A stretch of DNA of 64,000 bases from Choricystis sp. odSpoLacu1 (taxonomy: Eukaryota; Chlorophyta; Trebouxiophyceae): the NCBI GenBank assembly GCA_958009055.1, contig OY253649.1, forward strand, positions 620,001 to 684,000, read 5' to 3'. Below are positions 1 through 64,000 of the stretch, in pieces. The notes below the pieces were generated by a model that saw only the letters and a list, made by a program, of their open reading frames with translations, was not told where the DNA came from and did not search any database. Numbering within the stretch: position 1 is the stretch's first letter; each line of letters opens with the position of its first letter. Position numbers and translations under genes: made by a program.

Positions 1-28
1 CACCCCCGCCTCTCACCACTCCCCCCAG

Positions 29-229
29 GTCCACAAAGCCGTCATCACTGAAACCGTCAAAGAGTTGCGCCGCCCCGACGGCACCGCCCTGCGCTTCGCC
101 CGCAACGCGTGCGTGCTCGTAAACGCGAAAAGCCAGCCCCTCGGCACGCGCGTGCTGGGGTTTGCGACACGCGAGCTGCGGGCGCGCGGGTTGATGAAGG
201 TGCTGTCGTTGACGGCGCGCGTGCTGTGA
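29..229 (+). CDS. Ribosomal protein uL14, organellar (3' exon only)
   Basis: This is the last exon of a bacterial-type large-subunit protein uL14, which binds 23S-type rRNA at the subunit interface. A CAG acceptor at 26-28 opens a 66-codon frame ending in TGA at 227-229. The visible part carries the family's C-terminal half: the KAVI strand, an RRPDGT turn, a Cys-Val-Leu-Val-Asn strand, the GTR-VLGF segment and the closing region around LMKVLSLTARVL. A spliced nuclear copy makes a mitochondrial destination likely, because plastid L14 is usually plastid-encoded; that is inference. The start and any targeting peptide lie left of the window. Confidence 0.85.
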   Translation, partial: VHKAVITETVKELRRPDGTALRFARNACVLVNAKSQPLGTRVLGFATRELRARGLMKVLSLTARVL

Positions 230-301
230 AAACGAAAATCAACGAGTGCTCCGTGTGAGCGCAGTTTTCGCTGTCCACACCCTTCCCATCACAACACCAC
301 A

Positions 302-460
302 ATGCCACCCCCCCGCATGACGCGGGACACGCTGTCCCTGGCCGTGCTGTGCGTGCTGGCGGCGGGCACGGGGGCGGCCCTGGTGCTGACGTCGCAGGCG
401 AAGAAGGCGGTCGCGGCGGCGGGGCCGCCGAGGGCAAAAATGCCTCCTGGGCTGGAGTGA
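302..460 (+). CDS. Small single-span membrane protein, unknown function
   Basis: A 52-residue frame starts 73 bases after the uL14 stop, with a favourable CACAATG context. It has a short basic N-terminus, one hydrophobic helix (about residues 12-30, Leu/Ala/Val rich) and a basic, proline-containing tail. I do not recognise a family. Size and shape resemble small assembly or accessory subunits of organelle membrane complexes, but nothing in the sequence proves that. The intact frame, the ATG context and the position inside an otherwise empty gap are the only support. The alternative is a chance ORF, or a 3'-UTR segment of uL14. Confidence 0.4.
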   Translation: MPPPRMTRDTLSLAVLCVLAAGTGAALVLTSQAKKAVAAAGPPRAKMPPGLE

Positions 461-977
461 GGGAGGGTGGATGATGGGCGTCGTGTCTTTTTGTAAGAGT
501 GCAAGCAGGATGTTTTGGGGCGGTTTGTGTTGTGTCAGCTGTGGGGCAGGAAGGTCGCGGGAAGCATGGCACCCTGAAAAAACTCTCACTTTCTCTCCGA
601 GTTTGTTTTACCACTCGGAGTGTCGCTCCCTTTCCTCGTCCTCCTCTGCACAGGTGCGTCCTTGGCCTTGCCCTCCCGTGTACAGCGGAGCCACACAACC
701 CACGCCGGGAAACAGGGCGCGGCCCGTTGCTGATGCGTGTTTTTTGCGCGCGCGACACGCGCGCACCCCTCCGCGCCCGCCCGCGTGTGTCCCTCGGCCA
801 CCCCACCGCGCGCCACACAGGTGTCGCGCTGGACCACCTCCACCGTGGGCGGGGACTGTGGGGAGGCGGAGTAGCCGTGTCAACCGCTGCGCTCTCTCGC
901 ATCTTGACATCCTGCCTGCCTCTCTCACTCCCAACCCCCTCCCCCTCCCCTCTCGCAGGCAGAACACCCTCCCTCAC
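461..977. other. Intergenic region upstream of the vacuolar sorting receptor gene
   Basis: About 520 bases between the small membrane-protein gene and the receptor start. It is C-rich just before the ATG at 978. I see no convincing frame, RNA gene or repeat here, and it presumably holds the receptor promoter and 5' leader. Confidence 0.5.
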
Positions 978-1225
978 ATGCGGCCCTCTCACCGCCTCCT
1001 GACGCTGGCGGTGGCCGCCCTGGCGGCATCCTCCACCCGCGCGCAGTGGGTGGTGGAGACCAACAGCCTGCGCATCGTGGAGCCCGCGTCCGCGGCGGGG
1101 CGGCACGACGCCGCGATTGGGGACGTGAGTTTCGGGTTGGAGGAGGAGAGGGGTGGGGGTGAGAGGCACGGTGCAGGGGGCTGGATGGTGGTGCACGAGA
1201 GAGGGCGCAGAGGAGCGAAACCGCC

Positions 1226-1282
<57 letters not shown>

Positions 1283-3646
1283 CGAAAAATAAAGGGGCGG
1301 GCGCAAGAGCGTCGCCACCAACCCACCCTCACCCACCACCCTCCCCACACACACACCACCCCACGCACCCCACCCAGTTCGGCGTCCCCCTCTACGGCGC
1401 CACCCTGTCGGGCGAGGTGCAGTTTGTGGGCGGCGACGCGGAAGGGTGCACCCCCTTCTCCGAGCGCGTGCGCCCCGGCACGCCCGGCTTCCCCGTCGTC
1501 CTGCTGGTGGACCGGGGGGACTGCTACTTCATCGAGAAAGCGTACAACGCGGAGAAGGCGGGGGCCCAGGTGAGAGGAAGGGGGAGGGCGGGGCTGCAGG
1601 GAAGGGACCGCAGAGACGCAGCCCCCCCAAAAAAACACACGCACACACGCACACCACCACCCACCCCACCCCACCCCGTCTCCACACAGGCCGTCATCGT
1701 GGCCGACTTCAAGGATGAGAAGCTGCTGACCATGTCCGCCCCCGAGGACAGGCCCGAGATCTCCAGGCTCAAGGAGGAGATCACCATCCCCACCGCCCTC
1801 GTCACGCGCGGCGTGGGGGAGGCCCTCAAACACGCGCTCAGCCGCCACGCCCGCGTCGTGGTGGAGCTGGACTGGTCCGACTCGGTCGCCCACCCCGACT
1901 CCCGGGTCGAGTGGGAGCTGTGGGGGTCGCCCGCGGACGGGTGCGGCGCGCCGTGCGACAGGCAGACGTCGTTTGTCAAAGCGATGGCGTCCCGGGCAGC
2001 CACCCTCGAAGCGGACGGCTACACCAAGTTCACCCCCCGCTACGTCATGCACGGGTGCGGCGGGTCTCCCTCTGAGGACGTGTGCGCGCGGTCGTGCATC
2101 CACAAGGGGAGGTACTGCGCGTTTGCGTCGCCCTCCGCGGATGGTGATCGCTCGTCGCACGCCATCCCGGGGCGCGACCTCGTCACCGAGGCCAAGCGCC
2201 GCCTGTGTGCCGCCGAAGCCGCCCGCAAAGCCGACAAACCGGAGGCGTGGTGGGCGTACGCGGCCGAGGTGGCGACGTCGTGCACACTGGCCGCCGGAAA
2301 ATTCAACGACCCCCAGTGCGCCAAAGCGGCACTCACGGGCGCAGGCCTGGCCGCCGCCAAGGTGGAGGCGTGTGTGGGGGACGTGGACGCAGACATCGCG
2401 CCCGACGTGCTGGAGGAGAACTATGATGCGCAGGTGAGACGTGTGGGTGGCAGGACCAAGGACACAGCGGGGTGGGTTAGCGGGGTGTGTGTGTGTCCAC
2501 ACGCACAGCCACCCACCCCCACCCCCACCCCCACACCCATCCACAGGGCCTGGACGCGTTCGGCTCCTCCAAGATCCTCATCGTCCCCACCGTCGTCATC
2601 AATGGCGCCCAATACCGCGGCCGCCTGGACGCCGGCTCCGTCACGCGCGGCCTGTGCGCCGGCTTCTCCGAGGTCACTGAACCCGCCGCCTGCCTGACAG
2701 CGGACATGGAGGTGGACGAGTGCGCCGCGGGCACGCACACGTGCTGGACGCAGGGCAGCCAGTGGAGCGCGTGCGTCGACACGTTTCGCGGGTTCAAGTG
2801 TCAGTGCCCCTTTGGGTTCCGGGGGGACGGGACGCACTGCGACGACATTGACGAGTGCGCCGAGAAGACGGCGCTGTGCGACCAGGTGAGTTTTGGGCGT
2901 GTTGTTTTTTTTTGGGGGTGAGGACAGCGAGCAAGGGGGACACCACGTTACGTGCGTGGTCACGCGCGCGCACGCACCACCCTCGTCCCTGCACCCCACC
3001 TCAGATCTGCACCAACACGGAGGGCGGCTACACCTGCGCCTGCCGCGACGGCTTCCGCCTGTACGGCGGCGCGTCCGGCCCGGGCGCCTGCTTCCCTGTC
3101 GACCGCTGCGCCGCCGGCAACGGCGGGTGTGAGGAGGGCTGCACCTCGTCCGACGGCGTCGCCTCCTGCCAGTGCCGGGACGGCACCCGCCTGGGCCCCG
3201 ACGGCAAGAAGTGCGTGGACGTGGACGAGTGCGGCGAAAAGACGGCGGGGTGTGAGGGCGGGTGTGAGAATCGGGACCCGCGCACGGATGGGGTGCCCTT
3301 CGTCTGCACCTGCCCCCACGGCAGGGCGGTCGACCCGCTCGCCCCCAAACGCTGCATCGATGTGGCCACACTGGCGTCGCGGCTGGGCGTGGACGCTGCC
3401 TCTGTCGGGGGCCGTGGCTTGAGCGTGGGCGCGTTTGTGGGCGTCGCGGCCGCCGCGGCCGCGGTCGCCGTCGTCGCGGGGGCCGCCGTCCACTCGTGGC
3501 GCGTCAAGCGGGAGACGGCGGCCGAGGTGGCCGCCATTCTGAGGCAGTACATGCCGCTGGACGGGGATGAGGGGGGGGCGGGGCTGGCGGGTTTCGCTGC
3601 GGCGGCCTCGGCGGCGCGGCCGGCCGGCGACGACGCGGCGGCGTGA
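978..3646 (+). CDS. Vacuolar sorting receptor (PA domain, EGF repeats, YMPL tail)
   Basis: Five exons (978-1124, 1378-1569, 1690-2433, 2547-2885, 3005-3646) join in frame to 687 residues. In order: a signal peptide (about 1-22), a protease-associated domain (about 40-180), the VSR-specific Cys-rich central region, a run of EGF modules including a calcium-binding DIDEC motif near the end of exon 4 and DVDEC in exon 5, one transmembrane helix (about 614-638) and a short cytosolic tail. The tail has YMPL at 656-659, the tyrosine motif that plant receptors use for adaptor binding. By family, it carries soluble cargo from Golgi/TGN to the vacuole. The length exceeds the usual plant size of roughly 620-630, mainly through the extended EGF region. 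Intron 1 contains a 56-base T run. Confidence 0.93.
1227..1282 (+). repeat. Poly-T tract, 56 bases, in receptor intron 1
   Basis: An uninterrupted run of T, far longer than any other A/T run in this GC-rich window. It sits inside the first intron of the vacuolar sorting receptor gene, roughly 100 bases from each splice site. It may be a microsatellite or the poly-A tail remnant of a minus-strand retrotransposed RNA. I see no flanking target-site duplication. Confidence 0.95.
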
Positions 3647-3945
3647 TTTTTCTTTTCTGTTCGCTTGCTTCCCTTTTTGCCCGCACCCCCCCCCCACCAT
3701 CACGTGCTTTTTCTTTTCCTTCCCCCACTTGAACGTGACGCACCCTTTTTGCTTTCCTTTTTTGGCAGTCAACCACCCCCCATCATCCCCCAGCCCGCGC
3801 GCGTTTCCCCCCTCGCGCGTGTGTGTAACACCCTTGTTTCCTTCCCTGAGACACCCCCCCTCTTCTTCTATGTGGTGCAGTGTCAGGGACCTGGATTGAG
3901 CGAGAACAGACAACAGAAAAACACAGAACGAAAAACAAAAACCAT

Positions 3946-4529
3946 TCACACGACATCACCCCCACCCCCCTTGTGCGCCGCCCCCGTCGCCGACGACAGG
4001 GAGAAGATGCGGTCGTCGGCGCGCGGGGTGGAGCGCTTGGGGGCGGACGCGGAGGCGGCGGCAGACAGGAGGCCGTCGTAGCCTGAGGAGTGGAGGGAGG
4101 GGAAGAGGGAAAAAGTTGGTCGAGACGGGTCGAGCGCGGGAGCAAGTTTTTTTTTCATCGACTCTCTCTCTCTCGCACCTCTTAACGCGGTGCCCGACGG
4201 GTTGGCGTTGGTCAGGTAGCGCGTCTCCAGGTCGTAAATCTGAGGGAAGGAGGAAATGACAGGTCGACCGAAATTCGGTCCGCTGCCCCCACGCCCCGCC
4301 TTCCCGCTCGCCTCTGTTTCACCACCCCACGCACATCACACACCTGCTTCTCCACGTGGCGCAGTTCGTCCACCAGGGCCCCCCTCTTCTTTTCCGCGGA
4401 CGCCAGCTCTTCGCGGGCGGCCGCGACGGCGGGGTCTAGGGGGGGGGCGGTCGCCGGCGGCGGGGCGGAGGGGGGGGCGGCGGGCGCGGCCGCGGGGGGC
4501 TTGACTTTGGCGCCGGTGGGCTTGGGCAT
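3946..4529 (-). CDS. EAF6/MEAF6-type histone acetyltransferase complex subunit
   Basis: Three exons on the minus strand (4344-4529, 4179-4239, 3946-4082) give 127 residues. After a Pro/Ala-rich leader, residues about 38-62 form a coiled coil (REELASAEKKR through HVEKQ). Exon 2 adds the family signature of an Ile-Tyr-x-x-Glu core followed by YL and a TALRG segment, and exon 3 begins GYDGLL and ends with a low-complexity acidic/glycine tail. This order matches human MEAF6 and yeast Eaf6, the small scaffold subunits of NuA4/HBO1-type complexes that acetylate nucleosomes. The ATG at 4529 is used because the frame further up starts only at GTG. It is transcribed divergently from the cellulose synthase fusion gene, across about 286 bases. 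Confidence 0.8.
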
Positions 4530-4815
4530 GGCGGCGACGAAAGGCGAGAGCACTCCGCGCTTCGAGCGAGCGCGAAAACGAGAGTTGCTCCCTCGTCGGG
4601 GGTCGGAAGAGCCTCACACTCAATTCTCACTGAACGGGGCTCGTGCGAACACACGCCGCCCCTCGCGCCTCTGTGCCCCACCCAGCGCTAGCTCGCCTCT
4701 CGCGTGCTCCAGCGCCCCACCATAAGACCCGCCGGCCCGGGCGGCGCGAACGTCTGCACACGCACGCGCGCGCACCGGCCCGTCCAAGGCAAACACACAA
4801 ACGCACGCCGCGGCG

Positions 4816-7800
4816 ATGTCGTCTGACGACATCATGGCGTCGGGCTCGTCCCAGGACGATGACGTGAGTGACACGGGACGCGTTGCGGTGGGGGGGGGAG
4901 GGTGTGGGAGGAGCACGGCGCGCGGCGGGGGGCGGTGTGATGCGGGGGGTTTGTGCGCATTCGGTGGGGCCGTGTGCTGACCGCCCTCCCTCCCCCTCTT
5001 TTCCCTTTCCCCCCCCACAGCGCCGCGGCTCCAAGAAAGAGGCCATGAACATCCTCATGCGGTGAGTGGACGGAGTGACAGAGGGTGGTGTGAGAGAGAG
5101 GGCGACACAAAAGCTGGGGCAACGCCTCGACGGCGTGTTTTTCGCACGGGGGGAAGCAGGGGGACCGCCTCCAGCGGTTGGCGCCCCCCCTCCCCCCCAC
5201 CCCTGCCGCCCACCCCTCTCGCCGCTGCGTATGGGCCGCCACACGACATCGGTGGGCGGGCGGGGAGGGTGGAGGTCGCGTGTGGGGCAGAGGGAGGGGG
5301 CAATTCGCCTGGCTAGAGGCAGAGAGCGCACGCGCTCGCCGGCGTTGCACCGCATGCGTCTGCCTCTTGACGCCCCGCTTTTTCTCGCCCCCTCCTCCCC
5401 CCTCCCTCCCCCACCGGGGTGTCGCTGTCACTCTACTGAGGCAGGAGTGGGGGCAGGGATGGCAGGAAGGAGCGTCACGCTCCTCCCTGCCAGCGAGAGA
5501 GAGAGACCACTGCGCAAGCCCGCGCTGCCGTTTTCGACCAACCACTTTCCCCTCTCTGCTTCCCCCACACCCGCCCACAGCCTCGCCGAAGCCCTCGACA
5601 CCGACGGTGGCGCCGCCCCCCGGGGCGGAGACGCCGCCTACGACGAAGAGTACACGAAGGGGAAGGGGGTGAGTGACGCTGGGGTGAGAGGGGTTGGGGG
5701 GAGACGGGAGGGTCGGCACGTCCGAGAGAAAAACCGCGCTCACTTCTTTTTTCCCCCCTTGCTTTCCCCTTCCCACAGTATGGCTCCCCCCTGGACACGT
5801 ACCAGTCGCACGGCGGCCGCACCACCACCATCAAGACACAGAAGGCGAAGGCGGTGGAGGAGTCCGAGGACGAGGACGAAGAGGAGGAGGTGCGTTTGGA
5901 GGGAAGAGGGGACGAGAGGGGAAAGAAGAGGAAAAAAAGGGTCACCGCGCCTCCCGAAACGCGGCCTTTTTTGACCCCACACCTCCACACACACTCACAC
6001 AACATACTCCCACCCACCCACCACACAGTTCGAGTACGTCCCCCAAGCCTACGACGAGGATGTGGAGGCAGCCGCGCTCGAGGAGCGCGCCGCCTTCCCC
6101 CCCGTCCCCGCCGACACCGTCCTCCCGTCCGCCATCCCCGAGGGCTACACCTTCCACAAGTACGACCGCAAGACGAAGAAGAACTGGGGCGGCATCGCTG
6201 TCGTGTCGTTCTACTCGCTCGCGCTGATTGTCTACTTTTTTGTGCGGGTGACGAAAACGATGGACCTGGGGCGGTACCTGCCGTACGGCGTCATCGTGTT
6301 CATCATCGAGGTGAGTTGGTTGGGGGGGGGAGGGGGGGGGGGTAATGAGTGTGTGTGGGAGAGAGGAGGGATTGGTTGTGTGTTTTCGACTCCGTTTTTT
6401 TTTACTCACCCTTTCCCTCCCACACCCACCCCACCAAACAGATGTGCGGTGCCACCACCACCCTCCTCTACGGCGCCAACCTGGTGCTGGACCCTGTGTC
6501 TGAAGCCCCCACCCCAGACGACACATCAGACGTGAAGGGCATGGTCAAAGTGCGCGTGCCGTACCACGTGCGCGTCCTCGTGCCCTGCTACTCTGAACCG
6601 CTGGAGATTGTCGCCAAAAACTGCGCCGCTGCTGCGACCGCCTACCTGCCCTTCGGCTGCCGCGTCACCGTGTACCTGTGCGACGACGGCAAGGACAGGA
6701 AGAAGCGCAACTGGTGCCTGCAGGGCGAGGGGCGCGCGCACGGCGTCGTGTACGTGTCCGGGCGCAAGCGCGCGAGCGGCGAGATGAACGGTAAATCCGC
6801 CAACCTGAACAACTGCATGAAGATGATCTATCCGCAGGCCAAGCCCATCCCGCCCAACGAGATTGTCTGCGTGTTTGATGCCGACCAGGTGGCCAACTCC
6901 GACTTCTTCCTGAAGACGCTGTACAAACTCGACGCGGGCGACGACGTGGCCATGGTCCTCTCCCCCCAGGCCTTCTACAACACGCGCCTCAACGCCGACA
7001 TCTTCAACCACTCCAACATCCACTTCTGGGAGTATGCGCAGCACGGTGAGCAGTGTGTGGTTTTTGGGGGGGGCGGGGTGAAGAGGGGGGAGAGAGACCG
7101 CGCGCGCACACCCTCCCAACCCACCCTCCAACCCACCCTCACCCCACTCCACCCCCACCCCCCCACCTCACGCAGGCTACGACGCCCTCGGCTTCATCTC
7201 GTGCACGGGCACCAACTTCCTCATCCGGTCGGCCGCCTTCCGCGACGCCGGGTGGTCGCCCGAGTACACGCTCACCGAAGACTTTGCGCTCGGCATGGAG
7301 CTCAAAAAGAAAAAGTGGGAGTGCCGCTACGTGGAGGAGTACCTGGTGGTGGGCGAAGCCCCCGAACAAGTGCGCAACTGTTTCCAGCAGCGGTCGCGCT
7401 GGTGCAAGGGCCACTTTCAGATCGTGTTTGGGCCCAAAAACCCGATGCTGCAGAAGGAGCTGTCGTGGCCCATGCGCATCATGTACTGCTCCGGCGTGTG
7501 GTCCTACTTTGTGGGGGCCATGACGACCCCGCTGTTCATGCTCATTCCGTTGCTGACAATTTTGGCGGGCATGTTCCCGATCGTCGTGTCCAAGTGGGCG
7601 GCCGGGGCGCTGACCGTGTACGTGCTCGGCCAGTCGGCCGTCCTCAACTTCATGCACAAACGGTCGCACGCGTTCCCCATCTTCTTCGCCACGATCGCCA
7701 ACAACATTCTGTGGTGGACGTTTGTCAAGGCGTGCTGGAAGTCGCTGCTGTCGTTGGTCCCCGGGCGCGCCAAGATCACGTTCAAAACGACGATGAAGGG

Positions 7801-9840
7801 CGCGGCCGGCCGCCTCGCCAACTCGGCCATCGGTGACCTGTGGATGCCGGCCCTGTCGTTCATCATGCTGGCCGTCACCCTGGGCATCGGCATCAAGAAG
7901 CTGGCGCACGGGCCGACCGTGGTCACGACGCTGTCCATTTCGATCGTGTGGATCGTCTACTCGATGATCCCGCCGACCCTCCTGCTGATCTACGCCACCG
8001 GCATGCGGGGCCGCGTCCTGGCCGCCGCCTGCAAGCTGGCCTTTGTGATGACGTACGTGTCGTCGTTGCTGGCCCTGATGCTGCTGTGGGCGGTGTACCC
8101 GGCCAAGTACGACTATGGCGCGGCGACGGGCGCGTCGCTGAAATTCTACGAAGCCTCCCGCCTGGGCGACCTGCCCGCGGGCAGCCGCATCGGGTTCCGG
8201 GGGTCCACCTTCCCCTACGAGCGCGCCCCCCGGTTCGCGTTCGACGACCTGACGGGCGGGTGGGCCAACGGCGGGGCGGTGGGGACGGTCAAGATGACCG
8301 TCACGACCGCGTTCACCACCACCATGCTGGCGTGGGGCCTGCTCACCTTCCCCAAGGGCTACGCCCGGGCGGGGGAGACCAAGTCCGCCCTGGCCGCCGT
8401 CAGGTGGGGGTCGGACTACCTGTTGAAGACGTTCCACCCGGAGACGGGCGCGCGCGGTGGCTACGCCATGGTCTACCAGGTCGGCAACCTCACCCTGGAC
8501 CACGCCCTGTGGACGACGCCCGAGAACATGACGGAGACGCAGGTCAAGCGGCCTGCCTACGTGGTGCACTCGGGGGATGGCGCGTCCGACCTGGCGGGTC
8601 AGATGGTGGGCGCGCTCGTCTCGTCCGCGCTCGTGTTCCGGGAGTATGGCAACGACACCGCCACCTACGACAAGCTGATGACGGCGGCGGGGGGGCTGTA
8701 CAAGCAGGTGGGTTTGAGAGTTTGGGCGTGGTGGGGGTGGGGGTGGGAGGCAGTGGGGGAAGCAAGGACGGCGGGTGGTTTGTTGGGGGGGTGGTTTTTT
8801 TCAAAGAGAAGAGACAAAAGCATTACCCTTGCTCACTTACCCCACTTACTCATCCCCCCTCCCCCTCCCTCCCAACCCCCACCCAGGCCACCCGCCACGA
8901 AGGCTCCTACACCTCCAAGTTCAAGTACGACTGCACCTCCAAGTACGCCCGCGCCCGGGTCACCTCCAAAGCCCCGCGCGCGGCGTGCCCGCCGCCCACG
9001 TCGTTTGCCAAGGGGTCTGCGCTCGTCTTCTACAACTCCACCTCCTACCGCGACGACCTGCTGTGGGCGGCCGCCTGGATGTACCGCGCCACCAACGACT
9101 CCGCCTACCTGGCCGACGTCAACAAGTACTATGGCGCCCACGTCGACCTCGAGGGCGACACCGACGCGGCCCTCACTTTCGGGTGGGACAACGTCTTCTT
9201 TGGCGCCAACGTGCTGCTGGCCCAGTTGACGGATGAGGGCGCGTTCCACGTGGCGGTGCAGGACATGCTGAAGCAGTGGATCTGCTCGACGACGGGCAAG
9301 GTGCTGTTCACGCCGCGCGGGCGCGCGTGGAACCGCGCGTCGCCCACGACGGGCGGCACCGCCAACGCGGCCCTCCTCTCCCTCATCTACGGGCAGCTCG
9401 CTTCCAAGTCTGTCCCCCACGACAAGCGGGACCGGTACACCTGCTTCGCCCGCGCCCAGATGCGGTACGTGCTGGGCGACGGCGGCCGCTCGCTCATGGT
9501 CGGCTACGGCAAGCGCCCCCCCGTGCGCGTGCAGTCGCGGTCGGCGTCGTGCCCCAAGGCGCCCGCCCCCTGCGACAAGGTGCGCAACCTGTTTGGCCCC
9601 GGCGCCAACCCCAACGTGCTGACGGGGGCGGTCGTCGAGTTCCCCACGTTTGACGACACGTATGCGGATGTGCGCGCGTCGAACGATTCACGTGTCTCGA
9701 TCGAAAACAACGCGGGTGTGACCTCTGTGCTGGCGGGGCTCAACCAGGCCACGGGCACGTGGGACCAGTGCCTGCAAGGGTTTGGTGTGCTGACGCGGGA
9801 CAAGGCGGTGTGCGACGCGCCGATTTATGGGCCGCAGTGA
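4816..9840 (+). CDS. Cellulose-synthase-type GT2 fused to a degenerate GH9 domain
   Basis: Eight exons (4816-4863, 5021-5061, 5581-5668, 5779-5889, 6029-6310, 6442-7045, 7176-8707, 8887-9840) join in phase to 1219 residues. Residues 1-148 are hydrophilic, with an acidic run (about 86-96), followed by two membrane helices (about 150-200). The cytosolic family 2 glycosyltransferase domain has all catalytic motifs: DD at 271-272, DAD at 336-338, TED at 425-427 and QxxRW at 463-467. Several further helices follow to about 705, with an FKTTMKG segment as in bacterial-type synthases. Residues about 725-1219 match GH9 endoglucanase (DLTGG, AFTTTMLAW, RDDLLWAAAWMYRAT) but lack the DAGD aspartates, the signature His and the C-terminal Glu. 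Six N-x-S/T sequons in this half fit a luminal or external location. The predicted product is beta-1,4-glucan, probably cellulose. No PilZ domain is visible. Confidence 0.88.
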
Positions 9841-10391
9841 GTGCTGCGGTGGGTTTTTTTCCCTCCCCCCGCTCCTCGGTCTTTTTTTCCACCGCGCGCC
9901 GCCCCGCTCTCCCGTTACGGCCCCTCCTTTTTTTTTCTTCTACACACATCACCACACATCCTATGCCCCAGTTTTTTACCATACTACTCTGTTTCTCGGT
10001 AGCTTTGTTTGGTGAACAAGAAAAAAGAATGTTGCCCCCCCCCCACACTTTTTTGGCGCGCGCGTTTTTTTGCGGGGCGAGAGAATCCTTTTCAAGCCCC
10101 CACTTTTTTCACTTTCCCCCCATCTTTTTCATTTGACAACACTCTCTGGTTTGCGGGTTGCGATTCGGTGTGCTGCTGATCGAGCGGCAAACTTTCTTAA
10201 CGCTCAAAAAACACTTTTTTCCTTTTTTTATTTTGGCGTTGGCGAGAGTGGGGGAGAGAGCGACTCTGGGTTTGTTGCGTTTTGATTTTGGGGCGCGCTT
10301 GCGCGTCCTGCGTTCTGTGACGCATTTCAAGTGCAAGAAAAAAATGATAAAAAACATGGTGGGGTGGCGGCGGTCTGTCTGTTTCTTTCTC
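9841..10391. other. Convergent intergenic region between CesA-GH9 and FANCI
   Basis: About 550 bases between two stop codons facing each other. It is noticeably T/A-richer than flanking coding DNA, with many T runs of 5-9 on the plus strand. It presumably holds both 3' UTRs. I see no frame or RNA gene that I can support. Confidence 0.6.
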
Positions 10392-13300
10392 TCACGCACC
10401 ACCGCCCGGCGCCGCCGCTGCCGCCGCCTGTTGTTGTTGCGCCGCAGCCTGCGCCTGCAGCGCCCCCCCGATCCGAAAGTCGCGCGCCACCGCGCGCCTC
10501 GCCCCTCGCATCAGGTTGACGCGGGCGGCGACGCCCAGCCGGATGAGCCTCGCCTCAAAGTCTTCCACCGCAAACACGACGTCGGGGGCTTTGGCCGCGC
10601 GCCCGCCTCCACCCCCCCCTCCACCCGCATTCTCCGCTTCATGCAGCAAGGTGGCCACCGCCGGCGCCAGCAGCTTGTGGGCGCCATCCACCGCCCTCTG
10701 GAAGGCGGGGCGCAGCTCGGTGCGGCCGAGCGCGCCGCCGCCGCGCCCGCCATCGGCCGCGCCGCGCGCGGCGGCCGCCATGGCTCGGTACGCGCCCCGC
10801 ACGCAGGCCAGGACTCGGTCGGCGGCGCACGGGGCGGCGGCCGCCAGGCCGCGGCAGCCGGCCAGGGTGGAGAGGGGGGGGGAGCAGGGCCGCGACGCGG
10901 TCGCACGCGTCGTCGTCGACCGCCGCCACGCACGGCGGTGGGGGGGCTCCACCCAGTGCCGCCCGCGCGGCGCGGGCGCGCCCCAGCGCCCAGTCGGCTT
11001 CCGTCAGGGAGGATGCCAGCGCGTCCGCCAGCGCGCCAGCGGCGGCGGGCAGCGTATGGGCCGCGATCGCGGGCAGCGCGACCGACGCGGCGGCGGCGGC
11101 GCCATCGCCGTCGCCCCCCGGCACCAGCACCTCCGCCACCGCGTGCGCCACGTCTGCCGCGACGGACGCGTCACCGTCGGGGACGGTGGAGGCCAGCAGC
11201 AGGGTGACCAGGGCGCGCACGGCGGGGCCGTGGGGCAGGGGGCGGCCGAGCGCGGCCCGCGCGGCGGCCGCGAGGGCGGCCCGCTCGGGCGGGGACGACA
11301 CGCTGGCCGCGGCCGCCAGGACGGAGGCCAGCACATCCACTTCACGGTGGTTGCCGTGTTCAGCCAGGCGGGTGAGGGCGGGCACCAGGGCGGCGGCGCC
11401 CGTCGCGTCACCATCATCAGCGGCAGCGAGCAACGCCCTCAGCTCTCTCGGGCCGCCCGCACCACGCAGCAGGGTGGCCACGGCTTGCACGGCCAACAAG
11501 GGCAGACCGTCCCCCGGGTCGCGCGCGCCGCGGCGGGGCACGCCCGTGGCGGCGCCACCCACCGCGCGGCCACGGTGGCAGTAGGCCAGCGCCACCAGGG
11601 ACGCGCACTTGAGCAGGGGGGGGGCCAGGGTGGACCGCACAGCCTCACCCCTCGGCCCGGGCGAGGTGGAGGCCGCGAGGGCGGCCGCCGTGCGCAGCGC
11701 AAACGATTGAAACGCGGCGTCGCGCGCGAGCCGCGCGCCGCGCGGCGGCGACGCGGCGTCGCGCGGCGTGGGGGAGGGGGCGGGGGCGGAGGGAGGGGAT
11801 GGCATGCGGTCGTCACACACCACGCCCAACAGGGCGGCGGCAGCGGTGGGGGACAGGGCGGGTGGCGGCGGCGCGTCGAGCGCGGCGCGGCCGCGCTTGG
11901 CGTTTTCGCCTGCTGGCGTCGGCATGGTGGCCAGCAGCCCCCGCAAGCGGTCGTGCACCCTGAACGCGGCCGCCAGCGCGTCCACCGCGTCCCCCGAGGG
12001 CGTGTCCCCGGCGCCCGCCCCCGCCAGCGCGTCCTCCATGGCGATCTCGAGGCACCCCGAGAGCGTGTGAGCGCGCGCGCGCGCGCGGCGTCGCCCTCGG
12101 GCGTCGCCTCCCCGATGCCGGACGCTTTGTCCAGGCCGTAGTCTTCTGGGACTGAGGCGGTGAGGATGTCGCGAGCGGAAGTGAAGGCGGCGGCCAGGTC
12201 GGCGACGGTGGGCGGAGGGTGCACCGTCGCGCTGCCGTGGTCGACGCCGCGCGCAGCCAGCACGACTTGCCGCGCGGACGCCAGCAGGGCCGGCAGCGGT
12301 TCCAGCAGCCGCCCACCGTCTGGCGTGGCGACCACCGCCTTTTCCAGGCGCAGCGGGGGGTAGGGGCCGCCGGCGGGGGCCACATAGGACGCGAGGTGGG
12401 GGGCCAGCAGCCCGTCGAGCGCGGCCGCCGCGCCCGCGTCGGCAGCGGCCACCGCGGGCGCGCCCTCGTACAGTGCCGCCCGCACGGACGGTTGCTGGGC
12501 CAGGCAGCGGCGCAGGAACGAGGTCAGCTCTGCCAGCGCGGACCCAGAGCCCCCCGCCAGCGACGCTGCTTGCGACAGCGGCGCCTGCGACGGTCCTGCC
12601 GCGTCGCCCCGCACGCGCGCTTCCGCAGTCGCCAGCAGCAGCAGACCCCGCACCGCGGCCGCGCGGGCGGGGGCGGCCCGTCCAAACGCAGACTTACGCA
12701 GCACCAGGGCGGCCGCATCCCGGGCGGCCGCCACCGCGCGGCAGGCGGGCCACAGGCCGGCCACCAGGTCGGCGCCGCGCGACGGGGGCAGGTTGCCCGC
12801 CAGCGCGAGCGCGTCGCGCACGGCGTCCGGGTGGCCCGCCCCCAGGTCGGCGCCGTGGGCGGACGCGATGCCGGCCAGGGCGGCGATATGGGCGCCGCCA
12901 CCGCCGTCGGGGGCGGCGGCGGCCAGGCGGGCGGTGGCCAGAGAAAGCACGTCGGACCGCGCGCTCCGGCTGCCCGCACCAAAAGCGGCCACCAGCAGGC
13001 GCACGCCCAGGCGGCCCCCCCGTTCAGCCGGCAGGCATGCATCCGCATCCCCCACACGCGCTGTCGCGGCCGCGTCTGGGGGCAGGGCCGAGGCGGCAGC
13101 CCCTCCTGCTTCGATCAGCGCGTCGGCCAGAGCGAGCGCGGGGGGCACGAGCACGTCGCCCCCGCGCGCGACGGCGGCCAGCAGCGCGTCCTCCAGGGCG
13201 GCTGCCGCGGGCAGGGGCAGGCGGGGCAGGGTGGCCGCCCAGGGCGACGTGGCGGCCGCTGCCGCCGCGCGGGAGGCGCGGGTGAGGGCGGACGCGAGCG

Positions 13301-14527
13301 CGTCGACCGCCGTGCCGCGCAGGCGTGGCACGCCCACCAGCGTCAACAGGGCTGCCGCCGCTGCGGGAGACGCCGCCGGCCGAGCCGCCAAGGAGACAGG
13401 CCACCCGCGCGCGCTCTCGGGGTCGGCTTTGGCGGCCAGCTCGATGGCCAGCAGCACGGTGGCGGCCGCGTCGCGCGTGGAGCGCGGCGCGCCCGCGCCC
13501 GCGACATCGTCCAGGAGAGCCACCAGACCCAGCAACGCGCCCGCCGCCGCTGCGCGCGGCTTTAAAAGCAGCAGCTGCCTCGCCAAGGCGGGCAAGTCGG
13601 CCGGGTCGCCGGACGCTGCATCGCGCAGCGCGCGCGCGCGCAGCGCGTCGGCCTGTGCGAGCGTCAGCGGCGCGCTCCGCAGCGCTTCCACCGCGGTCGC
13701 GGGCGGCGACGGCCAGGGGGCGGCCAGAGCGCGGTCGATGGCGGTGGCCGCCGCGTCCGCCGCGTCGCGTGTGGAGCCGGCGGCGGCGGCGTGGGCGGCG
13801 GCGGCCGCGATGAGGTCGAGGGCTGCGCGCGGGTGCGCGCGTTTTTGTTCGAGCGCGTCCACCGCCGACCGCAGCAGGGGGGGCAAGTCCCTGAGCGGCA
13901 GCGCCGCCGCCGCCCTAGCTAACAAGGCATCCAACCCGCCCCCCGGCTCGACTGACGAGGCGGCGGCGGCGGCGCCGTTGCGCGCGGTGGAGCTCAGCGC
14001 GCGCAGCGTGATCGCGGCGAGCGGCGCGGCGGCCGCGGCCGCGGCCGCGGCGTCGGGGGCGGCTTCAGCGGCGGTGATGTAGGCGTCCAGGATGTCCTGT
14101 GTGTGTGTGTGTGTGGGGGGGGATTGGTGTGAGGCGGGTGGCGGTGGAAAGGAGGGGTCGCCCTCCCCGCTACACCGTGCGATTGGTGCCCGCTGCGCCG
14201 CGACACGCCCGCTGGCACCCCAGTTTTCCCGCGTCTCAAGCTCAACACAATCACTCTGTGTCGAGACCAATGTGTCCGAGGCCGAAAAGAACAGGCTGTG
14301 GCGGCGGCAGAGGGTGCAATGCAATCCCAATTGCCCCCCCCCCCCCCCCACACACACACAACACGCACCTTGAACTCGCCCAGGCTCGCCCCCGCCGCCG
14401 CGTCCACCGCGTCCGTCAGCTCCTGCTCCGGCGTGTCCATCAGCAGGGCCACCAGCGCGGCCGAGGCGGCCGCGTCGCCGCCCGCTGCGGCGCGCGCTGC
14501 GGCGACCGCGGCGCGGGCGGCGTCCAT
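10392..14527 (-). CDS. FANCI: FANCI, Fanconi anaemia ID-complex subunit (frame broken twice)
   Basis: Exon 1 (14369-14527) and exon 2 (10392-14096) encode about 1288 residues of Leu/Ala-rich helical repeats, close to human FANCI (1328). The recognisable part is the C-terminus: FAVEDFEARLIRL, then ARVNLM, then ARDFRI, matching the conserved FANCI block of VNLM followed by a TSRDFKI-like stretch. FANCI pairs with FANCD2 on DNA and is monoubiquitinated during interstrand crosslink repair. The frame shifts in a GC-dinucleotide tract near 12,070-12,088 and again at a nine-G run (10,874-10,882). The two shifts compensate, and the middle part read in its own frame is a normal Leu/Ala-rich helical protein. 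I therefore annotate one gene with probable sequence errors. I cannot place the ubiquitinated lysine. Confidence 0.78.
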
Positions 14528-14739
14528 GGAGGGGCGTGGGGGTTGGTGGCGTGTGTATGTGTGCTTGGTGTCTGTGTGTGGTGGAAAGCGTGGAGAGAGG
14601 TGCCGCGAGGTGCGCGGTTTCTGTCAAATTCTGTGTGTCGACCGCCCCTCTTCTTCGCTGCAACTTGACGCCCACACAAAGGCGCGCCACCCCACACACG
14701 CGGCCCAGAGTGCGTTTCTGCGAAACCAAAACAATTCTT

Positions 14740-17700
14740 TTACAACGCGGTCACATCCACCCCCCCACGGTGCAGCGGGCTCTCCGGCGCCACGCCCACC
14801 GGCAACGGGTCCCCCCCCCACCGCGCCGCGGCGGCCAGCACCAACTCCAGCTGGCGCTCGGGCGCCAGGGTTAGACCGACGCCGTCGTCATGCTGTCGGC
14901 GTGGCGGTGGTGCGCCCACTGCGCCCGCCCCCACGACCGTGACGGGGGCCAGCGCGCGCCCGCGCGCGGCCGCCAGCGCGGCCGTCGCGCGCCGCGCGTC
15001 GGCGGCCGCCACGTCTGCGGCGCGCGCCAGCAGCCCTCCCTCCCGCCTCGCGGCGGCCAGCACACCGGTCAGCGTGCGCCCGGCGTCTGATAGTGGTTCG
15101 GCGCGCCAGCGGGCGAGCAAGTGGTCGCCCACCGCGCGCGCGGGCAGCGCGCCCGCGGCTGCCGCGGCGGTGCCGTCGAGCAGGGACGCCACCGCGGATC
15201 GGGTGGCGGGGTGGGACGCCCGCGCAGCTCGCACGACGTCGGCGACTGCGTCCAGGGTGGCCATCCACAGGCCGGCGCCGACGGAGGGGGGGACGTCGGG
15301 GGCGGCGCGGCGGCAGAGGCCGACCGCGTCGCCGAGGGCGGCGCGCAGCGCGGCGAGGGGGGCCGGGGGTGGTGGTCCCGCCCCCGCGGCGGCCAGCAGG
15401 GAGCGCCCGGTGTCTGCAACGCGGGCGGCCAGCAGGGCGGCGGCACCGGGGGCGTCGCCCAGGCGTTCTAGAAGGAAGGCTTGGGCGTCGGCGACGCCCG
15501 CGGCACGCGCGGCAGTCAGAGCAGCGTGTGGGCTGTAGGCTGCGCGCGACGCCAGAAACGGCAGCACGCCGCGCGGGTCGCGGGCGCACAGCAGCTGAAC
15601 ATAGGCGTCGCCCGCGCCCGGGTCGGCCAGCAGGGCGGCTGGGCCGGAGGACGGGGTGGCGCCCCCGACGCCAGAGGGAGGGACGAGCGCTGCTGCCGCC
15701 GCATACGCGCCCCTCAAATACCCAAACGTCAGGTCGGGCGCGTCAGCCAGGGCGGCCAGCACGGCGGCATGGTCGTCCGGAAAGTGGGTGGCCACCAGGC
15801 GGGCGGCGGCGTCGCCGTCGGCGGCTGCGAGCGCGGGCGCACGCGCGAGCAGCGCGGACCGCAGGCGCGCCCACTCGTGGCTGGACGGGGCCGCCCGGGC
15901 GAGGGCGCCGTCCGCGTACTCGAACGCGGTCGCCGGGTCGGACGCCAGCAGGCAGTCCAGGGCGGCGCCCGCGTCGCCGGCCGCGTCGTGCGCGGCGGCC
16001 TCTGCGCGCGCAAAGCCGGCCGCCCGCGCGAGCGACCGCGCGGCGGCGACGTCCAGGCCGGAGCCTGGTCCAGCAGACGCGGCGCGCAGGACGCGGATGA
16101 ACAGGGCTTCCCGGGCGGAGGCGGGTGGCGGGGGCGCACCCCCCGGCCAGGGGCCGAGGGCGGCGTGTTCTAGAGCAGCGTGCAGCGTCGCGGGCGGCGC
16201 GGCCGCGCGGCCGGCGGCCACCAGGTCGGCCAACAATCCCAGTCCCGCTGCCGCGCCGTCGCCCGTCAACGCGCGGCCGTCTAGCAGGGCGGCCACCGCG
16301 TCTGCGGCGGCTTGGGCGGCGGTTCGGGTGGCTGCCCCCGGCGGGCGCGGCGCGGCGGCCACGTCGCACAGCTCCCCCTGCAGCGCGTCCCACCCCGCCA
16401 GCCCCGCCGCCAGCACGCGCACAGTGGCTACGGGTTGGAAGGATGCCAGCGCGCACAGGGCGGGGGAGGGGCCAGGGAGCAAAGCGTCCAGGGCGTGGGG
16501 TGGGGGCGGCGTCGCGGCCGTGTCGCCTCCCCCCGACGCGTCTGCACCAATCGCTGCCAACGCAGCCGCCACCGACGCCGGCGTCGCGTGCAGCAGAAAC
16601 CCAAGTCCGCCAGCGCGTGCCCTGTCCGCAAGGTGGGGCGGCAGGTCGCCCGCGCCCGCCGGGAACGCAGTCCCCCGAAAAGCGCACCGCAGCAGCGACA
16701 ACAGGCGCGCGGCGGCCGCGTCTGCGCGTGGCACACCACCCGCCCGCCGCGCAGACACAGCGGTGGCCAGCAGCACGGCCGCCGGCGTGGCCACATCCCC
16801 CAGAGCCCGCACAAACACTGAGGCCAGGGCCGCCGTCGCGCCCGCCCGCGCGGCCGCGCGCGTGGCCGCGTCGAAATCCAGCGCCGCCGCGTCCAACGCC
16901 ACCAGGGCGGCGTCCAGGGCGGCCGCGCCTTCGGCACCCCCCTGGTCAGCGCACGCATCCACGATGGCGGCCACCGCGTCGGGGGGCAGGGCGGGCAGGG
17001 AGCCGGTGGCCGCGGCCGCCGCGGCTGCGCGCGCGAGGGGGGCCACGCCCCCCACCGCCTCAAACGCGGGCGCCAGCCTCGGCCAGGCGGCGTCGCCGTC
17101 GCCCAGGGCGGCCAGCGCGGTGAGAGCAAAGTCTGCGATGTCGCGCGCGTTGACGGGGGGTGGGGGGGTGGCCCCCAGGGCGGCCGCGGCCAGAGCGGCG
17201 ACAGTGTCGGCAGCCGCGGCTGCTGCCGCCCCGTCGGGCGCGCCCGCGGCCCGGGCGGCCGCCACCGCGTCCAACGCTGCATCCAGGGCGGCCGTCCACC
17301 TGCCTGCCGCCGCCAGGGCGGATTGACGAGCGTCGGGGGGGAGGGAGGTGACGAGGGTGAGGCGTGCGGACGCAGCGCCGCGAATCAGCAGCGCTGCCCG
17401 CCCGCCCGCGGCAGCGATCGGCGGCGTGGTACCCGGGGTGGCGTCCGCAGAGGAGGCCAGCGCCCCTCCCAGGTCCAGCGTGTCCACCGCAGGCGGCGGC
17501 GTGCCCTGCCCAGCCGGCGGCGGGCGTGACGGGTCGCGCAGCGCGAGCGAGCGCGCGCTGACGACGGCCAGCGCGCGCCGCGCACCCGCCACGCCCGTCC
17601 CCATCCACGCCAGCGCGGCCACGTCCTCGGCCTCGCTCCAGGTGGCTAGTTGTGTTGGAGGAGGCATGGAGGCCGGCGTCGCTGTCGCCGTCGTCGCTGG

Positions 17701-19393
17701 CCGAGCGAGGGGCACGGCCGCCACGGAGACGCGGCGCCCCCACGCGGTCGCCAGCAGGGCACCCGGCACCCGTTCCCGCCCCGAGTCGACGTCATACGTC
17801 CAGGCCAGGGCGGGCGGCGTACGTGGGGGCGCGTCGGAGGGCGGGGGGAGGATGTGCAGCGGCACAAGGCGCGCGTCGCCGCCGCCTCCCGCGCCGGTCG
17901 CGGCGGCCGCGACGCCGCCCGCCACGACGCGCGCCACCAGCACGCCCGCCTCCCCGGCCAGCGCCACCGCGCCATCGCAGGCCAGGGAGGGGGCGCCACC
18001 GAGTGGGATGCCACGCGTTGCCACCGTGCTACCACCTTCGCCACGCGGCGGCGGCGGCAGCGGCGCGAGCGCGCACACGCGGCCGACGCGCGATGAGGAC
18101 GCGTCCGCGATCGCGACTGCGCGCGCGGCCCGCCCAAGAGCCCCCACCAGCGCGCCCGCCAGGGAAAGCACACCCGGAGGCGGGTGGTGGACGAGGCGGC
18201 CGCGGCCGTCCAGGGTGAGCGCCGCGCCCGCCGACGCAGCCCCCGCCACAAACACGGCCGCCGTCACAGCGGTCACGTGGGCGTCGCGCACGCGGCGCAC
18301 GGGGTCCCACCCTACACGCCGGGCTTCCCACAGGGTGACGTCGCCGTCGGCGGCGCCGGTGAGGAGGAGGCCGCCACCACCCGTGACGGCCAGGGCGGTG
18401 ATCGCGGCGCCGCCGCGGGGCGAGGGTGCGCCGCCGAGCGTGGTGGCGGTGGGCGGGGCGGCGGCGTGTGGTGGCGACGACGTGACCACGCTGCCGCCGC
18501 GTTGAGGGGGGGGGGGAGGAGGAGGCAGAGGTGGCGTCCCTGCCGATCGGGGCGACAACGACGGCGCCAGCGTCGGTGCCGACCATCACCAGCGTCGCCG
18601 CGATCGCCACCGCGGTCGGGGCGCCGACTGCCACAGCCGCATCCAGGGCAGCGTCCAGGGCGCCACACGCCCCCCTGCTCAACGCGCCCGCGGGCCCCAG
18701 GCCGGCGGGGGTGGGGGCCCCCACCGTGTCGTGCGGGCGCGGCGCGCCGCCGCGCGCGACTGCCGCGCGCAGCGCTGCCAGCGCGTCGCCGCGGGCGGTG
18801 GCGGCATCAGACAGCCTCGCACACACCAGCCCCGCGTCCGCCGCGTCGGCGGCGTCCAGGGCGGCGTCAGCGTCGGCGTCAGGGTCGCCCGGGACTGCTC
18901 GTGCGTCGTCCGACGCGGCTGATGGTTGGCGCTTGGGGCGGAGCGAGGACAGAGGTGCGACTGCCACCGGCGTGGGCGCGTCCAAGGTAGGAACAGGCGT
19001 GTGGAAGGGTGTGTCTGCATCCAGCAGGTGGAGCGCACGTGCCGAGTGCGGTGGAGTCGCCTGAGGCGGTGCGACAGGCGGCGCAGCGGGGGCCACAGCC
19101 ACTGCTGCCACGGCATCACCCTCACGCCTCTCAGCTCGTGCCAGTACCTCATCCAGCGCGTCGCTGCTGGCGTCGGAGGCGGGGCCACTGGCAGCGTCCA
19201 CCGCCGACGGGCGTGGCGGGGGCGGGCTGGAGGCTGGAACCGGCGGCCCGGCACCTGCGCCATTGCCACTGACACCAGGGGGTCCACTGTCGACGGTGGC
19301 AGCCGCGGGCGGGGAGGCGGGCGGAGGTGGAGGCGCCGGAGTCTCGTCATCGCTCGACAACAGGTCGTCCAGCAGGGCGTCCACGTCCGCCAT
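14740..19393 (-). CDS. VPS8: VPS8, CORVET tethering complex subunit (one frame break)
   Basis: An intronless gene of about 1550 residues. An acidic N-terminus (MADVDALLDDLLSSDDE) precedes a WD40-like beta-propeller (about 240-600) with TLVMVGTDAG and LLLTGAADGDVTLWE strands. Long alpha-solenoid repeats follow, including the VPS8-typical HFPDDHAAVL, YVQLLCARDPRGVLPFL and AFLLERLGDAPGAAALL segments. VPS8 is the Rab5-binding subunit of CORVET, which tethers early endosomes. The frame breaks in an 11-G run at 18,506-18,516, between two propeller strands, so it is probably a sequence error. The gene ends soon after the position where yeast and human VPS8 carry a C-terminal RING, and no Cys/His pairs are present. 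FANCI starts only 213 bases beyond the stop. Confidence 0.82.
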
Positions 19394-19978
19394 CGCGCGC
19401 GCGCGGGATGTGTGCGTGTGTATGTGGGAGGGACACGCGCGCGGGGATGAGGGAGCCGCGCCACACCGGGCGCTCCCCTTGGCTCCGCGCGCAGTGAATG
19501 AAAAGAAATGCGTTTTGGTTTTGTCGTTCACCATCTTTTCTCTGGCTTTGCCACACCACCACAGCAACACAGTCCAAATCACATCAACATAATGTCGACG
19601 GCAAAACAAAAAACACAATATCAAACACGCGCCCCAAACTACCCTCCCTTCCGCCCGCGCCGCGCGGGTCGCTGCGGCTCGAGCGCCTCGCCGTCCAGCT
19701 GCCATAAGCGCACGTCGCTCTCTTCTCTAAAAAACGTTTGTTTCTCCCCTGCCGCCTGTTTCTCACGCTGGCGCCCTTTTAAAAGGTTGAGCGGGCAAGG
19801 GGTTCCTTCTTGTTTGCACGCGCCAACTCAAACACGCCAGTTTCAAAAACAAAATGAGGGGTGCATCTGCGAGTGTTGCAGTCGCTCCCGCCCCCGTGGT
19901 TAAAAAATATAAACGGTGTCCCTCTCTCTGCCGGGGGGGTGGGAAGCGCAGCTCCCGCCCCGTGCAGCTCCAGCGTGG
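19394..19978. other. Intergenic region between VPS8 start and RING gene stop
   Basis: About 585 bases with moderate AT content. Both flanking genes run on the minus strand, so this holds the VPS8 promoter and leader and the RING gene 3' UTR. A small inverted pair of T and A runs lies near 19,785-19,795. No supported frame or RNA gene. Confidence 0.5.
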
Positions 19979-20710
19979 TCAGCGATGTAGGTGCGATGTT
20001 AGAAAAAGGCTCACGTCGTAACGACATTCGGGGCACGTGCCGTCCTCGTTGGCCAGCCAGGGTACGACGCACTCCGCGTGGAACAGGTGGCCGCAGGGCA
20101 GCGTGACGCATCGTTGCCCGGCGAGGGGATCCATGCAAATGATGCAGCGGCGGCCCGACTCGGTGCGGGGTGTGGCGGCGGGCGCGTCGGCGGTCGACGC
20201 GCCCGCCGCCCCCGTCTCCCCCTGCGTCGGCACTGGATCCTGGTACGTGAACGTGGGCAACCGCGCCAGCAGCGCCGGCTTGAGCGCGCGCTTGGGCCGG
20301 TCGGCGCTCGACGGTGGGGCGGCCCCCTCCTCTGCGGTGGCGGTGGTCGCGGCGGCCCCCTCCTCTGCGGTGGCGGCGGTCGCGGCGGCCGCGTCGATCT
20401 CGGCTCGCTCGAGTTGGACTTGAGCCATCTCCGCCGCATACTCTGCCCTCGCCCGCCGCCGGGCGCAGCGGAACAGGGCATAACACGCGAACGCGGCGGC
20501 GGCCAGCAGGGCGGCGCCCACGAGCAGGGACTTGTCCTGTTGTGGGAAGTGGGGTGGGTGTGGGGTGGCGCGGCGGAAGGCATGGGCACGGCGTGCGTCC
20601 ATTTCGTCACGCGTTTCGACCCCGCCTTTCTCTGCCTCCTCGACCCCCCCCCCCCCCCCACATACGCTCACCTGATCCATGCCGTTGCTCCAGGTCGGGC
20701 TCCAGTCCAT
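19979..20710 (-). CDS. Membrane-anchored RING-H2 E3 ubiquitin ligase
   Basis: Two exons (20672-20710 and 19979-20536) give 198 residues. Residues about 17-37 form one transmembrane helix followed by a basic stop-transfer (RCARRRAR). An Ala/Thr/Glu-rich region follows, containing a near-duplicated AEEGAA segment. The C-terminus holds a RING-H2 finger: CIIC, then CGHLFHAECVVPWL, then CPEC, in the order C-C-C-H-H-C-C-C. This resembles ATL-type plant ligases, which recruit an E2 to ubiquitinate membrane or secretory-pathway targets. The target cannot be inferred. The start is the only ATG that splices in phase to the membrane helix. Confidence 0.85.
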   Translation of the reverse strand: MDWSPTWSNGMDQVSVCGGGGGVEEAEKGGVETRDEMDARRAHAFRRATPHPPHFPQQDKSLLVGAALLAAAAFACYALFRCARRRARAEYAAEMAQVQLERAEIDAAAATAATAEEGAAATTATAEEGAAPPSSADRPKRALKPALLARLPTFTYQDPVPTQGETGAAGASTADAPAATPRTESGRRCIICMDPLAGQRCVTLPCGHLFHAECVVPWLANEDGTCPECRYDVSLFLTSHLHR

Positions 20711-21100
20711 GTTGAAGAAGGGCGGCGGTCAGAAAGCGGGAAAAGATGTCTACAAAAAACACGCCGAGCTGTGTCGGCGTGGCGTCCCCCCCACACCGCC
20801 TCCTGTCCACACGCCTGCGCACGGTTGGATACGGGGTGTGTGGGGCAAGGCTGGGACGCGTGCGACACGCTTGCCCAGAAACGGAAGTGTTGGTTGTGGT
20901 GTGAACAAAAACGAAAAAAACACAGAACCAAAAACGTAAAAAAAAACGAATCGCACCCCCGCCCCGCGGTCAAACGTGGCTTGTTGGCGCAGCCTGCTGC
21001 TCACCCAACCTTCACACCCACACCTGGGGTTGTGCGGGCAGGAGGGTTTCACACCTCGGGATTGTATTTTTGCATCCGCCATCCCTCCCATCCGCATCAA
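20711..21100. other. Divergent promoter region between RING gene and TTC7-like gene
   Basis: About 390 bases separating two outward-facing start codons, with A-rich patches near 20,905-20,945. It is likely a shared bidirectional promoter. No frame or RNA gene is supported. Confidence 0.5.
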
Positions 21101-22812
21101 ATGGTCGGCCGCCTCGCCTCCGCCGACGTCGCCGCCCGCGTCGCCGCCCTGCGGCGCGAACTGTCCACCGATGGTGGTGGTGGTGGCGACGGCGCCGCCC
21201 CCACCACCGGCGTACTCCCGCGCGCGCGCTTCCGCGCGCTGGTGGAAGTGGGCACCGTGCTGGCCGCCGCCCCACTGCCCGACTATGTGCCGCCGGTGAG
21301 GAAAAGGGATAAGTGTGTGTTGTGTGTGGGAAGATACGAAGGGAAGAGAATAAAAATGTGGAATCGATAGTTTTTTTTTTCCACCCCACACCCCGCTTCA
21401 GTCCGCCCCCCTCGGCGCCGTCGCGCCCCAGACGCAGGACGAGGAGGCCGCCCTCTGCCTGCTGCTGGCGGCGGAGGAGGATAGCGACGCAGCGGCCATC
21501 GAGGCCGCCACGTCCCCCGCGTGGCCGCTGGCCCTCGCACTTGCCGCAGACCCGGCGCGCCTTGCCGCCGCCCTCGCCCGCCGCCCCCCCCCCCCCCGCC
21601 GCCGCCGCACGCCTGTGGACGCTGCGCGGCACCGCCCTGCTGGCGAGTGGCCAACCCGCCGCCGCGCGTGCCGCCCTGGAGGCGGCGTGCCGCGCCGCGC
21701 CGGGCGGGGACGACGGCGTGCTGGCTCGCCTGCTGACCGCGCGCGCCACGCTCGCAGGCGGCGACCCGGGCGCCGCCCTGGCGTCCGCCCGGGAGGCGGT
21801 GGCCCTGGCCGGCACGACCCACGCCCCCGCGGCCCGCACCCTGGCGGCGGCTCTGTGGGCGGCGGCGCACACGCCGGGCGCGCTGCCGTCGGCCGCGCGC
21901 GCCGACGCGCTCGATGAAGCCGCGACTCTCGCTGCATCTGCCGCCGACGCGGACACCGGCTGCCCCCTGGCCCATTATGCGCGCGGCCTGACGGCGGCGT
22001 CGGTTGGGGCGCTGGAGGAGGCGGAGAGTGCTGCGCGCGCGGCGGTGGCCGCTTCAGGCGGCCGCCTCGCGCGCGCATGGGCCCTGCTGGCCACCGTCCT
22101 CTCCGCCCGCCGCCGCTTCAGGGATGGGGCTGCGGCAGCAGCTGCCGGTCGCGCCCGCGCTGCTGCTGCTGGAGATTCAGCCGGCGCCGGCCTGCTGCGC
22201 GACGTGGGCGCGCGCTGCCACGCGGCCGCGGGTGATGCGCGGGCCTCGCTCGCCGAGGCGGCCGCCTGGCTGGCCGAGGAACAGGCGGCCGAAGCAGCTG
22301 CCGCTGCGTCAAAGGACACTCCTCCCCCCCTCCGCGAACCGGGTGGCCTGACCCCCGTCGGCAGGGCGTGGGTCGCGGTCGCGCGCTGCTACGCGGCGCA
22401 CGGTTCGGCCGGCGCGGCCGACGCGGCGGCCGCCGCCGCCTCCGCCCTGGCCATCGCGCCACACTCCGCCTCCGCCCTGGCGGCCGCGGGTGCCGCCGCG
22501 GAGGCGGCAGGTGGTGTGGATGCGGCCGCTGATTGGTATGATGCTGCCCTGGCCGCGTGGCCCGCCTACTCAAAGGCTGCTGTCGCGGCCGGCCGCCTGG
22601 CCGCCACCCGGGGCGGGCCCCACGCGTCCACCCTGGCCCGGGCTGACGTCGAAGCCGGCCTGCGCGCGGACGCGGGGGACGCGGGCGCGTGGGCGGCGCT
22701 GGGCGCGCTGCGCGCGGGGGGCGACGGCGCGGCTGCTGCCGCGCGCACGGCGGCGGGACTGGCGTTGGCGGAGCCGGTCCTGGCGTTTGGCAGGCTGCCT
22801 CCGCCGCTGTGA
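21101..22812 (+). CDS. TTC7/NPG-type tetratricopeptide repeat protein (one frame break)
   Basis: Exon 1 (21101-21295) and exon 2 (21402-22812) encode about 535 residues. The protein is mostly Ala-rich TPR helices: LWTLRGTALLASGQPAAARAAL, AWALLATVLSARRRFRDGAAAA, AWVAVARCYAAHGSAGAADA and DWYDAALAAWPAYSKAAVAAGRL. The final repeat, WAALGALRAGGDGAAAAARTA, is followed by a short AEPVLAF tail like the PVEPF tail of TTC7 and plant NPG proteins. TTC7 scaffolds PI4-kinase III alpha at the plasma membrane; plant NPG proteins are calmodulin-binding relatives. The frame breaks at a 14-C run (21,584-21,597). Family assignment rests on repeat order and C-terminus, so a generic TPR protein remains possible. 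Confidence 0.6.
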
Positions 22813-22919
22813 TGATGATGGGAGTGTGTGAGGGCGATCGTGTGCGTGTTGGCGTAAGCTAGTGTGTTGGCGTGAAAAAAAACAGTTGCAGAAAAAACGC
22901 GAAAACATTGTCTCTCTGT

Positions 22920-25900
22920 CTACCCAAACCGCCTCCACCCCTTGGCCGCCACTTTGGCCGCCCACTTGGCTCCTCCACAGAATGATCGCGCCCCGTGGTG
23001 GGCCCGCCCCCGCCCCGCGGGCGGGGGCGGCGGCGCGCGGCGCGACGGCGCGCCGTTGCCGCCCACCTCTTCCCCCGCGTCGCCCTCGCCACCAGCCATC
23101 ACCGCCCGCACCGCTTCCTCGGCGGCCGTGACCACCGCCTCAAAGTCGACGTGCGCGTGCCTGCCCCACACGGGGGACGTGGCCCACGACGTCGCCGGGT
23201 GGGCGGGCGACGACACGCCGTGCAACACGCGCGCGGCGGCCAGGGCGCCCATGGGGGGGCCGCCCCGGGCGCGGGCTTCACCCAGCAGCCAACGCACATC
23301 GGTGGCGAGGGCGGGGTCGGTCGGGCGCAGCGGTAAAGAGGTGGTGGTGGCGGCGGTGGCGGAGGCCGACGCGTCTCCCGCCGCGCCGGGTGCTCCAAAA
23401 TAGCGTTCCACACCCGCCCGCACGGCTGCATCGGCCGCCTCCGCGTCAGCACCATCAGCGGCAGCCGCACTGAGCATCATGTACACCGCGTCCAGGCGTG
23501 CCACGCTGCCCCGCGCGATGGCCGCATGGCGGGAGGCGATTCGATCGGCCAGCGCGCGGCGCTCCGCGCCCGCGGGGGGCGGCCCCGTCACCGTGACGCA
23601 GGCTGACGGTGTGGGGTCCACCTCCAGCGCCACCTCGCCACAGGAGGCGAGGGACGCCAGCTCGCTCATCAGCGCGGCCGGTGCCACGCGCGCGCGCGCC
23701 GCGACCGCGTCGGTGCGCCCCCTGTACGCGCTGCCCCGGGTGCGGGCGCACACCTCCAGCACGGCCGTCACCACGGGCGATCCCGCCGCCAGCGTGGCGG
23801 GAGCCGTCTTGAAGAAGGCGACGGTGAACGCGTGCGCGGTGCGGGGGCCGAGGGAGAGGGCGCCGCCCTCATCTGCCTCCACGTACGCCAGCAGCGTCTC
23901 CACCGCCTCCCGCCTCGCGTCGGCGGCCAGGGCCAGCGGGTCCAGGGGCAGGACCCGGTGCACAGGGTCGGTGGCGGTGGCGGTGGGGGGGGGGCGGCGG
24001 CGGCGCGGCGGTCGCCGCGCCGCGCGCGCCCTTGGCGCCACCCACCACCCCAGAGTACACCGCGTCCAGCAGCCTGGCCACCCCGGGAGGGGCCGCCCCA
24101 TCGGATGCAGCCAGCGACCTCAGCCTGCGATAGTCGCCGTCATCCACAAAGGCGTGGCACAGGGCGGGTGGCGGGAGGGTGGCGCCGCCATCGCCGCCAC
24201 CGCCGCCGCCGCCGCTGCGCGCGCCGTCCCGCGCCGCGCGCCCCACCTGCTGCACATACTCCTCCACGCTGCGCGGCAGGCCAGCATGCACGACGGCATC
24301 GATGCCGGGTATGTCGACGCCCATGCCAAATGCGACGGTGGCGACGACGACGCGGACGCGGCCCGACGTGAGGTCTGCCACGGCAGCCGCGCGCGCTCCA
24401 TTCGGCAGCCCAGCATGGTACGCTGCCGCCCGCACGCGGGCGGCTTGCAGGGCGGCCGCCATGCCGTCGGCCGCCACTTGGAAGGGAACATACACAATGG
24501 CTCGGCGGGAGGCGGCGAGGCGCCCCCCCGGCGCAAACGCGGCGACGAGTGCGCGCCGCGACGCGACGCCGCCGACGCCGCCCGCCACGCGCGACGCAGA
24601 CAACCTCAGCCGCGACGGCAGGGTGCCATCCCGGATGATGCCGGTGGCGGGGTCGATGCCCAGGGAGGTGGCCACCGCGGCCGCGGTGGACGGGGTGGCG
24701 GTGGCGGTGAGGGCGAGGAGGGAGGTGTGTGGGGGGAGGAGGCGGGCGAGACGAAAGTACGCGGGCCTAAAGTTGTGCCCCCACTCGGCCGCACAGTGGG
24801 CTTCATCGATGCAGATCAGAGGGAGAGGGAGCAGAGGGTTGAGAGCGGCGGCCAGGGCGGGGGAGGAAAGGCGTTCGGGCGCGACAAAGAGGACGCGGAG
24901 TGACCCGGCGGCAAGTGCAGCCAGCGTCGCGCGTGTGGCGGCGGGCGCAGCATCAGACGCCAGCACGGCGGCCGGCAGGCACGGCGGCAGGTGGGCCAAC
25001 TGGTCGCGCGCCAGGGCGACGAGGGGGGTGACGACGAGCACGGTGCCGGGGCGGACGAGGGCGGGGGCAGCGTAGCAGAGCGATTTTCCCGCGCCGGTCG
25101 GCAGAATCGCGAGTGTGCGCGACCCGGGCGCCAGCACGCGGGCCACCACGTCGCGTTGACGCCCCCGCAACCCTGAGAAGCCAAAGGCGGACGCGATGAC
25201 GACTTCCACATCGTCTAGCGAGGCATCGGGGGGGAGGGGTGGAGGCGGCGGCGGCAGGGCCGGCGCGGGCTGAGGCGCGCGCGACGGCGGCGGCGCTGCA
25301 CTCCCGTCCGCCAGCAACCCCCCACACTCGGCCGCAAAGTGGCCCCCCGCCCCACACTTGAAGCAGCGCAGGGCGGCGCCACCACCTCCATCCGCCAGTT
25401 CGGCCCCCACCCCCGCGTGGGGGAGGGTGGGGGGGCGGCGCGCGAGGCGCGCGCGCGCGCGCGCGCGCCGCCGCCACGCCCGGCCGGCTGCTGCTTGCGC
25501 CCGATGTACCTCTGTTTGGCGGACGCGCCCCCCCCACCCCGCAGGTTGATGCGCACAAAGTTGTCTCGGGTGGCTGTGGCCTTGCCGCGGGTGGCGCGCG
25601 GCGGTTTAATGACGTGGCGAAAGTGGGCGACGGCAGCGGCGGTGGTGGTGGTGGTGGGCGGTGGCGGAGGCGCAGACGTCGACGGCGGCGCTGCAGCCAC
25701 CTCAGCGTCCGCCACCGCAGCCGCTGGCCGTTTGGCGGGGGCCGCCGACGTGGAGGCTTCTGCGCCAGCCTTGCGCTTGCGGTCGGCCGGGGCGGGGAGT
25801 GGCTGCTGCGGCTGCTGCGGCTGCGGCTGCGGTGGCGGGGGTCCCGCCCTGCGCGCACGCTGCGGCACCGCCACCGCGGCCGCCGTCACCGCGGCCAACA

Positions 25901-26501
25901 CGCGCAGCGGCGAGCGCGGCACCACGTCCAGGCCGGGCGGCGGTTTGAGGGGGGAACGGTCGCCGCCGCCGCCGTCGATGAAGGGCGGGCGGCCGACAAA
26001 CGACGGGCGGCGCGGCGCAGGTGCGGCGGACGGGCGCGGCCGAGCAGCCGCCGCCACCGGCCCCCGCTCCACACTCCTGGCCGTGTCAGGCACCACCGTT
26101 GTCGCCTCCACCAGCGGCTCAGCCCGCGGCGGCGGCTTCCGCCTCAGGAACGGGTTGTTGGTTGTGTCGGCGAGTGGCGGCGGCGGCGGCACGGCCGCAG
26201 CAGGGCGCGCCGCCCTCGCGCCCGCCTCGGGCGAGGGCGGCACGCCGCCAGCCGGCGGCTCCGACCGGGCGCCGTAGTCGACGAGGGCGCGGGCTGAAGA
26301 AGGGTCGGGGGCGCGCATCGTGTTGTGTAGAGGGGGAGCGGTTTCGAGCTGCGCTCTCCCCCCCGCTCCCTCTCCCTCCACCAGCACACACACACACAAC
26401 TCACCTATGTCAGCCGGCATGTCGGCCCGTGACGGGCGCCGCCCGTGCTCCTCCACAAACGTGCGCGCCCACGCGGCGAGCGCGTCGGCGGTGGCGGCCA
26501 T
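22920..26501 (-). CDS. RECQL4: RECQL4-type RecQ helicase with Sld2-like N-terminus (two frame breaks)
   Basis: Exon 1 (26405-26501) and exon 2 (22920-26293) encode about 1150 residues. The N-terminus (WARTFVEEHGRRPSRADMP, then ARALVDYG) matches the Sld2 homology of RECQL4, which acts in replication initiation. A Pro/Ala-rich linker ends in DNFVRINLRG, a block also seen in vertebrate RECQL4, followed by a CCHC zinc knuckle (about 25,328-25,371). The helicase core has Walker A PTGAGKS (about 25,071-25,103), DEAH (about 24,797-24,811) and the conserved QVGRAARDG segment. The C-terminal region is family-like but weakly conserved. Frame changes occur near 25,410-25,436 (C7 region) and at a ten-G run (23,985-23,994); they compensate and look like sequence errors. 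Homologues unwind 3'-5' and serve replication and repair. Confidence 0.85.
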
Positions 26502-26778
26502 TGGGAGGCGAGGGGTGGGCGGGGGGCGTGGGCGCCTTCCTCCTGCAAAGGCCACGGCGGGACGCGCGTGAAGCCTGTGCGCCGCGGGGGACGCAAACAC
26601 CCACGAAAGAAAGTCAAAGAGAGCTGTTGAGTCTGCAGTCGAAAAAAAACGAGGGCTTCAGTCTCGCAAATTTGCTTTCTCCTGCGCCACCCCGCCGCGG
26701 GCTCCGGCCCTCGCCACTCTCCCTCTCCGTCCCACACCTTTCCCCCCTACTCCACTGCGCGCGCTTGTCAGCGCGCGC

Positions 26779-28057
26779 ATGAGTGGCGTCGCGCCCCGGT
26801 CGCCGCCCCGCGCGACGTCAAGCCGCCGTGCGCACGCGCCGCCCCACCGCTCCCCGCAGCGCCAGTTGCCGCCCTCGCCCTCCCCCACATCCCACATGGC
26901 ATCTGGTGAGCCCGCCCCGGGGGCTCCCCCCGGCGCCACCTTTGCCACGGACGACATCCGCATCACCGCGCCCAACATCGACGCGGAGGGCCTGTCCCCC
27001 GACCTGAGGAAGGACTGCGTCCTGTTTTATTATCCGGTGAGTGAAAGAGGAAGAGAGAAAATAGCGAGAGTGGGGACGGTGGGCAGGCCAAGTGTGTGTG
27101 ATGTTGTTGTGCCCCCCCCCCCCCCCCACCCACTCAACACAGAAAACCGAGGCCCTGGCCCACAAGATCGCCGCCCGCTCCGGCGGCCGCGTCACCCTGG
27201 GCGACATCAAGTGGGCGTCATTCGCGGACGGCTTTCCGAATCTGTTTGTGAAGGACGCCACCGTCATTCGCAACCGCCACGTCGCGTTTTTGGCATCCTT
27301 CCAGTCCTACGCCTCCATCTTTGAACAACTGTCCATCATCTACCAACTGCCCCGCATGTTCGTGGGGTCATTCTCCCTGGTCCTGCCCTACTTTCCGACT
27401 GGCACGGCGGAACGGGTGGAGGCCGAGGGGGACGTTGCCACAGCGGTGACGCTGGCGCGCATTCTCTCCAACATCCCCCTCTCCCGGGGCGGCCCCACCA
27501 GCGTCGTCATCTTCGACATACACGCCCTCCAGGAACGCTTCTACTTTGGGGACACCGTGCTGCCGCTGTTTGAGAGTGGGATTCCGTTGCTGCGCGCGCG
27601 CCTCGCGTCGTTGCCCGACCGCGAGTCGGTCACGATTGCCTACCCCGACGAGGGGGCCTGGAAACGGTTTCACTACCAGTTTGGCGACTACCCGGAAGTC
27701 ATCTGCACGAAAGTGAGGGATGGCGACAAACGGATTGTGCGGTTGAAGGAAGGCGCGCCGAGGGGGCGGCACGTCGTGATTGTTGACGACCTTGTTCAAT
27801 CGGGCGGCACCCTGCTCGAGTGCGCCAAGCTGTTGAAACTGACGGGCGCGACCGAGGTGTCGGCCTACGTCACGCACGGCGTGTTTCCCAAGGGGTCGCA
27901 CACCCGGTTTTCGGCCGCGGTCGAGGGCGTCCCCCCCATGTTCAGATATTTTTGGATCACCGACTCGTGCCCCTCCACCGCGGCCGCGGTGGAGGGGGTG
28001 GCCCCGTTTGAGGTGTTGAGTCTGGCGGGGTTGATCAGCCAGACGCTGCAAATTTGA
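26779..28057 (+). CDS. Ribose-phosphate pyrophosphokinase, plant class II type
   Basis: Exon 1 (26779-27036) and exon 2 (27143-28057) give 390 residues. The core is nearly collinear with plant PRS3/PRS4: INWR-like [84 protein letters not shown] and the PRPP loop [13 protein letters not shown], then YFWITDSC and [10 protein letters not shown]. It makes PRPP from ribose-5-phosphate and ATP for nucleotide, His and Trp synthesis. Plant class II enzymes are phosphate-independent. The first 40 residues are Arg/Ser/Pro-rich and could be a targeting extension. A second in-frame ATG at 26,896 would give a cytosolic form, so the start is uncertain. Confidence 0.93.
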
Positions 28058-28449
28058 TGGGGGGAGGGGCGTGTTTTTTTTTGGGAGGGCGGAGCGAGAG
28101 CGTGTGTTTGTCTTTCATCTCTTTGTTTCTGTGACCGTTTTTCTCTTTCTCCATCACACCCACACGACCCGCCGCCGCGTGGCACACACACGCCGCCTGC
28201 CCTGTCCACTCTCACACACGCACATGAAGCGCCTGCACGGCCACGCACCGTCGACGCTGGCGTCCGAGCTGTGTGGCGGCATGTGGAAGGGGTGGTGAGA
28301 GAGGGAGCACAGTTCTTTGGACATTGCACAGTTTTTTTTGTGGATGCGGGGAAGGACGGGATTGAAAAGAATAGGGGGAGCACAGTGTTTTCTTGTTTTT
28401 TCGCGAGGGCCTCGTGCCCACGCCCCCCCTCCTCCTCCCCTCCTCCTCA
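28058..28449. other. Convergent intergenic region between PRPP synthetase and CDC6
   Basis: About 390 bases between facing stop codons, with T-rich stretches near 28,075 and 28,325-28,405. It presumably holds two 3' UTRs. No supported gene. Confidence 0.5.
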
Positions 28450-30963
28450 TCACTCCTCCAAGCACGCCGCCAGCAGCCTCGTCCCCGCCAGCGCCCCCCG
28501 CACCGCGTCCATGCCCACCCGCGGCACCGCCCGCCGCCCCGCCTCCGCCATGGACCGCCCCCCCACGCGCGGGCGCTCGGCGCCGCGCGTGATGTCGGCG
28601 AGGCCGGACGACTCCAGCGACGCCAGGGCGGCTGCCACGTCGGCCGAGGAGGCGGGGCGCACGCCCAGGCGGACACACAGCGCGGAGTGCGCCGCAAACA
28701 CGGCGTCAAAGGGGGCGCCGGGGGGGGGCGCCCGGCGCAGCGCTTGCGCGGCTTTGCGCGGGGGGGCGCAGGGGGGGCACGACACGTGCAGCGCGCGCTT
28801 GATGCCGAACGCGGGAGAGGGGGCTGAAGCGGCGGCGCCAGTGGTGGTCGCGGACGCGGCCGGCTTGACTGCCGCCCGGCGGGAGGCGCGGAGGAGAGCC
28901 ACAAGAGCAAACTGGGCGGCGGGCGGCGCGTCGGCGACTGCGCGCTCGGCCCAGGCATCGCCTGACGCCGCCCCCACGGCCGCGTCGGCGTGGTGCAGGC
29001 CGACCAGGGTGTTGGTGGTGGTGGTGGCGGGAGCAGGCGACGCGGGCGCGCGGCGCAGGGAGGCCGACGTCGGCGAGAGCGGCGCGCCGTCGCTCTCGCC
29101 GCGCGGCGCCGCCGCCACCGCGCTCGCGTCTTCAGCAGCCAGCTCCAGTGCCTTGACAGCTGCTTTGACAGCAGCCCGCGCGTCCCCGCCCCGCGCCGCC
29201 ACGCGGGTGGTCAGCAGGCGCAGGGCGCGCGGGTGGAAGGCGGCGCCCGGGAGGGGCGCGAGCCTGGTGGCCAACACGGCCGCCAGGGCGGCGGCGCCAT
29301 AGGCGTCGAAATGGATCGACGCCACCGGGTCCCGCCCCCCGTCCGCCGTGGCGGCCCGAGCCAGGCGCAGGCCGGCGTCTGCCGCGTTGGCGACCGCGAC
29401 GACGACCGCGTTGGCGGAGGGGGCGGCGGCCAGGGAGAGGAGGGCGCGCAGGGGGCAGGCCGGGCCGCCGGTGGCCAGGGCGTCGGCTTCATCCAGCACG
29501 ATGACGACGCCGCCGCCGGCGCGGGGGGCGGAGAGGGCGGCGGCCGCGCGGCGGGCGCGGTCGAGGGCGTCGTCGTGGGGTTCGGAGGCGGTGGCCGCGG
29601 CTGCAGAGCGCGGGCGGTCTGCAGCGTGGACGATCGGGCGAAGGGTGGCGGCACCACCACCACCCCCGCTCCACCCACGCGCCGCGTCCAGAGCGTCAGC
29701 CAGCCTCGACGCAGCATCCCCGGGGTACTGCAGCAGCATGCAGTTGAGCCACACAGACGCGACGGGGGGCGCGCGCGGCGGCGCGCCGTGCGGCGCGGCG
29801 CGCCACGCCGCGCCGGGAGCATCCAGCAGCGCTTTGACCGCCAGCGACTTGCCGGACCCAGAGCGGCCTGAGACCCAGGCCACGCCGCCACGACCAGAGG
29901 CCAGGGCGCGGGCGAGGGCGGTGTCCAGGGCGCGAGCTTCCGCCGCGCGGCCGACGGGGAGCGCGCCCCCCGCGCGGGGCGGGCGGGTCGCCCTGCAGGG
30001 CCACGCGCACGGCCGCCACTTTGAACGGATAGGCCGCGTCAAACCAGTCGGTGTTGGGGGGGAGGACGGGGGATGGGGCGGCCGCGAGGGGGGAGCGCGC
30101 GTGGGGGGAGGATGGAGGGGGGGGCGCGACGGCGGTCGACCGGCGGCGGGTGGCGTCGGTGCGGCCGCCCGCAACAGTCGGGCTGGCCGGCGTCGGAGCG
30201 TGGGGCGTGCGTTTGGTGGTGGTGGCGGCGGCAGCGGGGCGCGGCGTCGGCGCCACGGCGGGCGGCGGGGCGACGGCAGCAGCGCGGCGCGGCGCCGGCG
30301 CCTTGGCTGTCGGCCCAGATTTGCTCTTCTCCGCCGGCTTGGGCGGCTCGACAGACGCCGTGGTCGCCGAGCGGGAGCGTGACGCGCGCTCGGCGGGCGG
30401 CGGCGGCGCGGCGGCAGCGCGGCGCGGCGTCGGCGCCACGACGGTCTGCCGCGGCGCGGCGACCGCGCGGCGCAACGGCGGCGCTTTCGCAGGCGGCCCA
30501 GCTTTGGTCTGCGCCGCCGGCTTTTTGCGCGGCTTGGCAGCCGCCTTGTTGGCGGCCGACCGGGGGCGCGGCTCGCGCACGGGGGGCGGCGGGGCGGCGG
30601 CGACGGCTGTGGGGAGAGAAAAAGGGGGGGGGGGGGAACGTTGCCGTTGGTTTTTTTCGCATGAATCGACGAATTGACGCCCAGCCAGCGTGCCCGCGTC
30701 GCGGGCACCACCCCGCCGTGCCCACACGACCGTCACCACACACACATCACCCTGTACTCACCTTTGCCGGTGGCCGGCGCCGCGGCCGGGCCACGCTTGG
30801 TGACCCGGCGCCTCACGCGCGGCGGCGGCGCGACGGCCACAGCGGCGGCAGCCGCGCGCGTGGTGCGGCCACATGTGGCACCGCGACCAACACCACCCCC
30901 ACGCGCCGCCTTCTTGGACGGCGGGGCGGAGGGCTGCGTGGCGGCGCGTTTGCGGGTGGGCAT
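28450..30963 (-). CDS. CDC6: CDC6-type replication licensing AAA+ ATPase (one frame break)
   Basis: Exon 1 (30762-30963) and exon 2 (28450-30606) encode about 785 residues. The first 280 are basic, with many S/T-P and R-A-A-P repeats typical of a disordered CDK-regulated N-terminus. The AAA+ core begins with GRAAEARALD and has Walker A GRSGSGKS (about 29,838-29,870), Walker B VIVLDEADAL (about 29,486-29,515) and a sensor 1 VVVAVANAAD strand. The C-terminus is a helical lid plus winged-helix region. CDC6 loads MCM helicase with ORC and Cdt1. The frame changes between about 29,960 and 30,000, near a C6/G-rich tract. ORC1 is the main alternative, but no BAH domain is present. An upstream in-frame ATG near 30,993 is possible. 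Confidence 0.7.
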
Positions 30964-31193
30964 CAGCAATTGGGAGAGCGTAGAGAAAAACATGGCCTTT
31001 GGAGGCGTGCGCGCCTGCGCGTGCCTGGTGGGGGTGCGATGCGAGAACGGGTGGTGTGCCGTGTCCACAGCCGAGAGGCGCGGGGAGGGGAACGCCGGCG
31101 CGAGAAGAAAGAGAAATCAAAAGTGTTGAAAGTCGGCCCGCTCGATTTTTCTATTCAGTCGGTTCAGTCTCTGCCCCACTTTCAGCGCCCCCA

Positions 31194-32315
31194 ATGCCTC
31201 TCCCCCCAGCCTCCGCCGCCGTCGCGCGCGCCTTGTTCCGGCTGGCCCGCGCCGCCGACGCGGTAGCACTGCCCCTGCCCGCCGACTTGCGCGTGTGCGG
31301 TCGCGCGGTGGCGGCGCGCTCCACCCTGCGGCGGGAGTTGGAGGCGGGGGACGTGGACGGTGAGTTGGAGTGGATGCATGGATGCAGTGCTAGTGGTTCA
31401 ACGCAAACAACGGTGGCTGATCGCTTTTCCTAACCCTTTTTTTCAGCCGCGTTTGCCACGCTGCGCCGCGCCGACGCGCAGCTCGCCTTCCTGGCGGCCA
31501 CGCCGCCCGCCGCGCGGACCGACCTGGCGGTGTGGCACGGGTTGCTGGCGGTGGGGGAGGGCGCCACTGGTGGCCGCACACCACACGCGCACGCGTTTGC
31601 CGCGGGGGCGCGCGCGCTGCAGCACGTGTGCCGCCCCCCTCCCCGCCCGCCGTGGGCGCAGGATGATGAGGATGGGGATTCTCAAGACAACCAGTCTGAT
31701 GATGAAGTTGTGGCAGACGCTGCGGCCGCCGTGGCAGCAGCAGCAGGGGTGCGCGGTGACGCACACGCGGCTCTCTCCCCCACCGACGCCACCACCCTCG
31801 CCTCCGCCTTTGCGTCCGTCGTCAAGCCGCGCGCCCTGCCCTTTGAATGGTTGTACGAGGGGCTGTCCCCCCTCAACCCCGCCTCCGTGGCGCGGCGACG
31901 GCGGGCGTCCCCGTTTGGGGTGGCGGCGCTGGCGGCGGCGGCCGCGGCTGCAGCGGGAGTCGACGTCGTTCCCTTCGCCCTGCCCCCGCCACCCGGGGCA
32001 GGGACACCTCCACCCGCTCTGGCCGCCCGCCTGGCGGCGCGCGCCCCCGCCACCGCCCCCGACACGGACGGTGGCTGGCTGCTCTTGCCGCCCGGCGGAG
32101 GGTGGGCCTGGAACCCGGCCGCCGGCACGATCACTCCCCACCCCGACCCCCCACCCGTCTCCGCGGGCGCAAGATCCGCGTGGGCGGGGGGCGTGGCCGC
32201 AGCCCTCGTGTGCCACACGCGGCGCGGGGACGCGGATGCTGTGGCCGACGTGCTGCCGCAGCTGATGGCGTTGGACGCGACTGCTGATGCGTGGCGCGAT
32301 GTGGGGGTTGTTTAA
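31194..32315 (+). CDS. LYR-motif/SDHAF3-like protein with a long unknown C-terminus
   Basis: Exon 1 (31194-31359) and exon 2 (31447-32315) give 344 residues. The first 85 residues (ALFRLARAAD, then LPADLRVCGRAVAARSTLRRE, then a closing helix) resemble small LYR-family assembly factors, most like SDHAF3/ACN9, which mature iron-sulphur or respiratory-complex subunits in mitochondria. This rests on pattern only, and the LYR tripeptide itself reads LFR. The rest is an acidic linker (about 120-140) and a region containing ALPFEWLYEGLSPLNPASVARRRR, which I do not recognise. No membrane helix is obvious. Either a LYR fold with a lineage-specific extension or an unrelated helical protein is possible. 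Confidence 0.4.
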
Positions 32316-32545
32316 GAGACAGCGATAGAGGGGTAGACTGTGTGTGGGTGCAGACAGGGGGGTCGATCAGGGCGACGTTGTTGACGTCGGTTTGTTGGTG
32401 AAAGTAGACCCATTGTTTTTTCTTGTTTTTCAATCTCCCGCACTGGCGTGTGCGCCACACACGCTGTGCACACCACATCCTCACACTAATCACCCCCTTC
32501 CTCTGCATGCGCACAGCCTGCGCCGCGGCCCTGCGAGCGTGTACA

Positions 32546-34463
32546 ATGGCCGTGCCGCTCCGCATCGGCGCGCCCCATCGCGCGGCGCTGCCCACGTGGG
32601 CGCCGCCTCCTTGCGCCCGGCGCTATCTCGCAACGTCGCGGGTGGTGTGCGCCAGCGCAGGTGCGGGAGTGGTGGAGGGAGGGATGATGTGGTGGGGCCG
32701 CGGAATCGAGGTGTCTCTGCCTTTCCCGCTTCACCGGCGTTTCGACCCTCCCACTCCTCTCCTCTCAGTCAAAAAAGAGCGCGTCATCTACGAGTGCTCC
32801 GCCTGCGGCGCCTCCACACCCCAGTGGAAGGGGCGCTGCCCCGACTGCGGGGAGTGGGGCTCCCTGGCCGCAGCCGTCGTGGCGCCCGAGACGAGTGCCA
32901 CTGGCGGCGGCGGCGCGGCGCGCGCGCGCGGCCGCGGCCGCCGCGCGCGCCCTCCCCGGCGCCGCCCCCCTGCCCCGCCGCACCACGGCCTGGGTGGCGG
33001 ACGGCTCCGCCGCGCCCGCCTCCCTGGCCGACCTGGCCGCCTCCCGGCGGGCGGGGGGGCCCGCGTGGCGGTTGGCGCTGGCGGGCGAAACAGGGGCCGA
33101 AGTCGCGCGCGTCCTCGGCGGCGGCGTCGTCCCCGGGTCCCTCATCCTGCTGGGGGGCGACCCCGGCGTTGGCAAGAGCACGCTGGCGCTCCAGGTGGCG
33201 GCGCTGTTGAGTGGCCACGCGCCCGTGGATGGGGGGGAGGGCGGCGGCACACGTCCCTCTACCGCGCATGCCGCGCCTCCTCCTCCCACCCCCCCCACCC
33301 CCGCCACCGGCACCGTCCTCTACGTCTCCGCCGAAGAGTCGGCCGACCAGGTCGCCTCCCGCGCGAAACGCCTGGGCCTGGGCGGCGCGACGCGCGTGCT
33401 GCTCACGTCGCTGACTCGCGTCGAAGACATTCTCGCCGCCGTCGCCACCCTGCGCCCGTCCGCCCTGGTCGTCGACTCCATTCAGACTGTCTACCTGGAC
33501 GGCGCCGCCGGGTCGGCGGGGTCGGTGGGGCAGGTGAGGGAGTGCGCGACCGCGTTTGTGCGGGCAGCCAAAGTTGGCGGCGTTCCCACCCTCTTAGTCG
33601 GCCACGTCACCAAGTCGGGCGACGTCGCCGGCCCGAAAGTGTTGGAGCACGTGGTGGATGCGGTGCTGTACCTGGAGGGCGACCGTGGGGGGGGAGAGTT
33701 GAGGGTGTTGAGGGCGGTTAAAAATCGTTTCGGTGCGACCGACGAGATCGGCGTCTTCCGCATGGCCGACACAGGCCTCGCCGCCGTGCCCGACCCATCG
33801 GCCGCCCTGCTGGCGGAGCGGGATGCTGCGCCTAACGTCGCGGCGGGCGTCACGGTCGCGGTCGAAGGCTCGCGCCCCCTGTTGGTCGAGGTGCAAGCGT
33901 TAGTGGCACCTTCCTCCGCGGCAGCCGCGGGCGCTGGCCCCCCCCTCCGCTCCCCGGGCGGCGTGCGCCGCGACCGCCTCGCCCTCATCCTGGCCGTCCT
34001 GGCCAAGCACGCTCGCCTGAGGCTGGGGCGGGCGGACGTCCACTGCAACGTGGTGGGCGGCGTGGACGCGCGCGAACCCGCGGCCGACCTGGCCATCGCG
34101 ACCGCCCTGGCTGCGTCCGCGCTCGACGCGTCTGCCTGCCGGGACGCCATCGCCATTGGGGAGGTGGGGCTGGGCGGGGAGCTGCGGTCGGTGCCGCGGG
34201 CGGGGGCGCGGCTCGCAGAGGCTGCCAAGCTGGGTTTCAAACGGGCCATTGTCCCCGCCTCCCAGGAGCTGCCGCCCAGGCTCAAGTTGAACGGCATGCG
34301 CGTCATCAAGTGCCGCACCTTGGCGGAAGCGTTGCCTCTGTTGGTGGACGTGGGGGCGTCCAAGAGCAGGCGCAAGGGGAGGAAAGTGGAGGCGGAGAGC
34401 GATGATTTTGATGTGAGCGATGGCGACGGTGGTGGTGGGGACGAGGAAAGGCGTTATGTGTGA
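32546..34463 (+). CDS. RadA/Sms recombination protein, organelle-targeted (one frame break)
   Basis: Exon 1 (32546-32660) encodes a 38-residue Arg/Ala/Pro-rich leader without acidic residues, fitting a plastid or mitochondrial transit peptide. Exon 2 (32769-34463) starts with the RadA zinc finger (YECSACGASTPQWKGRCPDCGEWGSL). The core has Walker A GGDPGVGKSTL, VSAEES, a Walker B-like ALVVDSIQTVY and the diagnostic KNRFGATDEIG motif. A Lon-like C-terminal domain follows (DLAIATALAAS, IGEVGLGGELRSV). Bacterial RadA helps branch migration in recombination, and plant homologues act in organelle DNA repair. The frame shifts inside a GGC/GC tract at about 32,898-32,945. Length is about 600 residues in all. 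Confidence 0.9.
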
Positions 34464-34660
34464 TTAAGGAAAGGTTGCACTGCTTTTGTTTCGAGGGCGG
34501 TGCTGTTTTTTGGTCGACGGAAGAGAGGGTCAGAAAAAGGTCGACCGCATTGTCGACACAAATTCAACTTTCTCTTCGACGCGGGGGGCGCCGCCCCCCC
34601 GCCAACACCAAGACCACTGTATCACCACCACGCTCGACCCCTCACTCCACAATACACGCA

Positions 34661-35744
34661 ATGCCCCCCACCGCTGGCGACCGCGGCGCCACGGCCGCAG
34701 CGCTCGAGCGTGGTGACGCAGCCGCGGCGCGCGCAGAGGCGGCAGCCGCGCTGGCGGCCGGTGTTGAGGCTGCATGGGTGCGTTGGTGTTTGTTGGTGCC
34801 GGGAGAGAGAGACTCTGAGGTGCTGCCGAGTTTTGGTTTTTTCATCGTGCACTTGCCTCCCCCCCCCTCCCACCTTCCCACCAAAGCCGCACGACATCCT
34901 GGGCTGGACATCCTACGACCTGGGTGACTCTGCTGCCGACGTGGTGGCCCACTTGAACCGCGCGGCCGCCGCCCCAGATGCTGCCGGCGCCGCGTCCGCA
35001 CGCGCCGCCAACGCGGCGGCGACGCTGGCTGCCGCGGGCGCGCACCATGCTGCGTTGGTGGCGGCACGATCCGTTCTTGTGAGCGGCGACTCCACCACAC
35101 CCCCTGTGACTGCGGCGGCGGCAGCCACCGCTGCAGCCGCCGCCAGCGCGGTGGGAGCAGCCGACGCGGCCGCCTCTCTGGCTGCCGCCGCGGCCGCCGC
35201 CGGGCTGGACGACACACATCACGGTCTGGCAACTGCCAGGCGCTGCCTCAGGCTCGACCTCCAGTCGGCGCAGGGTTGCCAGGCGCTGTCGGTCGAGGGT
35301 GCCGGCCCTGACGCGCACGCCGCGACTCGCCTCGCGTCCGCTGTCGCCGCCCTGGACGCGGGCGACACTGACACAGCTGCCTCGAGTGCGCAGGCTGTCG
35401 TGGCTGACCCGGCCGCACCGCTAGGCGCGGTGGCGCGCGCGCACGCGGTTGCAGCAGCAGCGGCTGCACTGGCGGGCAGCCCCGCCCCGCCCTCCCTAGA
35501 CCCGGCGTCTGTGCCCGACCCGGGTGTCGCGTTTGCGCTGGCCGTCAACACGTTGCTTGCGTCCGTGGCCGCGGGTGGTGACGCAGCGCGAGTGGGCGAC
35601 GCCACGCGCGCTGCGCGCGGTGCCGCGCGCTCGCCAGCCGACGCGGACGCCGTGTCCCGGGCGGCGGCGTGGGCTGCGCTGCGCTGTGGCGATGTGGATG
35701 AAGTTGTGAAGCTGGTCAAAGGAGGTCAGTGGGACTCGTTTTGA
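34661..35744 (+). CDS. Ala-rich helical repeat protein, possibly TPR-like
   Basis: Exon 1 (34661-34777) and exon 2 (34887-35744) give 324 residues. The sequence is extremely Ala-rich (well over a third of positions). It shows loosely repeating helical pairs, including one clear TPR-like pair (LATARRCLRLDLQSAQGCQALS) and a terminal AAWAALRCGDVDEVVKLVKGG helix. The segment PHDILGWTSYDLGD after the intron is the least repetitive and would be the best search handle. I cannot assign a family; SKI3-like or other TPR scaffolds are guesses only. It starts 198 bases after the RadA stop, in the same direction. Confidence 0.5.
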
Positions 35745-35899
35745 TTGTTTTGAGTGTTTTTAAGATCTGATTTTTTTTTGTGACACAGCGCCCCGTTTGA
35801 AACGTTGCTTTGCCCGGCGTGTTGCTCGCCACACCCGTGAAAAAGAGGGTGGACACACTCTCTGGGAAGCAGAAAAACAAAGACAGGAAAACCACGCGA

Positions 35900-36864
35900 T
35901 CACTGCCGCACCGCTTCCAGCCGCGCCTTCAACTCGTCGATCTCACCCGCGTCCTCCTCCTCCTCTGCCGCGGCGGGCGCCCCCACCTTCGTGCTGGGCA
36001 CGGTGCCCGCCCCCACCAACGCATCCACGTCGGCGCCCGCGACTTCGGCGAGGACTTTGTCGACCTCCGCGTCCACATCTTCGTCCGCGTCGGGACCATC
36101 CATCACACTGTCGATGGCGTCCCCCATGACTTCATCGATGACGCCCGCCTTCATCATCTCTCGCCCCATGGCGCGCACGGTGGAGGCGAGCTGGGGCACG
36201 GTGACGAGCCTGTTGACGAGGGTCATGACTTCCGTGGATTTTTTGAGGGTGCCCGCCACTTTGACGACGCCGAGTTGCTCGGTGAGGCGGGCGTTCATGT
36301 CGATGAGGTGGGCCTGGGTGCATAGTGGGGTGTGGGTGGTGGGTGTGGGTGGCGGGTGGTGCGACGAGGGAAGACGTACGGTCGGCGTCGTTTTTTCTCG
36401 TCCTCTTTCCCTTCGCCAACTCACCTTGTTCACATACAGCTGCCCTGCCACGCGCCGGGTGCGCACGATCTCGCGGGCCAGCGTCTTGGCGCCGGCGACG
36501 TCGCCACGCTTGGCGGCGTCGCGCACCTGTGGGGAGGGAAAGAGGGTGGGTGAGACAAAGAGGCACCCAGTCAACGAAGCGGCATGCGCTCTGGTCGCCG
36601 CCCTCCCCCGCTCCTTTCTTCCCCACTCTCCCCTGTGTTGAACGGCGTGCAACACAGCATGGCTCGCAACACAGAATGTGCCGACACACACACGCCCTCC
36701 GCCTCTTCCCAACTCACATTCTTCTGGGCCAGCTTTTCTTCGCGCTGCAGGTCCCGTATCTGGCGCTCCAGCCCCCGCTGCTCCGACCGCAGCTCCGACT
36801 GCCACTTGCGGACCAGGTCTTTGGGGTCGGGCGCCTTGCGAAAGTAGTTGAGGACGGCGGACAT
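35900..36864 (-). CDS. VPS24: VPS24/CHMP3, ESCRT-III subunit
   Basis: Three exons (36718-36864, 36425-36526, 35900-36313) give 220 residues, the normal ESCRT-III size. Helix 1 carries KWQSELRSEQRGLERQIRDLQREE, then VRDAAKRGDVAGAKTLAREIVRTRR, then an AGTLKKSTEVM block and EMMKAGVIDEVM, all closest to VPS24/CHMP3. The acidic autoinhibitory region is followed by a C-terminal MIT-interacting motif (DELKARLEAVR). Together with VPS2 it caps Snf7 filaments and recruits Vps4 during multivesicular body budding. CHMP2 is the nearest alternative; the helix 1 and REE pattern favour VPS24. Confidence 0.9.
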
Positions 36865-37195
36865 GTTGGGGAGCGAAAAATGCGGAGTTTTTTTGGGAGG
36901 AAACACACGCCCAACGCCGACTCACGAGGCGTGTGGGAAGGAGGAAGTGAAGGACGTGCCCACGCTTGCCTCCCGGTGTCAAGACGGGAGAGAAGGGGAG
37001 GGCGTGTCTGTGTTTTTTCTTCCTTTCGAGTGTGACGCGAGAGCGCGCACATCCGTTTTTCCTTTTCGTTTGCCTGACACGTGGGCGCGCACGGCCCCGC
37101 GTCAAAGCACGGGCCACACACACACACTGCTGCACCGTGTGTGTGGGGAGGCCAAGCCGCCAGAGGCAAGGAGTGGCAGCCCACCCGCTTTTCCA
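36865..37195. other. Divergent promoter region between VPS24 and golgin gene
   Basis: About 330 bases between two outward-facing start codons. It contains a CA-rich patch near 37,115-37,130. It is probably a shared bidirectional promoter; no frame or RNA gene is supported. Confidence 0.5.
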
Positions 37196-38997
37196 ATGGC
37201 CAACGGCCTGCCCCCCGGCGCGGCCGCCGTGTGGGGGCGCCTGGGCGCGGTGGCGGGCGGCGTGCGATCCCTGGCGGCCGAACTGGCGGCCGAAGTGATT
37301 GAGACGGCTGAGGACTTGGCGGCGGAGGTGAGAGGAGAGGAGGGGGACCGATGGTTTTCGTTTCGCGCGCGACGCCGCCTCTTCCTTTCACCAACCACAC
37401 ACTTCACACTCCCACTCATACTCACACACAGGCACTGGGCTCGCCTAGGCGCGACACCGACAGCGAGGTGGACGGCAGCGAGGGTGCGTCCCCTGCGGTG
37501 GCTTCGCGTCCGCCGTCCTCCACCGTGCCCCCCTCGCCACCACCACCCTCTGGCGCGGCCGCCCGGTTGGCGGCTCTGAAAGCGCGCCTGGAAGCGGACA
37601 AAGCCGCGCGGGCGTGTGGCGATGCGAGCGGAGGGGGGGCACGTGTGTTGCCGGCAGTGACGCCTGTGCCGCCACCGCTCGCGCCTGCTCCTGCCACCGC
37701 GTGTGCGCCGCCCCCGGTGGCGGTGGCAAGGATGACGCCTCCACCGCCACCACCGGTGGTGGCGCCACCAGTCGCGGCAGCGCGGGCAGACGCGCTGCCG
37801 CCACCGCCGCCGCCGCCGCGGGTGGAGGCACCACCCCCACCACCGCCGCCGCCGCAGGTGGAGGCACAGTCACCGCCACCGCCGCCTGCTGTCGTCCGAC
37901 CTCCTCCCGAACCGTCGGCACCACCATCGCCGGCCGCTGAGGCCCGGCCGCCCACCGCGGTCGCACCCCCCGCCCCCACTCCTTCTCCCTGCACCGCCTG
38001 TGCCGCGTCCGCCGCCGAAGTCACCCGCCTCCAAGCCGCCCTGGCCGCCCTCAAGCGTGCCACCGTGGCCGACCAGGAGGATGAAGACGCCCGGCTGCGG
38101 TGGCGCGTGGACGCAGAGGTGCGGCTCGCGCTCGACCGCGAACGCGCGGCGGCCGCCGCCCGGGAGGCGGCGGTCGGCGGCGACGCCGGGGCCGCCCGGG
38201 AAGCGGCGGCGGTCGCCACCGAGCGCGCGGTGGCGGCGGAGGCGGCGGCGGAGGCCGCGCGTGTGGATGCCGCGTCTGCACGCGCAGAGGCGGCCAACCT
38301 GGCTGCAGCTCTCGACGGCCTTACCCTGGAAGCGCGCGCCGCGGACAGGCTGCGCGGCGAGCTGGCATCCGCCCGGGCGGCGGCTGCTGCAGCGGCTGAG
38401 GATGCTGCAGCAGCGCGGGCGGCAGCCGCCGACGCGACCGCGCGCGCCGACGCGGCGGCCGCGGCCGCCGCGGCAGAGCGGGACGCGGCTGCCGCCGCCC
38501 GGGCGGCCGCCCTGGACCACGATGACGCGGCGGCCACGCTGAGACGCAACCTGGCGGAAGCGGTGAGGCGGCTGGCGGCGGCGGAGGAGAGGGGGGCGCG
38601 GGCAGTGGATCGCGCGACTGTGAAAGCGCGCCTGCTGGCCGCCCTGACCCCCGGCGGCCCGCGCGCCTCCCTGGATGAGCTGTGCGATGAGTTGGGGGTG
38701 ACGCCTGACGAACGCGCCCGGCTGGCGGTGGGCGTGCCGGGCGGTGGTGGAGGTGTCGTGCGAGCTGCGGTGGCAGCACCCGTCGCGGCGGCGCGCGCGG
38801 CGGGGCGCCTCGTGCGAGGAGCCGGCCCCGCCCCCCCCGCACGCCCGCCGCCCCCCGGGGCGGGACTCACAGACTCGTGGGTCAACTTTCTGGAGGGCCA
38901 GGCCGAGCTGTCGCCCTCAAGGCCGTCGCGTGGCAAGGAGGCGGCGCCCGTCGCGCCGCCAGTCGACGTGGGCGGCGCGAGCGGGAGTGGCACGTGA
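37196..38997 (+). CDS. GRAB-domain golgin (GMAP-210/Rud3 type)
   Basis: Exon 1 (37196-37327) and exon 2 (37432-38997) give 565 residues. An amphipathic N-terminal helix (VWGRLGAVAGGVRSLAAELAAEVIE) is followed by a Pro-rich disordered linker with repeated PPPPPPP plus VEAP/VEAQ units (about 135-215). A long Ala/Arg/Glu coiled coil follows (about 240-440), then VDRATVKARLLAALTPGGPRASLDELCDELGVTPDERARL. That last block fits the Arf1-binding GRAB domain of Rud3, GMAP-210 and plant golgin candidates 3/4. The role would be cis-Golgi vesicle tethering. The protein is short for a golgin, and coiled coils are easily misassigned; the GRAB-like block is the main evidence. Confidence 0.55.
37795..37905 (+). 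repeat. In-frame Pro-rich minisatellite in golgin gene
   Basis: Imperfect repeats of CCGCCACCG-type triplets with intervening GTGGAGGCA units encode alternating poly-Pro and Val-Glu-Ala blocks. The repeat keeps the reading frame and is part of the disordered linker. Confidence 0.7.
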
Positions 38998-39195
38998 GAT
39001 AATTGGGTTCAAATGTTGGCTGTTTTGTGTGTGTGATTGAAAGAGAGAAGAAAGAAAACTAACGAATACAGTGTGAAAGGCACAAACTCGCGGAAAACAC
39101 AGGGGGAAAGAGGGCAGACGCGACAAATAACGGAGGACGAAACGAAAAAACAAAACACCGAAGTCGAAAGAAAAACAGCCACGATACCCGCTCAA

Positions 39196-40098
39196 TCATG
39201 CCTCATCATCCGATTCACCGTCCGACCAAAAAACTTCGTCGTAACTCTCCTCCGGCCCGCGTGGCGGCCGGCCGAGCGTTTCGATCCCTTCCACTGTCAA
39301 ATCAGGAATCACCCGGCTGGACGTGTGGCGCACGTACCCCATTCCCGCGCACAACATGCAGGTGTGGTAGGCGGCGGCGGGGGTGCCGCGGCCACGCCCC
39401 CGGCCGCGCCCCGCACGCAGCGCGGCGCGCGAGCGCGCGGCGCCGAACCCGCCGCACGCGGCGCAGCGCGTCTCCCACACGTGGATGGGGGTCTGGCATG
39501 AGCGTTCCAAGGGATCGCACAGTTCGTCGGCGCGGGTGCGGGTCTGTGGGGTGTGTGTTTGTGTGGGTGGTGGTGGTTTCAGGGTGAGTGCGCGCGTGTC
39601 TCTCCACGCCACCACACATCACACACAGCACGCCTCACCACAAAAGACTCACCTTGCCCTCTGACGGCAGGTCTTCGTACGGCACAAACACGGGCAGCGG
39701 GATGAAGGAGAAGAGGGGGCGCGCCCTGTGTGTGTGTGCGAAGGGGAAGGCGTGGGGTCGAAAGGACAGGCGAGCGCGCGCCGGTTTCCCCATCGCCGCG
39801 CCCATTGCCTTTCTTCTCACCTCCTGTGCACGCCTCCCTTGCGGGCCTCCTGCTCCGCCACCACGTCAGACGCACGCTTTGCGGGCGCCGTCTCCAGCGG
39901 CGGCGGCGGCGGAGGTGGGGTGGGGGGTGGGGGTGGAGGCGGCGGCGCTGCCGCCTGCGGCTCCGCCACCTCCTCCTCGCGCGGCACAAACGCGCGCGCC
40001 GCGCGTGGCGGTCGCCGAGCGCGTCTAGAGACCGCTGGCGCGGCCGACGTCACCGGCGGCGGCGGCCGCAGGCGCAGAGGGCGCGCGGTCAACGACAT
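39196..40098 (-). CDS. DnaJ-type zinc-finger protein, probably organelle-targeted
   Basis: Three exons (39821-40098, 39653-39725, 39196-39543) give 232 residues. The first 45 residues are Arg/Ala/Pro/Ser-rich without acid, fitting an organelle transit peptide. A poly-Pro linker, then APLFSFIPLPVFVPYEDLP, leads to two half-sites of a DnaJ-like Cys-rich finger: RCAACGGFG (CxxCxGxG) and CMLCAGMGYV. The tail is acidic (EESYDEVFWSDGESDDEA). Plant plastid proteins with isolated DnaJ zinc fingers assist photosystem or thiol chemistry, but I cannot name this one. No J domain is present. Confidence 0.55.
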
Positions 40099-40265
40099 GT
40101 GAGTGCGCAGAAAAAACGATTGACGCGCGACGCGTCCGCCAGCTGCTGCTGCTGCCTGCCTCGACACGCGAGAGGGTGAGGCCCACACGCGTCTGCAGCA
40201 GTGTCGAGGTGGGAGGGAACGAGAAAAACAAACGTGTGTGTGCAAAAACAACAGAAAAAAACTCT

Positions 40266-41106
40266 CTACAGCGCTCGCCGCCCGCGCTCGCTCACGCCGA
40301 CACACCCGTCCGCCGCCGTCACCAGGACGTCCACTCTGACATCGTGAGGTTCCAGGGGCACGGCGTCCACGATCTGGCGGTCGAACGCGACGCCCACCAG
40401 CAGGGGTCCTGGCGGGTGAGCTGTTGCGGAGGCTAGTGCAAAACAATCGTAATACCCCCCTCCCCGCCCCAGCCGCCCTCCCGTCCGATCAAAGGCGGCG
40501 CCAGGGACGATTAGAACGTCTAGGCCAGATGTAAGTGCGTCGGTGCGGGAGTGGTCGGGCGATCGAGCGTGTGTCGAAGGGTAGCGTGCTGTGGGCTCCC
40601 GAATGCCAAACGGGGGCGCCGTCACGACGTCCACGCCCTCCGTCACGCCGTCCACATGCAGCAGCGTCATGGAGGCGGGCACGTTGGGGGTGACGGTGGG
40701 CAGAAAGATGGAGGGGGAGCCAGACGCGAGCGCTGCGCCAACAGCCGCGTCCACGTTCACCTCCCGCAGCCTGGGGGCGGCCAGGTAGGCGCCCACAGAG
40801 GAGGCGGACGTCCAAAAGGGGGCGGCCTGGAGGTGGGCGCAGATGGAGGCGCCTGAGTTGGGGTGTTGGGGAAGGAGGGTTGTGTTGGTGTCGACAAATG
40901 GTTTCGTGAGTTGTTCACCCCCACCTTTCTGCTGCTTCCTCACTCTGTGAATCCAGGTCGCCGTCGTCCGCCTGGCGCAGCGCCGTCCTGACCGCCTGGC
41001 GCAGCGCCGCCTTGGCGCTGGGGGGCGGCGGCGTGTTGGTGCCCCCCATCGCGCGCGCCGTCACGGTGCGCAGGCACGCTTGAGCACGCGCGGTGGCGGC
41101 GCGCAT
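40266..41106 (-). CDS. 5-formyltetrahydrofolate cyclo-ligase
   Basis: Exon 1 (40944-41106) and exon 2 (40266-40852) give 249 residues. The donor A|GTGAGG at 40,944 is chosen because it restores frame into SASICAHLQAAPFW, the family's first helix. The catalytic region has LIVPGAAFD, then RLGRGGGYYD, then LVGVAFDRQIVDAVPLEPHDVRVD, matching the ATP and folate sites. The enzyme converts 5-formyl-THF to 5,10-methenyl-THF using ATP. The N-terminus (MRAATARAQACLRTVTARAM) is amphipathic and basic, so mitochondrial import is likely, as in plants. Confidence 0.92.
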
Positions 41107-41276
41107 GCGCTGGTTGGCTTGTGTCGCAAGTGTGTGGGGAAAGGCAGACGCGAGAGTGAAACAAATGGGGTCGACCCATCACTCTTCAAAAAACATAGTG
41201 CCGCGCCCACTGCCACACACACACGCGCGCGCGAAAAAGCCTCCCTCGCACGCCCACACTCCCTCCCTGCTCGTCC

Positions 41277-42953
41277 ATGTCTGACGACGACACCGGCGGC
41301 GGGCGCCGCCCCAAGCGCCGCTGCGCGCGCCGCGCGACGGCCAACGAGACGCTGTACGTGGGCTATGTGGAGGACAACGAGACGCCCGAGATGATCATGA
41401 AGAAGTTTGAGGCGTTGGACAAGGTGAGAGTGATGTGTGTGGGGAGGGAGAGGGCGGCGGGGGCGCGTGTTTCGACGACGCCGGTTTTCAATTGCGCGCG
41501 CGCGCGATTCGGGGGCCGCCGTCCCGCCTCCTCGGCGCCTCTGGCTCCGCCCGCCCCCTCGCACGATGTAGCTGTGTTTACCAGGCACACATCTGCTCGA
41601 CTGTGAGCCGCCTTCTCCCTCTCACATCGCCCCTGCCCCCCCTCATCTTTTCATCACCAGGTCATGGGCCCCGACGCCGCCGCCCCCGCCCCCGCCGACG
41701 ACACGCCGGCCGCATCCATCCCGTCCGCCCTGACCGAGGACCAGTTGAGGGCCGTGTTCAAGGCCACCTCCACCTTCACCGTGGACGAAGCGCGCGACGG
41801 CGCGATCGACACCCCCGACTGGCTCTCCTCCGCCGACGAAGACGACGACGTCAATGATGTGGATGCCTTGGCCGGCTTCTGGAGTGATGGCGAGGGTGGG
41901 GACGAGGAGGAGGGCGTGGAGCGCGCGCCGCGGGCGCGCGCGCCGCGACCGCGCGCGCGCGCGCCGCTGGTGCGCCGCGCGGGCCCAAGCCGCCGGCGGC
42001 CCCCCGGGCGGCGGCGGCGGCAGTGCCGCGCACCCACATGGTGACGGCGGGCGGGGGTGCTCAGGTGAGTGGAAGGGTGGGGTTGTGTGTGTGTGGCGTG
42101 GTTCGGTGCCGCGTCCTTTTTTCAGTCACCCTACCCCCTTGTCTCTCAGGCCCTCATCCGCCGCCGCGTGCGCACCATGGACAAGGACGCCCTCATCACG
42201 CTGCGCGTGCCCCGCCCCCTGCCCCTGTCGTGGGGGCGCACCCTGACCCAGTGGGCGCCGCGGCCGGCGCCCCTCACGCGCGCCGCGGACGACGCCTCTG
42301 ACACCTCCCCCCCTCCCCCCGGCGCCGGCGCCGCGTACGAGTGCGACGTGCTGGCAGCTGTGACCGCCCGCAAGGGCGCCCTGGCCCACCCGTTTCAATG
42401 TGTGTTGATCAACGCTGGGTGGGACTGTGGGGAGGCGACCGCGGCTGGCCCCCTCACCCCGCACGCGGGCGCCCCTGCCCTCGCCACCCTCGCCTCCATC
42501 CCCCTCCCCACCCTCGTCCCCTCCGGCTACGCCTTTGTGTGGGCTCCCAAGGAAACTCTGGCGGGCGTCACCGCCACCCTGGCGGCGTGGGGGTTCGCGT
42601 ACGTCGAAAATCTGACGTGGGTCGCCCTCTCCCCCTCGCACGGTGTCCTGGCCGCCCCCTCCCCCCTGGCGGCCCGCTCCCACCTGACCCTCATGATCTA
42701 TCGCAAGGGGGCGGAAGACGTGGAGCTGCGGCACCAGCGGTCGCCGGACGTCGTGTTCGACACAGTGCGGCGGTGTGGCGCGGCGCCAGGGTATGAAACG
42801 CCGCCCGCGGCGTGGGCGTCGATTGAGACGATGCTGCCTGGCGCCACCAAGGGGGGCCGCGCGCTGGAGCTGTGGGGGTCGGAGCGGGCGGGGGCGAGGG
42901 TGGGGTGGACGCACCTGGTGCAGAGGAAGGAGGAGGGTGGGGTGGTGGTGTGA
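41277..42953 (+). CDS. MT-A70-like protein with degenerate catalytic motif (one frame break)
   Basis: Three exons (41277-41423, 41661-42064, 42150-42953) encode about 450 residues. The N-terminus is charged (ETLYVGYVEDNETPEMIMKKFEALDK, then an acidic stretch) and then basic. The C-terminal 260 residues match the MT-A70 fold: a VLINAGWD strand where active enzymes have a DPPW motif, then GYAFVWAPKETLAGVTATLAAWGFAYVENLTWV, LMIYRKG, an RSPDVVFDTVRR strand and GGRALELWGSERAGARVGW. MT-A70 proteins methylate adenine N6 in RNA or DNA, often as an active/inactive pair. Without DPPW this looks like the structural partner. Exon 2 is out of phase by one base, in a GC-rich dinucleotide tract near 41,930-41,970. 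Confidence 0.7.
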
Positions 42954-43027
42954 GAGAAGAGAGGGAAACAGCGTTTTTTCTTTCCTTCATTTTTTTCAGT
43001 GCTACTCTGCCTCTCTTCCTGTCAAAA

Positions 43028-43052
43028 CAAACACACACACACACACACACAC
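43028..43052 (+). repeat. CA microsatellite between MT-A70-like and Era genes
   Basis: About 12 CA units lie between the two facing stop codons, in the presumed 3' UTRs. Confidence 0.9.
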
Positions 43053-43070
43053 GACACCTTCCACATGCTC

Positions 43071-44153
43071 TCACGCCCCCACCTTGACGTTGACAATCAG
43101 GTGCACCCGCCTCCCCAGCAGCGCTTCAAGGTCCCTGCGTGCCGTGATCCCGATCTCGCCCACCACCGCCCCCTTGGCCCCCACCACCATGCGGCGCACG
43201 GGTTCGCGGGGGACGAGCACGTCGATCTCCACCCTGGCGGCGCCGTCGGCGCAGTCGTGCCACGAGGTGAGGCGGGGGGTGACCGAGTAGGGGAGTTCGT
43301 CTCGCAAGCGTTTGAACAGTTTTTCCCGCACCACCTCCACCGCCAGTTCGCCGACGCCCCGATCCGTGGCTGCGCCCCGGGGCAGGGTCCAGGGGCGGGG
43401 CAGGGCGGCGGCCAGCAGGGCGGCTCGCAGCTCGGGCACGCCGGTGCCGCGGTCGGCGGAGAGCGGGGCAACACCACCAGCAAACGCGTGTGCGGAAAGC
43501 AAAGGCCCCGCCACTTCCGCCAGCGCAGCCGCCCGCACCGACCTGGGTATCAAGTCCACCTTGTTCAGGATGAGGGTGGCGGGCGGGCACCCCCAGTCGG
43601 TGGAGGGGGAGCGCCGGCCGGCGGGGCCGTCTGTCAGAGCGGCCGCGAGTGCCGTGACGCGCGCGTCCGGCCTCGCCGCCTGCCGCGCTGCATCCACCAC
43701 CAGCAACAGTGCGTCCGCCTCCCCCGCCGTCGCCCATGCGGACGCCACGCGGCGGGCGTGCCTGGGGCCGCGCTGGGCTTGGGGGCCGACGACGCCCGGC
43801 GTGTCGTGCAGCGTGATCTGGGCGTCTCCGACGGTGAACGCGCCCAGTAGGGGGACGGAGGTCGTGTTTGTTTTCGGCGACACGGCACACACTTTGGCAC
43901 CCACCAGGGCGTTGACCAGGGTGGACTTTCCTGCGTTAGGGACGCCGACCACGGCGATTGTCAGCGAGCGCTGCTCGTCGACAGGAGGGGTGGGCAGGGC
44001 AGCGTGATCAGTGGCGGGCGATAAAACAGGGGGCGCAGCCAGGGATGACGCAGCGTGCAGGGCCAGGGAGGAGAGGGCCCGGGTGGAGGTGGGGAAGCAG
44101 CGCGGCGCGGCGGCCGCGGCAGCCGTCACGGCGGCGAGCGCCGCGGTGCGCAT
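43071..44153 (-). CDS. Era-type GTPase, organellar
   Basis: Single exon, 360 residues. An Ala/Arg/Ser-rich leader of about 60 residues fits mitochondrial or plastid import. The GTPase domain has G1 GVPNAGKST, a switch-region Thr within KTNTTSVP, G3 DTPG and G4 NKVD. A C-terminal KH domain holds REPVRRMVVGAKGAVVGEIG, as in bacterial Era and ERAL1. Era binds the 3' end of small-subunit rRNA during ribosome maturation. The ATG at 44,153 is used; the frame extends slightly further but only to a TTG. It is convergent with the MT-A70-like gene across 117 bases. Confidence 0.93.
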   Translation of the reverse strand: MRTAALAAVTAAAAAAPRCFPTSTRALSSLALHAASSLAAPPVLSPATDHAALPTPPVDEQRSLTIAVVGVPNAGKSTLVNALVGAKVCAVSPKTNTTSVPLLGAFTVGDAQITLHDTPGVVGPQAQRGPRHARRVASAWATAGEADALLLVVDAARQAARPDARVTALAAALTDGPAGRRSPSTDWGCPPATLILNKVDLIPRSVRAAALAEVAGPLLSAHAFAGGVAPLSADRGTGVPELRAALLAAALPRPWTLPRGAATDRGVGELAVEVVREKLFKRLRDELPYSVTPRLTSWHDCADGAARVEIDVLVPREPVRRMVVGAKGAVVGEIGITARRDLEALLGRRVHLIVNVKVGA

Positions 44154-44395
44154 TTGCGCGTGCAATTGTGTGGGTGGCAGTCGACACAGAGATGGTGGGT
44201 GTGTGACTGTGTGTGGCGCGTACTATGCGCGCGAGTGGGGGCGGCGCGGCGCGGGGAGGGGGGCGGAAGGGGAAGAACAGCGGGGATTTGTGAAGCGGGG
44301 CCGACACGTTCATTTTGGTTTTGTTTTTCCGTCGCTTAAAACCACCCCCGCTTCTTGCCCTCTCTTCCCTGCATTTTTTTTCTCTATAAAAACAA

Positions 44396-45322
44396 TTAGA
44401 GAAACCCGAACTCCGGGCATCCAGTCTCCCCCGGCTTCGGCACCGCCCCCGCCGCCACCGCCGCGCGCTTCGCGTCGCGTTTGTAGCCCCTGCCAAACGA
44501 CTTGCCTATCCCGTCATGGTACTGGTGCCAATTCTCAGCAGCATAGAAATGCAGCCTGTCCGAGTCCACCACGTACACCGTGTTGACGAGGTCGGGCTCG
44601 TTGCCGGCGCCCGTGCCTTCGACGAGGGTCATGCCGTTGACGTTTTCTTCGACCAGCACTTTGTAAAGCTTCGATTTGACACCCCCTGGCACCCCCACCA
44701 CGTTGCGGTAGCCGGGGCCCGCGTCCTGAGGGTCTTGGCGGGACATGCGGCCGTCGCGGCGTTTCACAAACTCGGTGCGGAAGTAGACACGCGCAAACTG
44801 CCGAAACGCGGCTTCAGTGTCGGCGTCGGTTGGCGTCGCACCAGCCGCCGCCGGGTCCACCAGGGCCAGGCGCACGACTTCAGCATGCCCCCGTTTCTCG
44901 TACACGCTGGCGTCGGAGGCGTAGTAGTAGCAGACGCGCCCTTTTTCGTCCGCGCCGCCCGCGCCGCCCGCGTACCCCACCACAGCCGACGCGGTGTCGC
45001 GCCCCATGTCGCGCTCCGCCATGACAAAGTCGTGTTGACGCCCCCAGAAGCAGCCCGACCCAAAGTAGACGGTGGGAATGGAGACGGTGCCGGCGGTGGT
45101 GGTGGTGGCGGCGGGGGCGGCCACGGAGGCAGCCGCAGCCGATGCTGCTGCTGGCGCCGCGCCCACCATCTTGGCGGCTTCAGCAAACGCGGCAGGCGGC
45201 TTTATGACGGCGGTTAGCGCAGCTGCCAGGGCCGCGGACAGCGCGGCGCGGCGCGGCAGCGGCGGCGGGGCGGTGGTTGGTGTAGGGGTGGGGGTGGGGT
45301 TCGGCTTGGCGAGCGGTGGCAT
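44396..45322 (-). CDS. Peptide methionine sulfoxide reductase A-like, likely thylakoid lumen
   Basis: Single exon, 308 residues. The catalytic GCFWG box is at 90-94 (Cys91), followed by an FV/ERDMG helix and GYAGGAGGADEKG. The C-terminus ends GETGCPEFGFL, where Cys302 may serve as resolving Cys. The first 48 residues are Pro/Thr-rich, then RRAALSAALAAALTAV and AFAEA. This twin-arginine, hydrophobic, AxA pattern is that of a Tat-type lumen-targeting domain behind a transit peptide. The enzyme reduces S-methionine sulfoxide in proteins. The FGRG and GPGYRNVVG segments place it in the plant/algal branch rather than the short bacterial form. It is divergent from UBE2W across 158 bases. Confidence 0.82.
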   Translation of the reverse strand: MPPLAKPNPTPTPTPTTAPPPLPRRAALSAALAAALTAVIKPPAAFAEAAKMVGAAPAAASAAAASVAAPAATTTTAGTVSIPTVYFGSGCFWGRQHDFVMAERDMGRDTASAVVGYAGGAGGADEKGRVCYYYASDASVYEKRGHAEVVRLALVDPAAAGATPTDADTEAAFRQFARVYFRTEFVKRRDGRMSRQDPQDAGPGYRNVVGVPGGVKSKLYKVLVEENVNGMTLVEGTGAGNEPDLVNTVYVVDSDRLHFYAAENWHQYHDGIGKSFGRGYKRDAKRAAVAAGAVPKPGETGCPEFGFL

Positions 45323-45480
45323 GCTGTGTGTGATTTGGTGGCGTGTGCGCACAGGCGTGTGTGAGTGCGGCCGCGGGCGCGTTGGCGGATTGGGGGAGGG
45401 AAATGGCGAAGCGCGTGTGTCGAAACAAAAACCGACCTCAGACACTTTTTTTTAACTCTCCTTCTTTCACCCTCCCCCTC

Positions 45481-46376
45481 ATGGCCCGCACCCCCTCCGC
45501 CATCGCGGCTCGGCGTTTGCAGTCCGAGCTGCGGGAGTGGGTGTCGTCCCCGCCGGAAGGCTGCTGCCTGGAAACTGTGCCGGAAGAAACGCTGTTGACG
45601 GAGTGGGTCATCCTGATGCAGGGGCCGGAGACGCCGCCCCGCCTGTACGATGGCGAAGTGTTTCGGTGAGGGCTTGTGGGGTCGAAGGTGGCGGGCGGCG
45701 GCCAGGCGAGAGTGGGTGGCGCCGGCATTGACGTGCCCGGTGGTGCCGCAAAGCTCTCCGCCGTCCGCCTCGCCCTGGGCGCGCACTCTGTCTCGACGCT
45801 GCTGCATGATGTGGATATGGTTCTTCGCGCCCTGGTGGCGGCGTGGCAGGCGCCGGGGCGGGGTGGGCGGCGCGCTGCAAGGGCCAATGAAAAAACGACC
45901 TGGCCAGCGGGGCGCGGCCGCGGTCTCGTCGCTCACGCTCTCCCCCCCTCCCAACGCTTTCCCCCCCCTCCCAACCCAGCCTGCGCGTCCGCTTCGACGA
46001 ACGCTACCCCCTCGAACCGCCCGAGATCCAGTTCCTGCCCCCCGCCCCCGTTCACCCCCACGTGTTCAGCGTGGGCCACATTTGTGGTGAGTGGGTGGGA
46101 GGGCGGACAGGCCGACGTCGACACAAAAACAAACGCCCCACTCACCTCCTCCCACCCACACACCCAACAGCCGACCTCCTCTACACCGGCCACGGCGGTG
46201 CCTACTCCCCCGCCCTCACCGTGTCCAAGCTGTGCCTGGCCATTCGCTCCATGCTCGCGTCTGCCACGGCCCGCGAACCGCCCGCCGACGACGCGGCCTA
46301 CTCGGCCCGCATCCGGGCGGCGGGGGGGCGGTCCTCCAAGCTGACGCAGTGGCTGTTTCACGATGACAAGGCGTGA
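45481..46376 (+). CDS. UBE2W: Ubiquitin-conjugating enzyme E2 W
   Basis: Three exons (45481-45665, 45980-46086, 46171-46376) give 165 residues. RRLQSELREW begins the UBC helix. After YPLEPPEIQFL comes VHPHVFSVGHIC with catalytic Cys97. SPALTVSKLCLAIRSMLASA, then PPADDAAYSARI, and a closing KLTQWLFHDD match UBE2W, whose flexible C-terminus lets it ubiquitinate protein N-termini. An insertion, DLLYTGHGGAY, replaces the usual short loop after the active site. It shares a short upstream region with the divergent MsrA gene. Confidence 0.92.
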
Positions 46377-47665
46377 AGAGAGTTTGGGGGTGTATGTTTG
46401 GTGTCTGATTTTTAAAGGGTAGCCCGGTTGTTGTTTTTTACGAAGTGGGGGGAGAGAATGGCCCGCACTGACCCCCAGTTTCGAACTATGAAAACTTTGT
46501 GTGTGCGCACAGCGCATGCCGCTGTTGCGTCTGTTTTTGTTTCTGTTGCGGTGTGTGTTTTTGTGCCTGAAAAAAAATGATATTTTGGTCTGTGCGGTTT
46601 CTACAAAGTTTTTTCTACGGACACCCTCCCCTCTCTCTCTCTCGCTAGCAGACGGTCGGACCCTGTGGGTTGGAAAGGGGAAAGGGAGGGGGGGTGGCGG
46701 CGAGCTGTTAGCACAAAAACGGGGCGGACGTGACTCTGCCCAACCCTCCCCGCACACAAAAAAAACAACACCAGGTTCCGTCGGTGCCGTCGCATAACAA
46801 CATGCGCGCCCCGGTTTGCCAAGAACAGCAAGAACCGAGACACCAAAGAATCCAGAGGGAATCCGACAAAAGTGTGCACGGCTGTGACTCGTCACTCGGG
46901 GTGTTGCGTTTTTGTGTGTGTGTGCGGAGGAAAGGGAAGAAGAGGGGAAACCCCACACTCCACACACCACACACGCGCACACACAAACAACAAGGCCTCA
47001 GACTTCCAAGGAAGTTGGATTAAGCCGCAGTAGCGCTCGACCCCCGGCGAAAGGGGGAACGCTCTCCGTGCGGGCACTGCGAATGGTGTTATCTGAGAAA
47101 CGCCCGACTTGGGTTGTCTCGATCATCGGCCAGTGTGTGTGTGTGTGTGTGTGTGCGCGCGTCGTGTGTGGGAGGGAGGAGGAACCAGCCCCAAAAGAAG
47201 GAGGAAAAAAAAACCCACCCACCCCACGCTTTTTGCGCTCGGAACAGCGGAGAAAATAATGTTTCGCTCACAGGCGGTTGTAGAAGGGGTTTCCGAAGAA
47301 AAACCCTCCCCCGCCGTATCTCAGATCTGTTGAGCTTGATATATTGAATTCCTAACTCGTCACCGCGCGTGGGGAGGGGGGGGAAGGGGGGGGAAGAGGG
47401 AGGGACGATCACGCTGCGCGCCGCACACCCCACCCCTCTCTCCTCACACACACACAACGACCAGCGGCGTCGGATAGAGCTAATAAACAAAACTCCCCAT
47501 GTGGCGCCGGCCTTGGCGCGTGTAGGCCAGGGATAACTAATTGAAAAGGTTGCTCGTCATTCGCCGTGTGTGTGTGTGTGTAGGGGGGTCCCGCGAGGAG
47601 GAAGAAAAGGAGGGGAGGCGTGCGCGCCAAAGGAACCCTCTCCACACACACCAGAACGCACCTTT
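46377..47665. other. Gene-free 1.3-kb region with nested perfect stems; candidate structured RNAs
   Basis: This is the longest stretch without a supported protein gene. Its left third (46,380-46,640) is AT-richer than surroundings. Three compact blocks fold on paper. Block A (46,997-47,097) is closed by CTCAGA/TCTGAG, with a CTTC-CAAG-GAAG hairpin and a three-tier stem GCAGT, AGCG, CCCCC. Block B (47,273-47,334) has GGCGG/CCGCC around a bulged hairpin, then CTCA/TGAG. Block C (47,465-47,566) has CGGCG/CGCCG enclosing GCGCC-GGCCTT-GGCGC. A TG repeat (47,132-47,154) separates A and B. I cannot match any block to a known snRNA, snoRNA, tRNA or SRP RNA. No frame here has protein-like composition. 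Confidence 0.45.
46997..47097. ncRNA. Candidate structured RNA, block A (two hairpins inside a closing stem)
   Basis: CTCAGA (46,997-47,002) pairs with TCTGAG (47,092-47,097). Directly inside, CTTC (47,003-47,006) pairs with GAAG (47,011-47,014) over a CAAG tetraloop. The second hairpin stacks GCAGT/ACTGC (47,027-47,031 with 47,076-47,080), AGCG/CGCT (47,032-47,035 with 47,060-47,063) and CCCCC/GGGGG (47,041-47,045 with 47,053-47,057). Strand, ends and family are unknown. It could be chance pairing in GC-rich DNA, although the tiers are correctly nested. Confidence 0.3.
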
Positions 47666-48159
47666 TCACGTCTTGGCCTCAGCCTGCAGCCTGGCCCGCG
47701 CCCGGCGCGCCAGCGCGGCCGTCGTCGGCGGGCGCGGCGCGGGCAGGCCGCGCTTGAGCACCACCGACCGCAGCACGCGGTCGTCCAGGTCCAGGGTGCG
47801 GCGCAGCGACGCCAGCGTGGCGGGTGGCGCGGCAAAACCCAGGTGCCAGGCAAAGGCCTGGGGAGTGGTGTGGTGGGGAGGAGGGGACCGCGTCGTTTTT
47901 CGTCTAGCCGCCGCAGTGCTGGCCCCCGCTCTCTCTCCCTGCCTTTCCCTGCCACACCACACACCAATACTCTCACCTGCTTGAACTGCACGCCCGGCCT
48001 CCGAATCTCGTACGCCAGGGTCCTCTCCCCGTGGGACGCGACGCCCGTCAAAAAGCCGCCGCCGTCGAGCACGGCGCGCGCGGCGCGGCGTAGGACGTCG
48101 GCCTGGGCGGCACGGACCAGGCCAGGGCGGGCCAGGGCGAAGAGTTCGTAGAGAGGCAT
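47666..48159 (-). CDS. Ribosomal protein bS6, organellar
   Basis: Two exons (47977-48159, 47666-47857) give 124 residues. MPLYELFALARPGL is the typical first strand. A GGGFLTGVASHGERTLAYEIRRPG block forms the central sheet, and FAWHLGFAAPPATLASLRRTLDLDDRVLRSVVLKR forms the second half. A basic C-terminal extension follows. The protein binds 16S-type rRNA with bS18 in the small subunit. It starts exactly at the fold without a cleavable leader, as is usual for plant mitochondrial S6, so mitochondrion is the better guess. Confidence 0.9.
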
Positions 48160-48485
48160 GTGGGGACGCGCGGAAAAAGGGGGGCGGGGGGCGGGGAGTC
48201 GCAAAAAAAAGGCGAGCCGCCGTCGGTCGTCAATGGGTCGGGGCCGACGCTGGGCGGGTGGGGCCGATCTGTCTCCCGCCGGAGCTCAGCACCCGCTTGT
48301 GTGTCAGAGGGCGTGTGTGCAGAGACACACGCACGCGCCCTGTCTGCGCGTGCGCGGGCACTCGAAAAATTGAACGACAAGAGTGAAACGAAAGAAAAAA
48401 CACGGCAACAAAAAACGTTTTTCAGGCGTGTTTCCTCGCCTCCCTTCCGAACTCACACGCGTTTCTCGACCACCTGTCACCGCTC
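48160..48485. other. Divergent promoter region between bS6 and acetolactate synthase
   Basis: About 325 bases between outward-facing starts, with A-rich stretches near 48,365-48,420. It likely contains promoters for both genes. Nothing else is supported. Confidence 0.5.
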
Positions 48486-50945
48486 ATGCGGGGCGGACAC
48501 GCGTTGCGCGTACGTTGTGGTTGTGTGGGGGGCAGAGGGCAGGGAGCGGGAGATGCCAGCCCGCGCGTGTGTTGTCGTTGGCTGGTGCCCCAGCTCCAGC
48601 AGCCGCGTCCACCGCACGTAGTGTGCTGCACGACTACGTGCACACGAGCCACACGGGCGCCGCCAATTGGGGCTGTGGAAACGGCGCATACGCGCGTTTT
48701 GCGCCCCCGCCCAACGCCCAAAAAAACGACGGCTCACCACGCCACCCCCCCTCCCTCCCCACTCTGCACACACACAGTACGCGTCCGCCGCGCGTGCTCT
48801 GGACGCACGCCGCGCCAGCACTGCTGGGGCCAGGTGAGGCGGAGGAGAGGGAGAGTGAGGGGGAGAAAAACGCACCGCGACGCGTCCCCGCGTTGGTGGC
48901 TGGCCGGGTGGCGATGCCGCCTCCCTCGACCCTCCCCCTCACCCCGCCCGCCCTCCCACCCACCACACAGGCGCCACCGCCCGTCCCGCACTGCCGCCAC
49001 CCCGCCCGATGGCGCGCCCGCCTCCACCTCCTCCACCCGGCGCCCGCCCTCCCCGTCCGCCCCGCGCCGCGGCGCGGCCGCCGCGTCGGCCGCCGTGACG
49101 GCAGCGCCTCCCTCTGCTCCCGCCGCCCCCGCCTCATCCCCCGCCGCCGCGTGGACCGACCGCTACGGCACCGCCCCACGCAAGGGGGCCGACATCCTGG
49201 TGCAAGCCCTGGAGCGGGAGGGGGTGGCCGTCACGTTTGGCTACCCGGGCGGCGCGTCCCTGGAAATCCACCAAGCCTTGACCCGCTCCCCCACCATCCG
49301 CAACATTCTGTGCCGCCACGAGCAGGGCGAGATCTTCGCGGCGGAAGGGTACGCCAAGACGACGGGCGACGTGGGCGTGTGCATCGCGACGAGTGGGCCT
49401 GGCGCGACCAACCTGGTCACCGGCCTGGCCGACGCGCTGCTCGACTCCGTCCCGCTGGTCGCCATCACGGGCCAGGTGCCGCGCCGCATGATCGGCACGG
49501 ACGCGTTCCAGGAGACGCCCATCGTGGAGGTGACGCGCCAAATCACAAAGCACAACTACCTGGTGATGGACATCGCCGACCTCCCGCGCGTCATCAAGGA
49601 AGCCTTCTTCCTGGCACGCTCCGGCCGCCCCGGCCCCGTCCTGGTGGACATCCCCAAAGACGTGCAGCAGCAGCTGGCGGTGCCCGACTGGGGGGCGCCC
49701 ATGGCGATCGATGGGTACGTCGCGCGCCTCCCCCCGCCGCCGCGCGTCGACGCGCTGCGCGCCGTCGTGGACGCCTTGCGCTCCTCCAAGCGCCCCGTCC
49801 TGTACGTGGGGGGTGGCTGCGTCGACGCAGCCGACGAGCTGCGCGAGTTTGTGTCGCGCACCGGCATCCCCGTCGCCCAAACGTTGATGGGGCTCGGCGC
49901 CTTCCCCGAAACCCACCCGCTCGCCCTCCAAATGCTGGGCATGCACGGCACCGTGGCCGCCAACTACGCTGTCGACGGCGCCGACCTGCTGCTCGCCTTT
50001 GGCGTCCGCTTCGACGACCGGGTGACGGGCAAGCTGGACGCGTTTGCCGCGCGCGCGCGCGTCGTGCACGTCGACATCGACCCCGCCGAGATCAACAAAA
50101 ACAAGCCCTCCCACATCGCGCTGACGGCGGATGTGCGGCCCGCCCTGGCCGCCCTCAACGGGCTGCTGGCGGCCGCCCCCCTGCCCAGCGGCAGCTATGG
50201 TGCCTGGGTGGACGAGGTGGCGGCCAAGGCCGCCGAGTTCCCGCTCTCGTTCGCGCAGCGCGACGGCGTCATCGTCCCCCAACACGCCATCCAAGTCTTG
50301 CACGAGGAGACGCATGGTGACGCCATCGTGTCCACGGGCGTCGGCCAACACCAAATGTGGGCGGCCCAGTACTACAAGTTTGACGCGCCGCGGCGGTGGG
50401 TGACGTCGGGCGGTCTCGGTGCCATGGGGTTTGGCCTCCCCTCGGCCCTTGGCGCGGCCGCCGCGCACAACGGCACCCACGCCGGCCGCCCCAAGCGCAC
50501 CGTCGTCGACATCGATGGCGACGGCTCCTTCGTCATGAATGTGCAGGAGCTGGCGACGGCGGCGGTGGAGGGGCTGGACGTCAAGACGATGATTCTGAAC
50601 AACCAGCACTTGGGCATGGTCGTGCAGTGGGAGGACCGCTTCTACAAAGCCAACCGGGCCCACACCTACCTGGGCAAGCCCGATGCCGAGTGGCACGTCA
50701 CAGGCGAGCTGGCCGACATCTACCCCGACTTTGTGGGGGTGGCCAAAGCGTTCGGCGTCCCCGGGCGCCGCGTCGTCGACCCGGGGGAGTTGAGGGCCGC
50801 GATCCGTGAAATGCTCGACACCCCGGGCCCCTTCCTCCTCGACGTCATGGTGCCCCACGTGGAGCACGTGCTGCCCATGATTCCCGGGGGTGGATCGTTC
50901 AAGGATGTGATCACGGAGGGGGATGGCACGGTGTCCTATGGATGA
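48486..50945 (+). CDS. Acetolactate synthase catalytic subunit, organelle-targeted
   Basis: The catalytic exon is 48971-50945, preceded by a small exon at 48778-48833 that splices in phase (AG|G). The first exon is uncertain: ATG at 48,486 to a GTACGT donor at 48,510 fits phase and gives a short basic Ser/Ala/Arg leader, consistent with plastid import. The mature enzyme has GYPGG, the TPP-activating Glu in [22 protein letters not shown], and the TPP/Mg site [13 protein letters not shown] through NNQHLG. It makes acetolactate and acetohydroxybutyrate for Val, Leu and Ile. Positions equivalent to plant herbicide-site residues read Pro (49,479-49,481), Trp (50,628-50,630) and Gly in place of Ser (50,886-50,888). 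An open frame covers the whole span, so the introns rest on splice signals only. Confidence 0.93.
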
Positions 50946-51123
50946 TTGAGTGTGTTTGGGGGGGAAAGGGGTCCAGAGAGACCGTTTTTTTCTTCTTCTT
51001 CATATCTGCCTTGCTCCCCCCTTACCCTTTGTGTGTGAAACCAAGTGCATGTATGTTGCGCGTGTTGTGTGCGTGTGTTCTACAATCAAAACAAAAAAAA
51101 ACAGAGAGTAACGAAAACAAAAA

Positions 51124-54100
51124 TCAAAGGTACAGACTCGGCGCAAACGGAATACCACGCTTGACTTTCGCCGACGCCGCCTCCGCCACGGCCGCCAGGT
51201 CGCCATCCCCCACCACCTCTGCTGCGCTCGCCAGCTGCCTCGCCAGTTCATCCACCCGACGCAGCACGCGGGCCAGGGCGCCATCCATGGCGGGCCCCGC
51301 TTTCACACAGTCGGCAAACCTCCCCCCCCGCGCCCACAGCAGCACCGCGTCCGCCACGTCGGCGGAGAAGGCGGCCGCTGCGTCGTCGGGGGGGAGGGCA
51401 CCGTCCAGGCCGACGTCGGCTTCGAGGCGGGCGACGCGGCGGGCGGCGCCGCGCAGGGCGGAGAGGGGGGCGTCTATTGAGTCGGGCACGCGCGCGGGCC
51501 CCCGCGCCGACGGCTCCCACCACGCCACGCACGACAGCAGGGCTGCGAACGCGTCTGGGCGAACGCCAGACAGAGCGCCCGAGAAGATGAGTTCGGCGAG
51601 GGGAAGTTCAGCGCCCGCTGCTGATGCGAGCTCTGCCGCGGCACGTCCCTTCATTGTCACCACGCCCCCCCCCATCCACGTGCCCCAGTTTGCGCAGGAC
51701 GCGGGTGCGGGCGGTGAGAGCGGCCTCGAACACGAGGCCGGAGGCAGCGGCTAGGGCGGCGGAGGCGGCGTCGGACCGGGCGCGCGCGGACCGTTTGGCC
51801 GCAAGTGCTGCCAGCGCGGACGCTAAGTCGGGCGACCCGGCCAACAGGTGCCTGGCCACGGCGGCGGCCAGGTCGGCGGCCCGCTTGGACGAAGCCTGGA
51901 AGGACGGACTGTCGGCGGCGCCCAGGTCGGCGGCTTCGTCGAGGCGCGGCACGCCGCCTGCAGCAAACCTGCGCTCCACCTCTCCAACCGCGGCGACCGC
52001 CGCCTCGCGGGCGGCGGGGGCGCGCAGGTCGGCGGCCAGGTGGATGCGCACGCTGGACAGGGCGTCGATTGATGCGAGCGAAATGGTGCGAACGGCGGGG
52101 GCGCCGTGCGGTGACGTGGCGGGCAGCGGGGCGGGGGACGACGCGCCGTCGCCACCACCACCACCCTCCCCCCACCGTGCCACCACGTCCAGCAGCAGGT
52201 CGTCCGGGTCGGCCTTGGTGCCGCCCCCGCGCACGCGCTGGAAGCCGACGACCGCGCCCCAGCAGGCGGGTGGGTCGAGGTTGGTGGAGTCAGTGCCAGC
52301 GTCATGCGGCCGCAACAGCACAACCCGCCCCGCCGCCAAAAACGGGGCCACCGCGCGCGGCGTCAGGGCCGCGTCCCGCGCGGCGCGGGTGGCCACCACC
52401 ACAGCTACGCGCGCGTCTGCCAGGCCGGTGAGGGAGGCTTCGTCTCCAGGGACGGTGGCTGCGTTGGCGGCGGCGGCGGCCGCCGCCGCGTCAGCCTGCA
52501 GCGCCGGCAGCGCACGCCGCGCTTGAAACTGGGCGTACGACGCATCCAGCAACGCGCGCGGGTCAGCGTCCGGGGCACGCGCCATGGTGAGCAGGCCGGT
52601 GTAGGACAGGCGAAAAGCAGAGGTGAGGGGGTCGGCGCCACCGCGCAGGAGCGCGCGCGCGGCGCCGGGCTCGAGCCGAGTGTCGAGCATCAACACCACC
52701 ACGCCCCTGTCGTCCAGCCCACGCCGCCCGGCACGCCCCGCCATCTGGGTGTACTCGCCCGCGGTGAGGGTGCGGTAGCGCCCTCCGTCCCACTTGCGCA
52801 CGCCGGTGAAGACGACGGTTTTGGCAGGCATGTTGAGCCCCGTCGAAAACGTTTCCGTCGCAAAGAGGACTTTCAGCAGCCCCTCCCCAAACAGAATTTC
52901 GGTCACCTCCTTGATGACGGGCAGCAGGCCGGAGTGGTGGACCCCGATGCCGCGCTTGAGGGTGGGCAGCAGGCCCGCGACACCGGGGAGCGCGCGGTCT
53001 TCGGGGGACAGCACGTCCACAGCAGCGCCAAACACGCGGCCGACAAGGGCTGCCTCGTCTGGTGTGTTCAAGTCGACGTCGGCCAGGGACTTGGCGTGGG
53101 CTTCGCACTCGCGCTTGGAGAAGGAGAAGAAGATGGCGGGGTCGTAGCCGCGCGCGGTGAGCATGGTGACCAGTCTGCGCGCGCCGGTGGCCGCGGCGCG
53201 GGCGCCAGCAGCCGTGCCCAGCGCAGGCGTGGCGCCAGAGGAGGAGGCGGTGGCACCTCCACCACCTTTCTTCTGTTTCCCCCCGCCATCTTCCTTGGCG
53301 GCGGCGGCGTCCAGGTCGGCCAGCGCGCGCGAAAACGCCGGCGCGCGGAACGCGCCCTGTTCGTCGACACACAGGTGCAGCCCCGCTCCGCCTTCCGGGT
53401 ACACATACTGGACCAACGGGGTGGGGCGGTAGTCGGTGTATACCACGTGCACGGGGGAGCCGTGCGTGGTGGCGACCCAGGACGCGAATTCAGCCGCGTT
53501 GGGCAGCGTGGCCGACAAAAACGCAAACCGCGCCGACCTCGGGGCCAGGGCGATCGCCTCCTCCCACACCACCCCCCGCTCCGCGTCACGCAGATAGTGC
53601 ACTTCATCGAAGACGAGGGTGGAGGCTTCAGTGACGGTGTCTGACCGATTGTAGAGCATGGAGCGCAGCACTTCGGTCGTCATCACCAAGCAACTCGCAG
53701 CAGGATTAATGGTCACGTCCCCCGTCATCAACCCCACATCCTTGAACTCGGCCGCCAGTTCGCGATACTTTTGGTTGGACAGGGCTTTGAGGGGGGAGGT
53801 GTAGATGGCGCGCGCCCCGTCGCGCAGCGCGGCTGCAAACGCGTACTCTGCCACCACCGTCTTGCCCGCCGACGTGTGGGCCGCCACCATGACGGAGTGG
53901 CCCGCCTCCAGGCAGGCGACCGCGGTCGCTTGGAAGGGGTCCAGGGAGAAGGGGTAGCGCTTGGCGGGCGGTTTGGTGGACGCGACGGGTGGTGCGTGGG
54001 CTCCCGGCGCGTCGGCGCGGGGGTCGCCGGGAGGCCAGGCCACTTCGTGGGTGCAGGCTTTGCCGTTGACCTGTCGGGGGCGGAGGAGGGGACGTGTGAG

Positions 54101-54373
54101 AGAGGGGAGGGGAAGCGCCTTTTTCGCATGTGCGCAGCCGCCGCAAGCTGCTGCGACTCAGCCCACCAGCGCCGCCTCCACACTCCAAGTGCACAGATTG
54201 ACGCCGCCATCACCCACCTCTATCACGTTGACGCGGCGGTCGGGCGTCGGCGGCGCGGCCACGTCGGCATGAGGCGGCGCGGGGGACGCATCTGTGGTGG
54301 CGCCGCGCTTGCCGGCAGGCTCGGCGGGGGGGGCGGTGGCTGGGGGTCGCTTGCCAGACCGTGTGCCTCCCAT
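51124..54373 (-). CDS. MTR4: MTR4/HEN2 exosome RNA helicase (one frame break)
   Basis: Exon 1 (54218-54373) and exon 2 (51124-54070) encode about 1030 residues. The conserved CTHEVAWPPG entry is followed by AHTSAGKTVVAEYAF (Walker A), TSPLKALSNQKYRE, GLMTGDVTINP, DEVHYLRD (motif II), FLSATLPNA, GIGVHHSGLLPV and QMAGRAGRRG. The KOW arch (GRVVLLRP, GAVVGFQRV) and the helical C-terminus ending PFAPSLYL identify MTR4/HEN2 rather than SKI2. It feeds nuclear RNA to the exosome for rRNA processing and decay. The frame breaks in a nine-C run (51,665-51,673), just before MKGRAAAEL, in an otherwise perfect family match. Confidence 0.94.
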
Positions 54374-54484
54374 AGTGTGTGGTGTTGGGGAGGGAAGGCG
54401 CGCTGAACGCCAGCGCAAAAAGAGGGAGAGTGTTTTTTTTTTTGTTCGGTCGCTGGCCAAACGACACTCTCCTCTCATAAAACC

Positions 54485-55792
54485 ATGACCCCCCTCCTCC
54501 TCCTCTTTCTCATCGGCCAGGCCGCCGCCGACGCCCTGACCGATGTGGCCCTGACTCCCTGGCCCCCGGTGGGGGGCGCGGACGCGGTGGTGGGGGCGAC
54601 GGTGGAGGACGACTGCCGGCCGACCCTGGTGCGTGTTGGTTGGTTCGACGGGTTGCCGCCACCACGGGAGGCGTGTTTGGACACGAAACAATGACACCGA
54701 CTGACCATGCACACCCTCCATTACACAGACGTACGCTGTCAACGCCACCACCCCTGTGTCGCTGGCACTGACACCCACCGACTACGCGTCCCGTGCGGCC
54801 GCCGTCATTCCGGCCGCCTCCCTGCCGCCCGCCACCCTGTTGCGCTGGCGAGTGGCGTGCACGGGTGGCTCCAAGGCTGCGTCCCCGTCCGATGGCGGCT
54901 GGTATGGCGTGCTGGTGGGAGGGCCGACCGAGCTGTTTTCTCTAGATGTCCTTGACTGGTTCACCCCTTCGCTCCCCACGTCCACATCCGACGCGGGGGC
55001 GTCCAATACCGACATCGCATCATTTGGTGGACGCGGCTACGCTATCGCCAGGGTGGCGCGCAAGGGGACTACCTCTCGGTCCTGGCCCAAGCCCAAGCTG
55101 AAGTTTAGGGTCGCGCCCGGCCAGGGCGGCGTGTCCATCGCGCCCCGCCCGCCCAACGCCACCTTCACGCCCAGCACCTCGTTTGAGCTCAACTCGCTGT
55201 ACTGGGAGCCCGGTGAGAATTCGTACGCGCGCGAGACGATCGCCTGGGCTGCTGCCCGCGCCCAGGGTGTTGTGACGCCCGCGTCTCGCCACGTCGCCGT
55301 CCGCGTCAACGGCGCGTTTTACGGGCTACACACGCTGATAGAATCCGCAGACGGCGCCTGGCTGGCCCGCGTCGGGCTGGGCTGCGACGGCACGTTGTGG
55401 AAGCCGACCGATGGATCCTGGTCCAACCTGCGCCCCGACGTCCCGTCCAACGCGTGGAGCGTGGTGTGGGAGCGGGAGGCGGGCAACGGAGACGTGCGGG
55501 CGGTCGCGTCGCTGGCGGCCGACCTGGCGTCTCGCGGCGCGTGGCGTGGCAACCGAGCGGCGGCGCTCGCGTCCGACGGCCCAGGACTGGCTGCGACGCT
55601 CAATTACCTGGCGGTGTACTCTGTGCTTTTGAGCCAAGACAGGTGCACCAAAAACTTTCTGCTCCACCTCACCCCCGCCGGCGGCTGGCGCCTGCTGCCT
55701 GGCGACTCAAAATCGGCACTCGGCTCCGACTCGGGCCTGGGTGGTGAACACGCGCACGACTACGCGGTTGAAGTGACGGACCAGGTGAGTGT

Positions 55793-55850
<58 letters not shown>

Positions 55851-56766
55851 CGGTTAGGACGCGAAACAACGCAACTCACAACCCTCCCCCAAACAACAGT
55901 GGTCGTCCCCTCTCTACTGCGACGCCCGCCACCAACAAGACATTGAAGCCTCTGCGCGCGCACCCTGGTCACGCATCGTGGCCGCCCCCCTGATCGGCGT
56001 GGATGGCGGCGACATCGCCGGCCGCCGCGCCGCGCGCGGGCGGCGGTTGGTGGCGGCCAACGCTGACGCTGCCACCGCCGCCACCGCCGGCTGTGACGCG
56101 CAGCCTCCCCTAGTCTCTGGATCGGCCGGCACCTTCAACTTTGCTGTGGACGCCCTGCTGCGCTGTCCCCCGCTGCGCGCCGCGTTCCTCGCGCGCGTCT
56201 CGTCCGTCGCCGCCGCCCTGCACACCCCTCGCCCCGACGCGCCGTCCGGCTTGTTGATCGCCATCGCCAACGCCACCACGGCTCGCATCGCGGCCGCAGC
56301 CGCAGCCGACAACGCGGTGTGGCACGGAGGCGACCCAGCACGCGGCGCGGCGCAGCTGACCACAGAGCAAGTGCCCCGCCGCGCGGCCGCCTTGCGTGAC
56401 AATTATTCAGCGGCCAACGGCACGGTGGCGCGGCTGCTGCCGCCTGCAACGGATGCGGAGACTGTGGGCGTGACGGTGGCCCCAGTCGCCGCGGGCGGTG
56501 TGTGTGTGCGTGGCACCGACCCAGCCACCGCGGTCGACGTCTCCGGCTGGCGCCTGGACGGCCCACTTTCCTTCACCCTGCCCGCCGGCGCCGTCATCCC
56601 GTCGGGGGGCGCCGTCTGTGTGGCCCGGGACGCGGCGACTGCCGCGACCGCCGCGCGGCGTGAGAACGTGCTGGGGATCGCGTTTGGGGGGGCAGCCCCC
56701 GGGGATGGGGGCGAGGCGCGCGTCGTGCAGCGGCGCAGCGTGATGGACGTGTGGGAGGAGGTGTGA
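54485..56766 (+). CDS. Secreted CotH-domain protein with C-terminal lamin-tail-like domain
   Basis: Three exons (54485-54628, 54729-55784, 55900-56766) give 688 residues. A signal peptide (about 1-16, MTPLLLLFLIGQAAA) leads to a CotH-like region: PKPKLKFRV, FELNSLYWEPGENSYARETIAWAAA, VAVRVNGAFYGLHTLIE, then SQDRCTKNFLLHL and GGWRLLPGDSKSALG. CotH proteins form a kinase-like secretory family first known from spore coats. Near the C-terminus, AVDVSGWRLDGPLSFTLPAGAVIPSGGAVCVA fits a lamin-tail domain (LTD). No membrane anchor follows. The role is probably extracellular or wall-associated; substrate and activity are unknown. Key CotH residues look partly altered (PGDSK where PWDLD is usual). Intron 2 holds a TG microsatellite. 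Confidence 0.72.
55794..55849 (+). repeat. TG microsatellite in CotH gene intron 2
   Basis: About 27 near-perfect TG units start nine bases after the donor site at 55,785. The run reads GT repeatedly, so alternative or cryptic donor use is conceivable. Confidence 0.95.
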
Positions 56767-56865
56767 GGTGTTAAGACAGAGAGAAACGATGAAAACGAAC
56801 TCCCACAAACCTTTGTTCTCTCCATATCCACCGCCTCTCCCTCCGCACCCACCACACACCATCCG

Positions 56866-57510
56866 ATGCCCGACGACGACGCCCCCGTCACCCTGGTGTC
56901 GGCGGAGGGGTTTGAGTTCGTGGTGGACGCCGACGCGGCGCGCGTGAGCACGACGGTCAAACACATGCTGGCGTCCGAAGGTGCGGGGGTGTGGGGGTGG
57001 TTTGTGTGAGTGTGGGACGGTGTAGCAAAGCTCGCTGGCGTGTGGCGCTGTGAGCGCGGGAGGCGGGCGGGCGGGGAGGCAAGGGGATGCCTCCCCCATC
57101 CAAGCGTCGGGGCAAAGGCCCGTCGCCTCCCGCCTGCGCGCGCACACCTTTGCCCCCCGGCTGGGAGCCTAGCAAACATGCCCACACGCACACACCCTCC
57201 CCACATCCTCTCAGGCGGCTTCACCGAGGTTGAGGCCCGCCGCGTCACGTTCCCCGAGATACCGGGCGTCGTGCTGGAGCGGGTGTGCCAGTACTTTTAT
57301 TACAAGCTGCAGTACAATGACGCGTGAGTGTGTGTGGGGAAGAGAGAGAGTGGAGGTGATGGTGCAGGGGGCGTGTGGCGCATAGGTGCCAACCCCCTTT
57401 TTTTCTCCACCCCTCCCACACACAGCACCGCCAAGACCATCCCCGACTTTGAGCTGCCCCCCGAGCTGGCGCTGGAGCTGCTGAAGGCGGCCAACTATCT
57501 GGACGCGTGA
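56866..57510 (+). CDS. Elongin C
   Basis: Three exons (56866-56980, 57215-57323, 57426-57510) give 102 residues, against 112 in human. VTLVSAEGFEFVVDADAARVSTTVKHML is the first half of the BTB/POZ fold. VTFPEIPGVVLERVCQYFYYKLQY and FELPPELALELLKAANYLDA complete it and are diagnostic of elongin C rather than SKP1, which has a longer tail. It adapts BC-box proteins to Cullin ubiquitin ligases and belongs to the Elongin elongation factor. Confidence 0.93.
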
Positions 57511-58174
57511 GAAGGTGGGGAGGTGGGGAGGGTGGAAAGGGAGGAGGGTGTCGTTGCTGCGACCTGCGCTCGCCCCACCCCTCTCCCGCCGCTGTGATTG
57601 CTTAGGTTGTGCTTGTTTTTTATTTCTTCATGTTTCTGTCTGTAGTTTGTGCAAGGTGGGAGGACGCTGTGTGTTGTTTTCTGTCGACGGCGCGGGTGTG
57701 AAAGAGTGAGTCGCTGTTTTTTGCGTTCACTCTTCGCGACCGTTCTTCGTGCGAGTGACAGGTGCGTCCCCATTCGCCGACTCCTCGCCAACGCCACCCC
57801 CTCGCACCCTCTCAATCGTGACATGAGGTGGCCTTGATGCTGCACACTGCGCGGCGAGGCCGGCGATGGACGCGTTTGTCGGAGGGCCATTGGGCGATGT
57901 GCCCAAGGTGGTTGGCTTTTTTTTTCGCCCGCCCGCCCACACCAGCGCCTCGGGTCGCGCCACCAACCCGTCAACACACGTATTATGGACGTCTTTCCTT
58001 GTAGAGGCTGCAGTTTTGCACGGCGCACACCTCCGTTTGGCGGGGCGGGGCGCACACGCCGGATTCGGACACATGTGGCCTCACATTTCCCCCCTTCCCT
58101 CCCCCCACAGCCGCCCTTTTAAACCGTACGCACGCTCACTGGCACGAGCACGTATCCACACATACACACACAGA
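57511..58174. other. Intergenic region between elongin C and UBE2C
   Basis: About 660 bases, T-rich near 57,600-57,725 and 57,915-57,925. The UBE2C promoter and leader must lie here. Several open frames exist, but none has protein-like composition or splices onto a neighbour. No RNA gene recognised. Confidence 0.5.
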
Positions 58175-58793
58175 ATGTCGGGTGTCCAAGCTGCCGTCGA
58201 AGTGACCGGCACCTCGGGCAAGCCGGTCGCCACCCCCGCAGCCGACCCACAGGCCGTCGCCAAGCGCCTCCAGTCCGAGCTCATGGCCCTCATGGCGTCC
58301 GCGGATGAGGGGGTGTCCGCCTTCCCCGACGGCGACTCTCTGATGGCGTGGCGGGGCACGGTGGCTGGCCCCCAGGGCAGCGTGTATGAAGGCCTGACGT
58401 ACAAACTGGCCCTGTCCTTCCCCACGGACTACCCGTTCCGGGCGCCGACTGTAAGGTTTGAGACGGCGTGCTTCCATCCCAACGTGGACCAGGTGAGAGT
58501 TTGTTTGTGGGTGACGAGGGCAAAACGCACGTGGTTTTTGTTCAACAAACCCTCACCCACGCCTCCTTTTCCCCACACACCCCCACCGCCAGTACGGCAA
58601 CATCTGCCTGGACATCCTCAAAGACAAGTGGTCCGCCGCCTACTCGGTGCGCACGATTCTGCAGTCGATCCGTGCCCTCCTGGGCGACCCCAACAACGAC
58701 TCCCCCCTCAACCCGGCTGCTGCGAGGCTGTGGGTCGACCAGGCTGCGTACAAGGCGACCCTGCTGCAAAAGTGGAATGATGGGACTGTGTGA
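58175..58793 (+). CDS. UBE2C: Ubiquitin-conjugating enzyme E2 C (APC/C E2)
   Basis: Two exons (58175-58492, 58593-58793) give 172 residues. [29 protein letters not shown], then [26 protein letters not shown] and [29 protein letters not shown] match UBE2C closely, with catalytic Cys111. The N-terminal extension of about 30 residues is also a UBE2C feature, regulating activity with the anaphase-promoting complex. The role would be mitotic cyclin and securin ubiquitination. Confidence 0.94.
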
Positions 58794-58990
58794 GAGAGGA
58801 GAGGGAGAGCCCTGGCGCGCGTGTGTTTGTTTGTTTTTTGGCTTCTTCTGGTTCCCCACAGTCCCCCTCCCCCCCGCGTGCGCTCCTTCTTGTTCTCCAC
58901 ACAATGGGAATGACACTAACAGTGCTCTCTGCAACAACTAAAACGCCACGCTCTTTGACAATGCAACCTCTCCCCTCTCCCTCCTGTCTC

Positions 58991-60356
58991 TCACAACCGT
59001 GGGCGCGCCCCCGACGCGGTGTCCCCCAGCTCCAGCTCCTCCCCCGCGGGCGGCGGCGCCAGGCGGGCGGCAATAGCGCCAGCATCGCAGCCACCCCTCC
59101 ACGTCGGAGCCCGCTTGTCGATGAGGCGGGCGTACACGCCCTCGACGAAATCGGTGCCCGCACGCAGCGCGGTCAGAATGGCCCGAAACTCGAGCCGCAG
59201 GCTCGCCCCCAGACTGGGGGACCGCGCGCCCGCCCGCAGCAGGGCCAGCGTGAGGGCGTGCGACTGGGGGCAGTCGGAGCGCAGAGCCTGGAGGGCGTGA
59301 GCAGCCCAGGGCTCGGTGGGTGCGCGCGGCGCCAGCCGCGCGCACAAGTCGGCGACGCTCACACCCTCGTCCGCCCAGTCACCAAACACGGCGTCGATGG
59401 AGGGGAGGTCGGTGTGCAGCTGGCCAGGGGGTGGCGGCACGGCTGCACCGTCCAGGATGGCGGCCACCGCGGCCATCGCGCCGGTTCGTTTCACCCGCGC
59501 GAGTGTGGCCACCACACCCTCCACCCGCGCGCGCGGCACGTAGTGCGTCGCCACGCCCGCCACCACCGCATCCCCGCCCCGCAGGCGGGCCCCCGTCAGC
59601 GCCAGCCAGGCGCCCAGGCCTCCCTGGAGGCGGGGCAGGGCGTGGGTGAGGCCAACATCAGGAAAGAGGCCGATCGCGCACTCCGGCATCGCCCACGCTG
59701 TCGCCTCTGTGGCCACCCGAAACGGGGCGTGAGCGGCCAGGCCGACTCCGCCCCCCATAGTGACGCCGTCCAGCAGGGCGACGTGGGGGAGAGGGGGCGT
59801 GTGGTGTGGAGAAGAGGGGGTCGCCAGTTGTGAGATTGTGTGGTCCAACACGTACTCTGTGCGGAAGAAGGCAATCCCGGCGTCGGTGTCGCCGGCGGAG
59901 ATGGTCGCCACGACGCGCTTGACGTCGCCGCCTGCGCAAAAGGCCTGGGAGTAGAGTGGGGAGTGCGGGGGGGTGGGTTAGCGTTGATTGTTCTTTCATG
60001 ACTCCTCTTACTCCCTCCCAACAATTCGCACAACACACACACCTTGTCACCATGCCCACGCAGCAGGATGACGCCCACGCCGGCGTCGCCCGCCCACGCC
60101 CTGTACTGAGCCAGCAGGCGGGCCACCATGTTTGTTGTGAGCGCGTGCAGGGCGCGGGGGCGGTGCAGGGTGGCCAGCGCCAGGCGGGAGCGGCGTGAGA
60201 AGATGACCTGGGAGTGAGAGTGGGTGTTGTGTGGTGGGTTTGGGGGGCGGGGAGCGTCGCCCCAATCCTCGTCGCATTGCGGCGCGGAGCGTGTCGTTTC
60301 TGTCCCTCTCTCCCTCTCCTCACCTCGTCGGCCGGACCAGAGTGCGTCGGCGACAT
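58991..60356 (-). CDS. 3-hydroxyisobutyryl-CoA hydrolase, peroxisomal type
   Basis: Three exons (60324-60356, 60043-60207, 58991-59944) give 383 residues of the enoyl-CoA hydratase superfamily. RPRALHALTTNMVARL, then AFCAGGDVKRV (oxyanion hole), VALLDGVTMGGGVGLAAHAPFRVATE and MPECAIGLFPDVG with its Glu and Asp are the HIBCH catalytic set. The C-terminal extension (RLEFRAILTALRAGTDFVEGVYARLIDKRAPTW) is HIBCH-specific. The enzyme acts in valine degradation. There is no mitochondrial leader, and the protein ends PRL, a recognised plant PTS1 tripeptide, so peroxisomal location as in Arabidopsis CHY1 is inferred. Confidence 0.92.
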
Positions 60357-60650
60357 GGTGAGCGGAGGTGTGTGAAGGCGCCGGCCCTTCGGCGTGGCCG
60401 CGTTTTTGGGCGCGCCTCTCGAGAAAAACACCGACGTGACGAAACGGTTTTCGACACCCACACAAAACCACGAACCTCGTGCACTCCGTCTTGTTGAACG
60501 ACGCAGAGATGCAGCGACACAGTCAGATCGGGTGCTTTGTGTTTGTTTCCTTGTTTTCAGCCAAAATGAAAAAAAAAAAAAGCAGAGCACACTCCTCTTC
60601 ACCTGCCCTCCCACCACCACACCCCCTCCTCGATCATGGCTTCAGGGCCT

Positions 60651-61920
60651 TCAGAGCTTCTGCGTCAACACCGTGTTCGTCAGCCCCGCCGCCTCCAGCG
60701 TCAGGCCCTCGTCCACCGGGGTGGGGGGCACGCCCGCCAGCAGGGTGTAGCCGGACGGCCCCCCCGGCCGCGCGGCCGCGATGAAGGCACGCACATCCGC
60801 CAGGCTGGCACCCGTGTTGAAGCGGGCCACCAGCCTGGACCCATCCGCCAGGCGCAGCTGGAGCGAGGTGGTGGGGCGGGAGTCGTCGGGGCCGGTCCAC
60901 TCTTTGGCGACGGGTGGTGGCGGCGCGGGCGCAGCCGCTGCCGCCGCCGACGGCCCCGCGCCCCCCGCCAGCGTGTGCCCCGCCCCCGAGAACGCGACGT
61001 AGGCGGGCTTGGGGGGGGGTTCGTAGGGTTTGCCGGCGCGGACGAGGTTGACCGCGACCGCGGGGGCGCCAGGGCCAGGGTCAAGCTCAGACGGACACTC
61101 CCCGCGCGCCAGCGCGGCCATAAAAGCCGCCTCCTCCGGGTCTTCCATGGCGCGGGGGGGGCCGTCGCCCACCGTGAACACGCCGTCATCGTAGAACGTG
61201 ATGACGGTGGGGGCAGGGGGGGGTGGGGGGGCAGCTGCAGCGGCGGCCGGCGCGGCGGCAGCATCAACCGGCGCGTCGCCCCCCGCCAGCGTGCGGGCGG
61301 CGCCAGTAAAGGCGGCGGGTCTGACGCTGCCGCCACCACTCCCCAGGTCGGCGGCGGTGCCGTCGCGCGCGCCTGCCGCGCGCGCTGCGTCAAACAGTGA
61401 TTCAGCGTCCTTGGGCGCCCCCCGCACCACTTGGCCCGACTTTTCGCCGCCCGTGTAGTACTCGTTGGCGTCGTCCTCGTCCTCGTCGGCGGAGGCGTCG
61501 GCCGCGAGGTCGGCCAGGGAGCGCACGTTGTTGTTGGAGGGAGGCGCGCGGCGGGGGGCGGCCGCGGCCGCGGCCGCGGCCAAGGGGGCGGGAGCTGTGG
61601 GTGTGTGTTTGTGATGATGTGCATGAGAGTGAAAACACCGCAGGGACGCTGTGGCAGGGCGGGGGCGGTCGCTCTGCGCGCGATGGGTGTCCCATCGATG
61701 GGGTGGAGCCGCGACACGCCCCCCGCACACCCACCCCACCCACACCACGCATGCACTCACCCGCTGGCTGCGCCGCCCCACCACCACCACCGCTGCCGCC
61801 GCCGTCGAAGAAGGCCTCCACCGCGGCGCCAACGTCGCCCCCCGTCGCCTCCAGGTGCGCGGCCGCCTCGTCCGCGGACGCGTTGGTGATGGCGATAAAC
61901 TCAGCCACGGGGTCGGACAT
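60651..61920 (-). CDS. p47/NSFL1C-type UBA-SEP-UBX adaptor of p97/CDC48
   Basis: Two exons (61761-61920, 60651-61594) give 367 residues. The N-terminus (AEFIAITNASADEAAAHLEATGGDVGAAVEAFF) is a UBA domain. YYTGGEKSGQVVRGAP is the conserved pre-SEP box. VITFYDDGVFTVGDGPPRAMEDPEEAAFMAALARGECPSEL is the SEP domain, and TTSLQLRLADGSRLVARFNTGASLADVRAFI through LTNTVLTQKL is the UBX domain. Such proteins link p97 to ubiquitinated cargo in membrane fusion and protein quality control. A second FSGAGHTLAGG resembles the FTGAARTLAGG repeat before SEP; both match the SHP box that binds p97. Confidence 0.93.
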
Positions 61921-62070
61921 GGTGTGGAGAGGGTTTGGCGGAAGAGGGAGACGGGGAGACGCGCAGTGTTGTTTGTTGTGCCTTGGTCTCTTCACACCTC
62001 CAGCGCGTTTGGCTAGTCACACAACTAGCTCACACTACTCTACTCATTCTCCACACACACACACTCCCCA

Positions 62071-63841
62071 ATGGGCAGAAAGCGGCCCCGCCCCGACGCC
62101 CCCCCCGTCAACAATTTTGGCCCCGGCGACCCGCCGCGCGCGGTGCTGGCGGTCGACGCGGCCGGGCGCCACGTGGCGGCTGCCCTGGGACGGCGAGTGC
62201 TGGTGCTGGATGTGGAGTGAGTGGTTGGGAGGAGGGAGGAGGAGGAGAGGCAGGCGAATGTGCGCAGCCGTCGCCGTCGGGGCGGGCTGCGCCAAAAACG
62301 GCGAGCGAGAGGAGGGACCACTCGCGCTCCTGTCCCACACAGCACCCCCCTGCATAACACACTCACATGCAATTTTCCTTATCTTCACCCAAACAACAGA
62401 ACCGGCGCCCTGGCCACCCCGCCCGACGCGCTCGCGCAAGCCGCCCCCGTCCGCGCACTCGCGTTTGATGCCACAGGCGACCGCCTCGCGTCCGGTGGCG
62501 ACGACAAGTGTGTGCGCGTGTGGCGGGTGGGCACCTGGGAACTGCTGGCGGAGTGGTGAGTAGTGTGTGTTGTGGGGAGAGGTTTTGAACGAGGAGGCAA
62601 GGCGGGAGGAAGAGAGTTCTTTTGACCAGACTCTTCCTGATCAAACTCCCAACACTCCTCGTTTCCCCCCTCCCACCCCTCCAGGACCGCCCCCAAAAAG
62701 GTGTCTGCCGTCGCGTTCACGGCCGACCCAGCCGTCGTGCTGGCCACCGACAAATTCGGGGGCGTGCTGGCGGGGCCGGCCACGGCGGCCGCGGCGGCCG
62801 CGGTTGGTGCGGTGCCGCCCCCCGCGACCGCTCGCTCCGACACTGCGCCGCCGCCGCCACCGCCCGGCCTGCACCTCATGTTTGCCCACTTCTGCACCAT
62901 TGTGACGTCCATGGCGCCCTCTGCCACCGGCCCCCCCGCCGTCGTGACGACGGACCGAGATGGCAAGGTGAGGGTGACCGACGTTCCGGCCGACGTTGCC
63001 GCGGCTGCCACCCCAGGCACTCTGACCGCCCCCACCATCCGCTCTATGTGCATCGGCCACACCGCGTTCGCGTCGTCCGCCGCCTGGTGCGGCGTTCGTC
63101 CTGGCGGCGACCGCCTGGTGGCATCCGGCGGAGGTGACGGCGCGGTGCGGTTGTGGTGTGTGGACGGTGACGCCGCGGGCGGCCCCCCGCTCGCAACGCA
63201 CGCGACCTCCCCCGCCGCCGCCGCCTACGCCACCGCCCGGGCCGACGCGCGGGCCAAGGTGGCGGCCGCGGTGGCGGCGAGGCGGACGGAGAAGGCGGTG
63301 ACCGCGGCCGCCTGCCCTGGCGCGCTGGCGCGGCCGGCGGCGCCGGCTGGTGGCGGGGGCGACGACGACGATGGAGAAGGCGGCAGTGAGGCCGACGCCG
63401 AAGGCCTGTTCCTGCCCACCCGCCTGCCGCCCCCCCCCCGCCGTCATCGCGGTGGCGTCCACGCCGCCGTCTTTACCCTCCTCCATCATCGTCATCGTGG
63501 AGGGGGAGGCAGGGGTGGCTCGTGTGCTGTCCGTCGATGCTGCTGCTGGCACACTGACGCGCGCCGACGACCTCCCCCTGCCCGGCGTGGACGCGCCCGC
63601 CGCCCTGGCGGTGGATGCAGCCGGCCGCGTGTGGGTTGCAGGGGCGGCAGCGGGAGGGCTGCAGGTGGCGGCTGTCGCGCTGCCGGGGAGCGGCGCGAGC
63701 GAAGTGCCTGCGGCCGCGCAGGCGACGCTGGCAGCTGCGGCGGACGGCGCCGCCGACGAGGGCGCGGCCGGGTGCCAGGTCTCGCCCGAGATTCGGAGGG
63801 GGATGCCGGCGCCCGTCAAGGAGGCGGTGGCGGTGGCGTGA
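62071..63841 (+). CDS. TRM82/WDR4, tRNA m7G46 methyltransferase WD40 subunit (one frame break)
   Basis: Three exons (62071-62216, 62400-62555, 62685-63841) encode about 486 residues. Repeat signatures include DKCVRVWRVGTWELLAEW, PKKVSAVAF, LATDKFGGVLAG, VTTDRDGKVRVTDVP, CIGHTAFASS and VASGGGDGAVRLW, in the TRM82/WDR4 order. The protein stabilises the catalytic partner TRM8/METTL1, which makes 7-methylguanosine at tRNA position 46. A basic KRPRPD N-terminus may be a nuclear signal. The frame breaks at a ten-C run (63,430-63,439), between an acidic insertion and the final propeller blades. The last 130 residues are therefore read in the next frame. Confidence 0.83.
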
Positions 63842-63903
63842 GAGTTGTTTTTTTTCTCGTGTGTTACAAAACCAACCTCCTTTAACATCATTCCCCCTCC
63901 TCC

Positions 63904-64000
63904 ATGTCCGCCGCCTCCTCCCCCCCCGCCTCCAGCAACGCTTCCGCGCGTGCCGCCACCGCTTCCGCTGCAGCCGCGCCCCGTCGGTCCCGGGACCGGG
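63904..64000. CDS. Partial gene at right edge, strand unresolved
   Basis: On the plus strand an ATG at 63,904 opens a 32-codon frame rich in Ser/Ala/Arg, like a transit peptide. On the minus strand the same bases give an Ala/Glu-rich C-terminus (AEALLEAGGEEAADMEEGE) ending in a TGA just before the ATG. The minus reading has better protein-like composition and would be convergent with TRM82 over a short T/A-rich spacer, but the window ends before either can be confirmed. Confidence 0.3.

Follow-up and report, generated by a model that had tools for sequence, protein, structure and literature searches.

Why cellulose synthesis needs a cellulase is a long-standing question, raised by KORRIGAN, by the bacterial endoglucanase and by the GH6 domain of tunicates. 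KORRIGAN is a plant membrane GH9, a separate and active enzyme anchored in the membrane and located outside it at the cellulose synthase, and enzymes of its type consist of a single N-terminal membrane anchor followed by the active GH9 domain. Among the synthases, BcsA has four helices after its GT2 domain and a C-terminal cytosolic PilZ domain, and plant CesA has an N-terminal zinc finger and five post-GT2 helices. The CesA-GH6 protein of tunicates has lost its catalytic Asp, which many stand-alone GH6-1 homologues keep (PMC7464555). Blanc et al. 2012 (PMC3446292) reported four GH9-CesA fusion proteins in Coccomyxa subellipsoidea, noted that the CesA-like domain is also present in Chlorella variabilis and Emiliania huxleyi, and already drew the comparison with tunicates. 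Because of that report the bare CesA-GH9 fusion is already known. The preliminary description of our locus knew of no such fusion described in algae; the tunicate CesA-GH6 protein that it named as an analogous fusion is a comparison also made by Blanc et al., with the GH6 details in PMC7464555.

Our locus is a gene at positions 4816-9840 (+ strand) of the window, by which we mean the whole 64,000-nucleotide stretch of Choricystis DNA that was analysed. The window has a GC content of 61-79% in 2-kb steps and belongs to a genome of 14.6 Mb in 19 contigs. The eight exons of the gene (4816-4863, 5021-5061, 5581-5668, 5779-5889, 6029-6310, 6442-7045, 7176-8707 and 8887-9840, all +) are separated by GT-AG introns and translate to 1219 aa with a TGA at 9838-9840. 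Their boundaries were checked by an independent spliced alignment, for which the query was the Coccomyxa elongata protein P0001 and not the earlier gene model. It agreed to the base with exon 2, with exons 4 to 7 and with where exons 3 and 8 start, disagreed on exon 1 and on the end of exon 3 (the N-terminus is of low complexity), and ended the last exon 21 bases short of 9840. The TED and QQRSRW motifs, the five post-GT2 helices and approximately the first 200 residues of GH9 all lie in the uninterrupted exon 7176-8707, so that no intron or stop separates the two halves and the fusion does not depend on any intron call. Pfam places GT2 (PF13632) at aa 331-525 with an E-value of 1.4e-19 and GH9 (PF00759) at aa 705-1184, covering positions 1-444 of the 444 in the profile with an E-value of 5.5e-82 and 277 bits (cut-off 27.7); about four residues lie between the last membrane helix and the start of GH9. 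The window gene is confirmed as a true single-gene GT2-GH9 fusion, and the eight in-phase exons, the single 1219-residue protein and the motifs and coordinates of the preliminary description were all correct.

The first half of the protein has the organization of a BcsA/CesA-type synthase, with the D, DxD, TED and QxxRW motifs, flanking membrane helices and seven predicted helices in all. By hydropathy, TM1 and TM2 lie at 6188..6474 (+; aa 150-171 and 179-201, with the intron 6311-6441 inside). They are followed by the GT2 catalytic domain found by Pfam (6568..7408, +; aa 233-469, with the intron 7046-7175 inside), whose motifs are DDG (aa 271-273), DAD (aa 336-338), TED (aa 425-427) and QQRSRW (aa 462-467), all on the + strand; the motif residues do not vary among the rows that cover them, which are 80, 83 or 86 of the 86 aligned. 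The remaining five helices, TM3-TM7, lie at 7523..8101 (+; aa 508-700), and within this stretch FKTTMKG (7781-7801, +; aa 594-600) occupies the position of the BcsA gating-loop motif. The same helix order is seen in an AlphaFold model of the relative P0015, which is a model of that protein and not of the window protein. Five post-GT2 helices resemble plant CesA rather than BcsA with its four, and because this number is odd and N-glycosylation sequons are over-represented in GH9 and under-represented in GT2 (in 22 hand-chosen homologs), GH9 is predicted to lie outside the membrane, in agreement with the far-side position suggested earlier.

The protein is still distinct from each of the known types. 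It is not a BcsA proper, as PilZ (PF07238) is absent from the Pfam scan and GH9 is in its place, nor a plant CesA, as the plant-type family PF03552 (Cellulose_synt) scores below its cut-off (19.4 vs 24.7 bits) and the zinc finger is absent from the Pfam hits. It differs from the KORRIGAN type in that GT2 and seven helices precede a GH9 domain with lost catalytic residues, and from tunicate CesA-GH6 in that its C-terminal domain is GH9, with GH6 absent from the Pfam hits. A whole-genome search for GH6 gave zero matches, and zero in the control as well, and is uninformative about GH6.

Homologs of the window protein were searched in a database of 5.8 billion proteins, with about 8000 candidates scored per search, so that all homolog counts are lower bounds. 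At least 75 relatives were found, 50 with both GT2 and GH9, 19 without GH9 and 6 without GT2. The fused relatives come from many unnamed sources and from ten named genera (Coccomyxa, Myrmecia, Botryococcus, Trebouxia, Elliptochloris, Symbiochloris, Apatococcus, Chlorella, Auxenochlorella and Micractinium), all of them trebouxiophytes. In P0044, P0063 and P0066, whose identifiers look like those of transcript assemblies, Pfam confirms both domains. The Coccomyxa proteins P0001, P0002, P0010 and P0015 also have both, cover 91-99% of the query and fall in the window clade on the GT2 tree, which was rooted on two bacterial rows. With GT2 and GH9 in one protein and with this kinship, our protein belongs to the trebouxiophyte CesA-GH9 fusions; those of C. 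subellipsoidea C-169 have the same two domains in a trebouxiophyte host, with P0010 in the window clade. Of the named relatives on this tree, Botryococcus stands closest to the window gene (support 0.79), and a clade of Medakamo hakoo and Choricystis is given as the sister of Botryococcus in PMC9871001.

GT2 proteins without GH9, including a copy on contig C5 of the same genome, nest within the fused clade, where some of the GH9-less database rows may be truncated. From this nesting, the C5 copy and its relatives probably lost GH9 secondarily. A ready-made bacterial CesA-GH9 pair was also considered, and none of 55 bacterial or archaeal CesA-like loci, sampled by two short peptide patterns with a positive control that worked, had a GH9 within up to 4 kb on each side.

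The GH9 domain (8114..9732, +; aa 705-1184, with the intron 8708-8886 inside) is a member of the PF00759 fold family, above the gathering score and over the full model, and the fold is intact in the AlphaFold model of P0015. The catalytic residues are lost. In an alignment with the termite endoglucanase 1ks8, the window protein has DLTGGWANGGAVG opposite the base motif DLTGGYFDAGD and DSRVSIENNAG opposite the acid motif HNEVATDYNAG. At the base site (8255..8284, +) GGWANGGAVG replaces DAGD, with Asp changed to Gly. The acid site (9682..9699, +) reads NDSRVS, with Arg1171 in place of Glu and a sequon at Asn1168, and at the position of the PHHR active-site motif (9529..9549, +) VQSRSAS has lost both His and kept Arg. 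The protein is thus unlike an active GH9 cellulase, having NGGA and RVSIENNAG where the base motif would be DAGD and the acid motif NEVxxDYNAG. Some members have an AGDLK stretch whose Asp was considered as a substitute for the catalytic one; this was rejected, as that Asp is not conserved and the window protein reads GTVK.

The GH9 alignment has 110 rows, of which 90 cover both catalytic columns; the 20 gapped at either column were left uncounted, among them six C16-type fragments (see below) with the base Asp and P0076 with the acid Glu. Both Asp and Glu are present in 39 of the 90 rows, neither in 51, and just one in none. In the 51 residue-less rows the base position is Gly in 50 and Ala in one, and the acid position is Arg in 25, Trp in 9 and another residue, never Glu, in 17. 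Six of these rows are predicted proteins without GT2 (P0014, P0030, P0031, P0045, P0048 and P0071). The two groups were defined by the catalytic residues themselves; what is independent of that definition is their agreement with the tree. In a quick IQ-TREE analysis of 51 rows, a single branch (SH-aLRT 97) sets the 30 residue-less rows apart from the others, with one change of state, giving the catalytic loss a single origin on the tree.

Other positions of the cleft were affected unevenly. Trp301 and Arg305, each found in 97% of 33 reference rows, occur in none of the 51 residue-less rows, and His359 is kept in 4%. Trp127, Asp213, Trp221 and Arg405 are kept in all 51, and Tyr206 (94%), Trp253 (80%) and Arg361 (75%) in part; Trp127, Tyr206 and Trp253 are cleft residues in other GH9 enzymes. 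Of the 51 rows, 33 have a sequon that precedes the lost acid by three residues, vs 0 of the 39 residue-keeping ones, the 18 exceptions being twelve rows of the Chlorella-type group, the five of the group P0057-P0069, and P0025. Identity to P0001 is 61% for GH9 and 70% for GT2, which makes GH9 the less conserved half. From these alignments the GH9 half looks like a pseudo-enzyme, with its predicted fold, several putative cleft residues and the GT2 motifs retained despite the catalytic loss.

A survey of the genome by GH9 and GT2 searches and tblastn found the CesA-then-GH9 order at four loci, the window gene on contig C1 and one each on C12, C4 and C16. The copies at C12:63500-71500 (L018) and C4:311500-319500 (L017), the latter with two in-frame TAA codons, have lost the catalytic residues; both were read separately and are outside the 51 rows. 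The copy at C16:264500-273500 (L019) keeps base and acid in GGFYDAGDHIK and KSEVGIEYNAG, with one active-site His changed to Gln; the model of this copy passes over what looks like a 1-nt frame shift within ten consecutive C, and its stretch from GT2 to TM5 is uncertain. Of the at least 45 proteins found in a search with it, 9 have both domains. Eight of the 9 (P0080-P0087) belong to the C16 type, with base and acid retained at every such site that they cover. On the FastTree GH9 tree the clade of the C16 type joins that of the window type at 0.99, and a tree with a richer model is compatible with one fusion as well as with two. The genome also has a GH9-only gene with base and acid present (L022, C4:1138000-1144000) and two CesA-like genes without GH9, on C3 and C5.

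Two further genes, 81% identical paralogs, have the reversed order GH9-TM-ankyrin-CesA in about 2000 residues each (L020, C7:3800-13700; L021, C1:763500-773000). The C7 gene was modelled on pieces chosen by eye, and L021 on the C7 model. A probable signal peptide (by eye) is followed by GH9, one helix, ankyrin repeats, GT2 and helices, with DAAD and NEPALDYNAG in GH9 and LDCD, TED and QRLRW in GT2. In both genes a single open exon runs from the C-terminal part of GH9 through the helix and the ankyrin repeats to the first CesA helix. Among the at least 4 matches of a further homolog search, the metagenome protein P0076, which was predicted independently, has the C-terminal GH9 part, ankyrin and GT2 in one chain, and a Scenedesmus protein has ankyrin and GT2 without GH9. 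On the GT2 tree the reversed proteins are placed beside a Nannochloris protein with ankyrin and GT2, at a large distance from the window clade, and their GH9 groups apart from the window GH9 on both GH9 trees. Since both parts group elsewhere, the reversed form is, as judged from its sequence, an independent fusion with the catalytic residues kept.

We consider it fairly probable that the window gene encodes an extracellular pseudo-cellulase attached to a probable cellulose synthase, where it would hold or guide the emerging glucan. In this reading a processive beta-glucan synthase in the membrane, most probably one that makes cellulose, would carry its own extracytoplasmic pseudo-cellulase. 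The cytosolic GT2 would add glucose and the chain would exit through the seven-helix membrane domain, with the fifth post-GT2 helix placing the C-terminus outside. The (alpha/alpha)6 barrel of GH9 would begin directly at the membrane, its base and acid gone and its fold and several cleft residues retained, and would most likely hold, align or pass on the beta-1,4-glucan in a 'catch and guide' or crystallisation role. To the computed fusion, the predicted topology and fold, and the catalytic loss with its single origin, we add by inference that the product may be cellulose and that GH9 may bind the glucan and guide the chain. The strongest reason for regarding the non-cutting state as the functional one is the parallel with tunicate CesA-GH6.

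The main rival is that the barrel no longer binds glucan and serves as a structural scaffold for oligomerisation or for docking of wall proteins, which we find unlikely but well worth weighing. The loss of Trp301, Arg305 and His359 means that the centre of the cleft has been remodelled, which speaks against chain guiding, and GH9 may therefore not bind glucan at all. The lower conservation of GH9 relative to GT2 also speaks against chain guiding, and so do the GH9-less proteins nested in the fused clade, some of them perhaps truncated, by which the domain looks dispensable in some paralogs. A possible glycan at the cleft and the intact fold of P0015 would suit a scaffold too. The conservation of Trp127, Tyr206 and Trp253 argues against a scaffold, though these may be kept for the fold alone.

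It is improbable that GT2 makes another beta-glucan or mannan which the GH9-like domain would then handle. The linkage is not fixed by sequence alone, PF03552 is below its cut-off, and the PDB sequence matches include CslF6 (E 2e-8) besides BcsA. However, the solved structures that match best are cellulose synthases, the GH9 fold is that of a cellulase, and Calcofluor staining and cellulase-made protoplasts of Coccomyxa are cited by Blanc et al. (PMC3446292).

Even less probable is a KORRIGAN-like role in which the GH9 is an active endoglucanase and edits the chain as it is made, the trimming that the preliminary description offered next to glucan binding. The GH9 profile and fold are complete, and as the C16 copy and the metagenomic relatives P0080, P0081 and P0083 keep base and acid, some fusions could trim. 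For the window protein trimming is rejected, since both catalytic residues are gone, as they are in all 51 covering rows of its clade, 33 of them with the sequon beside the acid position; putative glucan binding is the better of the two options. An assembly or gene-model error joining two genes is very unlikely and is rejected, as the gene model has the junction within one exon and is matched by the many fused relatives, transcript-like ones included, and by three further loci in the same order in this genome.

We therefore propose to revise the mechanism from trimming to non-catalytic chain handling. What appears to be new here, from the sequences and models, is the conserved loss of catalytic residues, the residue-keeping C16-type copies and the reversed GH9-ankyrin-CesA form. 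No description of these was found in the open-licence literature, outside which most subscription papers lie, and the available part of the C. subellipsoidea account (PMC3446292) mentions neither catalytic residues nor topology, residue-keeping copies or the reversed form.

In this lineage the cellulase is joined to the synthase by a covalent link, has a single loss of its cutting residues behind it and is still attached, which argues that handling the chain, and not cutting it, can be what makes the domain useful. The residue-keeping copies in the same genome provide a natural pair for testing this, and the reversed form would be a second, independent solution. Like KORRIGAN, the window protein is predicted to place a GH9 outside the membrane with a cellulose synthase; unlike it, the domain is not a separate protein and has lost its catalytic residues. 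Tunicate CesA (GT2-GH6) also joins CesA to a cellulase-family domain with catalytic loss, but GH6 and GH9 are different hydrolase families, and the parallel thus involves no shared ancestry of the cellulase part. This leads us to suggest tentatively, at somewhat under even chances, that cellulose synthases have more than once acquired a cellulase and converted it to an extracellular domain that handles the chain without cutting it, GH9 once in green algae and GH6 once in tunicates, beside residue-keeping CesA-GH9 and reversed forms in the same algal genome. If this is true, one cell would carry both cutting and non-cutting cellulase modules hard-wired to its synthases.

Further loci of the genome carry copies of the CesA-GH9 gene. 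The copy on contig C16 (264500-273500) retains both the catalytic base (Asp) and the acid (Glu) of GH9. At locus positions 3726-3845, its gene model shows an apparent 1-nt frame shift within a run of ten C, which may be a genuine lesion or come from an error in the homopolymer. A fourth CesA-GH9 copy, at 311500-319500 of contig C4, has in-frame TAA codons at locus positions 4715-4717 and 6010-6012, where relatives carry Tyr at both sites and at least one has Phe at the 6010 site. These two codons may indicate a pseudogene, errors or something odder.

The reverse order of domains, GH9-TM-ankyrin-CesA, is found in two paralogs of about 2000 aa outside the window, L020 (C7:3800-13700) and L021 (C1:763500-773000), with a metagenomic relative, P0076. 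Base and acid are both retained in their GH9 domains, and as judged from sequence this arrangement is a fusion event independent of CesA-GH9.

Within the window, the fusion gene is preceded by an EGF-repeat protein gene (2852-3646, forward strand) and followed by a FANCI-like protein gene on the opposite strand (11439-14750, reverse). The CesA-like protein of contig C3 is 99.8% identical across 551 residues to P0091 (601 aa, ENA source), thus a further public data set also contains this species or a very close one.

Two Chlorella gene models of about 1800 aa, P0032 and P0041, whose records bear the name D-ribulose kinase, combine CesA and GH9 with a sugar-kinase domain (PF02782), and these three-part models are probably adjacent genes fused by annotation. 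In precomputed Pfam assignments, the 875-aa protein P0124 combines a CesA-type GT2 with PF01270 (GH8); from its domain content it is possibly another synthase-hydrolase fusion, with a hydrolase of a bacterial cellulase family.
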